A DNA stretch of 64,000 bases from Phycisphaerae bacterium. Its GTDB lineage: Bacteria; Planctomycetota; Phycisphaerae; Tepidisphaerales; Tepidisphaeraceae. The position numbers and the translations under genes were made by a program. The stretch spans positions 1 through 64,000 of the forward strand of contig JAICTV010000001.1 in assembly GCA_025936175.1 (NCBI GenBank), read 5' to 3'. A model generated the notes under the pieces. The model saw nothing but the letters and a program-made list of their open reading frames with translations. It did no database searches and was not told the DNA's origin. Below, piece by piece: positions 1 to 64,000 of the stretch; position 1 is the stretch's first letter; every line of letters starts with the position of its first letter.

Positions 1-90
1 CCACCCTCGACGATGCCGGCACAGGATTCACCTGGCGGCGGTGGCGGTGGTGGGGGTCGAAACCGCTCTCGCTATAGTGCCGTCAACTGA
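1..90 (+). CDS. Possible C-terminal end of a gene cut by the window edge
   Basis: An open frame enters from the left edge in frame 1 and ends at the TGA at 88-90. It would encode a tail containing eight consecutive glycines followed by RNRSRYSAVN. There is no recognisable domain and the sequence is low-complexity, so it could be a glycine-rich tail of a real protein or chance. It ends just before the next gene on the same strand, which fits an operon but does not prove coding. Confidence 0.22.
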   Translation, partial: PPSTMPAQDSPGGGGGGGGRNRSRYSAVN

Positions 91-95
91 AGGCG

Positions 96-539
96 ATGAC
101 GATGCCAGACATCGCAATTGACAAAGCAAAGTGGCATTACGAGGGACGGTTTCCAAACGGTCTGCCGAAGGACCAAGCATATGTTCATATCGGTTTTGTC
201 CTTGGCTGGCTTGCCGACAACGATGCCTTCTCTGAGGAGACCACGGCGGATTTTGCGGATGAATTGCAGCGCTTCCGCAAGCGTGAAATGACAGCGACAA
301 CGCTCGCGAAAGTGATGGACGGTGCAATAAGCACGGAAATGTGCAAGCCCGATCTCGCGGAGTTCCTACAGCGTTACTACAAGGAAGGGCCTTTTTACGA
401 TGATTACTCCGATCTGATGCCGAACAATTCTCCCTCGCTCTATCACATGCTCGACCTGTGGAGTAATTATCAGGCTGTCTCGCGGTTATTGAGCCGACGT
501 TTCACAGAATTTCAGCAAGCGCGCGAGAAACGGGTGTAG
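96..539 (+). CDS. Small protein of unknown function with FxxGWLADND motif
   Basis: This 147-residue soluble protein has no signal peptide or membrane segment. The N-terminal half carries a WHYEG...LPKDQAYVHIGFVLGWLADND block that resembles a family of small acidic bacterial proteins of unknown function (the DUF7832 type, from memory). The C-terminal part is rich in aromatic residues (YYKEGPFYDDY). Two in-frame start codons exist. AAGG at 90-93 is too close to the ATG at 96 but well placed for the ATG at 102, so translation may begin at 102. Base composition is less G+C-rich than neighbouring genes, which may hint at later acquisition. Some relatives of this kind are called immunity proteins, but no toxin gene is visible, so no function is assigned. 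Confidence 0.7.
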   Translation: MTMPDIAIDKAKWHYEGRFPNGLPKDQAYVHIGFVLGWLADNDAFSEETTADFADELQRFRKREMTATTLAKVMDGAISTEMCKPDLAEFLQRYYKEGPFYDDYSDLMPNNSPSLYHMLDLWSNYQAVSRLLSRRFTEFQQAREKRV

Positions 540-817
540 GTCGAACCAGCAATGCAGTTGGGGGAATCAAAAGTGACGCGGAGGGAATTAGAAGGCGGGG
601 GGGAATTAAAAGTGACGCGAGCTTTTATTGCGGAGTTGGCGGAAAATCTGCGTCCGTCTGCGTTCATCTGCGGTTTCAACCGCGCTTCCCTGGACTGTCT
701 TCGCGTTCGTCGCGCCTTCGTGGTTGAAATTAGTCTCCGCGCCTTCCTCCGCGGCTCCGCGGTTGCATTTGACGGCTCGGCGCTGGACGCGCCGCCGTGG
801 CCAGATAGATTTGGGCG
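540..817. repeat. Intergenic stretch with two repeat types
   Basis: No convincing gene is present. At 567-616 the phrase GGGAATYAAAAGTGACGCG occurs twice as a direct repeat. At about 647-772 three consecutive phrases of similar build follow: one based on TCTGCG..TCTGCG..TCTGCGGTT, one on CTTCGCG..TCGCGCC..TTCGTGGTT, and one on CTCCGCGCC..CTCCGCGG..CTCCGCGGTT. Each has three CTnCG-type units closed by GGTT. Similar phrases occur between genes in other planctomycete-like genomes as far as I recall. Open frames across this stretch are read-through of the repeats and are not annotated. Confidence 0.55.
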
Positions 818-1783
818 ATGATCTACGCCAACCTCCTCCACCTCTCCTACAACATGTGGGGCGACTGGGAGAATCCGGCCGTCAAGGGGACGTACTGGGC
901 CGCCAAGCCGTATCTCCGCTTCGACGAGAAGCTTTGGAATGATCTGCTCGTCGCCATGTCCAAGCGCGGCTTCAACATGGTCGTCATCGACGTTGGCGAT
1001 GGGATCGAGTTCTCATCGCGGCCGGAGATCGCGGTCAAGAATGCCTGGTCGCATGACAAGCTTCGCAGCGAGCTAAAGAAATGCCGGGAGATGGGGCTCG
1101 AGCCGATTCCGAAATTGAATTTCTCCACCTGTCACGACCAGTGGCTCGGCGTCTACGCGCGGATGGTCTCTACGCCGACGTACTACGACGTCTGCCGCGA
1201 TCTGATCGGCGAGACGATCGAGCTCTTTGATCGGCCGCGCTTCTTCCACCTCGGGATGGACGAGGAGGAGGCGGTGCATCAAGCGAACTTCGAGTACGCC
1301 TGCATGCGGCAGCACGGGCTGTGGAGTCGGGACCTGGCGTTCTTCTGCAAGGTGGTTGAAGAGAAGGGGCAAGGAAAAGTGCGGCCGTGGATGTGGGGGG
1401 ATTATGTGTGGAATCACAAGGAGTCGTTCTACCGCGACGTCTCCAAGAACATCCTGCAGAGCAACTGGTACCGCGACCCGGTGCGCGGGGACGCGAAGAG
1501 CGTGTACGGCGGCGTGTTCAACGACTCCATCGAATGCGTCCGGACGTTCGAGGAAGTGGACAAGGCGGGGTATGACCAGGTGCCGACGGTGAGCAACTGG
1601 GAAACGCCGGAGAATATCTATCAAACGATCCGGTGGTGTCGGGAGAAGTTGTCGAAGGAGCGCCTTAAGGGTTTCTTTCTGACGCCGTGGCGGCCGACGG
1701 TCGAGGAGACCCGCGATCGGCACATGGACGCGATCGAGCGTTTCGCGCTGGCGATCGGGGAGCTGCGCGGTGGAAAAACGTAG
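818..1783 (+). CDS. GH20-like hydrolase domain protein
   Basis: This 321-residue protein looks like a TIM-barrel of the family 20 glycoside hydrolase type (beta-N-acetylhexosaminidases). The motif FFHLGMDEEE at 142-151 corresponds to the HxGxDE signature, in which the Asp-Glu pair handles the substrate-assisted mechanism. Aromatic residues typical of sugar binding follow (WMWGDYVW, SNWYRD, NWETPENIYQT). It is shorter than full-length GH20 enzymes, has no N-terminal accessory domain and shows no signal peptide, so substrate and activity are uncertain. The start at 818 is preferred because the barrel begins at once with LLHLSYNMWGDW. The stop codon lies inside the left arm of an inverted repeat (1779-1864). 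Function is by motif resemblance only. Confidence 0.72.
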   Translation: MIYANLLHLSYNMWGDWENPAVKGTYWAAKPYLRFDEKLWNDLLVAMSKRGFNMVVIDVGDGIEFSSRPEIAVKNAWSHDKLRSELKKCREMGLEPIPKLNFSTCHDQWLGVYARMVSTPTYYDVCRDLIGETIELFDRPRFFHLGMDEEEAVHQANFEYACMRQHGLWSRDLAFFCKVVEEKGQGKVRPWMWGDYVWNHKESFYRDVSKNILQSNWYRDPVRGDAKSVYGGVFNDSIECVRTFEEVDKAGYDQVPTVSNWETPENIYQTIRWCREKLSKERLKGFFLTPWRPTVEETRDRHMDAIERFALAIGELRGGKT

Positions 1784-1864
1784 ATAGTAGATGGTGGATC
1801 GTAGATGGTGGAAGAGGGGCTGCCGTCCTCCTCACCATCCACGATCCACCATCCACTATCCACG
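1779..1864. repeat. Long inverted repeat of GATGGTGGAT type
   Basis: Two 32-base arms (1779-1810 and 1833-1864) are complementary except at three positions, with a 22-base loop. The arms are themselves built of short TAGATGGTGGAT-like units. On plus-strand RNA the three odd pairs are A-C mismatches; on minus-strand RNA all three become G-U pairs. The left arm contains the stop codon of the upstream gene. There is no T-run, so it is not an obvious intrinsic terminator. Confidence 0.75.
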
Positions 1865-1881
1865 TGTTCGCCTTTCCCCGG

Positions 1882-1887
1882 TATAAC
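1882..1887 (+). promoter_or_regulatory. Candidate -10 hexamer (TATAAC), leaderless spacing
   Basis: TATAAC lies 9 nt before the ATG at 1897 and no Shine-Dalgarno sequence is visible. A start of transcription about 7 nt downstream would leave almost no leader. The same arrangement recurs at several genes in the window. Confidence 0.35.
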
Positions 1888-1896
1888 TGCCCGCCT

Positions 1897-3669
1897 ATGC
1901 GAGTGCTCATCGCCTTCGTCTTGTCCGTGGCTTCCACTGCGATCGCCGCCACGCCAACCTCGCCCGCTTCACGTCCGACGACCAAACCTGTTCCCGATCC
2001 CAACCACGCGCTGATCATCCGTCACGGGAAGATCGTCGACGGGGCGGGGAATCCGTGGTTCTACGGCGACGTGCTGGTTCACGGCGGGGAGATCGCGGCG
2101 ATCGGGAACATCGCGCCGCGAACAGGGGGGGCCGGAGCGGAAGAAATCGATGCGACGGGGCTGGTCGTCGCGCCCGGCTTCATCGACGTACACACGCACG
2201 CGGATCGCGACGTCCTCCGCTCGCCGCTGGCGGAAAACTTCGTGCGCGACGGGGTGACGACCATCGTCACCGGCAATTGCGGCTATGGCGTGCGCGATGT
2301 GGGCGAGTATTTCCGCGGCATCCGCCAGCGCGGGGCGGCGATCAATGTCGCCACGCTCATCGGGCACAACGCGGTGCTCGAAGCCGTCAAGGGCGGCGGC
2401 GATGCGCGGCTCACGCCGGAGCAGATGGCCAAAGCGAAGGAGATCATTCGCCAGGCGATGCGCGATGGCGCGGTGGGGATGTCCACGGGGTTGATCTATC
2501 GGCCCGGCATGTACTCGCCGCCGGAGGAGATCATCGAGCTGCAGAAAGTCGCCGCGGAGTTCGGCGGGATTTATGCGACGCACATGCGCAACGAAGGAAG
2601 CGGCATCCTCGACGCGATCGATGAGGCGCTGCGGGTCGGACGCGAGGCGCATTGCCGGGTGGAGATCTCGCACTTCAAGCTGCCCAGCGACGTGGCGCAC
2701 AAGATCGGCGGGGCAAATACGACGCTCGGGAAAGTGTTGGCCGCGCGGACCGACGGAGAAGAAGTGTGGCTCGATCAGTATCCCTACACCGCGTCGAGCA
2801 CGAGCATCAGCGTGATGCTGCCGGACTGGGTGTACGACAAGGGGAACGATGAGGCGAAGAAGCGGCTGGATGATCCGCAGCAGGTCAGGAAGATGCTCGC
2901 GGACATGAAAGATCAGTACGAGACGAAACGGCATCGGCCGAACCTTGGCTACGCGGTCATCAGCAGTTGCAAGAACGATCCCGCTTTCGTCGGCCGCAAC
3001 CTGTACGAGGTGGCGCAGATCATCAAGCTGCGGCAGCAAAACCAGGGGAAGGATGTCGAGCTGCTCGACAGGGCGACACAAGTGTCGCCCCTACCTGACG
3101 TGACGATGGAGGAGCAGTATCAGGCGGTGATCGACATCTGCCGCCGCGGCGGGGCGAGCTGCGTTTTTCACACGATGGATGAACAGGAGGTCAAAGACAT
3201 CCTCAGTTGCCCGCTCGTCGCCGTCGCCTCCGACAGCGGCATTCGCGACTTCGGCTCCGGTCAGCCGCACCCGCGCGGCTACGGCACCAACTGCCGCGTG
3301 CTCGGGCGATACGTGCGCGAGCTCCACGTCATTACGTTAGAAGACGCGGTTCGCAAGATGACCTCGCTGCCGGCGACGGCGTTTCGATTCTCTCGTCGCG
3401 GATTCATCCGGCCCGGCTACGTCGCCGATCTGACGATATTCGATCCGAATACGGTGACCGATAAAGCGACTTTCGAGAAGCCGCACCAGTACTCGCAGGG
3501 CATACGATTCGTCATCGTGCACGGTTATCCGGTCCTCCGCGACGGCGAGATGACGGGGATGCTGAGCGGCGGGCCCGTGCTCGGCCCCGGCGCGGGCGCG
3601 GGCGCGGGGGTGGGCGCGGGGGCGAAACCGTCGGCGGTGGCCGCAGACGGGATTCCCTCTGGCCGATAA
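1897..3669 (+). CDS. Exported N-acyl-D-amino-acid deacylase family amidohydrolase
   Basis: This 590-residue enzyme belongs to the metal-dependent amidohydrolase superfamily, D-aminoacylase branch, which removes acyl groups from N-acyl-D-amino acids or related amides. A signal peptide covers about residues 1-18. The beta-sandwich start ALIIRHGKIVDGAGNPWFYGDV is followed by the metal motif FIDVHTHAD (His99, His101), then YATHMRNEG, VEISHFKLP and VASDSGI, which supply the later His and Asp ligands. The ATG at 1897 is chosen over upstream read-through because it begins the signal peptide. Oddities: a palindromic repeat element lies in frame at 3070-3094, near residues 391-400, and the C-terminus is a low-complexity GPGAGAGAGVGAGAK tail. 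The family is clear; the substrate is not. Confidence 0.87.
   Translation: MRVLIAFVLSVASTAIAATPTSPASRPTTKPVPDPNHALIIRHGKIVDGAGNPWFYGDVLVHGGEIAAIGNIAPRTGGAGAEEIDATGLVVAPGFIDVHTHADRDVLRSPLAENFVRDGVTTIVTGNCGYGVRDVGEYFRGIRQRGAAINVATLIGHNAVLEAVKGGGDARLTPEQMAKAKEIIRQAMRDGAVGMSTGLIYRPGMYSPPEEIIELQKVAAEFGGIYATHMRNEGSGILDAIDEALRVGREAHCRVEISHFKLPSDVAHKIGGANTTLGKVLAARTDGEEVWLDQYPYTASSTSISVMLPDWVYDKGNDEAKKRLDDPQQVRKMLADMKDQYETKRHRPNLGYAVISSCKNDPAFVGRNLYEVAQIIKLRQQNQGKDVELLDRATQVSPLPDVTMEEQYQAVIDICRRGGASCVFHTMDEQEVKDILSCPLVAVASDSGIRDFGSGQPHPRGYGTNCRVLGRYVRELHVITLEDAVRKMTSLPATAFRFSRRGFIRPGYVADLTIFDPNTVTDKATFEKPHQYSQGIRFVIVHGYPVLRDGEMTGMLSGGPVLGPGAGAGAGVGAGAKPSAVAADGIPSGR
3070..3094. repeat. GGGCGAC-type palindromic repeat inside a coding region
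   Basis: AGGGCGACACAAGTGTCGCC plus CCTAC matches the intergenic element seen at 59734-59758 in 22 of 25 positions. It folds as GGGCGACAC/GTGTCGCCC around AA. Relative to the intergenic copies, one stem pair has changed from G-C to A-T on both sides. Here it is read as the protein stretch DRATQVSPLP. Confidence 0.75.
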
Positions 3670-3670
3670 T
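3665..3670 (+). promoter_or_regulatory. Candidate -10 hexamer (GATAAT)
   Basis: GATAAT overlaps the stop codon of the deacylase gene and lies 11 nt before the ATG at 3682. No Shine-Dalgarno sequence is apparent. It is weak alone and listed because the spacing matches other cases. Confidence 0.25.
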
Positions 3671-3681
3671 GTAGATACGTG

Positions 3682-4695
3682 ATGCTTCGATCCCTCTCTC
3701 GTTCGACGCTGATCTCCGCGATTTTCGCGGCCGCCGCCGCCGTCGCGGCCGCGCTCACCGGCGTCGGCTGCGACCGCGGGCCCGCGCCGTCCGATCGTCC
3801 TGAGGCTCAGATCGAGGCGCAGAAGTCGGCGGCGACCCGGCCGGCCGGCCCGAGTGCGATCGAGCTGGGCGATCCGCTCGCGCCGATGCGCAAGCGCGCC
3901 GAGGGCGGCGACGTCTCGGCGATGATCACGCTCGGCCGGACGTATGAGTCGCTCGGCACCGCCGACGGCAAGCGGCAGGCGAAGGAGTGGTATCAGAAAG
4001 CCGCCGCCACCGGCGACCCGTCGGCGCAGGAAGCGCTCAAGAACCTGGAAGCGGCCGCGTCGCAGCCGAGCGTCGCCGCGGCCGGCGCGGACGCGTCGGG
4101 CGCCGCCGCCGACGCGGCCGAGCCGCTGATCCAAAACTCGGTGCCGGGCGTCGGCGGCGCGACGACCGCGCCGTCGGCCGGCTCGTCGCCGCCGCCCCAG
4201 GCGCGTGCGACGACAGCGCCCTCAAGTCCGGCGGACCTGGCGCATCTCAAGTGGGCGGAGGTCGTCGGCAGCGTCGATACCAGGGATTTCGTCAACGTCG
4301 CCAGGCCGGACTACGTCCCCAAGCCGGGGATGCCGCCGGCCTTCGTCGGACTTTCCGCCTCGCCCGACAAGACGATGACGATCGCCGGCAGCGGCCCGAC
4401 CGGCGATGACATCCAGATGGTCAGCGTCGTCATTCGCGTCCGCAACCGTCAGGACCTGGGCAACTCCACCCGCGTGCTGCAGGGCGCGGCCGTGGTGAAC
4501 AAGGTCACCCGCGAGAACGTCACGCAGAAAGAGTTCATCGACTGGGTCGGACAGTACCTCCAGACCAACACCGACTCCGAGCCGATCTATCGCAACGGCT
4601 GGCGCATCAGCATCAGCGGCCCGGCGGGCAAGGGCATGCGTGATCCCAAGGAATACCTCGGGGCGGCGGTGCTCATTGAGATGAAGAAGGCATAG
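3682..4695 (+). CDS. Exported protein with Sel1-like repeat
   Basis: This 337-residue protein starts with a hydrophobic signal (LISAIFAAAAAVAAALTGVGC) that could be a lipoprotein signal, although the residue three before the Cys is Gly rather than the usual Leu/Val. Residues about 60-115 contain one clear Sel1/TPR-like unit (MRKRAEGGDVSAMITLGRTY, then KEWYQKAAATGDPSAQEAL). A long Ala/Pro/Ser-rich linker follows. The C-terminal 160 residues, ending in IYRNGWRISISGPAGKGMRD, are not recognised. A GTG at 3679 is an alternative start, but the ATG at 3682 is preferred. Sel1 repeats usually serve protein-protein contacts. It lies 12 bases after the deacylase stop and may be co-transcribed. A GC-rich hairpin (4704-4722) follows the gene. 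Confidence 0.75.
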   Translation: MLRSLSRSTLISAIFAAAAAVAAALTGVGCDRGPAPSDRPEAQIEAQKSAATRPAGPSAIELGDPLAPMRKRAEGGDVSAMITLGRTYESLGTADGKRQAKEWYQKAAATGDPSAQEALKNLEAAASQPSVAAAGADASGAAADAAEPLIQNSVPGVGGATTAPSAGSSPPPQARATTAPSSPADLAHLKWAEVVGSVDTRDFVNVARPDYVPKPGMPPAFVGLSASPDKTMTIAGSGPTGDDIQMVSVVIRVRNRQDLGNSTRVLQGAAVVNKVTRENVTQKEFIDWVGQYLQTNTDSEPIYRNGWRISISGPAGKGMRDPKEYLGAAVLIEMKKA

Positions 4696-4703
4696 GCTCG
4701 GCT

Positions 4704-4722
4704 CCTCGCGCGCGGCGCGAGG
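4704..4722 (+). terminator. GC-rich hairpin after Sel1-repeat gene
   Basis: An 8-bp stem CCTCGCGC/GCGCGAGG with loop GCG lies 9 bases after the stop codon. No T-run follows, so it may be an mRNA 3' structure or a Rho-dependent end rather than a classical terminator. Confidence 0.3.
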
Positions 4723-4868
4723 CCCGCCGCCGCCACACGATTCTGCGATTCCATCTCAGTTTCATACTTGCACGAAATCGCCGTTGCGATGATCGGCCGG
4801 ATGCGATTAACCTTCGCTGACGCCCACGCATCGCGCGCGGGCACGACTTGTCAAAAAGGGAAGGGGCG

Positions 4869-5663
4869 ATGACCTCACGCAACCGCATCCGTTTCGTCAT
4901 GGCGCTTCTCATCACCGCCTTGATCACGATCGTCGGCGTGACGCCGGCGCGCGCGACGACGGTTACCTACAACATCGATCAAGCTCAAAGCTCGCTGCTG
5001 ATCTCCGGCGACCTCACGGGAAATCCGTCGAGCCAGCAGACGAGCAACAGCCTTTCGACCAGCTATACCGGCACGATCGTGGCCGACCTGCAGCCGGGCA
5101 AGATCGCCTTCCCCGGCGGTAGCGCGATTGACGCGGCGCTCCAGCCGGTCAACCAGCAGCCGCGCGCGGATGCGACGCCGGGAAGCGCCCCGGCCGACTA
5201 CGGCCGCACGGCGCCCGGTCCTTTCTCGTCCACCGCGCTCGAAGCGCTGCGCAACTTCGTGCTCGACATCGAGGACGACACCTTCGGCGCCGGCATCACG
5301 CTCAGCGGCAACAATTTCGCCAGCAACTCCCTCATCATCGACATCGCCGGCGGCGACAGCGACGTGCTGTACGGCTCAACGCCGGCGGAAGTCAGCCTGA
5401 GCGGCAAGGGGACAGCCAACGGCAGCGGCGGCGGGGCCTCGAGCGTCGTGCAGGGCGGCGGGATCGAGACGCTCACGCTCAAGATCAGCAGCGGGTCGAT
5501 CGGCTACAGCATCGCCCAGAGCTCGGACAGCTCGATCAGCTTCAGCGGAACGATCGTCGCGACGCGCGCGGTACCCGAGCCGGCGACGATATCGGCGCTG
5601 GCGCTGTTTGTCGGGATGCCCCTCATGCAGCGCCGTACGCATCGTGCGCACGATCGTCGCTGA
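4869..5663 (+). CDS. PEP-CTERM-type exported protein
   Basis: This 264-residue protein has an N-terminal signal peptide (VMALLITALITIVGVTPARA, about residues 10-30) and a C-terminal sorting tail: AVPEPATISALALF, a short hydrophobic stretch, then the basic QRRTHRAHDRR. PEP-CTERM tails are recognised by exosortase and often mark secreted, extracellular-matrix-linked proteins. The middle is Ser/Gly/Thr-rich and predicted beta-rich (VTYNIDQAQSSLLISGDLTG, GSIGYSIAQSSDSSISFSGT), with no enzyme motif. The ATG at 4869 is chosen because AAGGGAAGGGG lies directly upstream and the signal peptide begins there. No exosortase gene is in this window. Function unknown. Confidence 0.8.
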   Translation: MTSRNRIRFVMALLITALITIVGVTPARATTVTYNIDQAQSSLLISGDLTGNPSSQQTSNSLSTSYTGTIVADLQPGKIAFPGGSAIDAALQPVNQQPRADATPGSAPADYGRTAPGPFSSTALEALRNFVLDIEDDTFGAGITLSGNNFASNSLIIDIAGGDSDVLYGSTPAEVSLSGKGTANGSGGGASSVVQGGGIETLTLKISSGSIGYSIAQSSDSSISFSGTIVATRAVPEPATISALALFVGMPLMQRRTHRAHDRR

Positions 5664-5776
5664 TGCTCAAGACAAGCGGCCTGTCGCGCGCCGCGGCAGG
5701 GCGAAGCGCCGCCGACATCTCACGCGTGGAGTCCCCGCTCGTCCGCCGGATGAAGACCAGCGCCCCGCCGTGCGTC

Positions 5777-5937
5777 GTTGGGTTCGATTTGTAATCCGCG
5801 AGGGGACGAAATCACCTCCTTTCCGCGTTCTTGCCCTGACAACGCGGTTTTTCGTTGGCTTCGATTGGGTTCGTTTTCCTCCATTCGGGTTCGATAGCAC
5901 ATTCAAGCGCGCGCTCGAATGTGCCGTTGGCTTCGTT
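5777..5937. repeat. TTGGGTTCGATT repeats with a 28-base palindrome
   Basis: Variants of GTTGG(G/C)TTCG(A/T)TT occur at 5777-5790, 5854-5879 (two abutting), 5884-5895 and 5926-5937. Within them, 5897-5924 reads GCACATTCAAGCGCG followed by CGCTCGAATGTGC, a palindrome with one mismatched pair. Read on the minus strand the motif gives AACGAAGCCAAC/AACCCAATCG phrases, which I recall as intergenic filler in planctomycete genomes. Confidence 0.5.
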
Positions 5938-6541
5938 CCGCACTCTCGCTTTGCGAACTGCCGGAAGCGGGCTGCTTCGGGGCATCGATCGCTGCTCAGT
6001 TGTCAAAGAGCAGAAGGATTCCCTCCCTATATCCCTGACGATTGCACGAACGTGATGATGGAATTGCAATCAAAGGACGAATTGTGGCGAAAACGAAAAA
6101 GAGTGTATTTTGTCTTTTGTATTGCGCCGGCACATCGCGGCGATAGGGTGGCCGGTGTCCGAATGCCACATTTTCGATTGGCGCCAAACTCGCGGCGAAT
6201 GTAAGCGCGTGTTTCATGGATGGTCACGCCGAAGGTGTCGACGAGATTTTGCGTTCAACGAGATTCAAAGTCACTCCGAGGCGTCGTAGCCATACCTGAG
6301 CCTTGGGGGCTTGGGCTGTGTTGATGCTGTCCAAATTGGATTAAGGGGCCAACGCACCGTGATGACCGGCGCCGGCAACGATCAGGTCTACGCGCAAGCC
6401 ACCCCGGGCGACGAGGGCTCGATCTGCTGGTCGATTTAGGCCAAGGCATCGGCGGTTCGGGCGACGGCCTGGGGCTCGAGAGCCTGAGCCGTACTCCGCG
6501 AAGGATCTGGCCGCGATCCGGAAGCGGCTCACCGTGGAACG

Positions 6542-6570
6542 CAGATGCTTCGGATTACCTCAGCATGACA
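6542..6570. repeat. TCATGCTGAGG-type repeat, single copy
   Basis: CAGATGCTTCGGATTACCTC followed by AGCATGACA matches both arms of the inverted pair at 58046-58113 with only a few differences, so this is a dispersed element with at least three copies in the window. Confidence 0.65.
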
Positions 6571-6610
6571 TAAGTGTCCGCCCGCGCGCTGCACCCGAGC
6601 GCGCACCGCT

Positions 6611-8386
6611 TTAGTGATCCAGCATCGGCCGATACAGTTTCTGCCGAAACTGCGGCTCGCGCAGCAGCATCGCCTGAAGAAACCGAAAGCTGTCGGCCAG
6701 ATAGCCCTCGTACCCGGACGGCTTTCCGTCCCACGTCGTCCAGTCGATCCCCTGCATCGCCGCGTCGGTCACACCGTTCTGGAACTCGCCGCGCTGCTGC
6801 CGCGCGAGCATCGCCTTGAGCACCGTGTCCGCGCGCTCCGTCTCCCCGACGAGGTAAAGGGCGTCGATGAAGTGCAGCGAATGCCCGGCGGAGATGCCGC
6901 CGTTCATGTAGACGCCGAAGGTGTCGGTGCCGTCCTCCTTGTGCGGCATGCCGATCGCATCCGGCTGGAGATAATCGGCGTGCAGCACCGGCACGAGCTG
7001 GCTGGGGACGCCGAGATCGAAGCGCGTGAAGCCGACCTGCTGCATCTTGGACCAAAGTCGATCGAGGATCCGTCGTCCCTCATCGGCATCGACCAGACCG
7101 TACTCGATCGCGAGCCCGTTGATCGTCGGCGCGGCGTAATCGTGCAGCGTGCCGTCGGCGCTCTTCCACCACGCGAGCCAGCCGGTCCTGGGATTGATCA
7201 GCGTCTTCGCGTATGCCGACTTGAGTCGATCGGCGAGCTGCGCGTACCGCGCCTGTTTATCCGCGTCGCGGACCTGCGCACACAGGTCCGCCATGCAGCG
7301 GAACGCGCGATAGACGAGTGCGTTGGTGTACGCGTCCTTGTGCCCGCAGTTGAGCGCATCCCACCAGGCGCACGATCGTGCGGGTTGCTGAAGCGTGTTG
7401 TAGTTGCCGCTCTGGGTCGCCTCGACGAGGCCGTCGGCGTCGATGTCACGTGAGGCGAGATACTCCGCCGCCAGCTCCAGCCGCGAGAGCTTCTTTGTAA
7501 GCCACGCGCGGTCGCCGCTCCCTTCGACGTAATCCCACGCCGCGATGACGGGCGAGGCGTTGGCGTCGAGGAAGTCGTGGTAATCCCAGTACCCGGTGAT
7601 CTCGCCGGTCTCTTTCCCGGCGGCGTCGCGGCGCATCTTCGTGTCGATCCAGTACTCGATTGTCCGCCGCAGCATCGGGAGCAGTTCGTCGCGCAGCGGA
7701 AGGGGCGTGAGGAAGATCTGATCGGCATAGAACCAGAGCGACGTGCTCGCCGGATCGCTGATCACGTTGTTCCCGAGGATTCCTGCGGGTGAGCTGAACG
7801 GCCTTCCCTGCTCGCCCCATTGCGCGCACGGCTGGATCGCGTTGAGCCACCCGCGCCTTGCGAGCATCCAGCCATCGATCGACTTGAGCCCCTTCGGCGG
7901 ATCGATCAATAGCGGCGTGAACTCCAGCTCGACGGGTTCGTCACACGCGAGGAAAAGCTTCACCCATTTCTCGGCGCGGCTTCCCGTGAGTCTGCCGAGC
8001 ACCCGCGCGCCGCCCCGTGCCGCCAGCCGCATGGGACCAAAATCAGGCGCGTTGATGATTCCCGGCAGCTCGAACGACCCGTCGTCGTTGAATCGTGTGA
8101 GGATTGTCGTCGGCGTCACGCGCGGGTCGAACGGCAGCACGAATCTTGCCGCCGCATCGAGCGAAACGACTATTGATCCGCCTTCGGCGCGTGCAGAAAT
8201 CTTCGCGCCGGTCGCGCGGGCCGGTTCACGGAGCAGGTTCCGCTCTACGCGCTTGCCGCCCTCGGTGTCCCAGCTCAAAAACTTGATCGCCGACCCATCG
8301 TCGGTCATTTCCACCCGCGCGACCGGGCCCCCGAATGCGAACGATGCCGACATGATCAGCACCAGCGAAAGAAGTGGTTTTCTCAC
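6611..8386 (-). CDS. Exported six-hairpin glycosidase-like protein
   Basis: This 591-residue protein has a signal peptide (LLSLVLIMSASFAFG). The following beta-rich part and a long alpha-helical domain (about 200-590) resemble the (alpha/alpha)6-toroid glycosidase superfamily. Typical stretches are YWDYHDFLDANASPVIAAWDYVEG, DADGLVEATQSGNY, CAWWDALNCGHKDAYTNALVYRAF and the C-terminal YEGYLADSFRFLQAML. Acidic residues that may be catalytic cannot be assigned by eye. The GTG at 8386 is preferred over a TTG at 8410 because a -10-like TATCAT lies exactly 9 nt before it, mirroring the divergent gene. It likely acts outside the cytoplasm on a polysaccharide, given the neighbouring beta-helix and Wzy/Wzz genes. 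Substrate unknown. Confidence 0.77.
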   Translation of the reverse strand: MRKPLLSLVLIMSASFAFGGPVARVEMTDDGSAIKFLSWDTEGGKRVERNLLREPARATGAKISARAEGGSIVVSLDAAARFVLPFDPRVTPTTILTRFNDDGSFELPGIINAPDFGPMRLAARGGARVLGRLTGSRAEKWVKLFLACDEPVELEFTPLLIDPPKGLKSIDGWMLARRGWLNAIQPCAQWGEQGRPFSSPAGILGNNVISDPASTSLWFYADQIFLTPLPLRDELLPMLRRTIEYWIDTKMRRDAAGKETGEITGYWDYHDFLDANASPVIAAWDYVEGSGDRAWLTKKLSRLELAAEYLASRDIDADGLVEATQSGNYNTLQQPARSCAWWDALNCGHKDAYTNALVYRAFRCMADLCAQVRDADKQARYAQLADRLKSAYAKTLINPRTGWLAWWKSADGTLHDYAAPTINGLAIEYGLVDADEGRRILDRLWSKMQQVGFTRFDLGVPSQLVPVLHADYLQPDAIGMPHKEDGTDTFGVYMNGGISAGHSLHFIDALYLVGETERADTVLKAMLARQQRGEFQNGVTDAAMQGIDWTTWDGKPSGYEGYLADSFRFLQAMLLREPQFRQKLYRPMLDH

Positions 8387-8390
8387 CGCC

Positions 8391-8404
8391 CGGCTATGAT
8401 AGCC
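8391..8404. promoter_or_regulatory. Symmetric divergent -10 palindrome
   Basis: The palindrome GGCTATGATAGCC at 8392-8404 contains TATGAT (8395-8400) for the plus strand and TATCAT (8401-8396) for the minus strand. Each lies exactly 9 nt from its start codon (ATG 8410, GTG 8386). Only 23 bases separate the two start codons, so both transcripts would be nearly leaderless. No -35 match is seen on either side. Confidence 0.45.
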
Positions 8405-8409
8405 GCGCA

Positions 8410-9600
8410 ATGACGTGGGTGCGCGGACGCTCTCGCTCCATTATCGTCACGATCTGTGCCGCCGCCTGCGTGCTGCTCTTCGCGACCGCAATGCTCCGCG
8501 CCCGCGAGCCGGCGGCGCGGTATCGCATCACGCGCGGCGGGACTTACAGCGGTGAATACGTCAGCGACGATCCGTCACTGGCCGTAATCAGCGTCGAGAC
8601 GAGCGATCCCGTCATCATCGAGGGCTCTATGCTTCGCGGCCGCGGCAATCTGATCGTCAGCCATTATCACCACGCGGACGTCACGATCCGCAATTGTGTC
8701 GGCAGCGGCGCCGGCCGATTCGCGCACGTCGAGGGCTTCAACCGAGTCACGATCGAACACTGCCGCCTCGACGGCACGCGGGGGATTTACCTGCTCGACT
8801 ACGCGGGCGATCGCTCCCCTCGGCAGTCGATCCGCGTCGCGGCGAACCAGGCACGCAACATCGACGGCCGCCGGCAGGACGGGAAGCAGGATCTTGTTCA
8901 ATTCCTCCAGCTCGACAAGATCCGCCACGTCGCGGGCGTAGACATCCTCTTCAACGAAGTGATCAACGAGCCGGTTAAAAGCTGCGTCGAGGACAACATC
9001 AGCATCTACCTCTCCAGCGGCACGAAGGAGAGCCCGATCAAGATCCACGACAACTTCATCCGCGGCGCCTATCCGTCCGACCCGCTGGCGAAGGGCTACT
9101 CCGGGGGCGGGATCATGCTCGGGGACGGCGTCGGCAAGACCGCCGACGATGATGCACAGTTCGTCGAAGCTTTCGCCAACCAGGTCCTCGATACCACCAA
9201 CTACGGCATCGCGATCTCCGCCGGCCACGACTGCACGATGTATCACAACCGCATCGTCTCCGCCGGCGTGCTGGCGGACGGCACGAAGATCCCGGCGCAG
9301 AACGTCGGCGCGTACATCTGGGATTCGTACAAGGCGGGCAAGCAACACTTCTTCAACAACCGCGGGCACGACAACGTCATCGGCTGGATCAACAAGGACG
9401 GCCGCAACGACTGGTGGCGTCCGGACGCGGCGGCGTGGGACAACAATCAGAATTGGCCCGGCCCCATCACGTCCTCCGTCTACGACGAGGAATGGAACCG
9501 CTGGCAGCAGAAGCTCAAATCCGCCGGCATCAGCGTCGGACCTACCTCGGCGTCCCCGCCGGGCGCGTCGCAGCCAGCTTCGCCGTCAACTCGTCGATAA
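8410..9600 (+). CDS. Exported right-handed beta-helix protein
   Basis: This 396-residue protein starts with a signal anchor or signal peptide (IIVTICAAACVLLFATAMLRA). It continues with repeated short strands typical of parallel beta-helix proteins of the pectate-lyase-like fold (IIEGSMLRGRGNLIVSHYHH, VTIRNCVGSG, VTIEHCRLDG, NYGIAISAGHDCTMYHNRIV). Such proteins bind or cleave polysaccharides. No lyase motif can be named with confidence. The ATG at 8410 replaces longer frames because it starts the signal sequence and sits 9 nt after TATGAT. Its last 59 bases overlap the 3' end of the convergent Wzy-like gene, so the SPPGASQPASPSTRR tail is encoded opposite that gene's C-terminus. Confidence 0.8.
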   Translation: MTWVRGRSRSIIVTICAAACVLLFATAMLRAREPAARYRITRGGTYSGEYVSDDPSLAVISVETSDPVIIEGSMLRGRGNLIVSHYHHADVTIRNCVGSGAGRFAHVEGFNRVTIEHCRLDGTRGIYLLDYAGDRSPRQSIRVAANQARNIDGRRQDGKQDLVQFLQLDKIRHVAGVDILFNEVINEPVKSCVEDNISIYLSSGTKESPIKIHDNFIRGAYPSDPLAKGYSGGGIMLGDGVGKTADDDAQFVEAFANQVLDTTNYGIAISAGHDCTMYHNRIVSAGVLADGTKIPAQNVGAYIWDSYKAGKQHFFNNRGHDNVIGWINKDGRNDWWRPDAAAWDNNQNWPGPITSSVYDEEWNRWQQKLKSAGISVGPTSASPPGASQPASPSTRR

Positions 9601-12049
9601 ACTTCTTCGCTCGCGGATCGTTGGGATGCTGACGCAACGCCGCTTGCGCTTCGCCGATCGCTTCATCATTTCGACCCATCAAGCGAAGCAGCTCCGCGTG
9701 ATTCAGCCGCCAGTCGAGGTTCGTCGGCTCCAGCTCGAGCGCTTTGCGATAGTTCTCGTCCGCGTTTTCGTACCTGCCGAGGCTCGTTCGATACGCCGCA
9801 ATGGTCGCGAATTTCCAGCCGTTGGGCTCGACCGTCGCGTCCGATTCGAGCAGGTCCGCCCCGCGCGCGTGGGCGAGCTTCCACTCATCGCCGAGGCTCG
9901 GGATCTTCTGCATCGCCGAAGAGACGAACATCATGCGGTACCAGCTCGGCTCGGCGACTTCCATCAGGCGCTGCGGCTCGTGCAGGTCCTTCAGGAGCAG
10001 GTCGCAGACGTCCGGCATCTGGGTGAAATCAAGCGTGACGGCGCGGCGGAGTTCCGGGACCGCCAGATCCCATCGCCCGCGCCGCGCGTCGATCTCCCCG
10101 GCGACTTCGGCCGTCGTGCCGTCGTTTTGCGCGAGCCGAAGCGCGGTGTGGATGTGCGTTATCCCGATCGGCAGGTCGAGGTAGTTCCGCTCGAGCTGCC
10201 CGAGCACGGTATACGGCGATCCAAAGGTCGGGCAGCACGCGCGAGCGGCATTGAGCTCCGCGACGGCGGCGCGAGCGGCATCGGTCAATTTCGGATCGGA
10301 ACGATCGTATCTTTCTCGTTCGATCCGCCAGTGCCAGACCGCGCACCAGTAGCGGATGTACACGTCGTCCGGCCGCGCCGCGATGGCGGCGGAGGATTGG
10401 GCGAGAAGCGCGTCCCGCTCGCCGGGCGTGGCCTTCCAGTCGTTCTCCCGCATGGACGCCGCGGTCGCTCTCGCTTCCTGAAAGTGCACGTCCGACCGCC
10501 ACGCCCGCGTCGCATCGATCACCGCCCAGACGACGAGCGTGACGACGACCAGTGCGATGAAGCCCGTCGCCGTCATCGATCGCGCGCGCGGCAAAGGGCC
10601 GTTGTCTCGATATCCCAGTGCGGCCAGCAATCCGCACGTGACGGCGGAAAGGTTCGCGACCGCCGGCACGTGCTGGCCGAAGTCGCTGAGGCTGTGCAGC
10701 ATGACGGCGACGAGGCCGAAGCTCAGCCCGATCGCCGCCGCCGCCGACGCGGCGCCCGGCGCCGACGCGCGGTCGTCCGCGCGTCGCGCGGCTCGCGACC
10801 ATCGCCACCAGACGAAGCCGATGAAACCCAGCACCGCGGCGATGCCCGCCGGCCCCGTCTCCACCAGCGTCTGCACGTACTCGTTCTCGACGTGCGTCGC
10901 GACGTTCTGCTCGACGTCGCGCTGATACATCGGGAAGACCCACTCGAAGGCTCCCAGTCCAATTCCGAATTGCGGAAAGTCGCGCACGATGTCGCCGGCG
11001 TTGCGCACCATTTCCAAGCGGTCGATCGTCCCGCCGCGCTCGAGCATGCGCTTCTGCACGCGATCGAAGCCCGTCCAGCAGAGCGCGAGAAAGGCGATCA
11101 GTGCAATCGCGGCGATGACGCCGCCCGCCCAGCGCATTCCGCGCGCCGAGATCAGCGCGATGAAGGTGAATGCCCCGGCCAGCAGCAGCGAAATGACCCC
11201 GCCGCGCGACAGCGACAGCGAGATCGTGAGCAGCCCGAGCACGATCGTCGCCGCCAGCGCGAACGCCCAGGCGCGACGGCCCCAGGCGGAAGGGAACGAG
11301 CGGCCGGTCTGCCGCGCGTCCGCTATCCACATCAGCAGCAGTGCCAGCGCGCAGCCGCCCGAAAGGTTCATGAACTGCGCGTAGTGACTGTGGTTGAAGA
11401 ACGAACCGCTCCGCGCCGGCTCGTCGGTCTCCACGCGCCAATAGACCCAGTGCGTGCCGGTGATGTCCTGTGCCAGCGCCAACGCGGCCAGGACGAACGC
11501 GATGACGGCGATACCCGCGAGCAGCCGCCGCATCCGCTTAGGGTCGCGATAGACGGTAGCGGCGGCGGCGAAGACGGTGGCCGCGATCAGCACGTGCCGC
11601 AGGTCATGCCGCGCGGCCGGCGGGTAAAAGCTCAGCGTCATTCGCGCCAGCCGAACCTTCGCGTCCGGCAGATCGTCGAGCAGTTCGGTCTTGAGCGACC
11701 GGGTGTGCGGCGAGATCGCGCCGACCAGTGCCGTCGGCAGCGGAGCGATCTGCAGGAACGCCACGCCGAGGAAGAGAACGATCGGAGCCCATCCCCAAGG
11801 TCCGATCACGCGGTCGGATCGGCGGCGAAGCACGGTTCGCGCGAGCAGGCACAACGCGATCGCGCCAGCCAAGGCGGTGACGATCAGCTCGCTCCACGGG
11901 TTCACCGCGCCGAACGCGGCCGGCGCGAATGCCAGCAGAGCGAACATCAGAACTTCGATGAGCGCGTCGATTCGGGGCGTGTGAGGCTCGATCTTGAGCT
12001 GCTGCTGCTGCCGCGTCGCGGATGCCGGCATCGACTTGGCGGGCGTCAT
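9542..12049 (-). CDS. O-antigen ligase/polymerase (Wzy-type) fused to TPR domain
   Basis: This 835-residue protein has about ten or more membrane helices in its first 470 residues and a soluble, TPR-rich C-terminal half. The Wzy_C region is recognisable: LSRGGVISLLLAG, FPQFGIGLGAFEWVFPMY and THVENEYVQTLVETGPAG. Proteins of this family polymerise glycan repeat units or ligate them to a carrier at the periplasmic face of the inner membrane. C-terminal TPR units include YENADENYRKALELEPTNLD and NDEAIGEAQAALRQHPNDPR. The ATG at 12049 overlaps the upstream Wzz-like stop as ATGA, which implies translational coupling and outweighs a longer frame to 12109. The 3' end overlaps the convergent beta-helix gene. 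Confidence 0.85.
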   Translation of the reverse strand: MTPAKSMPASATRQQQQLKIEPHTPRIDALIEVLMFALLAFAPAAFGAVNPWSELIVTALAGAIALCLLARTVLRRRSDRVIGPWGWAPIVLFLGVAFLQIAPLPTALVGAISPHTRSLKTELLDDLPDAKVRLARMTLSFYPPAARHDLRHVLIAATVFAAAATVYRDPKRMRRLLAGIAVIAFVLAALALAQDITGTHWVYWRVETDEPARSGSFFNHSHYAQFMNLSGGCALALLLMWIADARQTGRSFPSAWGRRAWAFALAATIVLGLLTISLSLSRGGVISLLLAGAFTFIALISARGMRWAGGVIAAIALIAFLALCWTGFDRVQKRMLERGGTIDRLEMVRNAGDIVRDFPQFGIGLGAFEWVFPMYQRDVEQNVATHVENEYVQTLVETGPAGIAAVLGFIGFVWWRWSRAARRADDRASAPGAASAAAAIGLSFGLVAVMLHSLSDFGQHVPAVANLSAVTCGLLAALGYRDNGPLPRARSMTATGFIALVVVTLVVWAVIDATRAWRSDVHFQEARATAASMRENDWKATPGERDALLAQSSAAIAARPDDVYIRYWCAVWHWRIERERYDRSDPKLTDAARAAVAELNAARACCPTFGSPYTVLGQLERNYLDLPIGITHIHTALRLAQNDGTTAEVAGEIDARRGRWDLAVPELRRAVTLDFTQMPDVCDLLLKDLHEPQRLMEVAEPSWYRMMFVSSAMQKIPSLGDEWKLAHARGADLLESDATVEPNGWKFATIAAYRTSLGRYENADENYRKALELEPTNLDWRLNHAELLRLMGRNDEAIGEAQAALRQHPNDPRAKKFIDELTAKLAATRPAGTPR

Positions 12050-13374
12050 CGTGCTTTGCCCAGCACGAGCGCAACCGCGAGGCCCGCGACCATTCCGCCG
12101 ACGCCGCACATCGCCATCACGCGCGCGCGATCAGGCGAGGACGGGTGCGTGGGGATGGTCGGCGGCTGCGCGAGCTTCATGACCGCCGCCGAAGCATCGC
12201 TGCCGCTGATCCTCCCGCGCAGTTTCTTGTCCGCCTCCGACAACGCCGCTTCCGCCTCCTTCAGCCTCGCTTCGAGTTGAGCGAGTTGATCGCGCTGGGC
12301 GATCGAAGTCTTCGAGCGGTTCTCCTGCTCATCCACCAGCGCCTTCAATTCGTCCGCCTTGTGCTGTGCGGAATCGCGCTGGTGCTCGAGGTATGCGCGA
12401 TAGGCTTGCGGGTACTGCTTGTCGATCTCCGCGAGCCTGGCGGTGAGCGCATCGACCTTCCGCTGCGTCTGCTGAAGTGCGGGGTGCTGTGGCAGGAGCG
12501 TTTGCCGCTGCTGCGCGAGCGTCGGCTCGAGCGCATCCAGTTCCTTGCGGATGATTGCGCGCTCCTGGTCGATCGCGTCGAAGATACCTGATGAACGCTT
12601 GGACGCGACGAGCTGTTCCGCCTTGGTCGGATCCGCCAGCAGCGGGGCGGCGTCGTCGTATTCGGTTTTCGCCTTGGAGGCGTCCGCCTGCGCCGTCGCC
12701 AGCGCGGCTTTGAGCTGTTGCAGTTGCGATGCGGCGGCTTGATCGGCGTCGCCGGCGGCGATCTTTGCGGAGGTGCGAAAATCGTTCAACGCCTTCTCCG
12801 CCGCCGCCCGCGCGGCTTCCATGCGATCACGATTGGCCGACAGATCGCCGAGGCTGTCGGCGCTGGCCTGTTGCTGCTGTCCCGCCGCCTTCAGATAGGC
12901 GCTCGCCAGCGCGTTCAACGTCATCGCCGCCTGCTCGCCGCGCGGAGCACTCAAGCTTACCGTCATCGTCCCTTGACCTTTATCGGTATGAATCGCGAGC
13001 TGGTCGCGAAGCTGCTGCACCGGCGGCGGCGTCCCGGGCGTGGCAGCGGCGGCAAGCACCGGCTCGGAAAGGAATAACTCGCGCTGTGCGGCAAGAAATT
13101 CATCCGGCGGCAAATCCTTCGCCGAGGGTGGCCGCGTGTGCTCGACGGCAAAAACGACGGTGGATGTGTAGAGCGGCGTCGCCGCCGCGCACCACAGGAT
13201 TGCAACAAGCAGCGCCACCGCGACGGCGGCCGCGACGACCCACCATTTCGAAGCCACCGCCGCCAAAAATCCGCCGTCACGCCCCTCGTCCGATCCGTCC
13301 CAGGTTCCGCGCAACGGAAAACCCCCGTCCGCCGGCGGTGACACCGCGGGATCGGGGGTTGTCGGCTCGCTCAT
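12046..13374 (-). CDS. Wzz/GumC-like polysaccharide chain-length protein
   Basis: This 442-residue protein has a membrane segment near the N-terminus (WWVVAAAVAVALLVAILWCAA, about 44-64) and a second near the C-terminus (VMAMCGVGGMVAGLAVALVL). Between them lies a long coiled coil (about 160-390) rich in Ala, Gln, Glu and Lys. This is the layout of polysaccharide co-polymerases that set chain length together with Wzy. A PPTIPTHPSSP motif before the last helix is the usual Pro-rich segment. There is no fused tyrosine kinase domain. The start MSEPTTP (13374) is chosen over a frame opening 18 bases upstream. Stop and next start overlap (ATGA) with the Wzy-like gene, so the two are surely one operon. 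Confidence 0.85.
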   Translation of the reverse strand: MSEPTTPDPAVSPPADGGFPLRGTWDGSDEGRDGGFLAAVASKWWVVAAAVAVALLVAILWCAAATPLYTSTVVFAVEHTRPPSAKDLPPDEFLAAQRELFLSEPVLAAAATPGTPPPVQQLRDQLAIHTDKGQGTMTVSLSAPRGEQAAMTLNALASAYLKAAGQQQQASADSLGDLSANRDRMEAARAAAEKALNDFRTSAKIAAGDADQAAASQLQQLKAALATAQADASKAKTEYDDAAPLLADPTKAEQLVASKRSSGIFDAIDQERAIIRKELDALEPTLAQQRQTLLPQHPALQQTQRKVDALTARLAEIDKQYPQAYRAYLEHQRDSAQHKADELKALVDEQENRSKTSIAQRDQLAQLEARLKEAEAALSEADKKLRGRISGSDASAAVMKLAQPPTIPTHPSSPDRARVMAMCGVGGMVAGLAVALVLGKAR

Positions 13375-13446
13375 GGATTGTAAGAGAAACACACTGCCGG
13401 GCGCAAAGCAAGCAGCGATGACGTCTAGGCGGACGCGGTGGCGGGG

Positions 13447-13758
13447 TTACTTGCCGTTGTTACCGTTCCCGTTGTTTCCGTTGCCGTTCCCATTGCCATT
13501 GCCGTTACCATTGCCGTTGCCGTTGCCGTTACCGTTTCCATTCCCGTTGCCGTTGCCATTTCCGTTCCCGTTACCCTTCTTGCTCTTGTCGGGCTTATCC
13601 GCCGGCGCCTTAACATCGTCGGCGGTGGCGAGATTGGTAGCGGTGGCGCTTTGGACCACGCCTGCACTGCCAACGGTAACGGCCGCAGACGCAGGACGCG
13701 CGGACGCGGCAATCACCAGCACGAGAGAGGAAACGAACGCAATAAGGATGGTCTTCAT
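13447..13758 (-). CDS. Small exported Gly-Asn repeat protein
   Basis: This 103-residue protein has a signal peptide (MKTILIAFVSSLVLVIAASA), a short linker and KPDKSKK, then about 17 consecutive Gly-Asn dipeptides ending in NGNGNNGK. The repeat DNA uses varied codons (GGN AAY), so the dipeptide is kept while the DNA is not an exact microsatellite. No domain is recognised. Gly/Asn-rich secreted tails can be structural or adhesive, but that is inference. The start at 13758 has GAGGG upstream and a promoter-like TTGACG-16-TAGTAT. It sits upstream of, and on the same strand as, the Wzz/Wzy genes, separated by 72 bases. Confidence 0.72.
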   Translation of the reverse strand: MKTILIAFVSSLVLVIAASARPASAAVTVGSAGVVQSATATNLATADDVKAPADKPDKSKKGNGNGNGNGNGNGNGNGNGNGNGNGNGNGNGNGNNGNGNNGK

Positions 13759-13780
13759 AGGAAACAGCCCTCGATCATTC

Positions 13781-13808
13781 ATACTAGCGCGCAGATCGAT
13801 TTCGTCAA
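13781..13808 (-). promoter_or_regulatory. Sigma70-like promoter for the Gly-Asn repeat gene
   Basis: On the minus strand TTGACG (13808-13803) is followed by a 16-nt spacer and TAGTAT (13786-13781). The start codon at 13758 lies 22 nt further on, leaving room for the GAGGG ribosome-binding site. It may also drive the Wzz/Wzy genes. Confidence 0.45.
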
Positions 13809-13967
13809 ACAATATCGACGCGAAAAGGGGTCAAACTTGCCCGGCGCCGCGGCAGGTCCGATTACCACATAACCGGCTTACGTGTAACAGCTTACCCAAA
13901 GTTTTGCCTCCTGGGCTCGCCGGACGTAACCTTGCCGCCCTGACACATGAAAGAGAGGCGGCACCCG

Positions 13968-15554
13968 ATGACATCATTCCGCCGGTCTGGCGTAGTTGCG
14001 GCAGGACTCATTTTCGGCGTCGTGGCCGGCTGTGCTTCACATCGCAAGACGCTCGCGACGTCCACGAGCGCCGATCCCGTGGCGGACGCCGCTCTCGTCC
14101 AGCAGCTCGATCAGGCTCTTGCCCGCGGGCAGACCAAGCCGGCCCACTATGGCGCACGCGTAATCGATCTGAAGACCGGTCGGCAGCTTTATGCCGTCGA
14201 TCCCGATGAACCCCTCATGCCCGCCAGCAACGGCAAGCTTGCGACGGGCAGCGCGACGCTCGACTTCTTCGGCTCCAAGGCCACGTTCAAAACCTACCTC
14301 GCGATCGACGGCGACGACCTGTGGCTGATCGGCACCGGCGACCCCGGCATCGGGGATTCGCGACTGGCGAAGAAGGACGGCGGCACCACCATGACCGTCC
14401 TCGACGAGTGGGCCGATGCCCTCAAGGCCAAGGGCATCACCGCGATCAAGGGAAACCTCTACTACTACGACCGCGCCTTCGACGATCAGTGGATCCATCC
14501 ATCGTGGAGCAAGGACTTCGCCGGCGACTGGTACGCCGCCCCGATTTCCGGACTGAACTTCAACACCAACTGCATCGACATCACCCTCACGCCGACCACC
14601 GAAGGCCAGCCCGTCGAATACTCCTTCGTCCCGCCGGTGAAGGACGTGCAGATCATCAACAAGTGCGTCACCGGCAGCGGCGAAGCCCCGGACGCGACGC
14701 GCGAGCAGGACAAGAACGTCTTCACGATCAAAGGCGCGACGACGCATCCGACAACGATGAAGAGCAAGGCGATTACCAACCCCGGCGCGTTCTTCGCTGA
14801 TGCGCTGCGCACGAATCTGGAAGCGAAAGGGATCAAGATCGCCGGCAAGACGATCCGCGCCGACAAACCGCTCGGCGGGCAGCCCGAGCCACCGGCCGAG
14901 AAGGTCGTCGCGACGCACGAGACCTCGCTGCCGGACGCACTTTCCCGCGTCAATAAGCAGAGCCAGAACAACTTCGCCGAGGCGTTGTGCAAAATGCTCG
15001 GCCGCGCGTATCGGCAGAAGAACGGAATCGAGCAGCCGGGGAGCTGGCAGGCGGGGGCCGAAGCGACGCGGGCGTTTCTGGAACGCAACCACATCGACAC
15101 GTCCAAGATCGTCATCGTCGACGGCTCAGGACTCAGTCGCGACAATCGCGTGACGACGCGCATGATCACCGACCTCTTCGCGGTGATGTGGAAACACCCC
15201 GAGCACCAGACGTTCTTCGATTCCCTGACCATCAGCGGCGAGGATGGGACGATCGGAAATCGACTGAAGGATCTGAAGGGCCGTGTCCACGGGAAGACCG
15301 GCTTCATCGGCGGCGTGCGGTCGCTGAGCGGCTACGTGAAAAATGACGACGGGCGCTGGATGGCGTTCAGCTTCATCTTCAACGGCTTCAGCGGAAGCGA
15401 GAAGCCGTACGAGGACATGCAGGACAACGCCGTTCGTGTGCTGGCGCACTGGCCGAAGCTGATCGACCTGCCGCCGGCGGCGAAGGTCGCGCCGCCGACG
15501 ACGCGGCGGACACGCTCGAGGCCGCCGACGCAGCCGACGATCGCCGGCGATTGA
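13968..15554 (+). CDS. dacB: D-alanyl-D-alanine carboxypeptidase/endopeptidase, S13 (PBP4) family
   Basis: This 528-residue low-molecular-mass penicillin-binding protein trims or opens peptidoglycan cross-links in the periplasm. All three active-site motifs are present: SNGK (Ser87-Lys90), SQN (Ser332-Asn334) and KTG (Lys443-Gly445). The long insertion between the first two motifs is typical of class C PBP4 enzymes. The N-terminus GLIFGVVAGC fits a lipoprotein signal. The ATG at 13968 is favoured by AGAGAGG upstream; an ATG at 13947 is possible. Its presence is notable because planctomycetes were once thought to lack peptidoglycan. The C-terminus is Thr/Arg/Pro-rich. No terminator with a T-run is visible downstream. 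Confidence 0.9.
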   Translation: MTSFRRSGVVAAGLIFGVVAGCASHRKTLATSTSADPVADAALVQQLDQALARGQTKPAHYGARVIDLKTGRQLYAVDPDEPLMPASNGKLATGSATLDFFGSKATFKTYLAIDGDDLWLIGTGDPGIGDSRLAKKDGGTTMTVLDEWADALKAKGITAIKGNLYYYDRAFDDQWIHPSWSKDFAGDWYAAPISGLNFNTNCIDITLTPTTEGQPVEYSFVPPVKDVQIINKCVTGSGEAPDATREQDKNVFTIKGATTHPTTMKSKAITNPGAFFADALRTNLEAKGIKIAGKTIRADKPLGGQPEPPAEKVVATHETSLPDALSRVNKQSQNNFAEALCKMLGRAYRQKNGIEQPGSWQAGAEATRAFLERNHIDTSKIVIVDGSGLSRDNRVTTRMITDLFAVMWKHPEHQTFFDSLTISGEDGTIGNRLKDLKGRVHGKTGFIGGVRSLSGYVKNDDGRWMAFSFIFNGFSGSEKPYEDMQDNAVRVLAHWPKLIDLPPAAKVAPPTTRRTRSRPPTQPTIAGD

Positions 15555-15612
15555 CAACGTCTTTGTCTCGCACAGGACCAATCGCACGAACAGACGTTCG
15601 TAAGTCTCATTC

Positions 15613-16251
15613 ATGTCTGCCGAACGTCCAGCTTTCGTCGCCGCGATCGTCCCCGCGGCCGGGCTGTCGCGACGGATGGGCACGCCCAAGCCGCTGCTGC
15701 AACTCAACGGTAAACCGCTCATCGCTCACGTGCTCGATGCTTTGGTTCAATCGCAGGCGCTAGCGTCGATCATCGTTGTCACCGGCCACGAGCGCGAGCA
15801 AGTTTCCGCGGCTGTGGTGGGTCGCGATGTCGTCCTCGCCCACAACCCGGCCTATGCTGAAGGCGAAATGCTCTCGTCGATCCAGACCGGACTACGAGCG
15901 CTTCCGCCGAGTGGCGGCGTCGATGCCGTCATGATCGCGCTATGCGATCAGCCCCTCGTTCGATCGCAAACGATCACGCAGCTCGTTACCGGGTGGTCCC
16001 GGGCCCGGCCCCGCGTGCTGCTGCCGGGGTACAACGGCAGGCACGGTCACCCAATCATCCTCAGCGCCGCCGGCATCGAAGAGATTCAGTCTCTCGACGG
16101 CACGCGCGGGGCGACATTGAAGGACTACACTTCACGCTATTCGAACGATCGAATCGATTTTGACGTTGATGATCCGGCGATCCTGCACGACATTGACACG
16201 CCGGAGGATTTTCAAAAAGCCATCGAACTGCTCCATCAGTCGAACTCATAG
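15613..16251 (+). CDS. MocA/MobA-like molybdenum cofactor cytidylyltransferase
   Basis: This 212-residue nucleotidyltransferase begins with the signature PAAGLSRRMGTPKPLLQLNG, which binds the nucleotide phosphates. Later it has the metal-binding region MIALCDQPLV and the family's GHP motif within NGRHGHPIIL. MocA adds CMP to molybdopterin to form the cytosine dinucleotide cofactor used by xanthine dehydrogenase-family enzymes. The gene directly precedes the Mo hydroxylase subunits (31-base gap, same strand), which strongly suggests it matures their cofactor before Tat export. MobA (GMP transfer) is the alternative, but the context favours MocA. Confidence 0.85.
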   Translation: MSAERPAFVAAIVPAAGLSRRMGTPKPLLQLNGKPLIAHVLDALVQSQALASIIVVTGHEREQVSAAVVGRDVVLAHNPAYAEGEMLSSIQTGLRALPPSGGVDAVMIALCDQPLVRSQTITQLVTGWSRARPRVLLPGYNGRHGHPIILSAAGIEEIQSLDGTRGATLKDYTSRYSNDRIDFDVDDPAILHDIDTPEDFQKAIELLHQSNS

Positions 16252-16282
16252 CGACTCGCACACGCATGCGAAGGAGTCCGTC

Positions 16283-16915
16283 ATGTCCAACCGAACCGAC
16301 CGCGGCGGCCTGAGTCGCCGCGGCTTTCTCAAAGGCGCCGGCGTCGCCGCGGCGACCACCGCGCTGCTCGACCGCTCGGTCGAAGCGCTGGCGCAAGAGA
16401 ACAAAGAAAGCCGCTCCGTCGTCGGACCCGGCGCCGTCGCGATCACGTTGAAAGTGAACGGTCAGCACAAGGACTTTCAGATCGAGCCTTCCGCCACTCT
16501 CGCCGAAGTGCTCCGCGTCCACGCCGACATGACCGGGACAAAAATCGTCTGCGACCGCGGCTCCTGTTCCGCGTGCACGGTCTGGATCGACGGCAAAACC
16601 GTCTGCTCCTGCATGACGCTCGCCATGGACGCGCGCGGCAGGGAGATCAAGACGATCGAAGGCCTTGCCCAGGGCGAACACCTTCATCCCGTTCAGGAGC
16701 AGTTCATCGAGCACGATGCGATGCAGTGCGGCTTCTGCACGCCGGGCATGATCATGTCGTGCGCGAACCTGCTCGAGCGCAACAAGCAGCCGACGCTCGA
16801 TGACGTGAAGCAGGCGTGCAGCGGGAATCTGTGTCGCTGCGGAACGTATCCGCGCGTCTTCGAAGCGACGCTGGCGGCGGCGAAGCAGATGAAGGGAGGG
16901 AACGGCAATGCCTGA
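16283..16915 (+). CDS. Tat-exported 2Fe-2S subunit of a molybdenum hydroxylase (YagT/CoxS-like)
   Basis: This 210-residue electron-transfer subunit carries a twin-arginine signal SRRGFLKGAGVAAATTALL (residues 11-29), so the whole complex is probably exported folded. The plant-ferredoxin-like cluster ligands are Cys90, Cys95, Cys98 and Cys110. The second cluster uses Cys149, Cys152, Cys184 and Cys186 (CGFC and CRC). The layout matches PaoA/YagT of the periplasmic aldehyde oxidoreductase. The ATG at 16283 has AGGAG six nt upstream. The stop overlaps the next gene's start by 8 bases. Confidence 0.93.
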   Translation: MSNRTDRGGLSRRGFLKGAGVAAATTALLDRSVEALAQENKESRSVVGPGAVAITLKVNGQHKDFQIEPSATLAEVLRVHADMTGTKIVCDRGSCSACTVWIDGKTVCSCMTLAMDARGREIKTIEGLAQGEHLHPVQEQFIEHDAMQCGFCTPGMIMSCANLLERNKQPTLDDVKQACSGNLCRCGTYPRVFEATLAAAKQMKGGNGNA

Positions 16916-19427
16916 TGCACAGATCAGCGACAAATCCCCCGCGGCGGCGCCTGTTCCCGAGAAGCCGCCGATCCCGCAGGCGGCCGCGCCCAAGTCCGGC
17001 GGCGAAAAGCCGGAAACCGAATCGAACATGTATCCCGTCGGCATTGCCGGCGTGGACATTCATCAGTCCCGGCGCGACGTCCCCGAAGGCGAGCCGCCGC
17101 CGCTGGCGATCAACGATCAGCTCAAGTCGATCGGCAAACCCACGCCGCGCGTGGACGGCCGCGCCAAGGTGACGGGCGCCGCCAAATACACCGCCGACGT
17201 CAAGCTCCCCGGCATGCTCTACGCGCGGATGCTGACCAGCCCGCACCCGCACGCGAAGATCAAGTCGATCGACACGTCGGCGGCGGAAAAAGCGCCGGGC
17301 GTGAAGGCGATCCATCTGCTCGATCACACGTTCGGCATGGCGCAGGAGAAGGGCGAGGAGGGCAACAAGTACCCGCTCGTCCGCTTCGCCGGGCAACCCT
17401 TCGCCGCGGTCGCCGCCGACACGCAGCAGCACGCCGACAACGCCGCCCGCATGATCAACGTCGATTACGAGATTCTCCCCTTCGTCACCGACATCGAGAA
17501 GGCGAAGCAGAACGACGCGCCGCTCGTTTTCGCCGGACAGGCGGAGCAGAAGGGCACCGCCGGCGGGGGCGGGGGGCCGGCGGGTCTGTCGCAGAGCGGC
17601 AACGTCCGCGGCCCGGCAAAGGGCGGCAACAAACAGGACGGCGGCATCGACGATGCGTTCAAAGACGCTGATGTCGTCGTCGAAACCGAATATCACACCT
17701 CGGTGCAGACGCACTGCGCGCTCGAAACGCACGGCTTCGTCGCCGATTGGAAGCCGGATCTGCTCACCGTCTGGGCATCGACGCAGGGGACCGGCAGCGT
17801 GCGCGACGAGCTCGCGGCCGTCTTCAATCTCCCCAAGAGCAAGGTCCGCGTCATCACCGAGTACATGGGCGGCGGGTTCGGCGCGAAGTTCGGCGCATCG
17901 AATCCCGGCGTGCTCGCGACGCACCTGTCGAAGAAGGCGGGCGCGCCCGTCCGACTGATGTGCGACCGCAAGGAAGAACATCTGGGCACGGGCAACCGGC
18001 CCAGCTCCAACCAGAAGTACAAGATCGGCGCGAAGAAGGACGGCAAGCTCGTCGCGATCCAGTGCACCAACTACGGGACCGCCGGCGTCGGCACCGGCGC
18101 CGGGGCCACCGCCGTCGCGCAGAACATTTACCCCTGCCCGGCAATCTACACCGAAGACTACGACGTCTTCACCCACGCCGGCCCCGCGGCGGCGTTCCGC
18201 GCGCCCGGCCATCCGCAGGCGGCGTTCGGGTTCGAGCAATCGATCGATGAGCTGGCGGAAAAACTCGGCATCGATCCGCTCGCGCTTCGCGAGGTCATCG
18301 ACCAGAGCGAAGCGCGATCAGTCGAGCGCAAGATCGGCGCGGAGAAGATCGGCTGGTCCAACCGCAAGCCCGCCGGCAGCGATGCCGGGCCGGTCAAGCG
18401 CGGCATCGGCATGGCGCAGGCGATCTGGTACCGCTCCAGCAATCGCGATTCGCACTGCGAAGTGCGCATTACGCAAGACGGCTCGGTCGAGCTGCTTTCC
18501 GGGGTGCAGGACATCGGCAGCGGCATCCGAACGGTGCTCGCGCAGGTCGTCGCCGAGGAGCTCGGGCTCAAGCCGAGCGACATCACGATCAAGATCGGCG
18601 ACACGTCGTATCCGAATGGTCCGGGATCCGGCGGGAGCGTGACGACCAACTCGATCACCCCCGTCGCGCGCGATGCCGCCTGGAAGGTCAAGCAGGAGAT
18701 GCTCAAGCAAATCGCGCCGAAGCTCGGTGCCCGCGCGGACGATCTGACTCTCGCCGATGGCAAGGTTGCCTCAAAGTCCGATCCGTCAAAGGGCATGAGC
18801 TTCAAAGCCGCGGCGGCAAAGCTCGATACCGAGCAGATCGCAGCGCGGGCGCAGCGCGTGCAGGATTATCCGGTCACCGAAGATCAGCAGCAGCAACAGC
18901 CGCAGCTCGCCGAAGGCGGCGGACAGCGACGCCGGGGCAGGCGCGGCGCCGGCTCGGGGGGTCTCGGCGGCGTGCAGTTCGTCCAGGTCGCGGTCGATAC
19001 CGATACCGGCGTGATCAAGGTCGAGAAAGTCGTCGCCGTCCACGACTGCGGGCGGCCGATGAACCCGCTCACGCTGACGAGCCAGATCAACGGCGGCATT
19101 ATCCAGGGCCTCAGTTACGCGTTGTTTGAAAACCGCATCCTCGACCGCAACACCGGGCTGATGGTCAATCCCAATCTCGAGCAGTACAAGATCGCCGGCG
19201 CGAAGGAGATGCCCGAGATCGAGCCGATCGTCATCGAGCAGTACTGGGGTCGCAGCTCGACGGATGCCGCCGGCATCGGCGAGCCCGCGACCGTCCCGAC
19301 CGCCGCCGCGATCGGCAATGCCGTCTACAACGCGATCGGCGTGCGCGTCCGACAGACCCCGATGACGCCCGCCGCCGTGCTCGCGGCGCTTGCGCAGAAA
19401 GACTCGTCGAACGGAAGGAGCGCCTGA
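16908..19427 (+). CDS. Molybdopterin-binding large subunit of aldehyde oxidoreductase/xanthine dehydrogenase family
   Basis: This 839-residue catalytic subunit holds Mo-pterin and hydroxylates aldehydes or heterocycles. Seen motifs include the family start RVDGRAKVTGAAKYTADVKL, the cofactor loop YMGGGFGAKFG, AAFRAPGHPQAAFGFEQSID, and the C-terminal GIGEPATVPTAAAIGNA, whose Glu is the catalytic base. It is exported only by partnership with the Tat-tagged small subunit. Oddities: a Pro/Ala/Lys-rich N-terminal extension of about 70 residues, a Gly-rich insertion (GTAGGGGGPAG), and a Gln-then-Gly/Arg-rich insertion (QQQQPQLAEGGGQRRRGRRG) just before the VQFVQVAVDTDTG strand. Substrate cannot be assigned. 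Confidence 0.92.
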   Translation: MPDAQISDKSPAAAPVPEKPPIPQAAAPKSGGEKPETESNMYPVGIAGVDIHQSRRDVPEGEPPPLAINDQLKSIGKPTPRVDGRAKVTGAAKYTADVKLPGMLYARMLTSPHPHAKIKSIDTSAAEKAPGVKAIHLLDHTFGMAQEKGEEGNKYPLVRFAGQPFAAVAADTQQHADNAARMINVDYEILPFVTDIEKAKQNDAPLVFAGQAEQKGTAGGGGGPAGLSQSGNVRGPAKGGNKQDGGIDDAFKDADVVVETEYHTSVQTHCALETHGFVADWKPDLLTVWASTQGTGSVRDELAAVFNLPKSKVRVITEYMGGGFGAKFGASNPGVLATHLSKKAGAPVRLMCDRKEEHLGTGNRPSSNQKYKIGAKKDGKLVAIQCTNYGTAGVGTGAGATAVAQNIYPCPAIYTEDYDVFTHAGPAAAFRAPGHPQAAFGFEQSIDELAEKLGIDPLALREVIDQSEARSVERKIGAEKIGWSNRKPAGSDAGPVKRGIGMAQAIWYRSSNRDSHCEVRITQDGSVELLSGVQDIGSGIRTVLAQVVAEELGLKPSDITIKIGDTSYPNGPGSGGSVTTNSITPVARDAAWKVKQEMLKQIAPKLGARADDLTLADGKVASKSDPSKGMSFKAAAAKLDTEQIAARAQRVQDYPVTEDQQQQQPQLAEGGGQRRRGRRGAGSGGLGGVQFVQVAVDTDTGVIKVEKVVAVHDCGRPMNPLTLTSQINGGIIQGLSYALFENRILDRNTGLMVNPNLEQYKIAGAKEMPEIEPIVIEQYWGRSSTDAAGIGEPATVPTAAAIGNAVYNAIGVRVRQTPMTPAAVLAALAQKDSSNGRSA

Positions 19428-19429
19428 CC

Positions 19430-20413
19430 ATGAGACCTTTTGAATGGGCCGATGCCACCTCCGTCGAGCAGGCCGTCTCGCTGACCGTCAAAGGCTCCGC
19501 CTTCAAAGCGGGCGGCGTCGATCTGGTTGATCTCATGAAAGAGCGGCTGTTCGAGCCGTCGCGCATCATCAACCTGAACACGATGCCGGACTGGAACTTC
19601 ATCAAGGACGATGCGTCCGCGGGCTTGAAGATCGGTCCGCTCGTCACGCTCGCGCAGCTTTCGGAGCACGATGCGATCCGCAAGCGGTACACGGCGCTGG
19701 CGCAGGCGGCGGGGCACGCGGCGACGCCGCAGATCCGCAACATGGCCACGCTCGGCGGAAATCTCCTCCAGCGCCCGCGCTGCTGGTACTTCCGCCACGA
19801 GGAATTCCACTGCCGCAAGAAGGGCGGCGAGCGCTGCTTCGCGCAGGACGGCGAAAACCAGTACCACGCCATCTTCAACAACTCCCTGTGCGCGATCGTC
19901 CACCCCTCGGCGACGGCGACTCCGCTCATCGCCATGGGCGCGACGCTCGACATCAGCGGCAAGGCAAAGCGCACGGTGCCGGCGGAGGAGTTCTTCACGC
20001 TGCCCAGCGTCGATCTGCACCGCGAGAACCAGCTCGAGCCGGGAGAGTTGATCACGCAGATCAATGTCCCGGCGCCGTCGGCAAACGCCAGATCGTTCTA
20101 CATCAAGCAGGGCGAGAAGGAGTCGTTCGACTGGCCGGTCGCCGAGATCGCCGCCGTGCTGGAGATGGACGGCGACACGTGCAAGAAGGCGTCGATCGTG
20201 CTCGGCGCGGCGGCTCCCGTCCCGCGCCGCGCCAAGGAAGCCGAAGCCGCACTGACCGGCCAGAAGATCGACGAGAAAACAACCCGCGCCGCCGCCGAAG
20301 CCGCGCTGAAGGAAGCGACCCCGCTGGCGAACAACGGATACAAGGTCCCGCTCTTGAGGGTCGTTATCGCCCGCGCGATCCTCGCGGCCGCCAGGGGCGA
20401 AGGAGCAGCGTAA
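19430..20413 (+). CDS. FAD-binding subunit of molybdenum hydroxylase, with likely 4Fe-4S site (YagS-like)
   Basis: This 327-residue subunit passes electrons via FAD. The family features are FKAGGVDLVDLMKERL, the FAD motif AGHAATPQIRNMATLGGNLL and the C-terminal CO-dehydrogenase FAD domain. Cys118, Cys128, Cys136 and Cys154 surround the isoalloxazine-side loop (RPRCWYFR..FHC..ERC..SLC). PaoB and 4-hydroxybenzoyl-CoA reductase carry an extra 4Fe-4S cluster in this place, so the same is inferred here. It starts two bases after the large-subunit stop, with AAGGAG upstream. Confidence 0.9.
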   Translation: MRPFEWADATSVEQAVSLTVKGSAFKAGGVDLVDLMKERLFEPSRIINLNTMPDWNFIKDDASAGLKIGPLVTLAQLSEHDAIRKRYTALAQAAGHAATPQIRNMATLGGNLLQRPRCWYFRHEEFHCRKKGGERCFAQDGENQYHAIFNNSLCAIVHPSATATPLIAMGATLDISGKAKRTVPAEEFFTLPSVDLHRENQLEPGELITQINVPAPSANARSFYIKQGEKESFDWPVAEIAAVLEMDGDTCKKASIVLGAAAPVPRRAKEAEAALTGQKIDEKTTRAAAEAALKEATPLANNGYKVPLLRVVIARAILAAARGEGAA

Positions 20414-20415
20414 TC

Positions 20416-20658
20416 GTGGCAAACTTCAATCTCCCCCAGGCTGAAGCCGAAAAGCTCCGCGTCTGCCGGATGCTTCGGACCAAGACCGCCTTCGGCACGT
20501 ACGACGAGGAGGATCTCGACCCGTGGCAGATGGGAACATCGACGACGGCCGTCTTCTGGTGCCTCGGCACGATGGCGACGGCGGGACCGGACGACATGTA
20601 CTGTCACCCCAGCACCTGCCGCGAAGGCCGCGGGTGTTTTCAGCCCGGCATCGAGTGA
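20416..20658 (+). CDS. 80-residue cysteine-rich protein at the end of the Mo hydroxylase operon
   Basis: A GTG at 20416, two bases after the FAD-subunit stop, opens an 80-residue frame ending at 20658. It has five Cys (17, 49, 63, 68, 74); the last three form C-x4-C-x5-C in MYCHPSTCREGRGCFQPG. It also has a clustered LRVCRMLRTKTAFGTYDEEDLDPWQMG block that looks constrained rather than random. There is no signal peptide. The tight spacing and strand argue for co-expression with the hydroxylase. It could be a metal or cluster-delivery helper, a small subunit or a chaperone; none is proven. It is easily missed because of its size and GTG start. Confidence 0.68.
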   Translation: MANFNLPQAEAEKLRVCRMLRTKTAFGTYDEEDLDPWQMGTSTTAVFWCLGTMATAGPDDMYCHPSTCREGRGCFQPGIE

Positions 20659-20676
20659 TGCGGCGAGCGGTGACAG

Positions 20677-21933
20677 CTACTTTGTCGGCGCGGGTCGCTC
20701 CGCCAGATCCGCGCGGGCTTCTTCGATCGCGAGCACCACATATGCGCTGGAAAGAACGGCGTTGTCTTCCATCCAGCGCTTCTCCCCGGCCCAGCTTCCG
20801 TCCTCGCGCTGGAGCGATGCGCACTTGTCGATCAGTTCCGTCCGCCAGTCGTGCGCGACGCCCCGTGCGTCGGTGATCGTTGGCTCGCCATACGCGCGCA
20901 GGGCGTGGGCGAAGACGTAGTAGTAATAGAAGCGGCCGTGCCGCGCCATGTCCGCGCCGGCCTCGCGCATCGCGGGGTTCTCGTCCAGCGTCCAGTGTTT
21001 CTCGATCCACTGCAGCGCCGCCTTCACGCGCGGATCGTCCTTGGTCAGTCCGGCGTAAATCATGCTTTTGAGGCCCGCGTAGGTCATCGAGCCGTAGCTG
21101 CGCGGCACCTTTCGACCATCAGGGGTGGCGATGAAGCCCGCTTCGGAATCGCCGTTGTTCGCGGGGCTGTAGACAAAACCGCCATCGTTGCCGGCCCACG
21201 GCTGATCATTCGTCTCGGAGTTGTTCTGCGTGCGGGTGAGGAAGACGAGCGCGGCCTTGTACGCGGGATCATCGGCCTTTAGTCCCGCATCGTGCAGCGC
21301 CTCGATGGCGAAGTGCGCGTTAGAGAGATCCGGCCGACCGTGCCGGCCGTATCCCCATCCGCCGTACCACGGATTTTTCGGATCGACCGTTTCTCCTCTC
21401 GGTCCTTTGATCGCGTCGGTCCACTGCAGGCCTTTGAGAAACGCGACGGCGCGATCGAGCCGCTCCTTGTACGCCGGCTCATTAGCGGCGGCGATACTGC
21501 TGACGGCAATCGCGGTGTTGTAGCTGGCGAGCATGTCCTGGTAGATGCCGCCGCTGTCGAGTTGCTGATAGCTGAAAAGCTTGTCGTAGCCTTTGCGGAT
21601 GAAAGGCGTCTTGGTGCTGTAGTGCGGGTCTTCGACGAACGCGCGGAGGACGAGCGCGGTGATACCGGGCGGATCATTTTCACTTTGCCATCCGCCGTCG
21701 GGCCTCTGTTGCTGCTTAAGGAAGTTGAGCCCGCGATCGATCTGATACTGCGCGCGATCGGACGGATGAGACGGAAGCGTCGAAGCGGCGAGCTGTCCGG
21801 GCGCGGCGATGGTTCCGACGTCCGCGCGCGTCGGCGGCGTATCTTTCCTTTGCGCCAAGACGCAAGCGGCGGACAGCGCCAGTACGGCGGCGGTCCCGGC
21901 GATCGCTGCGGTCATGGTCGTGGTGCGCGTCAT
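20677..21933 (-). CDS. Exported squalene-cyclase/prenyltransferase-like repeat protein
   Basis: This 418-residue protein has an N-terminal signal peptide (TAAIAGTAAVLALSAACVLA) and alpha/alpha-barrel repeats of the terpene cyclase/prenyltransferase type: LNFLKQQQRPDGGWQSEN, WYGGWGYGRHGRPDLSNAHF and CASLQREDGSWAGEKRWM. The catalytic DxDD of true squalene-hopene cyclases is not seen. The family includes many planctomycete proteins of unknown role that may bind glycans or act as scaffolds. The start overlaps the stop of the upstream membrane protein (ATGA at 21930-21933), so the two form one translation unit. It converges on the Mo hydroxylase operon with an 18-base gap. Confidence 0.8.
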   Translation of the reverse strand: MTRTTTMTAAIAGTAAVLALSAACVLAQRKDTPPTRADVGTIAAPGQLAASTLPSHPSDRAQYQIDRGLNFLKQQQRPDGGWQSENDPPGITALVLRAFVEDPHYSTKTPFIRKGYDKLFSYQQLDSGGIYQDMLASYNTAIAVSSIAAANEPAYKERLDRAVAFLKGLQWTDAIKGPRGETVDPKNPWYGGWGYGRHGRPDLSNAHFAIEALHDAGLKADDPAYKAALVFLTRTQNNSETNDQPWAGNDGGFVYSPANNGDSEAGFIATPDGRKVPRSYGSMTYAGLKSMIYAGLTKDDPRVKAALQWIEKHWTLDENPAMREAGADMARHGRFYYYYVFAHALRAYGEPTITDARGVAHDWRTELIDKCASLQREDGSWAGEKRWMEDNAVLSSAYVVLAIEEARADLAERPAPTK

Positions 21934-22619
21934 GATGGCTTCTCCTGCTGTCCTTCCTCGAGCTTCTTCTTCAATCTCTCCTCGAGCAGTTCTAATTCCT
22001 TCTGCTGCACGGCCAGGCGCTCGCGGCGCTGCTGCAACTCGGCGGCGAGTCGCACTTCCGGAGGATCCTCGTGGTAGTGCGAGTAGGGAATCTTATAGCC
22101 CGCCGGCAGGAGCTCATGACCGATTCCCGGCGGATTGCGCTTCATTTCACGCTCCGCCGCGATCGCCAACGCAAGCAGCACGCTGAACGCGATCGTCAAG
22201 GCGCCGGCAAGGATCGTCGCGAAGATCGATCGCGCGGCGGCCGCCGCAAAGATCGTATGCACGAGCCAGAACGCGGCACCGAGGAGGGTGAGAATGACGC
22301 CCATCGCCGCCGCGCGTCGATGCTCCGCCTGCATGCCCAATCCGACCGTGGCAAGCGCGACGCCGAAGAACACGCCGGCGGCGACGCAGATCGTCAGCGC
22401 CCGCTGCGCGGAATAGTTCGTCCATCCGATCTTCGTCAAATCCGTGTGCTCCGCCCATTCCTTTGACAGGAGGCTGCTACCGCAACAGACGAACATGGCG
22501 GCGAGGAAGAGCACGCACCCACTGACCTGAAACACCACGCCGAGGCCTTGCGTGAACGCGCGCGGGGGGGGAGGCGCGGTTGGCGCGGGAGTTGGGGAAG
22601 TCTGCGGCGGATGTTCCAT
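21930..22619 (-). CDS. Four-helix membrane protein with C-terminal coiled coil
   Basis: This 229-residue protein has a Pro-rich N-terminus, then about four hydrophobic helices (GVVFQVSGCVLFLAAMFVCC, ALTICVAAGVFFGVALATVG, AAAMGVILTLLGAAFWLVHT, FATILAGALTIAFSVLLALA). A soluble tail containing PYSHYHEDPPE and a charged coiled coil (LAAELQQRRERLAVQQKELE) follows. It is not recognised as a known family. A TAGACT hexamer lies 9 nt before the start codon on the minus strand. Translational coupling to the cyclase-like protein suggests a joint role at the inner membrane. Confidence 0.72.
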   Translation of the reverse strand: MEHPPQTSPTPAPTAPPPPRAFTQGLGVVFQVSGCVLFLAAMFVCCGSSLLSKEWAEHTDLTKIGWTNYSAQRALTICVAAGVFFGVALATVGLGMQAEHRRAAAMGVILTLLGAAFWLVHTIFAAAAARSIFATILAGALTIAFSVLLALAIAAEREMKRNPPGIGHELLPAGYKIPYSHYHEDPPEVRLAAELQQRRERLAVQQKELELLEERLKKKLEEGQQEKPS

Positions 22620-22700
22620 CGCGCGACTAGTCTAGCGGTCGTGAGTCGAGTTTCATTCCCTACGGTTTTGTGCTATCGATATCGACGGAGAGGGCACTTG

Positions 22701-24569
22701 ATGATCCGCCGTTGTTCCGCCGCCGCCCGCCGCGCCGCTGCCTGCCGCGCCGCTGCCGCGCTGGCCGCCGCTTGCGTCTTCGCCACCGCGCCGCTCGTCG
22801 CGTCGGCCGCCGATTCGCAATCCCTCGCCGGCATCCACTGGTGGGGGTATTACGATTACGGCGTCGTCGATTCCGAACCGGCGACCCTTCTGGACTCGAC
22901 TCAAACTTTCAACGGCCAACCCTACGGCGGATGGGACCTCGAAGTCGTCAACACCAACGGCCCCGTCTGGCAGAACGCGCCGTTCTTCCAACCGCTCTAC
23001 AACGACCTCTATCAGAACAAGAAGATCACCCCGATCACGCGCGTCGAATACCAGTACGGCATGACGGTCCCGTCGCCGTCAACGATCAATACCGCCACGT
23101 GGGCGAGCAACGTGCAGGGACTGGTCAACACACTCAAGGACGGCGGGCATTGGTGGCAGCTCGGCAATGAGCCCAACGTCAACGGCGAGGGCAACGGCTG
23201 GACGAACAACCAGATCACGCCGAGCGGCTACGCGGACGTCTATAAACAGGTGCACGCGGTGCTGACGACGGCGCAGGTCGGCGCGCCCGGCGCACACAAG
23301 CTGCTGGTCGCGCCGGTGAGTCCCGGCGGCGTGATTCCGGGCACGCGATGGATCAGCGGCAGCGATTGGCTCGGGCAAACGCTCGACGCGATCAACGCCA
23401 GCGGCACGCCCGTCGACGGCGTCGCGCTCCACGCCTACGACGGCGGCGGCGGAGTGCAGCAGTGGCTCGCGGACATCACGCAGCAGCTCGAGCTCGTCGA
23501 TTCCAAAGGCTTGAGCAGCGTCCCCGTCTTCCTCACCGAGTGGAACCGCTACAGCGGCGCCAATCCGCCTGACGCGGCGGCCGAAGCAAATGCCGCCGCC
23601 TTCACGCGCGGCGCATTCGCGGCGCTCGATCGCTGGAACCGCACGCCCGGCAATCACAACGTCGTCGGCACGACCTGGTTCGTCTACGACTCCGGTGATC
23701 GCAACAACGCCGCCGACGCGCCTTGGGCGGGGTACTCGATCAAGTACTGGAAGACGGCCGGCAACCCCGTCGGCAGCAGTGGCGATCTGTACACCGCGTT
23801 TCAGGACAGCGTCGATCAACGCTACGCCGCCGGCTATCAAAGCGGCACCAGGCCGATCCCACCCGGCGTCAACATCATCGACAACTTCGAAACCGGTTCG
23901 CCCAACAACGGCATGGGCCATTTCGACAAGGCCCTGACGTACCCGTCGATAGGCTGGTACGGATTCGACACCACCAACTCCGCCGTCACGCGCGACCCCG
24001 GCGCCAACTACAGCAAGTACTGGGGCCAGAAGCTCCAGATCTATTGGAACGGCGACAGCCGCGGCTGGCTGATCCGGCACGCGTCGGGCAACACCTCTCC
24101 CGCGACCAACGTTCCCATCCCGATCCAGAACAGCGGCAGCGGCCAGGAGTACGTCGGCTTCTTCCTCCGCACCGCCGCCGCCGGCGTCAAGACCCAACTC
24201 CTGGTTGATTCCAACGGTTCGGAAGGCGGCGCTAATACCGATGGCGGGCGCATCCTCGACATCATCGGCGACGACCAGTGGCACTTTTATCAGTGGAATC
24301 TGCTCGACCCGCTCGATTGGGCCGCGCAATCGCAGTTATTCCCCGGAAGCGACGGCGTCATCCCCGGCGTCGGCGGATACGTCACGATCGACTCGATCCT
24401 GTTTTCAGGACCGCAATCAAACGCGACGCTCTGGTTTGATTTCCTGGGCGTGAACAACAATGGATCGCTGAACGTCATGACGGGTCTTCCCGAACCCGCC
24501 GGCGCAGTGCTGATCGCCGGCTGCGCCGCCGCGTGGTCGTGCCGCCGACGCAATTACTCGCGCGACTGA
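22701..24569 (+). CDS. PEP-CTERM glycoside hydrolase of clan GH-A type
   Basis: This 622-residue protein has a long Arg/Ala-rich signal peptide and a C-terminal GLPEPAGAVLIAGCAAAWSCRRR sorting tail. The catalytic domain is a TIM barrel with the paired glutamates expected for clan GH-A: WWQLGNEPN (Glu157, acid/base) and FLTEWNRYSG (Glu280, nucleophile). Residues about 420-590 form a beta-sandwich-like module (NIIDNFETGSPNNGMGHFDK) of the carbohydrate-binding kind. The ATG at 22701 has GGAGAGGG upstream. The sorting tail suggests an enzyme retained at the surface or matrix. Which GH family (5, 39 or other) is not decidable by eye. The 3' end overlaps the convergent receiver gene by 16 bases. 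Confidence 0.83.
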   Translation: MIRRCSAAARRAAACRAAAALAAACVFATAPLVASAADSQSLAGIHWWGYYDYGVVDSEPATLLDSTQTFNGQPYGGWDLEVVNTNGPVWQNAPFFQPLYNDLYQNKKITPITRVEYQYGMTVPSPSTINTATWASNVQGLVNTLKDGGHWWQLGNEPNVNGEGNGWTNNQITPSGYADVYKQVHAVLTTAQVGAPGAHKLLVAPVSPGGVIPGTRWISGSDWLGQTLDAINASGTPVDGVALHAYDGGGGVQQWLADITQQLELVDSKGLSSVPVFLTEWNRYSGANPPDAAAEANAAAFTRGAFAALDRWNRTPGNHNVVGTTWFVYDSGDRNNAADAPWAGYSIKYWKTAGNPVGSSGDLYTAFQDSVDQRYAAGYQSGTRPIPPGVNIIDNFETGSPNNGMGHFDKALTYPSIGWYGFDTTNSAVTRDPGANYSKYWGQKLQIYWNGDSRGWLIRHASGNTSPATNVPIPIQNSGSGQEYVGFFLRTAAAGVKTQLLVDSNGSEGGANTDGGRILDIIGDDQWHFYQWNLLDPLDWAAQSQLFPGSDGVIPGVGGYVTIDSILFSGPQSNATLWFDFLGVNNNGSLNVMTGLPEPAGAVLIAGCAAAWSCRRRNYSRD

Positions 24570-24955
24570 ATTTCTCGCGCTTCCAGAAAATCCAGCACGT
24601 CCGCGAAGATGAGCGGCTTGCGCAGGATCGCGTCGGGACGCAGAGCGGCGACGTCGGGATTCTTCTCGACCGATTCCCAGGCGGCGGTCACGATGGCAAC
24701 GCGCACCGGCAGCTCGAGGTTCCGCAGCGCGCGCAGGAACGCGCCGCCGTTCAATCCCGGCAGCATGTAGTCGAGCAGCACCGCGTCGGGGCGCCAGCCG
24801 TTGACGAGGTGTCCCATCGCCCGCGGGACGGTGTCGGCGGTAACGACGGTGTAACCGGCCCGCTCGACGCACCGGCGCAGCGCCTCGCGGCCGGCCTCGT
24901 CGTCTTCAACGATCAATACGCGGCGGCTGGGCCGCTCTTCGGCAACGTCGGACAT
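24554..24955 (-). CDS. Single-domain response regulator receiver protein
   Basis: This 133-residue protein is a stand-alone REC domain. It shows the acidic pocket RVLIVEDDE (Asp18-Asp19), the phospho-acceptor Asp62 in AVLLDYMLPGLNGG, the Thr of VAIVTAAW and the Lys of ILRKPL. It has no output domain, so it probably works by protein contact, as in CheY- or Spo0F-like phosphorelays. The MSDVAEE start (24955) is preferred to an upstream-extended frame without domain content. No histidine kinase is adjacent, so its partner is elsewhere. Confidence 0.88.
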   Translation of the reverse strand: MSDVAEERPSRRVLIVEDDEAGREALRRCVERAGYTVVTADTVPRAMGHLVNGWRPDAVLLDYMLPGLNGGAFLRALRNLELPVRVAIVTAAWESVEKNPDVAALRPDAILRKPLIFADVLDFLEAREIQSRE

Positions 24956-25016
24956 CCTGCGGCAAATCGTAATGGGCCGCGCCGAAGGTCGGAACGCGCG
25001 AAAAAGCGCGGGCCCC

Positions 25017-25625
25017 TCATTTCGTAACCCCGCCCTCCCGCTGCACCTGGCGATACCGAAAGCACGACACCTGGTGATCATTCACCATGCCCACCGCCTG
25101 CATCATCGCATAACAGATCGTCGATCCAACGAACTTAAAGCCGTGCCGGAGAAGGCCTTTGCTCATCGCGTCGGAGATTTCTGTCCGCGAAGGCACATCC
25201 TGGAACGATTTGACGCGGTTCTGAATCGGCTTGCCGCCGACGAACTGCCAGACGTATTTGTCGAAGCTCCCGAACTCGCGCTGCACCGCGAGGAACGCGC
25301 GGGCGTTGGTGATCGTCGCGTCGATCTTCAGCCGGTTGCGGACGATGCCTTCGTTCGCCATCAATTTCGCGACGCGGCGGGCGTCATAGCGCGAGATTTT
25401 CTTCGCGTCGAAGTGATCGAACGCCGCGCGATAGTTGTCCCGCTTGCGCAGGATCGTCTCCCAGCTCAATCCCGCCTGCGCGCCTTCGAGAACGAGGAGC
25501 TCGAACAGCGCCCGATCATCGTGCAGCGGCACACCCCATTCGGCGTCGTGATACGCGATACCCAGCTCGGTCTTTGCCCACGCGCAGCGTCGTCGTCGCG
25601 CGCTCGCGCTTGAATCTCCCGGCAT
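25017..25625 (-). CDS. tag: DNA-3-methyladenine glycosylase I
   Basis: This 202-residue base-excision-repair enzyme removes 3-methyladenine from DNA. The zinc-binding residues known from E. coli TAG are present: Cys14 and His26 in RCAWAKTELGIAYHDAEWG, plus the His and Cys of VNDHQVSCF near the C-terminus. LEGAQAGLSWETILRKRDNY and FVGSTICYAMMQAVG are family hallmarks. A TATCAT hexamer lies 7 nt before the ATG on the minus strand, and lpxA starts divergently only 29 bases away. Confidence 0.95.
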   Translation of the reverse strand: MPGDSSASARRRRCAWAKTELGIAYHDAEWGVPLHDDRALFELLVLEGAQAGLSWETILRKRDNYRAAFDHFDAKKISRYDARRVAKLMANEGIVRNRLKIDATITNARAFLAVQREFGSFDKYVWQFVGGKPIQNRVKSFQDVPSRTEISDAMSKGLLRHGFKFVGSTICYAMMQAVGMVNDHQVSCFRYRQVQREGGVTK

Positions 25626-25654
25626 GCGACCGATGATATCCGGCCGAACGCCGC

Positions 25655-26465
25655 ATGAGCCAAATTCACCCCACCGCCGTCATCCACCCCCGCGCCGAGC
25701 TGGCGGACGACGCCGTGATCGGCCCGTTCTGCGTGATCGGCGATCGCGTGACCGTCGGCGGCGGGACGATCGTGGAGTCGCACACCGTGATCTGTGGCCC
25801 GACCCGCATCGGGGCGCGTTGCCGGATCGGCCCGATGGCGGCGCTGGGGGGCGACGGGCAGTTTCGCGGCGCCGTCCCGGAGTCGTCCTGGCTCATCGTC
25901 GGCGACGAGACGATCGTGCGCGAAGGCGTCTCCCTGCACCGCTCGATCAAGGAGGGCGAGGCGACGCGCATCGGCAATCGCTGCTACATCATGGCGACCG
26001 CGCACGTGGGCCACGATTGCCAGGTCGGCGACGACGTCACTCTGGCCAACGCGGTGCTGCTCGCCGGTCATGTCAGCGTCGGCGACCGCGCGTTCATCGG
26101 CGGCCTTTCGTGGATCCACCAGTTTTGTCGCATCGGCCGCCTGGCCATCGTCGGAGGGTTTGAAGTTGCCCGGAAGGACGTCCCGCCGTTCGCGGCGTAC
26201 GTGCACGGCGGGCTCAAGGCGTACAACGCCATCGGCTGCCGCCGCGCGGGAATGGATGCGAAGGCGATTCGTGCCGTCCGAGCGGCGTACCAGCAAATTC
26301 ACTCGCATCGTTCGGCGCGCGGCGCGGCGGACGCGATCGAAGCGAGCGATTCGAGCGGCGTCGCCGAAGTGCGCGAAATCGTCGACTTCCTCCGCAGCGG
26401 CAAGCGCGGGATCACGGCGAGCTGTCGCCTCGCCCGACGCGCCGATTCGTCCCACGCCGGCGAAG

Positions 26466-26476
<11 letters not shown>
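25655..26476 (+). CDS. lpxA: Acyl-[ACP]-UDP-N-acetylglucosamine O-acyltransferase
   Basis: This 273-residue left-handed beta-helix enzyme catalyses the first step of lipid A synthesis in the cytoplasm. Hexapeptide repeats run through residues 1-180. The catalytic His is His120 in [11 protein letters not shown] (E. coli His125). [13 protein letters not shown] and the C-terminal helical region with [11 protein letters not shown] fit the family. It stands alone rather than in the usual lpxD-fabZ-lpxA-lpxB group. It supports an outer membrane with lipid A. The 3' end overlaps the convergent aldo/keto reductase gene by 11 bases. Confidence 0.93.
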
Positions 26477-27464
<988 letters not shown>

Positions 27465-29464
27465 CGCGTTGCCTCCTTCGAAACACTTTGGCGACGGCAT
27501 GATAGGCCGGCTTGGGATTGCCTTCGACGTCGATGATCGACGTGTTGGCCAGGCAGGGGAAGCAGTCGTGCCCCATCCAGATGATGAACCCGGCGCAGCG
27601 GGGGAATCGCTCTTTGCAACTCCCGGCGGCGAGCTCGAGGATGCGCGACTGAAAATCCTGACTGAGCTGGACGAACTTCTTCATTCGCGCGGCGCCTTGA
27701 AGCCCGCGCAGCTCGCGCTTGAATCGATCCTTCGGCAGCCACCAGAGGGATGAGTGCACCCAGAGCGGATTGTCCTTTGTCGGCGGCCAGAGGTCGCAGC
27801 CCCCGGAATATTTTTTCATCAGTTTGAGTGACTGCGCGCCCGGCATGCCGGTCTCGGACCGGAAGGTCGTGTCATCCTTCGACCAGTACTCCTCCGCGCT
27901 CTCGAAGGGGCCGAAATGATTCCACGGCCCGTGCACGTGATGGTGAATTCCGGAGCCGATCGTCTCCGGCGTGGCGTAAAAAATCGGCCCGGCGGGGGAG
28001 GTGGGGAGGTAGCGCGTCTCCGGATCCTCGCGCTCCACGACGCGCTTCAGCGCCGCCAGCGCGGGATGCGATTCGGTCAGCGGAAACTGTTCGCCCTTCT
28101 CGTTCGGCAGCGTTTGCAGCTCGTTCCCGCCGCACCAGAGCAGCTTGCACGCGTGATGTCCGCGGCGGCGGATGTAGTCGGTGGAGATCTTCTCCAGCTC
28201 CTTGATCGCCTCGGCTTTTTCCGGCGCGTAGTTCTCGTGCCCGGAGCTGGAGAGCGGAAACTCCTGCCAGACGAGGATGCCCGCGCGATCGCAAAGGTCG
28301 TAGAAGATTTCGCGCTCGAGAAACGCGCCGCCCCACACGCGCAGCACGTTGCAGCCCATCTTCTTGTACAGGTTTATCCGCGCGCGATACTCGGCGGGCG
28401 GGGTGTCGTGATAATCCATCCGGATCGGCGTCCAGTTGACGCCCTGGAGGAAGATGGGCTCGCCATTGACTTCGCAGACCATCGGCCGCGCGGTTGCCGG
28501 AGCGCCTTCGTTCGGCAGCCAGCGGACGCGCTTGAACCCCACGCTGCGGCGATCGATCTCTTCGCCCGCCGACGCGACGTTCAGCTCGTAAAGTGGTTGC
28601 CTCCCATGACCGTTGGGGAACCACGGCTCGACCTGCACATTGTCGAGCCGCACGACATGTTCGCCGCGCGGGATCGCCTGCCTGCTGGTGGCGATCTGTG
28701 AATCGTTTCGACGGAGGGTCACCGTGGCCGCAGCTTCATCGCCTTCGTTCTCGAAGAAGACGTTCACACGTCCGGTGCGCAAATCCTCCGCCAGCGAGGT
28801 CAGCACTTTGATCACGCGCGGCCTGGGCGGCGACCACTCGATCCACAGCCGATCCCAGATCCCCGCCGGCACGAAACGCGGACACCAGTCCCACGAGTAA
28901 TTGTAGCGTGGCTTGAAGAACTCCGACTTGGACGTCGCGCCGACCTGTCCCTGCTCCTGGGGCGACGGCTCAAAGATGATGCTCAGCGTGTGCGGCTTGC
29001 CGTCAGCCACCGCGTCGGTCAGATCGAACCGATGCCGAACCAGCGCGCCGCGGAAGCGGCCGACGATCTTGGTGTCGATCGCGACGACGCCGGAGTAGTC
29101 GAGCCCGTCGCAGTGCAGGATGACCGACTCGCGCAGCGTCGGCGTCATCGGTTTGAGCCGCGTGCGAAACTCCCACTGCCGGTGCTCGACCCATTCGCAC
29201 TTCAGTGAGTTCAAGCCGACGTTCCAGTCCGGCAGCCAACCGGCGGCGCGCAGTGCCGTCTGCGCCGAACCCGGCACCCTGGCGGGAATCGGCCCTATGT
29301 CCGGCTGCCAGTGATCATCGGTCTCCACCGTCCGTCGCTGCTGCCAGTAGTTCGGCCGGTAGCCGCGGAGCGTCCATTTCTGTCGCGTCAGGTCAACTTG
29401 CACGCTTCAGATTGGAAGGTTGGCATAAGCAAAAGGCAACCGGCGGGGAAGGAAACGAACGCTC

Positions 29465-31762
29465 TCACGTGCGGTACACGCACCATTGCCGCCACACGCG
29501 GCGGCAGGCGTTCTCGAGATCATGAACGAACCCTTTTTCGTCGCGCAGCGGCGACGCTTCCATCCGCCCCCGAAGCGATGACCGGATCTCCGCCAGCCGC
29601 GACCGATCTTGGGGAAGTCCGGCGGCGGCGTTGACGTAACCGTCGATGCTGTTGACCGCGAGGTCGGACAGCGCAACGTGCCGCAGCAGGCTTGCGCCCA
29701 CCCGGGACACGGGAATCGTCCCCGTCAGCGACACCACGGGAACGCCCATCCACAGCGCGTGACAAGTCGTCGTGTGGCCGTTGAAGGGGAAGGTGTCGAG
29801 CAGCACGTCGATCCGGTTGAATGTGCGGAGGTATTCGCTCATCGGCGCGCTGGGCAGCAGATCGAGTCGATCGACTGATACGCCGTGTGATGCGAACGCC
29901 TGCGCGACCGAGCGGCGGACGGAATCGATCGCCAGCGGCCGCGCGCGCATCAGCAGCCGCGACCTCGGCACGGCACCGAGGATCCTCGCCCACGCCGCGA
30001 TCATCGCCGGCGTCGTCTTCGCCAGTGTGTTGAGCGAGCCGAAAGTGACATAGCCATTCTTCTCAACCGAGGGCGGCGAGACCTCGGGCGCACCTTTCGG
30101 CGGACGATAGCAGCAGAACGTTCGCGGCAGACGCATAAGCGTCTCGGTGCTGAAGGCCTCCGTCTCGCCCGCCGGATCGACGACGCTATCGGTGATTCGG
30201 TAGTCGATCGCGTCGAGCCCGCTCGTGCCGCAATACCCCAGATAGCTGAACTGCACCGGCGCCGACTTGAGCGCGAAGGCGAGCAGGCGGTTGCCGGCGG
30301 TGTGAACGGCGAGATCGATCAGCAGATCAATGCCGTCGGCGCCAACGCGCTCGGCCAGTTCGTCGTCGCTCATCGCGCCGGTCTCGACCCAACGGTCGGC
30401 GCGATCGCGAAGCCGCCGCGTCACGTCGTCGATCTTGGCAGCGTCTGAGTAGCAGACGACTTCGAAACGCTGACGATCATGATTCGCGAGGAGCGGCTCG
30501 ATGAAGTAAGCGATCGAGTGATCGCGCAGGTCCGGCGAGACGTATCCGATCTTCAGCCGCCGATCCGGATCGCGATCGTTCGCGTGCGGCTTTCGCCTCG
30601 ACCGCAACGGCGCGACGAGCCGATCGCTCCACCTCTGATGCTCTTGCCGGAGCGTTCGCGCATCAGTAGACGGATGAAAATGCAGCGCGAAAAGTAAATT
30701 GCTCGCGGCTGAGCCGAGATTCGGCTGAGCCGCCGCCGCGGCGCGATACCCTTCCATCGCCGCATCCAGCCGCCCGAGCGCGTGCAGCGCCGTCGCCATC
30801 CCGTTGAGCGCGTCGGCGTACTTTGGATTGATATCTGCCGCGCGACGGTACGCCCCGGCGGCGTCCTCGAATCGATCGAGCTGCTCGAGCGCCTTGCCGA
30901 GGTTGTAGTTCGCGTTGGCATGATTCGGCTGAATTCGAATCGCCGACTCCAGCGCCGCCACCGCTTCCCTGTGCCGATCCAATATGGCTGACGCGATGCC
31001 GAGGTTGTTGAGCGCATCGGCGAAATCGGGTTTGAGCTCAACCGCCTTGGTCAGTGCGTCGACCGCCTCGGCCGCTCGTCCCGCCTCGCGCAGCGTGTTG
31101 CCGAGGTTGTTGTACGCCGCCGAGAACGTCGGCCGGATCGCGATGGCGCGGCGATAGCAGGTGACGGCTTCGTCCAAACGCCCGAGTTGCTGCTTAGCCA
31201 GCCCCCAGTCAAACCAGTACTCCGCCTCGGTCGGCAGAATTTCGACGGCGTTGCGAAAGGCGTCTTCCGCACCGACGAGATCGCCTTGGAAGCCGAGCGC
31301 TTTCCCGAGACCGTCGTAGGCGAGACTATGCTGCCGGTTGATGCGAATCGCGCCGCCATAAGCCTCGGCCGCTTCCGCCAATCGTCCGAGCGACATGAGC
31401 GCGTTCGCTCGGCTCATGTGCGCTTCCAGGAAATCGGGCCGCAGCTCGATCGCGCGCGCGTAAGAGGTGATCGCCTGCGCCGGTTTCCCCGCCGCCAGCA
31501 GGCACTCCGCGAGATTGTTGTGATACTCCGCGACGGTCGCCTTCAGCGCGATCGCGCGGCGGATCGCTTCGATCGCCGCCGCGTGGCGCTTCGCCTGGTA
31601 GTGTGCCAGCCCGTAAAGATGCCAGCCCTCGGCGTTGTCCGGATGTTGCGACAGCAGGTAGCGCAACACCGTGTCCGCTTCGGCGAGTTTGCCTTGATGC
31701 AGCGCATCGGTCGCGCCCCGAATCAGTTCTGCAACGGACGGTGATGTGCCGGCTGTCGTCAT
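29465..31762 (-). CDS. TPR protein with O-GlcNAc transferase-like (GT41) domain
   Basis: This 765-residue protein has roughly ten or more TPR units (about residues 10-400; for example AEYHNNLAECLLAAGKPAQA and SAAYNNLGNTLREAGRAAEA). A SPINDLY/OGT-type glycosyltransferase domain of family 41 follows: RLKIGYVSPDLRDHSIAYFI, APVQFSYLGYCGTSGLDAID, VTFGSLNTLAKTTPAMI and FNGHTTTCHALWMGVPVV. Eukaryotic members glycosylate Ser/Thr of proteins; bacterial targets are mostly unknown. The start MTTAGTSPSV (31762) is chosen because the frame upstream to 31978 overlaps recQ and lacks domain content. It is divergent from recQ with 85 bases between. Confidence 0.87.
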   Translation of the reverse strand: MTTAGTSPSVAELIRGATDALHQGKLAEADTVLRYLLSQHPDNAEGWHLYGLAHYQAKRHAAAIEAIRRAIALKATVAEYHNNLAECLLAAGKPAQAITSYARAIELRPDFLEAHMSRANALMSLGRLAEAAEAYGGAIRINRQHSLAYDGLGKALGFQGDLVGAEDAFRNAVEILPTEAEYWFDWGLAKQQLGRLDEAVTCYRRAIAIRPTFSAAYNNLGNTLREAGRAAEAVDALTKAVELKPDFADALNNLGIASAILDRHREAVAALESAIRIQPNHANANYNLGKALEQLDRFEDAAGAYRRAADINPKYADALNGMATALHALGRLDAAMEGYRAAAAAQPNLGSAASNLLFALHFHPSTDARTLRQEHQRWSDRLVAPLRSRRKPHANDRDPDRRLKIGYVSPDLRDHSIAYFIEPLLANHDRQRFEVVCYSDAAKIDDVTRRLRDRADRWVETGAMSDDELAERVGADGIDLLIDLAVHTAGNRLLAFALKSAPVQFSYLGYCGTSGLDAIDYRITDSVVDPAGETEAFSTETLMRLPRTFCCYRPPKGAPEVSPPSVEKNGYVTFGSLNTLAKTTPAMIAAWARILGAVPRSRLLMRARPLAIDSVRRSVAQAFASHGVSVDRLDLLPSAPMSEYLRTFNRIDVLLDTFPFNGHTTTCHALWMGVPVVSLTGTIPVSRVGASLLRHVALSDLAVNSIDGYVNAAAGLPQDRSRLAEIRSSLRGRMEASPLRDEKGFVHDLENACRRVWRQWCVYRT

Positions 31763-31830
31763 CGTCGTGCTCGACCCGCCGCGCAGTATCGTGAGCCGCG
31801 GCGAATGAGGCAAACGGCGCGCGAGCTCCC

Positions 31831-31836
31831 TATAAT
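31831..31836 (+). promoter_or_regulatory. Consensus -10 (TATAAT) 11 nt before recQ
   Basis: A perfect TATAAT lies 11 nt before the ATG at 31848. There is no -35 match at the expected distance and no Shine-Dalgarno sequence. The context CCTATAATC is the same as before the MFS gene at 35062. Confidence 0.5.
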
Positions 31837-31847
31837 CGCCTCCCCAG

Positions 31848-33842
31848 ATGGGCGACCTCCGCGAGCAACTGCAAACGCTTTTCGGGCTGGACGATTTCCG
31901 CCCCGCGCAGCGCGGGGTGATCGAAGACGTTCTGCGCGGCCGCGACGTGCTCTGCGTCATGCCCACCGGCGCGGGCAAGAGCCTGTGCTATCAGCTTCCC
32001 GCCGCGGTCATGGGCGGGCTCACGATCGTCGTCTCGCCGCTCATCTCGCTGATGGAAGACCAGGTGCAGCAGCTTCGCGACGAAGGGATCTCCGCCGCGA
32101 TGCTCGCCAGCACGATGCCGGCGGCGACGCAGCGCGAAGTGATGAACCAGGTGCGCGACGGCTTTGCCGGGCTGCTCTACGTCGCGCCCGAGCGTTTCTT
32201 CGCCGGCAGTTTTCAGCCGTTGCTGCGGATCCTGCGACCCAAATTCCTGGCCATCGATGAGGCGCACTGCGTCAGCCAGTGGGGTCATGATTTTCGTCCG
32301 GAATACGCGCGGCTCGGCGAGGTGCGCGAGTGGCTCGGCAACCCCAGCGTCATCGCGCTCACCGCGACGGCGACGGAGGACGTCCGCAACGACATCCTGC
32401 ACGGCCTTCGCCTGCGCGAGCCGAGCGTCGTCATCACCGGCTTCGACCGCCCGACCCTCGTCTACGAGTGCCGCCGTGCATCGAAGGTGGTCGAGAAAGA
32501 TCAAACCCTTTTAGAGCTGATCGCGAAGGAGTCGGGCAGCATTATCGTCTATTGCTCGACGCGCAAGAACGTCGATGAGCTGACGGCGAAGCTGCGCGGT
32601 CGGTTTGGCGATCGCTCGATCTTCGCCTATCACGCCGGCATGGAGGCCGCCGATCGGACGTCGAGCCAGGAACAGTTCATGCAGACCAGCGGCGCGATCG
32701 CCGTCGCGACCAACGCTTTCGGGATGGGCATCAACAAGCCCGACATCCGCCTCGTCGCGCACTACAACCTGCCCGGCACGCTGGAGGCGTACTACCAGGA
32801 AGCCGGCCGCGCCGGGCGCGACGGACAGCCCGCCCGCTGCGTGCTGCTCTTCAGCTTCCAGGACCGCAAGCTGCAGGAGTTCTTCATCTCCAAGATCGGC
32901 CAGGACCGCGAGGGCGTTTCTATCGACCTGGATCAACGCGCCCGCGATCCGCAGCTCATCGAAACCCTCAAGCAGCGCGCGACCGAGAAGCTCGACCTGA
33001 TGCTGCGTTACGCCAGCACGCACGCGTGTCGGCGGCAGCAGATCCTCGATTACTTCGGCGACGAAGCCGAGGTTGTCGATTGCCATTGCGACATCTGCGG
33101 CGGCGGGGCGGTCCCGTCCGCGGCGGCTGCCGCAGCGGTTCTGCCCGACGAGACGATCCTCCTCGTCCGCCAGCTCCTCAGCGGCATTGCTCGACTGAAC
33201 GGAAAGTTCGGCGTCACCACGATCGCCGAATGTCTTGCCGGCACGCAAAACGAGCGCGCCCAGCGCTGGTCGCTTGATCAGCTCAGCGTCTTCGGCCTGC
33301 TCAAGGCTCACTCGACCAAGAAGATCATCGCGATGCTGCATCGCGTGATCGAGGCGGGCCTGGCGCGGCAGAAGAACGTCGGCGGGCAGGGAAAATCTCT
33401 GTTCGTCGTCGAGATGACGGCGGCGGGCGTCTCGGTGATGAAGGGCGAGCAAGCGCCTCCGACGAGCCTGATCGACATCCAGCCGCGCCCCACGTCTCGA
33501 CAGCCCGGCACCAACCCTCGCGCGCTCGGCGCCAATCCGCGTGCCCTTCGCGCCGGTGCGGACGACGCCGACGATCAATCCTTCGATCCCGCCGCCGTCG
33601 CGCGCTTCGAGAAGCTCCGCAATCTCCGCCTTCAGCTCGCGCGCGAAAAGCAGCTCCCGCCGTACTGCGTCTGCCACGACAGCACGCTCAGATCGATCGC
33701 CAAACTGGCCCCGGACACGCTGGCCAAGCTCGAGCACGTCAAAGGCATGGGCCCGTACAAGGTGAAGATGTACGGCGAGCAGATCATCGCCGCGCTCAAG
33801 GACGAAGCCGCGCCGTTGGAGCCGCGCTACGTCGATGAGTAA
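31848..33842 (+). CDS. recQ: ATP-dependent DNA helicase RecQ
   Basis: This 664-residue 3'-5' superfamily 2 helicase acts in recombination and fork repair. Motif 0/I DDFRPAQRG and MPTGAGKS (39-45), motif II DEAHC (137-141), the aromatic-loop region QWGHDFRPEY, motif V VATNAFGMGINKPD and motif VI YYQEAGRAGRDG are all present. The RQC zinc site uses Cys of HACRRQQ and CHCDICGG. A winged-helix region and a C-terminal HRDC domain (FEKLRNLRLQLAREKQLPPY) follow. It is followed 17 bases later by a ribokinase gene on the same strand. Confidence 0.96.
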   Translation: MGDLREQLQTLFGLDDFRPAQRGVIEDVLRGRDVLCVMPTGAGKSLCYQLPAAVMGGLTIVVSPLISLMEDQVQQLRDEGISAAMLASTMPAATQREVMNQVRDGFAGLLYVAPERFFAGSFQPLLRILRPKFLAIDEAHCVSQWGHDFRPEYARLGEVREWLGNPSVIALTATATEDVRNDILHGLRLREPSVVITGFDRPTLVYECRRASKVVEKDQTLLELIAKESGSIIVYCSTRKNVDELTAKLRGRFGDRSIFAYHAGMEAADRTSSQEQFMQTSGAIAVATNAFGMGINKPDIRLVAHYNLPGTLEAYYQEAGRAGRDGQPARCVLLFSFQDRKLQEFFISKIGQDREGVSIDLDQRARDPQLIETLKQRATEKLDLMLRYASTHACRRQQILDYFGDEAEVVDCHCDICGGGAVPSAAAAAAVLPDETILLVRQLLSGIARLNGKFGVTTIAECLAGTQNERAQRWSLDQLSVFGLLKAHSTKKIIAMLHRVIEAGLARQKNVGGQGKSLFVVEMTAAGVSVMKGEQAPPTSLIDIQPRPTSRQPGTNPRALGANPRALRAGADDADDQSFDPAAVARFEKLRNLRLQLAREKQLPPYCVCHDSTLRSIAKLAPDTLAKLEHVKGMGPYKVKMYGEQIIAALKDEAAPLEPRYVDE

Positions 33843-33859
33843 CATGCCGCGCCATCAAC

Positions 33860-34813
33860 ATGGTACGAAGACACATCGTCATTCTTGGCTCGATCAACAT
33901 GGACCTGGTCTGCCGCGCCCCGCGGCTGCCGGCGCCGGGGGAGACGATTCTCGGAAGCGACTTCCTGACGATTCCCGGCGGTAAGGGCGCCAATCAAGCG
34001 GTCGCCGCGGCGCGACTTGCCGGGCGCGACACGACCGTCCACATGATCGGCCGCGTCGGCGATGACGATTTCGGCACGCAGCTTCTTCGCGGCCTGCGCG
34101 ACAACCGCGTGAACATCGACCACGTCGCGGCGACGTCGAAAGTCCCCAGCGGCGTGGCGATGATCGAAGTCGACGCGCGCGGCGAGAACTCGATCGTCGT
34201 CGCGCCGGGCGCGAACGGACGCGTCACGCCGAAAGACGTCGATGGCGCCAAAGACCTCATCGCCTCTGCCGCCGCCCTGGTGATGCAGTTGGAGGTCCCG
34301 CTCGCGACGATCCGGCACGCGATCGACCTGTGCCGGCGGCTGGGCGTCTTCACGATCCTCGATCCCGCCCCGGTCCCGGCGCGCGGATTACCGTCGGCAT
34401 TAGTGCGCGTAGACCTGTTCTCACCCAATGAGAGCGAGGCGGCGGCGCTGCTCGGCGCAACGGGCAACGCCGCCGCATTTTTAGCGCGCGGCGCGAAGGG
34501 TGTGGCGCAGAAGCTTGGCGGGCGCGGATCGATCCTCCACGCGCCGGGCGGACGCACGGTCGCGGGGCCTTTCAAAGTGAAAGTGGTGGACACCACCGCC
34601 GCCGGCGACGCCTTCACCGCCGGGCTTGCCGTCGCTCGTGCCGAAAGAATGTCACCAGAGGAAATGATGCGTTTCGCCAACGCCGCCGGCGCCGTCTGCT
34701 GTCAGACCTTTGGCGCTCAGCCGTCGCTCCCCACCCGCCGAGACGTCGAGGCGTTGATCCGAACGGGGAAGCCGATTCAGCGGCCACGCCGCGGCGCACG
34801 CGCCCGAACGTAA
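33860..34813 (+). CDS. rbsK: Ribokinase-family sugar kinase
   Basis: This 317-residue PfkB-fold kinase probably phosphorylates ribose at O5. Seen are the N-terminal strand IVILGSINMDLVCRAPRLPA, the substrate glycines of IPGGKGANQAVAAARLAG, and the C-terminal anion-hole/base motif VDTTAAGDAFTAGLAVA with the catalytic Asp. ILDPAPVPARGLP and FSPNESEAAALLG match ribokinase rather than fructokinase. There is no ribose transporter or nucleosidase nearby. Closeness to recQ suggests read-through rather than shared function. The C-terminal RPRRGARART tail is extra. Confidence 0.87.
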   Translation: MVRRHIVILGSINMDLVCRAPRLPAPGETILGSDFLTIPGGKGANQAVAAARLAGRDTTVHMIGRVGDDDFGTQLLRGLRDNRVNIDHVAATSKVPSGVAMIEVDARGENSIVVAPGANGRVTPKDVDGAKDLIASAAALVMQLEVPLATIRHAIDLCRRLGVFTILDPAPVPARGLPSALVRVDLFSPNESEAAALLGATGNAAAFLARGAKGVAQKLGGRGSILHAPGGRTVAGPFKVKVVDTTAAGDAFTAGLAVARAERMSPEEMMRFANAAGAVCCQTFGAQPSLPTRRDVEALIRTGKPIQRPRRGARART

Positions 34814-35061
34814 ACGGGAACCGGCGCGACGCGCGGGCGGGCGAAGAGGCGGATGAGGATGTCGATGAAGGTTGTCATTCCATTACCACTACGTCGCAAG
34901 CCGCGGGCCAGATCGCGTTGAAGCGACTGCAAAAATCGTCGGCCCCTTTTCATGTCGGATATTTTCATCATGCGAGCGACCCGTTTTCCGCCGTTTCCCG
35001 GCGATTTCGCAACGTTCGACGGAAGCTGGGGAAGCTGAACCCACCATTGACGCGAGCACCC

Positions 35062-35067
35062 TATAAT
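35062..35067 (+). promoter_or_regulatory. Consensus -10 (TATAAT) 11 nt before the MFS gene
   Basis: A perfect TATAAT lies 11 nt before the ATG at 35079, exactly the spacing seen at recQ. A TTGACG at 35047-35052 is too close to serve as its -35. The rest of the 265-base gap (34814-35078) shows nothing else recognisable. Confidence 0.5.
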
Positions 35068-35078
35068 CCCCGCCCGAT

Positions 35079-36395
35079 ATGTCCGATTTGTCGCCCGCGG
35101 CACTTCCATTCGCTCCTGCCGATGCCAGGCCCGGCTTGCGCAGCCACGTCACGCTCGTCCTTTGCACCGTCCTGCACGCCTTCACACACGCGTACGGCAC
35201 GCTGCTCGTGCCGCTGTACTTGCTGATGGTGAGCGATCTCCGCCTCAAGGGCGTCAGCCGGGCGTCCGCGATCGTCACGGTCTACGGCGTGGTCAACTGC
35301 ATCCTGAGCTACTTCGCCGGCGTCGTCGCCGACCGGCACAACCGCAAGGCGCTTCTCGGCATCGGGCTGCTCGGCAATGCGCTGGCGGTGACCGCAATGG
35401 GCATGACGAGGCGTTACGAGCTGATCATGCTCAACGGCGTCCTCGCCGGTTTCTTCGCCGCGCTATTTCATCCCGCCGCCAACGCGCTCGTGCCGGCGCA
35501 CTATCCCAAGGCGCCGGGCATGGCGATCGGTCTGCTCGGAATCGGCTCGGGCATCGGCTTCTTCGCCGGGCCGCAGTTCGCCGGATGGCGCGCTCAATCC
35601 GCGACGTGGCACTGGCACAGCATCGGCGACTGGCAGCGGCCGCTGGTCGAGGCGGGCGTCGCGGGATTCATCGTCGGCATCATCTTCCTCCTCGTCGCGC
35701 GCGAGGCGCATAACACCGCAGTCTCGGGACAGAGAAAACCGCATCCGATCGGCGCCGGCCTGCGGGGAAAGATCGCGCGGATCGCCATCGTCCTCGGCTG
35801 CCGCGATTTCGCGGGCCTCGCCACTTTATCGCTCGGCAGCATCTATCTTCAAAAGGCCCACGGCCTCGACGCCAAGCGCACCGGCTTCATCCTCGGCGCG
35901 ATCATGCTGATCAGCGTCGTTGTCAGCCCGCTGGCGGTCTATCTGAGTCCCGGCAAAAGGCGGTTGCCCATGCTGGTCTTCGTCCTCATCGCCGCGGGAT
36001 TCGTCGTCGCGACCGTCCCGATGTGGAGCGTCGATGCGGTGCTCTGGGTGCTGATGGCGTTCATGGCGTTCCAGCTCGGCAGCTACGCCGTCAGCGACGC
36101 CGCGATGCTCGAGCGCGTCCCCGGCGAAGTCCGCGGCCGCGTCGTCGGCTTGTTCCTGACCATCGCCGGCACCTTCTCGTCCATCGCGCCGTTCGTCATG
36201 GGCTTCTGGACCGATCATCTTCACGAGCGGGCGAAGGATCCGAGCGCCTACTACCTCCTCTTCGGCACCCTGGGCGCGATGATGCTGATCGCGACGCTCT
36301 CGACGCCGCTGATCGCCGCCCTCGGCCCGCCGACGGGCGCGGCAATCGAGCCGGTCACCGAGACGACGCCGGCGACGATCGAGCCGGCGCTGTAG
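35079..36395 (+). CDS. Major facilitator superfamily transporter
   Basis: This 438-residue inner-membrane protein has about twelve hydrophobic helices and the loop 2-3 signature FAGVVADRHNRKALLG. Helices such as AAGFVVATVPMWSVDAVLWV and the second-half repeat are clear. FHPAANALVPAHYPKAPGMA and GIGSGIGFFAGPQFAGW resemble the fosmidomycin-resistance (Fsr) type exporters, so drug or sugar-phosphate-analogue efflux is possible, but the substrate is unknown. The last 41 bases overlap the convergent gene at 36355. Confidence 0.88.
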   Translation: MSDLSPAALPFAPADARPGLRSHVTLVLCTVLHAFTHAYGTLLVPLYLLMVSDLRLKGVSRASAIVTVYGVVNCILSYFAGVVADRHNRKALLGIGLLGNALAVTAMGMTRRYELIMLNGVLAGFFAALFHPAANALVPAHYPKAPGMAIGLLGIGSGIGFFAGPQFAGWRAQSATWHWHSIGDWQRPLVEAGVAGFIVGIIFLLVAREAHNTAVSGQRKPHPIGAGLRGKIARIAIVLGCRDFAGLATLSLGSIYLQKAHGLDAKRTGFILGAIMLISVVVSPLAVYLSPGKRRLPMLVFVLIAAGFVVATVPMWSVDAVLWVLMAFMAFQLGSYAVSDAAMLERVPGEVRGRVVGLFLTIAGTFSSIAPFVMGFWTDHLHERAKDPSAYYLLFGTLGAMMLIATLSTPLIAALGPPTGAAIEPVTETTPATIEPAL

Positions 36396-37122
36396 ACGTC
36401 GTTGCCGGAGTTGCAGGTTGTGACGTCGGCTCGCCCCGCGGCTCCAGCAGCACCGAGTAATCGTCCTTCACCCAACCGTCGATCGTGCCGACGCGGCCGG
36501 CGACGGTGTAGTCGATCATGAAGTGCGTCGGATCATTCGGGTCCGGTTTGCCCCAGAGGATGCGGAGGATCCCGTCGCGCCTGGCCAGGTCCAGCCGCAG
36601 GTTGTCCTGGAACCGTTGCCGCGGCAACGACAGCACCGAGCCGCGCGTGAGTGTCCGCGCAGTGATCGTTGCGGTCGTCGATTCGATCACACCGTGTGTC
36701 GCGCCCGCGACGTCGCACGTCACCAGGATCGATCTTCCCGACGGCGTCCGCCGCTCGTAAACGAAGACCGTCGCGAACGTGATGATCGGCGGCCCCGTCG
36801 CCGCCGACAATTCCATCCACTGCGGCGGCTGATAGCCGACCGGCCAGCGGTTGTTCGCTATCCCCTTGTAGTCTGGCTGCCGAAGGAGCTTCCCCGACTC
36901 GATGATGTCCTCGCTGTAGCCGACCTGCGGCCCCCGGAAGCGCATCGTGTGCCGGAACAGCGAATCGACGTGAACGCAGCCGAGCGTGTATCGACCGAGT
37001 TTGATCGCGATCGGCAAAACGAGCAGCGCGATCAGGAGGATGAGAATTCGCCGCGGCCGGCTGCGCCGATGCCACGTCGGCGGGGCGGCAGCGTAGTCGA
37101 GTTGCGCCGGCTGCTCGGCCAC
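36355..37122 (-). CDS. Membrane-anchored protein of unknown function
   Basis: This 255-residue protein has a basic N-terminus (WHRRSRPRRI), one hydrophobic anchor (LILLIALLVLPIAIKLG, about 27-43) and a predicted beta-rich periplasmic domain (RQRFQDNLRLDLARRDGILRILWGKPDPNDPTHFMIDYTVAGRVG). It ends in a Pro/Thr/Ser tail. No family is recognised. It starts three bases after the hisS stop on the same strand, so it is probably co-transcribed with hisS. Its 3' end runs 41 bases into the convergent MFS gene; that overlap encodes only the low-complexity tail. Confidence 0.72.
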   Translation of the reverse strand: MAEQPAQLDYAAAPPTWHRRSRPRRILILLIALLVLPIAIKLGRYTLGCVHVDSLFRHTMRFRGPQVGYSEDIIESGKLLRQPDYKGIANNRWPVGYQPPQWMELSAATGPPIITFATVFVYERRTPSGRSILVTCDVAGATHGVIESTTATITARTLTRGSVLSLPRQRFQDNLRLDLARRDGILRILWGKPDPNDPTHFMIDYTVAGRVGTIDGWVKDDYSVLLEPRGEPTSQPATPATTSTAPARSSPASSR

Positions 37123-37125
37123 GCG

Positions 37126-38400
37126 TCACACCGACTGCAGCTTCGCCACGATCTGATCGCGCGGCACCGACGTCTGCTCGCCGCTCGCGAGGTTCTTCAG
37201 GCTCACCGTCCCGCCCGCCAGTTCGCTGTCGCCGGTCGTGACAGACCACGCCGCCTTTTCACGATCGGCGAGCTTGAACTGTGACTTGGCGGACCGTCCG
37301 GTCGGGTCCATGTCGCAGCGGACGCCGGCGGCGCGGAGCTGCTGCATGAGCTGCCAGTTGGCATCGCGCGCGGCGTCGCCGAGGGAGACGAGCCAGACCA
37401 GCGGGCGCTGCCGCGTGTCGATCGCGACGCCTTGCTCTTCCAGCGCGATGAGCAGGCGCTCGAGCCCGCTGCCGAAACCCACGCCGGGCGTGGCGCGCCC
37501 GCCGAGCATCTCGACGAGGTTGTCATACCGCCCGCCGCCGCCGATGGCGTTCTGCGCGCCCAATCCCGCGGCGGTGACTTCCCAGACGATCCCCGTGTAA
37601 TAGTCGAACCCGCGCACCAGCGTGCCGTCCACCGTAAAGGGGACGTTCGCCTTGCCCAGCAGATCGCGGGCGCGGGTGAAATGCTTCGCGCTCGCCTCAG
37701 AAAGATACTCCGCGGCGGGCGGAGCGCCCCGGATCGCCTTGATGTCCCGCTCGTCCTTGGAATCGAGGATGCGCAGCGGGTTGCTCGCCAGCCGCCGCTG
37801 CGATTCCTCGCTCAGCGTTGAAGCGGCGGGGGAGATAAACTTCACCAGCGCATCGCGATAACGCTGCTTCGACTCGGCGTCGCCGAGGCTGTTGATGCGC
37901 AGCGCAAGGTCTTTGACCCCGCAGCGGCGATAGAACTCCATTTGCAGCAGGATGCACTCGACGTCCGCGTCCGCTTCGGCGATGCCCAAGGTCTCGACGC
38001 CGAACTGGTGGTGCTGGCGGTAGCGGCCCTTCTGCGGCTTCTCGCAGCGGAAGTTGGGTCCGATATAAAAGACCTTGACCCGCGCGCCCTGGTCATTCAG
38101 CAGTCCCGCCTCGATCACCGCGCGCACGACGCCCGCGGTGCCTTCCGGACGCAGCGTCAGCGAGCGATCTTCCCGGTCGCTGAACGTGTACGTTTCTTTC
38201 GAGACGATGTCCGTCGTCTCTCCCACGCCGCGGTGGAACAGCTCCGAATGCTCGAAGATCGGCGTGCGGATCTCGTCGAAGTGGTAGAGCGTCGCCAGCT
38301 CACGGGCGATCCGCTCGATCGCCTGCCAGCGCGCGGATTCGGCGGGGAGGATGTCCCTGGTTCCCTTGGGGGCCTGGATGGCGGAAGCGGTCGATGCCAT
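37126..38400 (-). CDS. hisS: Histidyl-tRNA synthetase
   Basis: This 424-residue class II aminoacyl-tRNA synthetase charges tRNA-His. It shows KGTRDILPAESARW at the N-terminus, motif 2 in RCEKPQKGRYRQHHQFG, the histidine-specific LVRGFDYYTGIVWE, GGGGRYDNLVEMLGG and motif 3 GVGFGSGLERLL. A C-terminal anticodon-binding domain follows (PLVWLVSLGDAARDANWQLM). Length and order are normal. A TAAGAT hexamer is 9 nt before the ATG on the minus strand. Confidence 0.97.
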   Translation of the reverse strand: MASTASAIQAPKGTRDILPAESARWQAIERIARELATLYHFDEIRTPIFEHSELFHRGVGETTDIVSKETYTFSDREDRSLTLRPEGTAGVVRAVIEAGLLNDQGARVKVFYIGPNFRCEKPQKGRYRQHHQFGVETLGIAEADADVECILLQMEFYRRCGVKDLALRINSLGDAESKQRYRDALVKFISPAASTLSEESQRRLASNPLRILDSKDERDIKAIRGAPPAAEYLSEASAKHFTRARDLLGKANVPFTVDGTLVRGFDYYTGIVWEVTAAGLGAQNAIGGGGRYDNLVEMLGGRATPGVGFGSGLERLLIALEEQGVAIDTRQRPLVWLVSLGDAARDANWQLMQQLRAAGVRCDMDPTGRSAKSQFKLADREKAAWSVTTGDSELAGGTVSLKNLASGEQTSVPRDQIVAKLQSV

Positions 38401-38409
38401 GAGGCATCG

Positions 38410-38415
38410 ATCTTA
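38410..38415 (-). promoter_or_regulatory. Candidate -10 (TAAGAT) 9 nt before hisS
   Basis: Read on the minus strand, TAAGAT ends 9 nt before the ATG of hisS and no ribosome-binding site is visible. It matches the short-leader pattern seen elsewhere in the window. Confidence 0.35.
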
Positions 38416-38461
38416 CGTCCGCCGAATCGGATTGAAAGCGAAGCGGAGACGCGCGTTCGGG

Positions 38462-38514
38462 GCACGGGCTTTCAACCCGTGCGCGCGGCTTGAGCACGGG
38501 CTAAAAGCCCGCGC
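38462..38514. repeat. CACGGGCT-type palindromic pair between pilin and hisS
   Basis: Two units, GCACGGGCTTTCAACCCGTG at 38462-38481 and GCACGGGCTAAAAGCCCGCG at 38494-38513, are each self-complementary hairpins in direct order. They lie between the pilin stop and the hisS start, so they may also act as a 3' structure for the pilin message. Confidence 0.6.
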
Positions 38515-38527
38515 CGCGATCACATCT

Positions 38528-39010
38528 TTAGTACGTGTTGAACTTAATCCCGTCCGTGTCCACGTCGCCGTCGGGAAGGTTCGCCTTGAAGTTGCCGTTG
38601 GTCTCGTCGTAACTCCAGGCGTACCCGGCGGTGTAGGTCGGGCCGGTGACGGTCCGCAATCCGCGATTCGTGCCGACCGGAAGGACGGGCAACTGCAAAA
38701 CGTACGGCCCGAGCTGCGCGGTGGCGGTCCTGCTCGTCGACGTGGTGCCCTGCGCGTCGCTGTACAGCGTCATCTGCGATTCGAACGTCGCCAGCGCGGG
38801 ATACGTGCCGTGCTGCGCGACGTAGAACTGGATCTGGCTGCGCATGGAGCGCAGGTTGTCGCGCAGCGAGGCCTTGCCCGCGTCGGCGGAGGTGTTGTTG
38901 AAGAGGGCGATAATTACCGTCGCCAGAATGCCAAGGATGATGACGACGATCAGGATCTCGACCAGCGTGAAGGCCCGCTGCTGATGACGACGACGGCGCA
39001 GGGTGAGCAT
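38528..39010 (-). CDS. Type IV pilin/type II secretion pseudopilin-like protein
   Basis: This 160-residue protein has a short basic leader (MLTLRRRRHQQR) followed by the prepilin cleavage and helix motif AFTLVEILIVVIILGILATV, then a pseudopilin-like C-terminal domain (LRSMRSQIQFYVAQHGTYPA). The residue before the mature Phe is Ala where most prepilins have Gly; this variant is common in planctomycete pilins as I recall. The start MLTLRR is chosen because it gives a normal leader length. It stands alone without other pilus genes. It is co-directional with tig, separated by a hairpin repeat. Confidence 0.87.
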   Translation of the reverse strand: MLTLRRRRHQQRAFTLVEILIVVIILGILATVIIALFNNTSADAGKASLRDNLRSMRSQIQFYVAQHGTYPALATFESQMTLYSDAQGTTSTSRTATAQLGPYVLQLPVLPVGTNRGLRTVTGPTYTAGYAWSYDETNGNFKANLPDGDVDTDGIKFNTY

Positions 39011-39122
39011 AGTCTTCGACTCCAATCGAATCATCGACGGGGGAAGAGGCGTACTTTAGGTCGGTCGATGAGTTAGCGGACGCTCGAAGTGTGCGGCAGC
39101 GGTGCGCCGGTCCCAGAAAAGA

Positions 39123-39197
39123 TGTCATCCCGAGCTGCTCCAAGGGATCTCGAACGCCACGGGTCTTCGAGATCCCTCGGAACAGCTCGGGATGACA
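39123..39197. repeat. TCATCCCGAGC inverted repeat between tig and pilin
   Basis: Arms at 39123-39154 and 39166-39197 (32 bases each, 11-base loop) differ from perfect complementarity at two positions. Both become G-U pairs in minus-strand RNA, which is the sense of the flanking genes. The outer TGTCAT/ATGACA ends resemble the TCATGCTGAGG element at 58046-58113. Confidence 0.7.
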
Positions 39198-39229
39198 ATG
39201 TTTGGTGCCCGGATGAAGCGGGCGTTATA

Positions 39230-40750
39230 TTATTCGCCCTCCTCGTCTTCCTTCTCGCCCTCGCCGTCGGCCTTTTTCTTGCGCGACTTCTTCGCGGGCT
39301 TTTCCTTCTCTTCCTTCTCTTCGCCGCCGGCGACGCTTGCAGACGCTTCGGGTTTTGACGGCTCGGGCGACTCCGCCGCCTTTTCCGCCGCCACGTCCAC
39401 GTCCTCGATCTCCGCGTCCTCGAGGATGCGGTCGATCGCCTTCTGCTCGCGCATCTGGACGTACAGGTTGGCCAGCGTCCCGTCCTTGGCCATTTCCTGC
39501 TTGAGCTTCTCCGGCCGCACGCCGCGCTGGGCGGCGAGCATCGCGATGCGGCCGTTCAGCTCCGCCTCGTCCACATCCGTCTGCTGATCGGTGGCGATCT
39601 TCTGCAGGATGAAGAAGAGCTTGAGCTCGCGTGCCGCCTCGTCGCGGGCGCCGCTGCGCAGCCGCTCGATGTTCGACGCGATCTGCTCCTGCGGCACGCC
39701 GCGCATCATCAGATCGACCGCGCGGCGCTGCACGATGCGCTGCTCCTGGCGGTCGCTCAGCTTCGTCGGCAGGTCGATGTGCACGTTGTCGAGCAGGTGC
39801 TTGCTCACCTGTTCGCGCATCGCCGTCTTGATGTCGTAATCAATGCGCTCGACCATCTGCTCGCGCAGCGCATCCCGCAGCTCGCTCTCCGTCTCGAAGC
39901 CCAGGCTCTCGAGGAACTCCTGGTTCACGTCGACCAGCTCGAGCTTCTTGATGTCCTTGAGGGCGATCTCGATCTCGACGTCTTTGCCGCGGACGGCCTC
40001 GTTCGCATGCGCCTCGGGCGCATGCACCTTGATCGCGCGCGTCTCGCCCGCCTTCATGCCGCGGAGTTGGCCGTCGAGGTCGGAGACTTCCAGGCCCGCG
40101 ATTCGCCCCGGGCGGGAGACGACCTGCGCGTCGTGCTGGTGCCCGACGACGTTCCCGTCGACCTTCACGTGCACGTCCGCCATCAGGTAGTCTTTGTCAT
40201 CCACGCCGCGGTCTTCGATCGGCACGAGCGTCCCCTGCTGCTCGCGGAGGTTCTGCATCGCCTGATCGACGTTCGCTTCGCTCACCTCGATCTTCGGCCG
40301 CTTGACCTTGAGGCCCTTGAGCTCGGGGATGTTTAACTCCGGCTGCACCTCGACTTCGAAGGAGTACGAGAGCGAGCCGGACTCGGGGAGCTGGATGGCA
40401 TCGGGATTGTCGAACTGCGGCTCGCCGATCACCTGAAGGTTGTTCTTCTCCACCGCCTGCTCGTAGCTCTCACTGATGAGCGAGCGGCGGACTTGTTCCT
40501 TCACGTCCTGGCTGAAGCGTTTCTCGATGAGCTTGCGCGGCGCGTGCCCGATGCGAAAACCCGGGATCGCCGCCTGCTGCCGCAGTTCCGTGAACTGCTC
40601 CTCCATCTTCTTGCTGATGCGGTCGGCGGGGATTTCGACGTGGACCTTCTTGGTCGCCGGCCCGGCGTCCTCGACGCGGATGGGGTAGGTGAAATCCTGT
40701 TCCTGCTGCTGATCGGCGGTGGCGGTAGCGCCCTGGTTCTCTTCGGCCAT
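39230..40750 (-). CDS. tig: Trigger factor
   Basis: This 506-residue ribosome-bound chaperone contains the ribosome-docking loop region GFRIGHAPRKLIEKRF, an FKBP-like peptidyl-prolyl isomerase domain (about 170-270) and the helical chaperone arms (LRDALREQMVERIDYDIKTA). It is longer than usual (about 430-450) because of an N-terminal extension and a highly charged tail with KEEKEKPAKKSRKKK and GEGEKEDEEGE. The start MAEENQG (40750) is chosen. A TTGCAA-17-TACGAT promoter lies about 80 nt upstream. The usual clpP-clpX partners are not adjacent. Confidence 0.94.
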   Translation of the reverse strand: MAEENQGATATADQQQEQDFTYPIRVEDAGPATKKVHVEIPADRISKKMEEQFTELRQQAAIPGFRIGHAPRKLIEKRFSQDVKEQVRRSLISESYEQAVEKNNLQVIGEPQFDNPDAIQLPESGSLSYSFEVEVQPELNIPELKGLKVKRPKIEVSEANVDQAMQNLREQQGTLVPIEDRGVDDKDYLMADVHVKVDGNVVGHQHDAQVVSRPGRIAGLEVSDLDGQLRGMKAGETRAIKVHAPEAHANEAVRGKDVEIEIALKDIKKLELVDVNQEFLESLGFETESELRDALREQMVERIDYDIKTAMREQVSKHLLDNVHIDLPTKLSDRQEQRIVQRRAVDLMMRGVPQEQIASNIERLRSGARDEAARELKLFFILQKIATDQQTDVDEAELNGRIAMLAAQRGVRPEKLKQEMAKDGTLANLYVQMREQKAIDRILEDAEIEDVDVAAEKAAESPEPSKPEASASVAGGEEKEEKEKPAKKSRKKKADGEGEKEDEEGE

Positions 40751-40830
40751 GATGTCCTCTGCTGCAAACTCTGCGATTTTCACCCCGCGATCGGCGCGCA
40801 CGATGCCGCGCCGAGGCGGGAAAGCCCCGC

Positions 40831-40859
40831 ATCGTAAGGGACTTACATATTCATTGCAA
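40831..40859 (-). promoter_or_regulatory. Sigma70-like promoter for trigger factor
   Basis: On the minus strand TTGCAA (40859-40854), a 17-nt spacer and TACGAT (40836-40831) form a good -35/-10 pair. The leader to the ATG at 40750 would be about 75 nt. Confidence 0.45.
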
Positions 40860-41061
40860 ACGTCCCAATTTGCTCGGATTCACCTCGATCCGCGCGCCCC
40901 CAAGCCCGACGCTTTGCGCCGGGACCTTCGCCGCGAAGAAGCTGAAACTCATGGCCCGCTCGCGCGTCAAACGATAGAATAAAGCAGCGGGATCGCTATC
41001 CTAGCTCTCGCTCTCAGCGGACCTTGCGCGCCACATGAAAATTGTCCGAGGGAACACCATC

Positions 41062-42993
41062 ATGAAGACAACGATCCGATCCGCAATCCTCGCCGCCGCC
41101 GTCGCCGCCGTTCCGGTGCTCGGCTTGACCTCCGCCGCCTCGGCACAGAACCGCATCAACACCAGCGGGGTGCTCGATGCGAACAATCGCGTCGGCAGCG
41201 GTGGGAACAATCCCAACGACCCCGACAAGCGCGGCGCCGCCACACCCGTCAACGGCAACGACATCGTCACCGGCAACGTGTCCGGCGGGAAGCAGTTCCG
41301 CGGGCAGATCCAGTACACCGATCCCCGCGCGTTCCGCGGAAACACGTCGGATCGCAATCTCGATAACTTTGTCCGCTCCTCCTCCGGCGTAGATTCGCGC
41401 CTCGCTGACACCGTTCAGCCCTTCTACGGCTCCGGCCGCGGTGTCGCGCCGCCGCCGGGATTCACGCAGTCCGGCTACGGCACCGGCGCGTTCGTCCCGG
41501 AGGGACAGACGGTCAACCGTGACCCCGGCGATCTTCGCATCGGCGCGATCAATCTCGCGCAGCCGTCGATCTCGCTCCCGTCGCCCGGCGAGCTGCTCAT
41601 GCCCGGGCCGGTCGATCCTTCCTCCGGCCAAACCTACATCGCCGCGTCCCCGCTCACCGGGATTCGTCAGTTCAACCCGACCGAGACCACCGGCTTCGGC
41701 GCCACCAGCACGCAATACAATCCGGTCACCAATCAGCTCGATCAAAACGCCGTTCAGAAGATGCGCGATGAGCTGAACCGCGCGGCCGGCATCCCGACCG
41801 AAACGCCGGCGGGCAAGCAGCAGCAACAACAGCAGCAGCAACAGGACAATCAGCAAAACAACGGCAGCACGAACAACGGCAACAACCTCGCGCCCGGCAC
41901 GGCGCCGCAGGTTCCCGGTGCGACCCCGATCGTCGCCCAGCCGATCCAGCAGCCCGGCACCGGCGCGCAGGCGATCAACACCGCGGTCACCGCGCAAGCG
42001 GGCGATCTCGGCACCGATCAGGGCGTCCGCAATCGCCAGGTCGGGCAGATCCCCCCGCCGGAGAAACAAAGCGCGCTGTACGCGCAGCTCCTCCAGAAGC
42101 ACGAGCAGGCGGTGAACGACAAGTCCATCAGCGACGAAGAAGCGGCCCGTCAGTTCAACCAGCTCCAGATGGCGGCGAAGCAGAATCCGGGTCAGCCGGC
42201 CGCGCCCAGCGCCGCCGCCGCTCAACCAGGACAACCCGGCGCCCAGCAGCCGACGGCGAACGTTCCACCCGGAACCCCGCCCGGCGCCGCCGCCCCCGTC
42301 CCCGCGCCCGGCGCCAACGCCAAGCCGGCCGCTCCTTCCGATCAAACGGTCGCCGGCACTCCCGATTACGTAAAGCGCAACGAAGAGCTCATCAAGCAGG
42401 GCGCCACCAAGATCGAAGAGCAGCAGAAGAAGCTCAAGAAGCAGGAGCCGGTCAAGGTCCCGTCCCTGGCTACCGGCATGAAGGGCAAGGGCCTCGAACA
42501 GATCATGCGCGAGGCCGAAGACCTCATGAAGCAGGGCAAGTTCACGTCCGCGCTCGACCGATACGATCAGGCCGAGGCGGTGGCGAACAACAACCCGCTG
42601 ATCAAGCTCGGCCGCGCTCACGCGGAGTTGGGCGCCGAATACTACGCCCGCGCCGAGGCGCATCTCCGCGACGTCTTCAACAAGAACCCCGCGCTGCTGA
42701 ACGGCCAATACGACCTGGCGTCCATGATCGGCGAGCAGCGCCTGCAGCTTCTCGTCCGCGACCTTAAGGAGATCGCCAACCGCGATCAGAAGGATGCCCG
42801 CGCCGTCTTCCTCCTGGGTTACATCGCCTACAACACCGGCCACGAGCAGAATGCCGAAGGCTACATCGACCTGGCCGACAAGCGCAGCGGCGGCACGGAT
42901 CCGTTCTACAAGCTCCTGCGCGACAACTGGGCGTTGCCCGGCGGCGCGACGACGCAACCCGCGCCCGCGGCAACGCCGGAGATGAACAAGTAG
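41062..42993 (+). CDS. Exported TPR protein with poly-Gln/Asn and Pro/Ala-rich linkers
   Basis: This 643-residue protein has a signal peptide ([19 protein letters not shown]). Long low-complexity segments follow: a run of nine Gln with Asn-rich flanks at about 253-278 (nt 41817-41880), and Pro/Ala/Gly linkers. The C-terminal 180 residues contain TPR-like helices ([60 protein letters not shown]). It is probably a periplasmic or surface scaffold. Upstream (40751-41061) is a 311-base gap that holds the divergent tig promoter and nothing else I can name. A strong intrinsic terminator follows. Confidence 0.82.
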
Positions 42994-43022
42994 CACAGCA
43001 TCGAGTTCGCCAACTCAACCGG

Positions 43023-43058
43023 ACCGGCGGCCCCCGCGGCCGCCGGTTCTCTTTCTCC
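43023..43058 (+). terminator. Intrinsic terminator after the TPR gene
   Basis: A perfect 10-bp stem ACCGGCGGCC/GGCCGCCGGT with a 5-base loop is followed by the T/C-rich tail TCTCTTTCTC. It separates the TPR gene from ychF. Confidence 0.7.
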
Positions 43059-43068
43059 CTTCAGCCTG

Positions 43069-43074
43069 TATATT
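43069..43074 (+). promoter_or_regulatory. Candidate -10 (TATATT) before ychF
   Basis: TATATT ends 13 nt before the ATG at 43088 and lies just after the upstream terminator, as expected for an independent ychF promoter. Confidence 0.4.
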
Positions 43075-43087
43075 CGGAACCCCCCTT

Positions 43088-44173
43088 ATGGCTTTAGAAG
43101 TCGGCATCGTCGGTCTGCCCAACGTCGGCAAGAGCACGCTCTTCAACGCCCTCACCGCGGCGGGCGCGCTGGCGGCGAATTATCCGTTCGCGACCATCGA
43201 GCCCAACGTCGGCGTCGTCCCCGTCCCGGACGCGCGGCTGGCGGAGATCAACAAGTACATCGAGACCGAGAAGATCATCCCCGCGGCCCTGCGCGTCGTG
43301 GACATCGCGGGGATCGTCCGCGGAGCGAGCACCGGCGAAGGATTGGGCAACAAGTTCCTCTCGCACATCCGCGAGGTCGACGCCATCCTCCACGTCGTCC
43401 GCTGCTTCGAGAACGCCGACATCATCCACGTCGAGCAGAGCGTCGATCCCATCCGCGACATCGACACGATCGACACGGAGCTGGCGCTGGCGGACCTGGA
43501 AAGCGTCTCTTCTTCGCTCGACAAAGCCGAGCGCCTGGCGCGCAGCGGCGACAAGGAGGCGATCGCGCGGGCGGAGATTCTCAAGAAATGCCGTGATCAG
43601 CTCGATCAGGCCAAACCCGTCCGCCAGCTCGAGTTTGACGTCGAGCAGCGCAAGACACTCAAGAGCCTCGGCCTGATCACGGGGAAGAAAGTCCTTTACG
43701 TCGCCAACGTGGACGAGAGCGACATTCACGGCGAAGGCCCGCTCGTGCAGAAGGTCCGCGACCGCGCCAAGCAGGAGGGCGGCGCCGTCGTCCCCGTCTG
43801 CGGCAAGCTCGAAGCCGAACTCGCTGAGCTCCCGGAGTCGGACCGACAGGAAATGCTCGAATCGATGGGCCTGAAGGAACCGGCCCTGGCAACGCTGGCG
43901 CGCGAGGCGTACAAGCTGCTCGGCCTGCAAAGCTTCCTCACCGCCGGCCCCAAGGAAATCCGCGCCTGGGAAATTCCCGTCGGCTCGACCGCGTACGAAG
44001 CCGCGGGCAAGATTCACACCGACATCCAGCAGAAGCTCGCCCGCGCCAAGATCTATCGCCTCGACGATCTCGCCCAGCACAAGACCGAAGCCGCCATCAC
44101 CGCCGCCGGGAAGATGCGCTTCGAGGGCAAGCAGTACGTCATGCAGGACGGCGACATCGTGCACTTCCTTTGA
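43088..44173 (+). CDS. ychF: Redox-responsive ATPase/GTPase YchF (Obg family)
   Basis: This 361-residue P-loop protein of the Obg-HflX group binds ATP in preference to GTP and associates with ribosomes. It shows the P-loop [15 protein letters not shown], switch region [15 protein letters not shown], the altered specificity motif NVDE in YVANVDESD, a coiled-coil insertion, and a C-terminal TGS domain ending in [14 protein letters not shown]. Its stop overlaps the next start as TGATG, so the DUF4132 gene is coupled to it. Confidence 0.96.
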
Positions 44174-46773
44174 TGTACAATCGCGCCCGGCCCTTCCGGA
44201 GGCTGCGCGCGGTGTTCAAGCGGATCATCGACAAGTTGCGCGGCGGTACTGATCCGATCGATCCGGATGGTCGCCGGCTGGTCAACGCCTACCTCAAAGC
44301 CGCCGTCAAGAAGCAGTGCATCTACGACAAGGACCACACCAGCCTTGCCGAAGCCAAGCCGATCATCGATGCCGAGCCACAGCGTCGGATCGGCCTCGTT
44401 CTCGCAGCGATGTCAGAACTGAAGGACGTCCGCACACACAAAGCGTACGCCGACTCCTGGCACGATATCCGCGCGCTCGAGTGCATCATCGTCCTGTTGC
44501 TTCGCGGGCAGCTTCCGTTCGACGAGCAGACGCTCGACCGCCTGATGCGAGTCGGCTTCACAAAGAAAATCGCGCTTCCGCTGGGTGGCAGCATGCGCGC
44601 GGTTGAGGGTTACGCCGCCCGGCAGCCGCTGACGGACGCACACCGCGAGCTGCTCAAGCAACTTCGCGAGCGGCTTGTAAAGGATGGAACCGGCGAAGCG
44701 AGAAAGATCGTCCACCGCATCGACGCGATCTTGACTCCTTCGTCCTCCGGCGTGCTGCGCGAGGTCGCTTTCGAACCCGGCGAACCCTGGTCCGATGGCG
44801 CCATTTCCGATCTCGGCCGCGAGCCCGCCGATGACTGGCAGCGCCTGCTCAATCACGCCATCACCGCGACGTCGAGCAAGCCGTCCCGCGCATGGCTGAA
44901 AACGGCCGCCGGGCTGATCTCTGCGATGGGGCACGAAACGTTTGAATCAAGGATGGCCGCGTGGCTTCCGATGGTCGGCACGCCGGGACCGGGAAAACCG
45001 ATGCGCGGATGGGGCGGCGACGAACATCTCGATCCAACGGTTCTTGCCGAGCACAACGCCGACATCCTCAAGGGTCTCGTCTGGTCGATCGCCACGCTTG
45101 ATTCGCCCGCGATGGCACGCCTGCTCGGCGATCTCGCGGAGGCCTGTTTCAAGAAAATCCCGGTCCACGGTGCTCGCTGCCCGAAGGTTGCCAACGCCTG
45201 CCTGATCGCGCTGTCGATGATGAAGAACCCCGACGCCGTCGCGCAGATCAGCCGGATTCAGACCAAGGCGAAGAAACCATCGGCGCGGAAGATGGTCGAG
45301 AAGGCGCTCAGCGCTTCGGCGGCACAGCAGGGCGTGACGCCGGAAGAACTGGAAGAGATGTCCGTGCCCGATTTCGGCTTCGACGCCGCCGGCGTCCGCC
45401 GCACGGGCATCGGCGACTGGACCGCCGAGATCGTCATCACCGGCACCCGCGCCGTGGAGTTGCGCTGGCGCAAAGCCGACGCTGAGAAGACGCAAGCATC
45501 AATCCCCGCCGACGTCAAACGCGATCACGCCGACGCGCTCAAGCAGGTCAAGCGATCGCTGAAGGAGATCGAGACGATCCTCCCGGCGCAGGCAGCGCGA
45601 ATCGAACGCCTGCTCCTCGACGACGCGGCTCGCCCGCTCGATCTCTGGCGACAGCGCTACGTCGATCACCCACTCCTTCGTGACATCACTCGCCGACTCA
45701 TCTGGCAGTCCGACGACGTCACGTTCATCCCGCAGAGCGACGGTTTCATCGACGCCGCCGGCGCGAAAGTGCACCCGCCGACGGACAAACCAATCCGCCT
45801 CTGGCACCCGATCGGATCCTCCGCCGACGAAGTCCTCGCCTGGCGTCGCTGGCTCGAATCGAACCAGATCACGCAGCCCTTCAAGCAGGCGCATCGCGAG
45901 ATCTACGTCCTCACCGACGCCGAGCGGCAGACGCGCACCTACTCGAATCGCTTCGCCGCCCACATCCTCCGCCAACACCAGTTCCAAGCCCTCTGCCACG
46001 AGCGCGGCTGGGTTTTCCGACTGATGGGCAACTTCGATTCACACAACACGCCGACGCGCACGCTGCCGCGGCAGCAGATGAAGGTCGAGTTCTGGGTCGA
46101 CGCCGCCGCAACGGCGGAAACCTCCGACGCCGGGATCTTCCTCCACATCGCGACCGATCAGGTCCGCTTCTACCCATGGCGGGAAGAGCACCTCACGCCG
46201 CGCCAGCGCAACGAGCGCTTCATGCAGGAGCTCGAGGAGATCCGCGCCGGCCGCGCGCGGCCCGAACCGGAAGCGACACCGCTGGATCAAATCCCGCCGC
46301 GCGTCTTCTCGGAATTGATGCGCGACGTCGATCTGTTCGTCGGCGTCTGCTCCGTCGGCAACGACCCGAACTGGCAAGACCACGGCAACGGCCGCTTCAC
46401 GGATTACTGGCAGAGCTACTCCTTCGGCGAGCTGACCGAATCCGCCCACACCCGCCGCGACGTCCTCTCCCGTCTGCTCCCCAAGCTCTCCATCGCCGAT
46501 CGCGCGACCTTGAGCGACAGATTCCTCACCATCCGCGGCGACCTGCGCACGTACCACATCCACCTCGGCAGCGGCAACATCCAGATGGACCCGAACAGCC
46601 AATACCTCTGCATCGTCCAGGACCGCCGCGCGCGCAGCCACGGCAACGAGCAGATCTTCCTCCCCTTCGAAGGCGACGCGATGCTGTCAATCATCCTGAG
46701 CAAGGCATTCCTGCTGGCGGACGATAAGGACATCAAGGACGAGTCGATCCTACGGCAGATCCGAATGCCGTAG
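44173..46773 (+). CDS. DUF4132 domain protein (MolR-like)
   Basis: This 866-residue cytoplasmic protein has a diagnostic C-terminal half: IRLWHPIGSSADEVLAWRRW, ITQPFKQAHREIYVLTDAER, TYSNRFAAHILRQHQFQALC and the final HLGSGNIQMDPNSQYLCIVQ. Family members (for example MolR of E. coli) have no proven biochemical function. The N-terminal 400 residues are helical, HEAT-like, and probably bind protein. The ATG at 44173 overlaps the ychF stop codon by one base (TGATG), giving tight coupling; a TTG at 44170 is the only alternative. Linkage to ychF is unusual in my knowledge. Confidence 0.88.
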   Translation: MYNRARPFRRLRAVFKRIIDKLRGGTDPIDPDGRRLVNAYLKAAVKKQCIYDKDHTSLAEAKPIIDAEPQRRIGLVLAAMSELKDVRTHKAYADSWHDIRALECIIVLLLRGQLPFDEQTLDRLMRVGFTKKIALPLGGSMRAVEGYAARQPLTDAHRELLKQLRERLVKDGTGEARKIVHRIDAILTPSSSGVLREVAFEPGEPWSDGAISDLGREPADDWQRLLNHAITATSSKPSRAWLKTAAGLISAMGHETFESRMAAWLPMVGTPGPGKPMRGWGGDEHLDPTVLAEHNADILKGLVWSIATLDSPAMARLLGDLAEACFKKIPVHGARCPKVANACLIALSMMKNPDAVAQISRIQTKAKKPSARKMVEKALSASAAQQGVTPEELEEMSVPDFGFDAAGVRRTGIGDWTAEIVITGTRAVELRWRKADAEKTQASIPADVKRDHADALKQVKRSLKEIETILPAQAARIERLLLDDAARPLDLWRQRYVDHPLLRDITRRLIWQSDDVTFIPQSDGFIDAAGAKVHPPTDKPIRLWHPIGSSADEVLAWRRWLESNQITQPFKQAHREIYVLTDAERQTRTYSNRFAAHILRQHQFQALCHERGWVFRLMGNFDSHNTPTRTLPRQQMKVEFWVDAAATAETSDAGIFLHIATDQVRFYPWREEHLTPRQRNERFMQELEEIRAGRARPEPEATPLDQIPPRVFSELMRDVDLFVGVCSVGNDPNWQDHGNGRFTDYWQSYSFGELTESAHTRRDVLSRLLPKLSIADRATLSDRFLTIRGDLRTYHIHLGSGNIQMDPNSQYLCIVQDRRARSHGNEQIFLPFEGDAMLSIILSKAFLLADDKDIKDESILRQIRMP

Positions 46774-46803
46774 GTCGGACGGGCTCTGTCTCAAGCCTCC
46801 GCC

Positions 46804-46889
46804 GTAGGGGCGAGGCCTGCCTCGCCCGCGTTTGTGGATTGCGCATTTCCCGCCAAATTCGAAGACGGCGACGCAGGCGTCGCCCCTAC
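46804..46889. repeat. GGGCGAC-type palindromic pair (inverted)
   Basis: GTAGGGGCGAGGCCTGCCTC GCCC at 46804-46827 and GGCGACGCAGGCGTCGCCCC TAC at 46867-46889 are each hairpin-forming and face each other with GTAGGGG/CCCCTAC outermost. They belong to the family at 59680-59758 and 60818-60872. They lie between convergent genes. Confidence 0.75.
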
Positions 46890-46936
46890 AAAATCCAGCG
46901 AATCGCGTTGTTGAGACGGAGCCTGTGCGATCTACG

Positions 46937-46995
46937 GAAAAAAAATGCCCCCGGTGGGGAGAACCGGGGGCAATCAATCCGGGCGTGCGCCCGGA
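46937..46995 (-). terminator. Strong intrinsic terminator for the RTX-like gene
   Basis: On the minus strand TGCCCCCGG/CCGGGGGCA (9-bp stem, 46972-46946) is followed by eight T (46945-46938), a textbook Rho-independent terminator. A second perfect hairpin TCCGGGCG-TG-CGCCCGGA (46978-46995) lies just upstream of it in the transcript. Confidence 0.88.
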
Positions 46996-47038
46996 AGGAA
47001 GGGGGACCGTGATGTCGCGCGATCGCGTGCTCGCGACG

Positions 47039-48076
47039 CTAGACCGCGCTGTTGCTGCTGGTGACCGTATCGCTCCCGCTGCCGCTCGTCGTCGTATCCG
47101 TGCCGCTGTCGTCGGCGTTGGCGAAGCCGTGATGTCCGCGGTGATGGAAGCGGCCGCCACCGAACCCACCGCCGCCGATGGAGAATCCGCCGCCGCCGAA
47201 GTTGAAGTGGGTGACCGGCGGACTGCCTTCGTTGACGCTGTCGGTGCCGCCCGAGCCGCCGGAGACCGAGTCCGTTCCGTCGCCGCCCCAGATCGTGTCG
47301 TTGCCGGCCGATCCGGTGATGGTGTCGTCGCCGGCGTCGCCGTACAGATGGCTGTTGAGGGCGTCTGAGGTGATGGTGTCGTTCCCGTCACCGCCGTGGA
47401 TGTTCAATGTGCCGACGGTCGCCTTTCCGCCGGAGATGGTGTCGTCGCCCGCGCCGCCGTTGATGCGGCTGGAGCCGGAGCCGACCTTGATGACGTCGTT
47501 CCCGTCGCCGCCGGAGATGTTGTTGCGGCCGTTGCCGCCGTTGATGGTGTCGGCGCCGTCGCCGCCGATGATGTAGTCGGCCGCGCCCTTGCCGTTGATC
47601 ACGTCGTCGCCGGACCCGCCGTAGATGAAATCGCGCCCGGTGCCGCCGGTGATGGTGTCGTTGCCGTCGCCGCCGGAGACGTTGTTCCGGCCGGCGCCGG
47701 CCATGGTGATCGTGTCGTTCCCTGAGCCGCCCATGGCCGAGCCGTTGGCGGAATTGATGGTGATGGCGTCGTTCCCGTCGCCGCCGTTAACGCCCACGCG
47801 CGCCGTGACGGCCGAATCGACGGTAACGGTGTCGTCGCCCGCGCCGGCATCGACGAAGACGCCGCGCACGTCGCCGACGGCTTCGGAGCCGACGAACGCG
47901 CCGTCCACCTTCACTTCAACCTTGCTCGAATCGCTGCTGAGCGCGACGGAAATGCTCTCGCCGGCGTCGGTGCCGGTGACATCGAGCAAACCGTGCGTCA
48001 GCGTCGCCGTCGCCGCGAACAGGCGGCGCGTCTCCAGCGACTCGATGAACTTGTACGCGTCTTGCTCTCGGCCCAT
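47039..48076 (-). CDS. Secreted RTX-like calcium-binding repeat protein with LEPR-XLL-type N-terminus
   Basis: This 345-residue protein opens with the FIESLETRRLFAATATLTHG motif, of the LEPR-XLL type found at the start of secreted planctomycete proteins. Residues about 75-270 are a ladder of GGDGNDxI/GGxGxD nonapeptides (for example VSGGDGNDTITGGTGRDFIY). Such repeats bind calcium and fold as a parallel beta-roll on secretion. The C-terminus is Gly/Ser-rich with FNFGGGGFSIGGGGFGGGRF and HHRGHHG. The start MGREQDAY (48076) has GGAGGT with good spacing. No type I secretion genes are adjacent. A strong double-hairpin terminator follows. Probably a structural surface protein. Confidence 0.88.
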   Translation of the reverse strand: MGREQDAYKFIESLETRRLFAATATLTHGLLDVTGTDAGESISVALSSDSSKVEVKVDGAFVGSEAVGDVRGVFVDAGAGDDTVTVDSAVTARVGVNGGDGNDAITINSANGSAMGGSGNDTITMAGAGRNNVSGGDGNDTITGGTGRDFIYGGSGDDVINGKGAADYIIGGDGADTINGGNGRNNISGGDGNDVIKVGSGSSRINGGAGDDTISGGKATVGTLNIHGGDGNDTITSDALNSHLYGDAGDDTITGSAGNDTIWGGDGTDSVSGGSGGTDSVNEGSPPVTHFNFGGGGFSIGGGGFGGGRFHHRGHHGFANADDSGTDTTTSGSGSDTVTSSNSAV

Positions 48077-48287
48077 GTCCGGTACCTCCACGAACGTGCG
48101 AACGGCCCCGTTATTCCAGCGGCCCCCTGGCCGGCATACGGAGTTGGTTCAACCGATCGCGGAGAAACTTCCCTCAAAACTTCCGTCGAATTCCGCCGGG
48201 ACTGTTTCTCATGGGGGCCATGACGGCACAATGACCGGCGGCGTTTTCTGTCATTCGCGCCACGGGATGCGTAAACTGCTCCCGGCC

Positions 48288-48361
48288 GCACCCGTAGCTC
48301 AGTTGGACAGAGCATCGGATTTCTAATCCGACGGTCGCAGGTTCGAATCCTGCCGGGTGCG
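48288..48361 (+). tRNA. tRNA-Arg (anticodon UCU)
   Basis: A complete 74-base cloverleaf: acceptor stem GCACCCG/CGGGTGC, D-arm GCTC..GAGC, anticodon stem TCGGA/TCCGA with loop TTTCTAA (anticodon TCT, decoding AGA), and T-arm GCAGG-TTCGAAT-CCTGC. The discriminator base is G and CCA is not encoded. It lies 62 bases upstream of the beta-CASP nuclease gene. Confidence 0.95.
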
Positions 48362-48423
48362 CTTCAAGTCTCGGCGACAACTGGCATTGCGACGGTGGGG
48401 CGGCGGTCGTACCGTTTGCGGCC

Positions 48424-49878
48424 ATGCGCATCCAATTCTGCGGCGCCGATCGCACCGTCACCGGCTCCTCTCACCTGCTCGAGCTCAACGGCCTTCGCAT
48501 CCTGCTCGACTGCGGGATGTATCAGGGCCCGCGCGACGAAGCGCGGCGGCTCAACCAGTATCTGCCGGAGAATTTCAAGAGCATCGACGCGATCATCCTC
48601 TCGCACGGTCATCTCGATCACTGCGGCAAGCTCCCGGTGATCGTCCGCCAGGGGTTCAACAAGACGATCTACTGCACCGCGGCGACGGCGGAGGTCGCGC
48701 GGATCGTCATGACCGACGCGGCCAAGATTCAGGAGGAAGACGCCGACTACCTCAACCGCCGCGGCCGCGCGCCGGGCGAAGATCCGATCGAGCCGCTCTA
48801 TCGATCGACCGACGCCGCCGCCGTTCTGAAACTCTTTCGCCGCGTGAAGTACGCCGAGAAGCAGGACCTGGGGAGCGGCGTCAGCTTCACCTTCTTCGAC
48901 GCCGGCCACATTCTCGGCTCCGCGTACGTCGTGATCGAATGGAACGAGGACGGCACGAACAAGCGGCTGCTCTTCACCGCCGACGTCGGCCGCTACGACT
49001 CGCCGATCATCCGCGACCCGGTCTCGATTCCGGGCGTATTCGACTACGTGATCACCGAGAGCACTTACGGCATGAAAGACCACGGCCCGATCGATGCCGT
49101 CGAGCCGCAACTGCTCGACGCCGTCAAATTCTGCATCGACCGCAAGAGCCGATTGCTCGTCCCCTCCTTCGCGGTCGGGCGGACGCAGACGATCCTGTGG
49201 TACGTGCAGAAATTCATCCAGGAAAAGACAATCCCGTCGATCCCGATCTTCGTCGACAGCCCGATGGGCGTGGACGTGACCGAGGTGACGAAGCAGTTCC
49301 GCGACGTGTTCGACGAGCAGACGCTGGCGATGATCGGCACCAACGATCTCTTCTCCGGCTCGCGCGTGACGCTCGCCTCCAGCAGCCAGGAGAGCCGCAA
49401 CATCAACTCCCAGCCGGGGCCGTGCGTGATCATCGCGTCGAGCCCCACGTGCGAGTTCGGCCGGATCCTGCATCACCTCAAGCAGAGCCTCGAGCGGCCG
49501 AACGACATGGTCATCTTCGTCGGCTGGGTGCCGCCGGGGACGCTCGGCCGGCGTCTCCAGGACGGGCAGAAACGGGTCAAGGTTTTCGATCGCTTCTACG
49601 ACGTCCGCTGCCAGATCCGCACGATCCACGGCCTCAGCGCCCATGCGGACGGGAACGAGCTGCTTCGCTTCCTCGGGCCGACGCTCAAGAAGGAAACGGC
49701 CGCCTACGTCGTCCACGGCGAAGAAGATCAGGCCGAGGGCTTCGCGCGGCGGCTGTTGGAAAACGGCGTCGGCCGCGCCGAGGTTCCGGCGATGGAGTCA
49801 TCGGTGATCACGTCCGCGAAAGGCTTGCCGGGCGACAACAAAGGCGCGACGCAACCCGCTGCGAGCGACGGCGATTAA
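48424..49878 (+). CDS. Metallo-beta-lactamase/beta-CASP nuclease (CPSF73/YSH1-like)
   Basis: This 484-residue protein combines a metallo-beta-lactamase domain with an inserted beta-CASP domain, typical of RNA-processing endo/exonucleases. Metal ligands are in ILSHGHLDHCG (His61, His63, Asp65, His66), DAGHILGSAYV and TADVGRYD; the late beta-CASP His is in IHGLSAHADGNELL. The start RIQFCGADRTVTGSSHLLEL is the bacterial CPSF-like form. It may act in RNA maturation; the tRNA just upstream is suggestive only. Its TAA abuts the convergent isochorismatase stop (TAATTA at 49876-49881). Confidence 0.92.
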   Translation: MRIQFCGADRTVTGSSHLLELNGLRILLDCGMYQGPRDEARRLNQYLPENFKSIDAIILSHGHLDHCGKLPVIVRQGFNKTIYCTAATAEVARIVMTDAAKIQEEDADYLNRRGRAPGEDPIEPLYRSTDAAAVLKLFRRVKYAEKQDLGSGVSFTFFDAGHILGSAYVVIEWNEDGTNKRLLFTADVGRYDSPIIRDPVSIPGVFDYVITESTYGMKDHGPIDAVEPQLLDAVKFCIDRKSRLLVPSFAVGRTQTILWYVQKFIQEKTIPSIPIFVDSPMGVDVTEVTKQFRDVFDEQTLAMIGTNDLFSGSRVTLASSSQESRNINSQPGPCVIIASSPTCEFGRILHHLKQSLERPNDMVIFVGWVPPGTLGRRLQDGQKRVKVFDRFYDVRCQIRTIHGLSAHADGNELLRFLGPTLKKETAAYVVHGEEDQAEGFARRLLENGVGRAEVPAMESSVITSAKGLPGDNKGATQPAASDGD

Positions 49879-50436
49879 TTATCTGACCAACCGCTGGATC
49901 GAGCGGAACTGCTCGTGCTTCGCATCGCGCACCAGCTCGAAGATCGCCATCTCGCTGCTCGACGGCAGCGCGCCGCTGCCGAGCATCTTCGAGATGCCCA
50001 GCTCACGGTTGGCCGCGGTGCGCGATGACGTGCAGTCGATCAGCAGGTGCACCTGGTAGTCGCGCGCGAGCAGGTCGTGGGCCGTCTGGTTCATGCAGAC
50101 ATGCGATTCGATGCCGCAGAGCATCACCTGCTTGCGACCGAGCGATTCAAGTCGCTCTTTGAACCCCTCCGCTCCGCCGCAACTGAAGGCCGTTTTCCCG
50201 AGTGGCGTCACATCGCCCGGCAGCACGCGTCGAATCTCCTCGACGGTCGCACCGAGCTTCGCCGGCGCCTGCTCCGTCGCGATGATCGGAACGCCGAGCA
50301 GCTTCGCCGCCTCCGCGACAACCGCCGTGCGCTTGACGATCTCGTCGAACCGATCGATCGCCGGACGGAATGCTTCCTGAAGATCGCAGATCAGCAGCAG
50401 GGCGCGGTCGGCGTCCAGCACGTTCTCATGTGACAC
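49879..50436 (-). CDS. Isochorismatase-family cysteine hydrolase
   Basis: This 185-residue protein has the isochorismatase/nicotinamidase fold: the Asp of LLICDLQEAFRPA, the Lys of LGKTAFSC and the catalytic Cys of MLCGIESHVCMNQTAHDLL. Substrate could be an amide or vinyl ether; the family cannot be resolved by eye. The frame has no ATG at a suitable place. The GTG at 50436 (VSHENVLDADRALLLICD) is chosen and overlaps the upstream CbiX-like gene by 11 bases, so it is the last gene of a three-gene operon with that gene and the M28 peptidase. Confidence 0.85.
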   Translation of the reverse strand: MSHENVLDADRALLLICDLQEAFRPAIDRFDEIVKRTAVVAEAAKLLGVPIIATEQAPAKLGATVEEIRRVLPGDVTPLGKTAFSCGGAEGFKERLESLGRKQVMLCGIESHVCMNQTAHDLLARDYQVHLLIDCTSSRTAANRELGISKMLGSGALPSSSEMAIFELVRDAKHEQFRSIQRLVR

Positions 50437-50878
50437 GGGCGCCTTTCTCCCCGCTGCGGATCGTCCCGCGGCAGCTCTCGCAGCGAAAGCCGTGATCGAC
50501 GCAAAAGTCGACGCGCTTGGCGAGCAAATCGAGGATGAGATCATCAATCCCCAGCGGCATCGTCACGTGGTATTGGCTGTCGGGATGCAATTGGGCCGCC
50601 TCGCTTGCGAGGCGCGGAATGTCAGACGTCCAGTGCTTTCCCGGGCCGAGGAAAAACGGACAAACGACGATCCGCGTCGCCCCGCGCTCGACGCATTTCG
50701 CGTACGCGGTCGCGATCGAAGGCTCCGCGATCTCCATATGCGCCGGTTCCACGATCCCGTAGGTCTGCTCGAAGCGCTGCGCGAACAGCGCCGCGATCTG
50801 CTCGAGGAGCTGGTTGCTCTCGTCGCGCCGGGACCCGTGATCGACGATGATGATTCCGTTGCTCATGTTTCCCTTCAT
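50426..50878 (-). CDS. CbiX/SirB-like short chelatase with C-terminal Cys motif
   Basis: This 150-residue protein is a single-domain chelatase of the CbiX(S)/SirB type, which inserts cobalt or iron into sirohydrochlorin-like rings. The two metal-binding histidines are His14 in GIIIVDHGSRRDESN and His82 in FFLGPGKHWTSDIP. EPAHMEIAEPSIATAY is also family-typical. An unusual C-terminal tail VDFCVDHGFRCESCRGT holds three Cys (126, 133, 136) as C-x6-C-x2-C, which might bind a metal or cluster. The start MKGNMSNG overlaps the upstream peptidase stop as ATGA (50875-50878). No other cobalamin or siroheme genes are nearby. Confidence 0.83.
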   Translation of the reverse strand: MKGNMSNGIIIVDHGSRRDESNQLLEQIAALFAQRFEQTYGIVEPAHMEIAEPSIATAYAKCVERGATRIVVCPFFLGPGKHWTSDIPRLASEAAQLHPDSQYHVTMPLGIDDLILDLLAKRVDFCVDHGFRCESCRGTIRSGEKGARVT

Positions 50879-52863
50879 CCGCTCCGCTTCGCGAGCGTCG
50901 CCTCGATCTCAACCAGTTTCTTCTCGCGAATCACGCCCAGCTTCACCTTCTGGCCGACTTTCCCTTTCGCCAGCACGTCCGACAGGTCGTACAGCGTGTC
51001 GATCTTGCGATCGTTCCACTTCACGATTGTATCGCCTTCGCGCAAGCCCGCTTTGGCCGCGGGAGAATCGGGTGAGGTCCCGCTGATGCGCACGCCGCCC
51101 CCCTCGCCGAAGTTGCTGTAGTCGGGAACGACCCCCAGCGTCACGCTCGTGCCCGTGCTGCCGCTCGGACTGCCCCCGAGGCGCATCGACGACGCGTCTG
51201 CGCTGCTGACGTACTGTTCGCGCGGCATCGCGATCACCTGCTTCGCCACGTCCTGGACAAAACCCACGACCTGTTCGAGCCCGTCGTAGTTGATCTTGTC
51301 CGCGTCGTCGGTAGGGCGGTGATAGTCGGCGTGAAGGCCGCTGAAGAAGAAGAGCACGGGGATCTTCTTCAGCGCGAAGCTCATGTGATCGCTCGGTCCG
51401 AGCCCGCCTTTGCCGATGTCGCGCACGACCAGCGGCGAGCGCTCGTCCGCCCGCTCGACGATCGGCTCAAAATCCTTCGCCGTGCCCGATCCGCCGACAT
51501 AAAGAATGCCGCCGCGCTCCGAAGGCGCGGTCGCCGCCTGCTCGCGCATCGTGTTGCTCGTCGGCGGGGCCGCGATGTTCACGCTGGACGGCGTGCTGCG
51601 GATTCGCCCGACCATGTCGAGGTTGAGCATCGCCACGATCTGCGACCGCGGAAGCGGACACTGCTCGACAAACTTCTGCGAACCGAGCAAACCCTCTTCT
51701 TCCGCCGTGAACGCGACGAAGACGAGCGACCGTTCCGGCGTCGGCCCGCGCGCGAAACGCGACGCCAGTTCCAGCATCGCCGTCGTGCCCGACGCGTTGT
51801 CGTCCGCGCCGTTGTGGATCTCGTTGCTTTTGGGACTCAGGCTTCCGATCCCGCCGCGGCCGAGGTGATCGTAATGCGCTCCGATGACGACGTACTCATC
51901 CCGCTTCTCGCCCGGCAGATACGCGACGACGTTCTTCACTGCCGCCTTCTTCCGCTCCAGATCCACCTGCCCGCTCACTTCAACGTCAGCCAGCGCGAAC
52001 GAGGCCGGTTTGATGCTCTCATCGATTTTCGCCTGCAGCGTTTTCAGATCGGGCGCTCCGCCGCGGCGGAGCAACTCGTTCGCCACCGTATGCCGGATAT
52101 GCAAGACCGGCAGCTTGCTCGCGTCGCCCATCGGTCGCCGCGCGAACGGCACGAGCTGATCATCCCCGCCGTGATACGTTTCCGGCGTGACGAGCAGCAG
52201 CGCGATCGCGCCGGCCTCCTTCGCCGCCTTCGCTTTCGACCACAACGCCGCGTTCTCAGACCACCCGTCCTTCTCGAAGCGGCTGTTCCCCTTCGCATCG
52301 TGCGGCTCATAGCGCATCGCCAGGGCGACCTTGTCCTTCAGATCCACCCCCGCGAAGTCGTCGTAAGCGTGCTTCTCGTCCTTGATCGCGTAGCCGACGA
52401 AGACGACGGGGCCCTTGAAGCTGCCCTCGCCGGAGAAACTGAGCGGCGAAAAATCTTCCTTCGCGGTGAACGTGCGCTCGCCGACCGCGAGCGACGTGTT
52501 CGGCCCCACCTGCGTCGTCGTGGTCATCTCGAAGGACTGGAAATAATCCTTCATCCCCGGCGGCGGCTTGAGTGCGCGCTCGCGGAAATCGTCGGCGATG
52601 AAGTCGGCGGCGCGATCGAGCCCCGCCGTGCCGACGCCGCGGCCTTCGAGCTCGTCGGAGGCGAGGAAGTAAAGCGTCTTCTTCGCATCGGCTTCTTCGG
52701 ATTGGGTTGTTGCGACGGGCGCCGGTGCGGCGTGCGCGGTCGCGGGTTGCTTCTCGACCGCCGCGGCAGGATGTGAATTGCAGCCCAGCGCGGCGACGCA
52801 TAAGCTCACCCACGTCGTCGCCGTCGCCGCCGCCCGCGCCGCGCCAAAGAAACGATCACTCAT
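50875..52863 (-). CDS. M28-family zinc peptidase with PA insert and C-terminal PDZ domain
   Basis: This 662-residue exported aminopeptidase-like protein has a signal ending in CVAALGCNS (possible lipoprotein). A protease-associated domain (about 150-320) is inserted before the metallopeptidase core: VVIGAHYDHLG, HNGADDNASGTTAMLELA, FTAEEEGLLGS, MLNLDMVGR and GLGPSDHMSF supply the two-zinc ligands and catalytic Glu. The C-terminal PDZ domain (VRISGTSPDSPAAKAGLREG) may regulate activity or bind partners. The start MSDRFFG (52863) has TAAAAT 8 nt upstream. It heads the operon with the CbiX-like and isochorismatase genes. Confidence 0.9.
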   Translation of the reverse strand: MSDRFFGAARAAATATTWVSLCVAALGCNSHPAAAVEKQPATAHAAPAPVATTQSEEADAKKTLYFLASDELEGRGVGTAGLDRAADFIADDFRERALKPPPGMKDYFQSFEMTTTTQVGPNTSLAVGERTFTAKEDFSPLSFSGEGSFKGPVVFVGYAIKDEKHAYDDFAGVDLKDKVALAMRYEPHDAKGNSRFEKDGWSENAALWSKAKAAKEAGAIALLLVTPETYHGGDDQLVPFARRPMGDASKLPVLHIRHTVANELLRRGGAPDLKTLQAKIDESIKPASFALADVEVSGQVDLERKKAAVKNVVAYLPGEKRDEYVVIGAHYDHLGRGGIGSLSPKSNEIHNGADDNASGTTAMLELASRFARGPTPERSLVFVAFTAEEEGLLGSQKFVEQCPLPRSQIVAMLNLDMVGRIRSTPSSVNIAAPPTSNTMREQAATAPSERGGILYVGGSGTAKDFEPIVERADERSPLVVRDIGKGGLGPSDHMSFALKKIPVLFFFSGLHADYHRPTDDADKINYDGLEQVVGFVQDVAKQVIAMPREQYVSSADASSMRLGGSPSGSTGTSVTLGVVPDYSNFGEGGGVRISGTSPDSPAAKAGLREGDTIVKWNDRKIDTLYDLSDVLAKGKVGQKVKLGVIREKKLVEIEATLAKRSG

Positions 52864-52871
52864 CGGACGCG

Positions 52872-52877
52872 ATTTTA
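52872..52877 (-). promoter_or_regulatory. Candidate -10 (TAAAAT) inside a 13-base divergent gap
   Basis: On the minus strand TAAAAT ends 8 nt before the peptidase ATG. The hexamer overlaps the first base of the divergent hyuA start codon, so the two genes share one very short control region. Confidence 0.4.
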
Positions 52878-54886
52878 TGCCCGCCAGCGCAGGTGAACAA
52901 ACAAGCCGGCTTCTCGTCGGCGTCGACGTCGGCGGCACGTTCACGGACCTGGTCGCCTTCGACGGCAAACGTCTGCGCGTCGTCAAAATCCCCTCGAGCC
53001 CGCCGGAATTTCACAAGGCGGTGATTGACGCGGTGGGGCGTGTCGCCGACGGCTTCGCTTCGCTCGACGTCGTCCACGGGTCCACCGTCGCGACCAATGC
53101 GCTCCTCCAGCGCGCGGGCGAGCCGATCGCCTTCATCACCACGCACGGCTTTGCCGACATGCTCCTGATCGGCCGGCAGAACCGCCCGCGGCTTTATACG
53201 CTGCACGTGACGCGACCCGCGCCGATCACGCCGGGCGAGAATTGCTTTGCCGTCCGCGAGCGCATCGACGCCCGCGGCCGGGTCGTCGAGCCGCTGCGCG
53301 ACGATGAGATCGATCGCGCCATCGCCGAGATCCGCGCGAAGAATCTCCGCCACGTCGCCGTCTGCCTCCTCTTCAGCTTCATTAACCCCGCGCACGAGCG
53401 GCGGCTCGGCGAGAAGCTCGCCGCGGCCGGACTGACCGTCAGCCTGAGCAGCGACATCCTTCCCGAGTTCCGCGAATACGAGCGCGCCAGCACGACCGCG
53501 ATCAACGCGTCGCTCCGCCCGACCGTCGAGACCTACCTCGACGCCCTCGCCGCGGGCTTGCCGCTTCGCGGAGGCAGCTTGCGGATCACCCAATCCGCCG
53601 GCGGAACGCTCAGCGCCCCCGACGCGACGAAGAACGCAGCGAAGCTCGTCCTATCCGGCCCCGCCGGCGGCGTCATGGGCGCGGCGTTCGTCGCAAAAGC
53701 AGCAAATTTCGCCGACGTCATCACCTACGACATGGGCGGCACCAGCACCGACGTCGCGCTCGTGCTGGACGGCACGCCGCAATGGACAACGCAGAGCACG
53801 ATCGACGGCTTGCCGATCGCGCTGCCGGTCTACGACATCCACACCGTCGGCGCCGGCGGCGGATCGATCGCCCACCTCGATGCCGGCGGCGCTCTGCGCG
53901 TCGGCCCGAAATCCGCCGGCGCGATTCCCGGCCCCGCGTGCTACGGCCGCGGCGGAACGCAACCGGCCGTCACCGACGCCAACCTCTGTCTCGGCCGGCT
54001 GATTCCCGACGCCTTTCTCGGCGGCGCGATGAAGATTGACGCGGAGCTCTCGCGTCAGGCGATCGAACCCCTGGCGCGCGCGATGAACAAGTCGCTGAAC
54101 GAGACGAGCCTCGGCATCCTCAAAGTCGCCGAGGCGAACATGACCAACGCGATCCGCGCGGTCACCGCGCAGCGCGGTCACGATCCGCGGCGATTCACGC
54201 TGGTGAGCTTCGGCGGCGCGGGCGGTCTGCATGCGTGTGCGCTGGCGGATGGTCTGGAGATCCCGCGCGTCCTCATCCCGCCGTACGCGGGCGTCTTAAG
54301 CGCGCTCGGCATGGTCGTCGCGCCGCCGGTCGTCGATGCCGCGCACACGGTCGTCCACCTCGGCACGCAGATGAACGACGCCGAGATCGAAGCCGAATTC
54401 GCGCGCCTCACCGCCGCCTGCGGCGTCGCGGATGCGGATGTCGCGACGAGCGAATACTTCGCCGACGTCCGTTTCCGCGGCCAATCGTTCGAATTGAAAA
54501 TCCCCGTGATCGGCATGACGCTCGCCGACATCTCCCGCCGCTTCTACAGCGCCTACCGCAGAGTCTACGGCCGCCCGCCGGCAAGCCGCGCGATCGAGAT
54601 CGTCACGCTGCGCGTCCGACGGATCGGCCGCGCCGCGACGGTGCAGCTCCCGCGGGTCGATGCGCAGCCGCCGCCGCACTCGGTCGTCCGCGAGACCAGA
54701 CTGATCGACGCCGCCGGCGAATCCGTTCGCGCCGCGGTCATGAGTCGCGCCCACCTCGCCTGGGCGGGCCGTCAAACCGGCCCGATGCTCCTCATCGACG
54801 CCGAAGCGACGACCTTCATCCCGCGCGGGTGGATGGCCCGATCGGAGCCCAACGGCTCGGTCATCCTCGAGCGAATGGAGAAGTGA
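52877..54886 (+). CDS. hyuA: Hydantoinase/oxoprolinase family protein, subunit A
   Basis: This 669-residue protein has the ATP-binding actin-like fold of N-methylhydantoinase A, 5-oxoprolinase and acetone carboxylase beta subunits: LLVGVDVGGTFTDLVAFDGK, VHGSTVATNALLQR, ITQSAGGTLSAPDA and VITYDMGGTSTDVALVLDG. It couples ATP hydrolysis to opening of a cyclic amide or ketone activation. The ATG at 52877 is chosen because longer frames run into the divergent peptidase gene. It is followed three bases later by subunit B, with which it should form one complex. Exact substrate unknown. Confidence 0.9.
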   Translation: MPASAGEQTSRLLVGVDVGGTFTDLVAFDGKRLRVVKIPSSPPEFHKAVIDAVGRVADGFASLDVVHGSTVATNALLQRAGEPIAFITTHGFADMLLIGRQNRPRLYTLHVTRPAPITPGENCFAVRERIDARGRVVEPLRDDEIDRAIAEIRAKNLRHVAVCLLFSFINPAHERRLGEKLAAAGLTVSLSSDILPEFREYERASTTAINASLRPTVETYLDALAAGLPLRGGSLRITQSAGGTLSAPDATKNAAKLVLSGPAGGVMGAAFVAKAANFADVITYDMGGTSTDVALVLDGTPQWTTQSTIDGLPIALPVYDIHTVGAGGGSIAHLDAGGALRVGPKSAGAIPGPACYGRGGTQPAVTDANLCLGRLIPDAFLGGAMKIDAELSRQAIEPLARAMNKSLNETSLGILKVAEANMTNAIRAVTAQRGHDPRRFTLVSFGGAGGLHACALADGLEIPRVLIPPYAGVLSALGMVVAPPVVDAAHTVVHLGTQMNDAEIEAEFARLTAACGVADADVATSEYFADVRFRGQSFELKIPVIGMTLADISRRFYSAYRRVYGRPPASRAIEIVTLRVRRIGRAATVQLPRVDAQPPPHSVVRETRLIDAAGESVRAAVMSRAHLAWAGRQTGPMLLIDAEATTFIPRGWMARSEPNGSVILERMEK

Positions 54887-54889
54887 CCG

Positions 54890-56422
54890 ATGACCATCGA
54901 CCCCATCCAGCTCGAGCTGATGCGGAACCTCTTCGAAGCCGCGGCGGATGAGATGGGGATCACGCTTCAGCGCGTCGCCTTCTCCGCCAACATCAAGGAA
55001 CGCCGCGATTTCTCCTGCGCGATCTTCGATTCCAGCGGCGTGCTGCTGGCGCAGGCGGCGCACATCCCGGTGCACCTGGGCTCGATGGCCGATTCGGTGC
55101 GCGCGGTGCTCGATCGCCTTGGCCCGCTCGCTGACGGCGACGTCGCGATCGTCAACGATCCTTTCGCCGGCGGGACGCACCTGCCGGACATCACCATCGT
55201 CTCGCCGGTCATTCACGCCGGCGCCCTCGCCGGTTACGTCGCGAACCGCGCGCATCACGCCGACGTCGGCGGCACGAGCCCCGGCTCGATGACGCTCAGC
55301 CGGCACATCGATGAAGAGGGAATCCGCATCGAGCCGAGCTTCCTCTATCGCGCCGGCAAGGTGCGGGACGATTTGCTGAATCGCATCCTCGCGGCGGTGC
55401 GCACGCCGGACGAACGGCTCGGCGATCTCGACGCGCAGCTTGCGTCCAATCGCGTCGGCACAGCGGCGCTGGCGCGCATGATCGAAGCGCACGGCATCGA
55501 CGAGGCGCAGACCTGCGGCACCGCGCTGCTCGATTACTCGCAGGCGTTTCTGGCCAGAACGATCGACGCCATCCCCGACGGTGAATACCGCTTCGACGAC
55601 GTCCTCGACGACGACGGCACCGGCTACGGCCCCGTCGCCATCCGCGCGATCGTCCGCGTCGCCAGCGATCGCGCCATCGTCGATCTGACAAACAGCGACA
55701 ACCAGGTCGCCGGCTGCGTGAACTGTCCCGCTTCAGTCGCCCGCGCGGCGGTGTACTATTGCTTCGCCTGCCTGCTCGAGGAGCACGTCCCGCTGAACGG
55801 CGGCGTGTTCCGCAACATCGAGGTGATCACGCGCGCGGGCTCAGTCGTGCATGCCGAATTCCCCGCCGCGGTGGTCGCAGGCAATACCGAAACGAGCCAG
55901 CGCGTCGTCGACGTCGTCTTCGGCGCGCTCTCCAAAGCGCTCCCCGATCGGATTCCCGCCGCCAGTTGCGGAACAATGAGCAGCGTGGCGCTGGGCGGGG
56001 AAGGATGGACGTACTACGAAACCATCGGCGGCGGCAGCGGCGCCTCTCCGCAAGGCGACGGCGCGTCAGCGGTCCAGTGCCACATGACCAACACCCTCAA
56101 CACCCCCGCGGAGGCGATCGAAATGCAATATCCGCTCCGCGTCCGCCGCTTCGAGCGCGCCGCATCGAGCGGCGGCGCAGGCAAACACCGCGGCGGCGAC
56201 GGCATCGTCCGCGAGCTCGAAGCGCTCACGCCCTGCGAGGGAACCGTGATTTCCGATCGAAGGATCTCGCGACCCTACGGGCTGGCCGGTGGAAGCGCGG
56301 CTCAATCGGGAGCCAACTCGATCAACGACGTCGCGATCGCCGGCAAATCGAAAGTGAAGCTGTCGCGCGGCGACGTCCTCCGCATCATCACGCCAGGCGG
56401 CGGGGGATGGGGCGCCGGATGA
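54890..56422 (+). CDS. hyuB: Hydantoinase/oxoprolinase family protein, subunit B
   Basis: This 510-residue partner of the preceding gene has the family regions IQLELMRNLFEAAADEMGIT, RDFSCAIFDSSGVLLAQAAH, VNDPFAGGTHLPDITIVSPV and RAHHADVGGTSPGSM, which carry the metal-binding Asp and His residues, and the C-terminal GGAGKHRGGDGIVRELE and VLRIITPGGGGWG. Gene order A-B and tight spacing are normal for bacterial hydantoinases. No transporter or racemase is adjacent. It ends 16 bases before the convergent GAF gene. Confidence 0.92.
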   Translation: MTIDPIQLELMRNLFEAAADEMGITLQRVAFSANIKERRDFSCAIFDSSGVLLAQAAHIPVHLGSMADSVRAVLDRLGPLADGDVAIVNDPFAGGTHLPDITIVSPVIHAGALAGYVANRAHHADVGGTSPGSMTLSRHIDEEGIRIEPSFLYRAGKVRDDLLNRILAAVRTPDERLGDLDAQLASNRVGTAALARMIEAHGIDEAQTCGTALLDYSQAFLARTIDAIPDGEYRFDDVLDDDGTGYGPVAIRAIVRVASDRAIVDLTNSDNQVAGCVNCPASVARAAVYYCFACLLEEHVPLNGGVFRNIEVITRAGSVVHAEFPAAVVAGNTETSQRVVDVVFGALSKALPDRIPAASCGTMSSVALGGEGWTYYETIGGGSGASPQGDGASAVQCHMTNTLNTPAEAIEMQYPLRVRRFERAASSGGAGKHRGGDGIVRELEALTPCEGTVISDRRISRPYGLAGGSAAQSGANSINDVAIAGKSKVKLSRGDVLRIITPGGGGWGAG

Positions 56423-56438
56423 AAAACGCGCACATCCG

Positions 56439-56987
56439 TTAATTGACCTTCGCCAGCACGAGCGCCGCCGCGCCCGCCAGTTGCTCCACGCCCCGTCGCT
56501 CGTGTGGCGTCGGCGAACGCCGATCGCGGTAGTACGTCCCGAAAGTCCCAAGCACCTGTCCCTCGGCGGATTTGATCGGCATGCTCCAAGCGCCGACGAA
56601 ACCGAGCGACATCGGCAGGTGGCGAAGCTCCGCCCACTTGTCATCCGCCTGGAAATCCGGCGTCAGCACCGGGCATCCCGTCGCGGCCGCCGCCGCGCAC
56701 GTGCCGACGCGGGCGTCAGGCTTCAGCCGATCGATGGCGTCGAGATAATCGGACGGCAGATTGGGCGACGCGCCGTTGCGGAGCAGCCCGTTCTCGTCCA
56801 GCACGAGGATCGACACCGCCGTCCCCGGACCCGCCAGCACTTCCCCTTCCGTTGCCAGATGAGTCAGGATCTCGCGCGTCGGCGCGCCCGCGTCCATCAT
56901 CCGCCGCACTTCGTCGGAAAAATCTGCGGGCGGTCCGTCGCCGCCGCGCGACCGCTCTGCAACATCTTCATTCTGCATTTGCGACAT
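56439..56987 (-). CDS. GAF-domain protein
   Basis: This 182-residue single GAF domain belongs to the sensor type that usually precedes histidine kinase or GGDEF modules: VSILVLDENGLLRNGASPNL, the conserved GTCAAAAATGCPVLTPDF with its Cys, GFVGAWSMPIKSAEGQVLGT and FGTYYRDRRSPTPHERR. Here it stands alone with no output domain. It could bind a small ligand or nucleotide, or sense redox. The start MSQMQNED (56987) is the likelier of several ATGs. It is divergent from the kinase-fold gene at 57094. Confidence 0.85.
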   Translation of the reverse strand: MSQMQNEDVAERSRGGDGPPADFSDEVRRMMDAGAPTREILTHLATEGEVLAGPGTAVSILVLDENGLLRNGASPNLPSDYLDAIDRLKPDARVGTCAAAAATGCPVLTPDFQADDKWAELRHLPMSLGFVGAWSMPIKSAEGQVLGTFGTYYRDRRSPTPHERRGVEQLAGAAALVLAKVN

Positions 56988-57093
56988 CTCGCTCGTGGAA
57001 AGACTCACATCCGCATGCCGACAACGCACGCACAAGCATCAGTATAGTGCCAACCCATTCGTTTGACGCTACAATCAACCGCGGCGCATCCGA

Positions 57094-58026
57094 ATGTCGA
57101 TGGGAGAAATCGACATCTCGTGGCAGGCGCTCCGCCGGATCGTGCAGGATTTTTCCGGCACGTCGGCGGAGCTGACGGAATTTCGTCCCCTGCACGGCGG
57201 CCAGATCTCCACCACCCTCGAGCTTCATCTCTCCGACAACACCAAGGCCGTCGTCAAAGTCTCGCCGCACCGCGTCGACAAATCCTACGAGCGCGAGGCG
57301 TATCAACTGACGCTGCTCAGGTCGCTCGGCCTGCCCGTGCCGCAGGTCTACCAGTGGAAAATCGGCTCGCTCGACGACCCGGTCAGCTACCTGCTGATCG
57401 AGTTCATCGAAGGCGTCGATCTCGGCCAAGCGAAACACCGCTGCACAAGCGAAGAATTCGACGCGCTGCAGCAGGAGCTCGCGGAGATCATCCTCGCCAT
57501 GCACGCGAACATGAACGAAAAATACATGCGCGTGATGGAGGGCGGGCAGTCGTACGATTCGTGGTCCAGGTTTTATCGCGAGGTGTACGACCCGATCTGG
57601 CATGAGGCGCAGTCCGATCCGCATCTGAGCAAGCATTGCCGCAAGCAGATCGGCAAGGTGCACGAGAAGCTCGACCGCTTCCTCGTCCACGGCGACAAGC
57701 CGCGCCTCGTTCACTGGGACATCTGGAACACCAACGTGATGTGCAGGCAGAACGGCGACGGCCGCTGGCACATCGCCGCGCTGCTCGATCCGAATTGCAA
57801 GTACGCGCACGCCGAGGCGGAGATCGCGTACATGGAGCTGTTCCACACCGTCACGCCCGCGTTCCTGCGCGCGTACCAGCAGCACCATCGTCTCTCAGAC
57901 GACTACCACCGCTTCCGCAAGCCGATCTATCAGCTCTATCCGCTGATCAATCATGTGCGTTTGTTCGGGCACGAGTACATGAAGCCGCTCCTGGCGGCGG
58001 TGGAGAAGACGGAGAGCATGGTTTAG
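57094..58026 (+). CDS. APH-family (aminoglycoside phosphotransferase-like) kinase
   Basis: This 310-residue protein has a protein-kinase-like fold. The N-lobe holds GGQISTTLELHLSDNTKAVV with the ATP-binding Lys in VVKVSPHRVDKSYEREAYQL. The catalytic loop is LVHWDIWNTNVM (His207, Asp209, Asn214), and LLDPNCKYAHAEAEIAYMEL carries the metal-binding Asp. It resembles fructosamine-kinase and sugar-kinase-like APH proteins; the target may be a sugar, amino sugar or metabolite. Antibiotic resistance should not be assumed. A TACAAT hexamer lies 18 nt before the ATG. The gene is followed by an inverted repeat (58046-58113). Confidence 0.85.
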   Translation: MSMGEIDISWQALRRIVQDFSGTSAELTEFRPLHGGQISTTLELHLSDNTKAVVKVSPHRVDKSYEREAYQLTLLRSLGLPVPQVYQWKIGSLDDPVSYLLIEFIEGVDLGQAKHRCTSEEFDALQQELAEIILAMHANMNEKYMRVMEGGQSYDSWSRFYREVYDPIWHEAQSDPHLSKHCRKQIGKVHEKLDRFLVHGDKPRLVHWDIWNTNVMCRQNGDGRWHIAALLDPNCKYAHAEAEIAYMELFHTVTPAFLRAYQQHHRLSDDYHRFRKPIYQLYPLINHVRLFGHEYMKPLLAAVEKTESMV

Positions 58027-58045
58027 CCGCGTCAATCGCGTCACT

Positions 58046-58113
58046 TGTCATGCTGAGGTACGCCGAAGCATCTGGGTTTGGCACGCGGATGCTTCGGAGT
58101 ACCTCAGCATGAC
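58046..58113. repeat. TCATGCTGAGG inverted repeat
   Basis: TGTCATGCTGAGGTACGCCG... at 58046-58074 and ...CGGAGTACCTCAGCATGAC at 58088-58113 pair over about 26 bases with one mismatch and a 13-base loop. It lies between convergent genes. Another single copy is at 6542-6570. Confidence 0.75.
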
Positions 58114-58146
58114 GTCAGTTGTCATGCACGATGATGCGGTGCGTAG

Positions 58147-58425
58147 TCAATCCCCAATCGTCCGCGGCGCTCCCGGAAGCCCCACGGCGCTGCCTGTCGG
58201 CGCCGCCGCCTTGTGCGGGCGGCTGCCGTCGACGCTGTAGCGGTTGCCCGTCTCGACCGAATATCTCGTTCCGTTGACGGCGTATTGCCCGGTATCGACC
58301 GAATATCCGTTCCCGCCGCCGTCCAGCGCCGGCTTGGTCCGACGCACTTCGCGAACGTCCTTCTGGCAGCCGACGAGAAGCAGGCTAGCGAGCAGCAGCG
58401 GCGACAGGGGCTTGAGGAGGTTCAT
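58147..58425 (-). CDS. Small lipoprotein with YSV(D/E) repeats
   Basis: This 92-residue protein has a clear lipoprotein signal (LLLASLLLVGC, Cys20). A short basic stretch follows, then four degenerate repeats: NGYSVDTG, QYAVNGT, RYSVETG and RYSVDGS. No family is recognised. Its ATG lies 41 bases inside the end of the upstream glycosyltransferase gene, in another frame on the same strand, so it is probably the last gene of the GDP-sugar operon. It could be an outer-membrane accessory of polysaccharide assembly, but there is no direct evidence. Confidence 0.72.
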   Translation of the reverse strand: MNLLKPLSPLLLASLLLVGCQKDVREVRRTKPALDGGGNGYSVDTGQYAVNGTRYSVETGNRYSVDGSRPHKAAAPTGSAVGLPGAPRTIGD

Positions 58426-59677
58426 TGGCGGGATTGTATCGGCCGCAAAGAGCGCCTTCGAGCGCGTCGCAGAATTGGCCGCAGAGAAACTGCTGCGTGA
58501 AACGTTGTTCCAGCACCTGCTGCGCCGCCGCGCCCATCGTGGCGAGCTGCTCCGCCGGGGCGGCGAGGAAGAACTCGATCGCTTTCACCGCGCCGTCCAC
58601 GTCGCCGTGCGGGATGTGCCGGCCGACGTCGTGCTGGTCCATGATGTCGGAGATGTGGCTGGGCCTGGGGCCGAGGAAGAGGATGGGTCGGCCGACGGTC
58701 ATCGCGCCGTAGATTTTGCACGGATGAACGATGCCGACCATGTTGTCGCCCAGCGCCACGATGTGCACGTCCGCCGCCGACAGCGAGTAGCGCAAGTCCG
58801 CCAGCGGCTGGTAAGGGAGCGATGTGATGTTCGCGAGAGAATGCTCTTTCGCGAACGCCTCAACCTCTTTCTTGCCGAGCCCGCCGCCGACGAAGAGGAA
58901 TTTCAGCCGCGGGTTGTCCTTTAATCGCAGGGCGGCGTCCAGCAGCGTCCGCAGCGGATGGCTGGGGCTGTGATTGCCGCTGTACATGATCACGAATTGG
59001 TCGGCGAGTTCGTGTTTGGCGCGAAACGGATTGTCCGCGTGCGCCAGCGGTTCCAGATGCGCGTCGTGCGCCCACGGCGGGGCGATCAGCATCTTCTTGT
59101 CCAAGTCATGGACGCGAAGACGCAAGCGATCGGCCATGAATCGATCGAGCGCAACGACAAGCGAGGAGTTTCGAAGGATTAGCCGATTGCCGAACTCGAG
59201 CACGCGCGCGGTGAGCGAGTTCCCCCCGATCGTCCCCATCGCAATGAGCTGATCCGGATTCAGATCCATCGCCCAGTACGCGATCGGCACGCGGCGGATC
59301 CAATGCGCGATCACCGTCACGATCCCGATCATCGGCGGGGAGGTGGAGAAGAAAATCCCCGCCAGTCGCGGCGTAGTCAGGCAAACCCACAGCGCCTGAA
59401 TCATGAACGATGCCGTGCCGAGGACGCGCAGCAGGATGCTCTTCTTGCCGAACGACGCGAGCCCGAGCCGGCGGACTTCCACACCGTTGATCGTCTCGCG
59501 CTTGGGATAAATGACGGAAGGATTCTCGTACCCGCGGGCCGAGGCGTACACGAGCACGCGGTGCCCGCGCCGTGCCATCTCGAACGCGACATCGGCGATG
59601 TGCTGCCCGACGCTGGCCGGATCAGGCACGAAGACCTGGCTGATGATGAGGAGAGTTTTGGGGCGGCCGCTGATCAT
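58385..59677 (-). CDS. Glycosyltransferase family 4 (WbuB-like)
   Basis: This 430-residue GT-B enzyme transfers a sugar from an activated nucleotide donor at the cytoplasmic face. N-terminal features are LLIISQVFVPDPASVGQHIA and an internal hydrophobic patch (FMIQALWVCLTTPRLAGIFF) that may sit on the membrane. The C-terminal donor-binding half contains VIMYSGNHSPSHPLRTLLDA, FLFVGGGLGKKEVE and PCKIYGAMTVGRPILFLG. The best resemblance is to the WbuB group that adds fucosamine-like sugars. Downstream of gmd and fcl it may use GDP-fucose or a related donor; donor and acceptor are inferred from context only. Confidence 0.88.
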   Translation of the reverse strand: MISGRPKTLLIISQVFVPDPASVGQHIADVAFEMARRGHRVLVYASARGYENPSVIYPKRETINGVEVRRLGLASFGKKSILLRVLGTASFMIQALWVCLTTPRLAGIFFSTSPPMIGIVTVIAHWIRRVPIAYWAMDLNPDQLIAMGTIGGNSLTARVLEFGNRLILRNSSLVVALDRFMADRLRLRVHDLDKKMLIAPPWAHDAHLEPLAHADNPFRAKHELADQFVIMYSGNHSPSHPLRTLLDAALRLKDNPRLKFLFVGGGLGKKEVEAFAKEHSLANITSLPYQPLADLRYSLSAADVHIVALGDNMVGIVHPCKIYGAMTVGRPILFLGPRPSHISDIMDQHDVGRHIPHGDVDGAVKAIEFFLAAPAEQLATMGAAAQQVLEQRFTQQFLCGQFCDALEGALCGRYNPANEPPQAPVAAAAR

Positions 59678-59679
59678 TG

Positions 59680-59758
59680 GTAGGGGCGACGCCTGCGCCG
59701 CCCTCTCTCGGGGGAACGTTAGGAGAAAAAAGAAGGGCGACGCAGGCGTCGCCCCTAC
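59680..59758. repeat. GGGCGAC-type palindromic pair (inverted)
   Basis: GTAGGGGCGACGCCTGCGCC GCCCT at 59680-59704 and AGGGCGACGCAGGCGTCGCC CCTAC at 59734-59758 face each other with GTAGGGG/CCCCTAC outermost. They fill the gap between the epimerase and glycosyltransferase genes of one operon. Confidence 0.8.
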
Positions 59759-59775
59759 AGGTCAGCAGTTCGACA

Positions 59776-60777
59776 TTACTTGCTAGTCGCCTTGCTCGCC
59801 ATCTGATCGTTGATCCACCGATAGGTCTTCTCCATCCCGTCGCGCAGCTTGGTGTCCGGCTCCCAGTTGAAGACCTTCTTGATCAGCGTGTTGTCGCTGT
59901 TGCGGCCGTTGACGCCCTTGGGGGCGTTGAGGTTGTACTTGCGCTTCAGCTTGATGCCGGCGATGTCCTCGACGATGTCCACGAGCTGGTTGATCGTCAC
60001 GCCTTCTGCCGAGCCGAGGTTGATCGGGTCGTGCCAGGTGTCGCTGCCGGTGATCATGTAGATGCCCTTGAGGCAGTCGGAGATGTACATGAACGAGCGG
60101 GTCTGCTGGCCGTCGCCCCAGATCTCGATCTCGTGCTTGCCGGACATCTTGGCTTCGATGACCTTTCGGCAGATAGCGGCGGGGGCCTTCTCGCGGCCGC
60201 CCGCCCACGTGCCGAACGGGCCGTAAACGTTATGGAACCGCGCCACGCGCGTGGGGATCTTCCAATCCTCGCGGAAGTGCCGGCACATGCGCTCGGAGAA
60301 GAGCTTCTCCCAGCCGTAGCCGTCTTCCGGCATCGCGGGATACGCGTCCTCTTCCTTCAGGAAGGTCTCGACCTTCTTCTCGCGCTGCTTGTCGCCGTTG
60401 TAGACGCAGGCGGAGGAGGCGTAGAAGAATCGCTTGCACCCGCCGTTCTCGCGGGCGCCCATCAGCAGGTGCGTGTTGATCAGCACGCTGATCATGCACA
60501 GACCCTTGTTCAATTCGATGAACCCCATCCCGCCCATGTTGCAGGCGAGGTTGATGACGACGTCCATCCCCTTGGTCGCGGCGAAAGCGGCGTCGCGCAT
60601 GTTCAGGTCCGCGACGACGTTCTCCGCCTGCTCGTGGACCTGGTACCAGTCGCTCTTGGGCTTCACATCGACGCAGCGGACGGTCTTGTAGCCCTTGCGG
60701 ATCAGGTCACCGACCAGGTGCCCGCCGATGAAACCACCGCCGCCGCAGATAACGACCTTGTCTTTTGGATCCAGCAT
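59776..60777 (-). CDS. NAD-dependent epimerase, GDP-mannose 3,5-epimerase-like
   Basis: This 333-residue extended short-chain dehydrogenase has the Rossmann motif VVICGGGGFIGGHLVGDLIR and a Tyr-Lys pair in DGYGWEKLFSERMCRHFRED. NVYGPFGTWAGGREKAPAAI, IWGDGQQTRSFMYISDCLKG and NLACNMGGMGFIELNKG closely recall plant GDP-mannose 3,5-epimerase, which makes GDP-L-galactose and GDP-L-gulose. The start MLDPKDK (60777) is chosen. With gmd and fcl upstream it extends the GDP-mannose pathway. A UDP-sugar epimerase is the alternative, but the sequence favours the GDP type. Confidence 0.86.
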   Translation of the reverse strand: MLDPKDKVVICGGGGFIGGHLVGDLIRKGYKTVRCVDVKPKSDWYQVHEQAENVVADLNMRDAAFAATKGMDVVINLACNMGGMGFIELNKGLCMISVLINTHLLMGARENGGCKRFFYASSACVYNGDKQREKKVETFLKEEDAYPAMPEDGYGWEKLFSERMCRHFREDWKIPTRVARFHNVYGPFGTWAGGREKAPAAICRKVIEAKMSGKHEIEIWGDGQQTRSFMYISDCLKGIYMITGSDTWHDPINLGSAEGVTINQLVDIVEDIAGIKLKRKYNLNAPKGVNGRNSDNTLIKKVFNWEPDTKLRDGMEKTYRWINDQMASKATSK

Positions 60778-60817
60778 GTGCGTCACTCGCCCGTAATAGA
60801 GAGGAATCGACCAACCT

Positions 60818-60872
60818 GTAGGGGCGACGCCTGCGTCGCCCTCTCCGGCAGCAGGGCGACGCCTGCGTCGCC
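60818..60872. repeat. GGGCGAC-type palindromic pair (direct)
   Basis: GTAGGGGCGACGCCTGCGTC GCCCT at 60818-60842 and AGGGCGACGCCTGCGTCGCC at 60853-60872 are direct copies, each able to fold. They lie between fcl and the epimerase gene, within a 215-base gap (60778-60992) with no other feature seen. Confidence 0.8.
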
Positions 60873-60992
60873 GCTGCAAAAAGACGGATTCTCATTATGA
60901 GTTGCGGGTAATAGCGGTCAAGAAAACGCCCGACGCGCTCGACCGACCGACACCCGCCTATCCGTCACAAACGTCACAAACGCCTGCGAAGT

Positions 60993-61931
60993 TCACTGCG
61001 CCTGCGCTTCGTACCACGCAATCGTCTTCTTTAGCCCGTCTTCCAATGTCGTCTGCGCGACGAAGCCGATCTGCCGCTTCGCCCGCGTGACATCCAAACA
61101 CCGCCGCGGCTGACCGTCGGGCTTCGTCGGGTCCCAGACGATCTTGCCCTCGAATCCGGAGAGCTTGGCGACGAGGTTTGTCAGGTCCTTGATCGTGATC
61201 TCCCGCCCGCTGCCCAGGTTCATCGGCTCGGGGGATTCGTACTTCTCCATCGAGAGGATGATCCCCTCGGCACAGTCTTCCACATAGAGAAACTCGCGAC
61301 TCGCCGATCCTGTTCCCCACGCCGCGATCTCTTTGTCGCCGCGGCGCTTCGCCTCGACGCATTTGCGGATGAGCGCGGGGATCACGTGCGACGAGTGCAG
61401 ATCGAAATTATCCCGCGGCCCATACAGGTTCACCGGCAGAAGGTAGACGCCGTTGAGCTTGTACTGCTCGCGATAACCCTGGAGCATCACCAGCAGCGCC
61501 TTCTTGGCGATGCCGTAGGGCGCGTTGGTCTCTTCCGGATACCCGCTCCACAGATCCGCTTCCTTGAACGGCACCGGCGTGAATTTCGGGTACGCGCAGA
61601 TCGTCCCGACCTGAATGAACTTCTTCAGCCCGAACTTCCGCGCGCCTTCGACCAGGTGCAATCCCATCGCCATGTTGGCGAAGAAGAACCGGCCCGGGTT
61701 GTCGCGATTGGCGCCGATGCCTCCGACTTCCGCCGCCATGTGCAGCATCACGTCCGGCTTGAAGTCTTTGTAAAGCCGATCGGCGTCCGCCTCGTGCGTC
61801 AGGTCATATTCCTTCCGCCGGGGGACGATCAGGTTCGTGTAGCCGCGCGCCTTGAGCTTCTCGATCACAAACGACCCGAGAAACCCCGCGCCGCCCGTGA
61901 TCACGATTCGATCTGTCTTCGAAATGCTCAT
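60993..61931 (-). CDS. fcl: GDP-L-fucose synthase
   Basis: This 312-residue bifunctional 3,5-epimerase/4-reductase converts GDP-4-keto-6-deoxymannose to GDP-L-fucose. It shows [20 protein letters not shown], the [18 protein letters not shown] block typical of Fcl, [20 protein letters not shown] and the catalytic Tyr-Lys of [20 protein letters not shown]. The start MSISKTDR (61931) is chosen over 12 further upstream residues that are encoded by a repeat. Gmd is directly upstream on the same strand. Confidence 0.94.
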
Positions 61932-61941
61932 CGCTACTTCC

Positions 61942-61995
61942 GTAGCATGGGCGTCTCGCCCATGCATGCAGGCATGGCCGAGACGGCCATGCTAC
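61942..61995. repeat. GCATGG-type nested palindrome between gmd and fcl
   Basis: GTAGCATGGGCGTCTCGCCC ATGC at 61942-61965 and GGCATGGCCGAGACGGCCAT GCTAC at 61971-61995 are each palindromic and also pair with one another. It fills most of the 73-base gap between two co-transcribed genes. Confidence 0.7.
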
Positions 61996-62004
61996 GAATC
62001 CAAT

Positions 62005-63027
62005 TCAATCCTGCTGCTGCGCGACCAGTGCCTCGCGCCTGGCGAGTTTCATGTCCGCTTCGACCATCATCTTCGCCAAAGCCTTGAACGTGACTTTAGG
62101 CTCCCACTTCAGAACCCGCCGCGCCTTCGAGGCGTCGCCCAGGAGCAGATCAACTTCCGCCGGGCGGAAGTATTTCGGATCGACCTTCACGTACTGCTTC
62201 CAGTCCATCTCAAGGGTGCCGAACACTTCGTCGAGGAACTCGCGCACGCTGTGCGTCTCGCCGGTGGCGACGACGAAGTCCTCCGCCTTGTCCTGCTGGA
62301 GCATCAGCCACATCGCCTCGACGTAATCGCCGGCAAAGCCCCAGTCGCGCTTCGCATCCAAGTTGCCGAGGAACAAACTTTTCTGCAGCCCGGCTTTGAT
62401 CCGCGTCGCCGCGCGGGTGATCTTGCGCGTGACGAACGTCTCGCCGCGCCGCGGGCTCTCGTGGTTAAACAGAATCCCGTTGCACGCGAACATGTTGTAC
62501 GACTCGCGGTAGTTCACCGTCTGCCAGTACGAGTACACCTTCGCGCACGCGTACGGGCTGCGGGGGTAGAAGGGCGTGTTCTCGGTCTGCGGCGTCTCGA
62601 CCACCTTGCCGTACATCTCAGAGCTGCTCGCCTGGTAAAACCGGATCGGCCGCCCGGTGTCGCGAATCGCCTCCAGCAGGTTCATCGTGCCCAGCGCATC
62701 CGACTGCACGGTGTAGACCGGTTGATCGAAGCTCACGCGCACGTGCGACTGCGCGCCGAGGTTGTACAGCTCGTCCGGCTGAACGCGCGTCAGCACCTCG
62801 CGCAGGCCCATCCCGTCCACGAGATCGCCGTAGTGCAAAAACAGCCGCGCTTCGGGATTGTGCGGGTCCTTGTACAGATGATCGATGCGATCGGTGTTGA
62901 ACGAGCTGCTGCGGCGGAGAAGCCCGTGCACCTCATACCCTTTGCCGAGCAGAAATTCGGCCAGGTACGAACCGTCCTGCCCGGTGATGCCGGTGATCAG
63001 CGCCTTCTTGCGCGATGTAGTTCCCAT
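62005..63027 (-). CDS. gmd: GDP-mannose 4,6-dehydratase
   Basis: This 340-residue NADP-dependent enzyme is the first step towards GDP-fucose and other 6-deoxyhexoses. It has [20 protein letters not shown], the long family stretch [48 protein letters not shown] and the catalytic Tyr-Lys in [15 protein letters not shown]. The C-terminus is [13 protein letters not shown]. An AGGAG eight nt upstream fixes the start at 63027. It heads the minus-strand operon gmd-fcl-epimerase-glycosyltransferase-lipoprotein. Confidence 0.96.
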
Positions 63028-63234
63028 AACAACCGCTCCTGGCCATGCGTGCGTTAAGAAGCACGTCGCGCATCCCGCGCGAGCGCCGCAAAGCGCACAA
63101 AGTGTTTATCGACCAGCGAATCCCGGAAATTAACGCCTAACATCACGACCGGCAACAACATGGCACCACGCCGCGTGTCGTGTTGTAATGACCTCTCGCC
63201 CCCTCGCGCGTGAAGAACATCACAGGGACGTGCC

Positions 63235-64000
63235 ATGACCGACATCAATCCGACGACACCAACGCCGAACCCGAACGATCCCATCGCCAGGTCGGGGGCT
63301 TCAGCCCCCGGTACGCCCGCTGTCCCCCCTGAGCCTCCAAAGAAAAAGCGTCGCCGCTGGCCCTGGGTCCTGCTCGGGCTCTTCATCGTCCTAATCCTGC
63401 TGATCCTCCTCGCCCCCACGCTCCTCAGCACCGCCCCCGCGCGCTCCTTCGCAATCGCGCAGGTCAACAACCACCTCAACGGCAAGCTCTCGGTCAACGA
63501 CTGGAGTCTCGGTTGGACCAGCGGCGTCACGCTCGACGGCGTGAAGATCGATGACGAGCAGGGCCGCCGGGTCGTCGAGGTCAACTCCGTCCGCGTCCCC
63601 ATGTCGCTGCTCTCCGCCGCGCGCGGAAACTATAACCTAGGCGAAGTCGTCATCGACAAGCCGAACCTCGTCAACCTCGAGGTCTATCCCGACGGCACCA
63701 ACAACCTCGCAAACCTCGTTAAGGAAACGCCCGGCGAGAAGCACGAGAAGAAACCGAAGGAAGAGAAGCCGAGCAAGCTGCCCGATGTGAAGGGCAAGGT
63801 CCTGATCAAGGAAGCCCGCGGCACGATCACCGTTCATCCCAAGCCCGATGAGAAGGCGATCCCGCCGATCTACCTTGATCCCAGTGACGTCACTGTCGAC
63901 ATCCCCGACATCAACCAGCCGATCGCGAACAAGGCAACCGTCGCCTATCACGTCGGCAACGCCGCGCCCGGCACGATCGCGCTGGAAGGGACCGTCGACG
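63235..64000 (+). CDS. AsmA-like membrane-anchored protein, N-terminal part
   Basis: The frame opens at 63235 and runs off the window end after 255 codons. The N-terminus is Pro/Thr-rich and cytoplasmic, followed by PPKKKRRRWPWV and one membrane helix (about residues 43-65, VLLGLFIVLILLILLAPTLL). A periplasmic beta-rich domain follows: SFAIAQVNNHLNGKLSVNDW, SLGWTSGVTLDGVKI and NYNLGEVVIDKPNLVNLEVY, typical of AsmA/DUF748 proteins linked to outer-membrane lipid transport and assembly. A GGGGGCTTCAGCCCCC palindrome is translated in frame near residues 19-26. Minus-strand frames across this region are shadows. Confidence 0.82.
   Translation, partial: MTDINPTTPTPNPNDPIARSGASAPGTPAVPPEPPKKKRRRWPWVLLGLFIVLILLILLAPTLLSTAPARSFAIAQVNNHLNGKLSVNDWSLGWTSGVTLDGVKIDDEQGRRVVEVNSVRVPMSLLSAARGNYNLGEVVIDKPNLVNLEVYPDGTNNLANLVKETPGEKHEKKPKEEKPSKLPDVKGKVLIKEARGTITVHPKPDEKAIPPIYLDPSDVTVDIPDINQPIANKATVAYHVGNAAPGTIALEGTVD
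63291..63314. repeat. GGGGGCTTCAGCCCCC palindrome inside a coding region
   Basis: CGGGGGCTTCAGCCCCCG (63293-63310) is an 8-bp stem with a 2-base loop flanked by GT and GTAC. It resembles the CACGGGCT hairpins at 38462-38514 and is read as RSGASAPGT in the disordered N-terminus of the AsmA-like protein. Confidence 0.6.

Follow-up and report, generated by a model that had tools for sequence, protein, structure and literature searches.

Bidirectional promoters in which both directions share a symmetric -10 element have been described by Warman, Grainger and colleagues (Nat Microbiol 2021; PMC10268837; PMC12825309). The divergent transcription starts of bidirectional promoters lie 7–25 bp apart, usually 18 bp, and a -18T and an initiating A are frequent, but not obligatory. 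Among the bidirectional promoters of E. coli and most bacteria, the 18-bp spacing is found more often than any other (PMC12825309, PMC10268837), and 18- and 23-bp classes were described in E. coli. Leaderless mRNAs driven by a -10 element directly ahead of the start codon were reported in Bacteroidetes, Cyanobacteria and Deinococcus-Thermus and were inferred for low-Shine-Dalgarno Planctomycetes (PMC5397173). No description of a bacterial promoter that is both leaderless and bidirectional was found in the open-licence literature, and no published transcription-start maps were found for the Phycisphaerae lineage.

The window, a stretch of 64,000 nucleotides from a Phycisphaerae bacterium, carries two divergent genes encoding secreted proteins. 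The first encodes a right-handed beta-helix protein of 396 aa (8410..9600, + strand; Pfam Beta_helix, 9.9e-6, narrowly below the curated cut-off), and the second, with a GTG start, encodes a glycoside-hydrolase-like protein of the (alpha/alpha)6 type of 591 aa (6611..8386, - strand; Pfam Bac_rhamnosid6H, 1.1e-7). The N-termini at the two called start codons, MTWVRGRSRSIIVTICAAACVLLFATAML and VRKPLLSLVLIMSASFAFG, are both signal-peptide-like, fitting secreted proteins. Unsupervised start calling, which was blind to the finding at this locus and took the -10 motif as one of its inputs, picked ATG 8410 and GTG 8386 with a spacing of 9 nt on both sides. GTG 8419 is a possible alternative start on the + strand for the beta-helix gene. 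The 3' end of the beta-helix gene overlaps a convergent membrane-protein ORF (9542–12109, - strand), possibly of the O-antigen-ligase type, by 59 bp at 9542–9600.

ATG 8410 (+) and GTG 8386 (-) are separated by 23 bp. Positions 8380–8412, read from the window sequence, are TTCTCACCGCCCGGCTATGATAGCCGCGCAATG, and the order across the gap is TTCTCACCGCCC, GGCTATGATAGCC and GCGCA, followed by ATG. GGCTATGATAGCC is a perfect 13-bp palindrome (6+1+6) at 8392..8404 and encloses the symmetric heptamer TATGATA at 8395–8401. The predicted -10 hexamers of the beta-helix and glycosidase-like genes are TATGAT (8395..8400, + strand) and TATCAT (8401..8396, - strand), located 9 nt before ATG 8410 (8401–8409) and 9 nt before GTG 8386 (8395–8387), respectively. 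The palindrome, both hexamers, the 9/9 spacing and the 23 bases between the starts were given in the preliminary description, and all of them are exact by sequence, with the same starts returned by the unsupervised calling. In TATGATA, the -10 elements of opposite strands overlap with coincident -7T and -11A. Both hexamers lie within 6–11 nt of their start codons, and no GGAG, GAGG or AGGA was present as a Shine-Dalgarno motif in the 23-bp gap between the two starts.

The -10 geometry predicts RNA start regions at 8407..8410 on the + strand, from G8407 at the canonical 7-bp distance up to A8410, and at 8386..8389 on the - strand, from G8389 at the canonical 7-bp distance up to G8386. The predicted starts at 8407(+) and 8389(-) are 18 bp apart, with predicted leaders of 0–3 nt. 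We therefore consider the 23-bp gap to be a minimal bidirectional sigma-70-type promoter that is near-leaderless both ways, with a probability of roughly 0.7. RNA polymerase would bind the symmetric TATGATA in either orientation, because each direction's -11A and -7T are paired with the -7T and -11A of the opposite direction. Transcription would begin at about 8407 rightwards or about 8389 leftwards, 18 bp apart, and the mRNAs of both secreted proteins would carry leaders of 0–3 nt. Facing start-adjacent promoters about 18–23 bp apart must have overlapping -10 boxes; with two boxes placed 6–10 nt from each start codon in 23 bp, the overlap would be unavoidable, and TANNNTA would be the overlap that preserves the critical bases of both boxes, hence the symmetry. 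The preliminary description had called both genes apparently leaderless. Essentially no leader is supported for either direction; strict leaderlessness goes further than the predicted 0–3 nt.

The locus resembles the promoters of Warman, Grainger and colleagues in its TATNATA core, its reciprocal -7T/-11A and its predicted starts 18 bp apart. Unlike in those promoters, the predicted starts are only 0–3 nt away from the start codons, which would make all of the intergenic region promoter, and both the -18T and the -35 element are missing. G is the predicted +1 base in both directions, and therefore the locus has neither the -18T nor an initiating A. No TTGACA-like -35 was present 16–18 nt upstream of the -10 on either strand, the best match at the locus being 2/6. 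Because a -35 is absent on both sides, the promoter is probably weak or needs help. An intrinsic terminator at the palindrome was ruled out; it has no T tract, and none was found in the terminator scan.

Start-adjacent -10 boxes were counted in a 1.17-Mb sample of the same genome with 837 predicted genes and, for comparison, in 400 kb of a complete genome of the same family, G013. In the genome of the window, TANNNT occurred before ATG 4, 4, 2, 3, 0 and 4 times at gaps of 0–5 nt, and 20, 35, 28, 29, 22 and 17 times at gaps of 6–11 nt. The lower edge of this peak is sharp at 6 nt, which is the shortest gap at which RNA would start on the start codon. Decoy starts inside genes had no -10 peak at 6–11 nt. 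The distribution before ATG in G013 had the same shape. Above the start-adjacent boxes, TTGACA-like hexamers (at least 4 of 6 positions) peaked at a 17-nt spacer in the genome of the window (18 vs. 3.5 expected) and at a 16-nt spacer in G013 (7 vs. 1.3 expected). Because a correctly spaced -35 signal lies upstream, the start-adjacent boxes are promoters, and a translation signal was rejected as their source. A separate gene class in the same lineage carries Shine-Dalgarno motifs. Start-adjacent -10 boxes were found at 22% of first genes and 16% of operon-internal genes, a trend only (p = 0.11). Among the related genomes sampled, the signal was clear in G013, and the samples of G026, G036 and G040 were too small or without signal. 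Across the class, the pattern matched 662 times at 6–9 nt vs. 361 times at 22–25 nt; ordinary leadered promoters also fall into the latter set, which makes it an imperfect control.

The 6–11 nt peak together with the genome-wide spaced -35 signal indicates that start-adjacent promoters are ordinary in this lineage, which appears to use these leaderless-type promoters routinely, as a common gene class. This is in line with what has been inferred for low-Shine-Dalgarno Planctomycetes (PMC5397173). The 9-nt spacing at the locus is typical for this genome. As in the known -10-driven leaderless mRNAs, the -10 lies 6–11 nt ahead of the start, the distribution breaking off sharply at 6 nt, and the gap has no Shine-Dalgarno motif; unlike in those cases, the promoters occur in Phycisphaerae, are mixed with a Shine-Dalgarno class, and here stand head to head in one shared box. 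The claim that a single symmetric -10 serves both directions is supported by the published 18-bp geometry and by the genome-wide start-adjacent -10 boxes associated with a -35. The locus is probably a compact case of the bidirectional promoters already described, in a lineage where the components are common.

It is unlikely that the -10 drives one gene only, the reverse box being a by-product of -10 near-symmetry and the other gene relying on a start within the neighbouring gene or on a different promoter. In its favour, TATNAT boxes are nearly symmetric by nature (PMC10268837), a confirming -35 is lacking in both directions, and TANNNT at 6–11 nt was found in 26% of sampled divergent genes, so most of them rely on something else. 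Against this, the reverse box is also placed at the preferred 9 nt of the genome, and TATCAT does not score lower than TATGAT; with the genome's own -10 matrix, TATGAT and TATCAT fall within the top 6.4e-5 and 4.0e-5 of genome hexamers, respectively. No other consensus promoter was present in 8250–8550. The shared promoter for both genes remains the preferred reading, with activity in both directions and leaderless translation inferred. It had also been suggested that a shared -10 would force competition between, or coupling of, the two enzymes. This is weakened by five tested E. coli bidirectional promoters, which showed no polymerase competition at the basal level, but only on strong activation of one direction (PMC12825309). 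The absence of a -35 on both sides argues for low activity and is a further point against forced competition.

The four shortest divergent gaps in the 1.17-Mb sample were 18, 22, 22 and 23 bp long, and all four carried TANNNT 6–9 nt from the start on each strand. In L086 (12710–12729), the genes for a solute-binding lipoprotein and a MazG-like protein stand head to head across an 18-bp gap, CATGACTCGTATAATACGAACATG, with predicted leaders of 0–1 nt both ways. L093 (5266–5289; SIS-domain protein and esterase) and L125 (8192–8215; chorismate synthase and a secreted protein without Pfam match) each have a divergent 22-bp gap with overlapping start-adjacent -10 boxes. Taking the last T of the -10 as -7, the predicted start-to-start distances for L086, L093, L125 and the locus in the window were 18, 23, 21 and 18 bp, respectively, and three of the four gaps fit the 18- and 23-bp classes of E. 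coli. Further TATNATA pairs with two ORFs were found in G001, G005 and G020 of the same family (L207, L210 and L212, respectively), with different genes each time. Since the gene pairs differ at each site, the layout seems to come up repeatedly and not to have been passed down with a single pair. The family-wide scan returned 20 sites for the symmetric pattern and 13 for the reversed control, a modest excess, and several of the symmetric matches were not intergenic. Elsewhere in the window, at 25625–25655, the genes for a 3-methyladenine glycosylase and an LpxA-like protein diverge across a 29-bp gap; TATCAT is located 7 nt before the minus-strand start, and the plus strand has no clear box. 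In a related genome, at G039:C355:9648-11261, the repeat TTGACTGCAGGTCGGGGTCGGTTACAAT is present in at least six identical copies, with an ATG in varying sequence a few nt after each; these look like an array of promoter copies.

We regard it as very unlikely that the box lacks promoter function and is an AT-rich sequence arisen by chance, or a signal related to translation, in a short gap. Palindromes of 13 bp as such are commonplace: a perfect 6+1+6 palindrome turns up every 1,714 bases in the genome, with about 37 expected per window, and therefore the dyad by itself is unremarkable. TATNATA is different, with 28 copies in the whole 5.5-Mb genome. Yet two of the four divergent gaps described above contain it, which chance would be very unlikely to produce at a frequency of about 1e-5 per position. 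In the 1.15 Mb of readable sampled sequence, 6 of its 11 copies lie no more than 40 nt ahead of a called start, in a zone making up 2.8% of the sequence; the control ATANTAT showed some concentration in that zone too (3 of 9). Correctly spaced -35 signals at start-adjacent boxes would also be unexpected of a translation signal. The locus is taken to be a real, well-placed and probably functional bidirectional near-leaderless promoter.

The preliminary description had proposed that conservation of the palindrome and the 9/9 spacing be examined in related genomes. Across 41 related genomes, none of the same genus, and 44 further loci for the glycosidase, the gene pair and the palindrome were not conserved. 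Homologues of the glycosidase-like protein were found in Verrucomicrobiota, Planctomycetota, Acidobacteriota and others with differing neighbours, and those of the beta-helix protein at other places in the relatives, in neither case with the palindrome. A conserved enzyme pair was rejected, as the homologues of either protein have other neighbours. This argues against a conserved co-regulated pair of enzymes, not against promoter function. A perfect 13-bp dyad centred exactly between divergent genes could also be the operator of a dimeric transcription factor or another DNA-binding protein that controls both genes, overlapping unrelated promoters. We find this highly improbable, since perfect palindromes of such size occur every 1.7 kb and the exact GGCTATNATAGCC occurs once in the 5.5-Mb genome. 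Copies with up to two mismatches numbered 53, vs. 135 for the reversed-pattern control; with a unique palindrome and near copies below the control, there is no regulon.

We hold tentatively, and at somewhat less than even odds, that head-to-head genes in this planctomycete family have evolved 'zero-leader' bidirectional units time and again, the entire region between the genes consisting of one overlapping -10 and RNA starting at both start codons. If so, selection for a symmetric -10 would follow from the packing of start codons, and leaderless initiation would be used for both genes. If confirmed, the locus would be a minimal natural test case, with the promoter, the RNA starts and the translation starts of two genes in 23 bp. 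Confirmation would also suggest that genes with start-adjacent promoters of the leaderless type form a normal class in a Phycisphaerae lineage, and that the -10 box should be taken into account as a signal when gene starts are annotated there.
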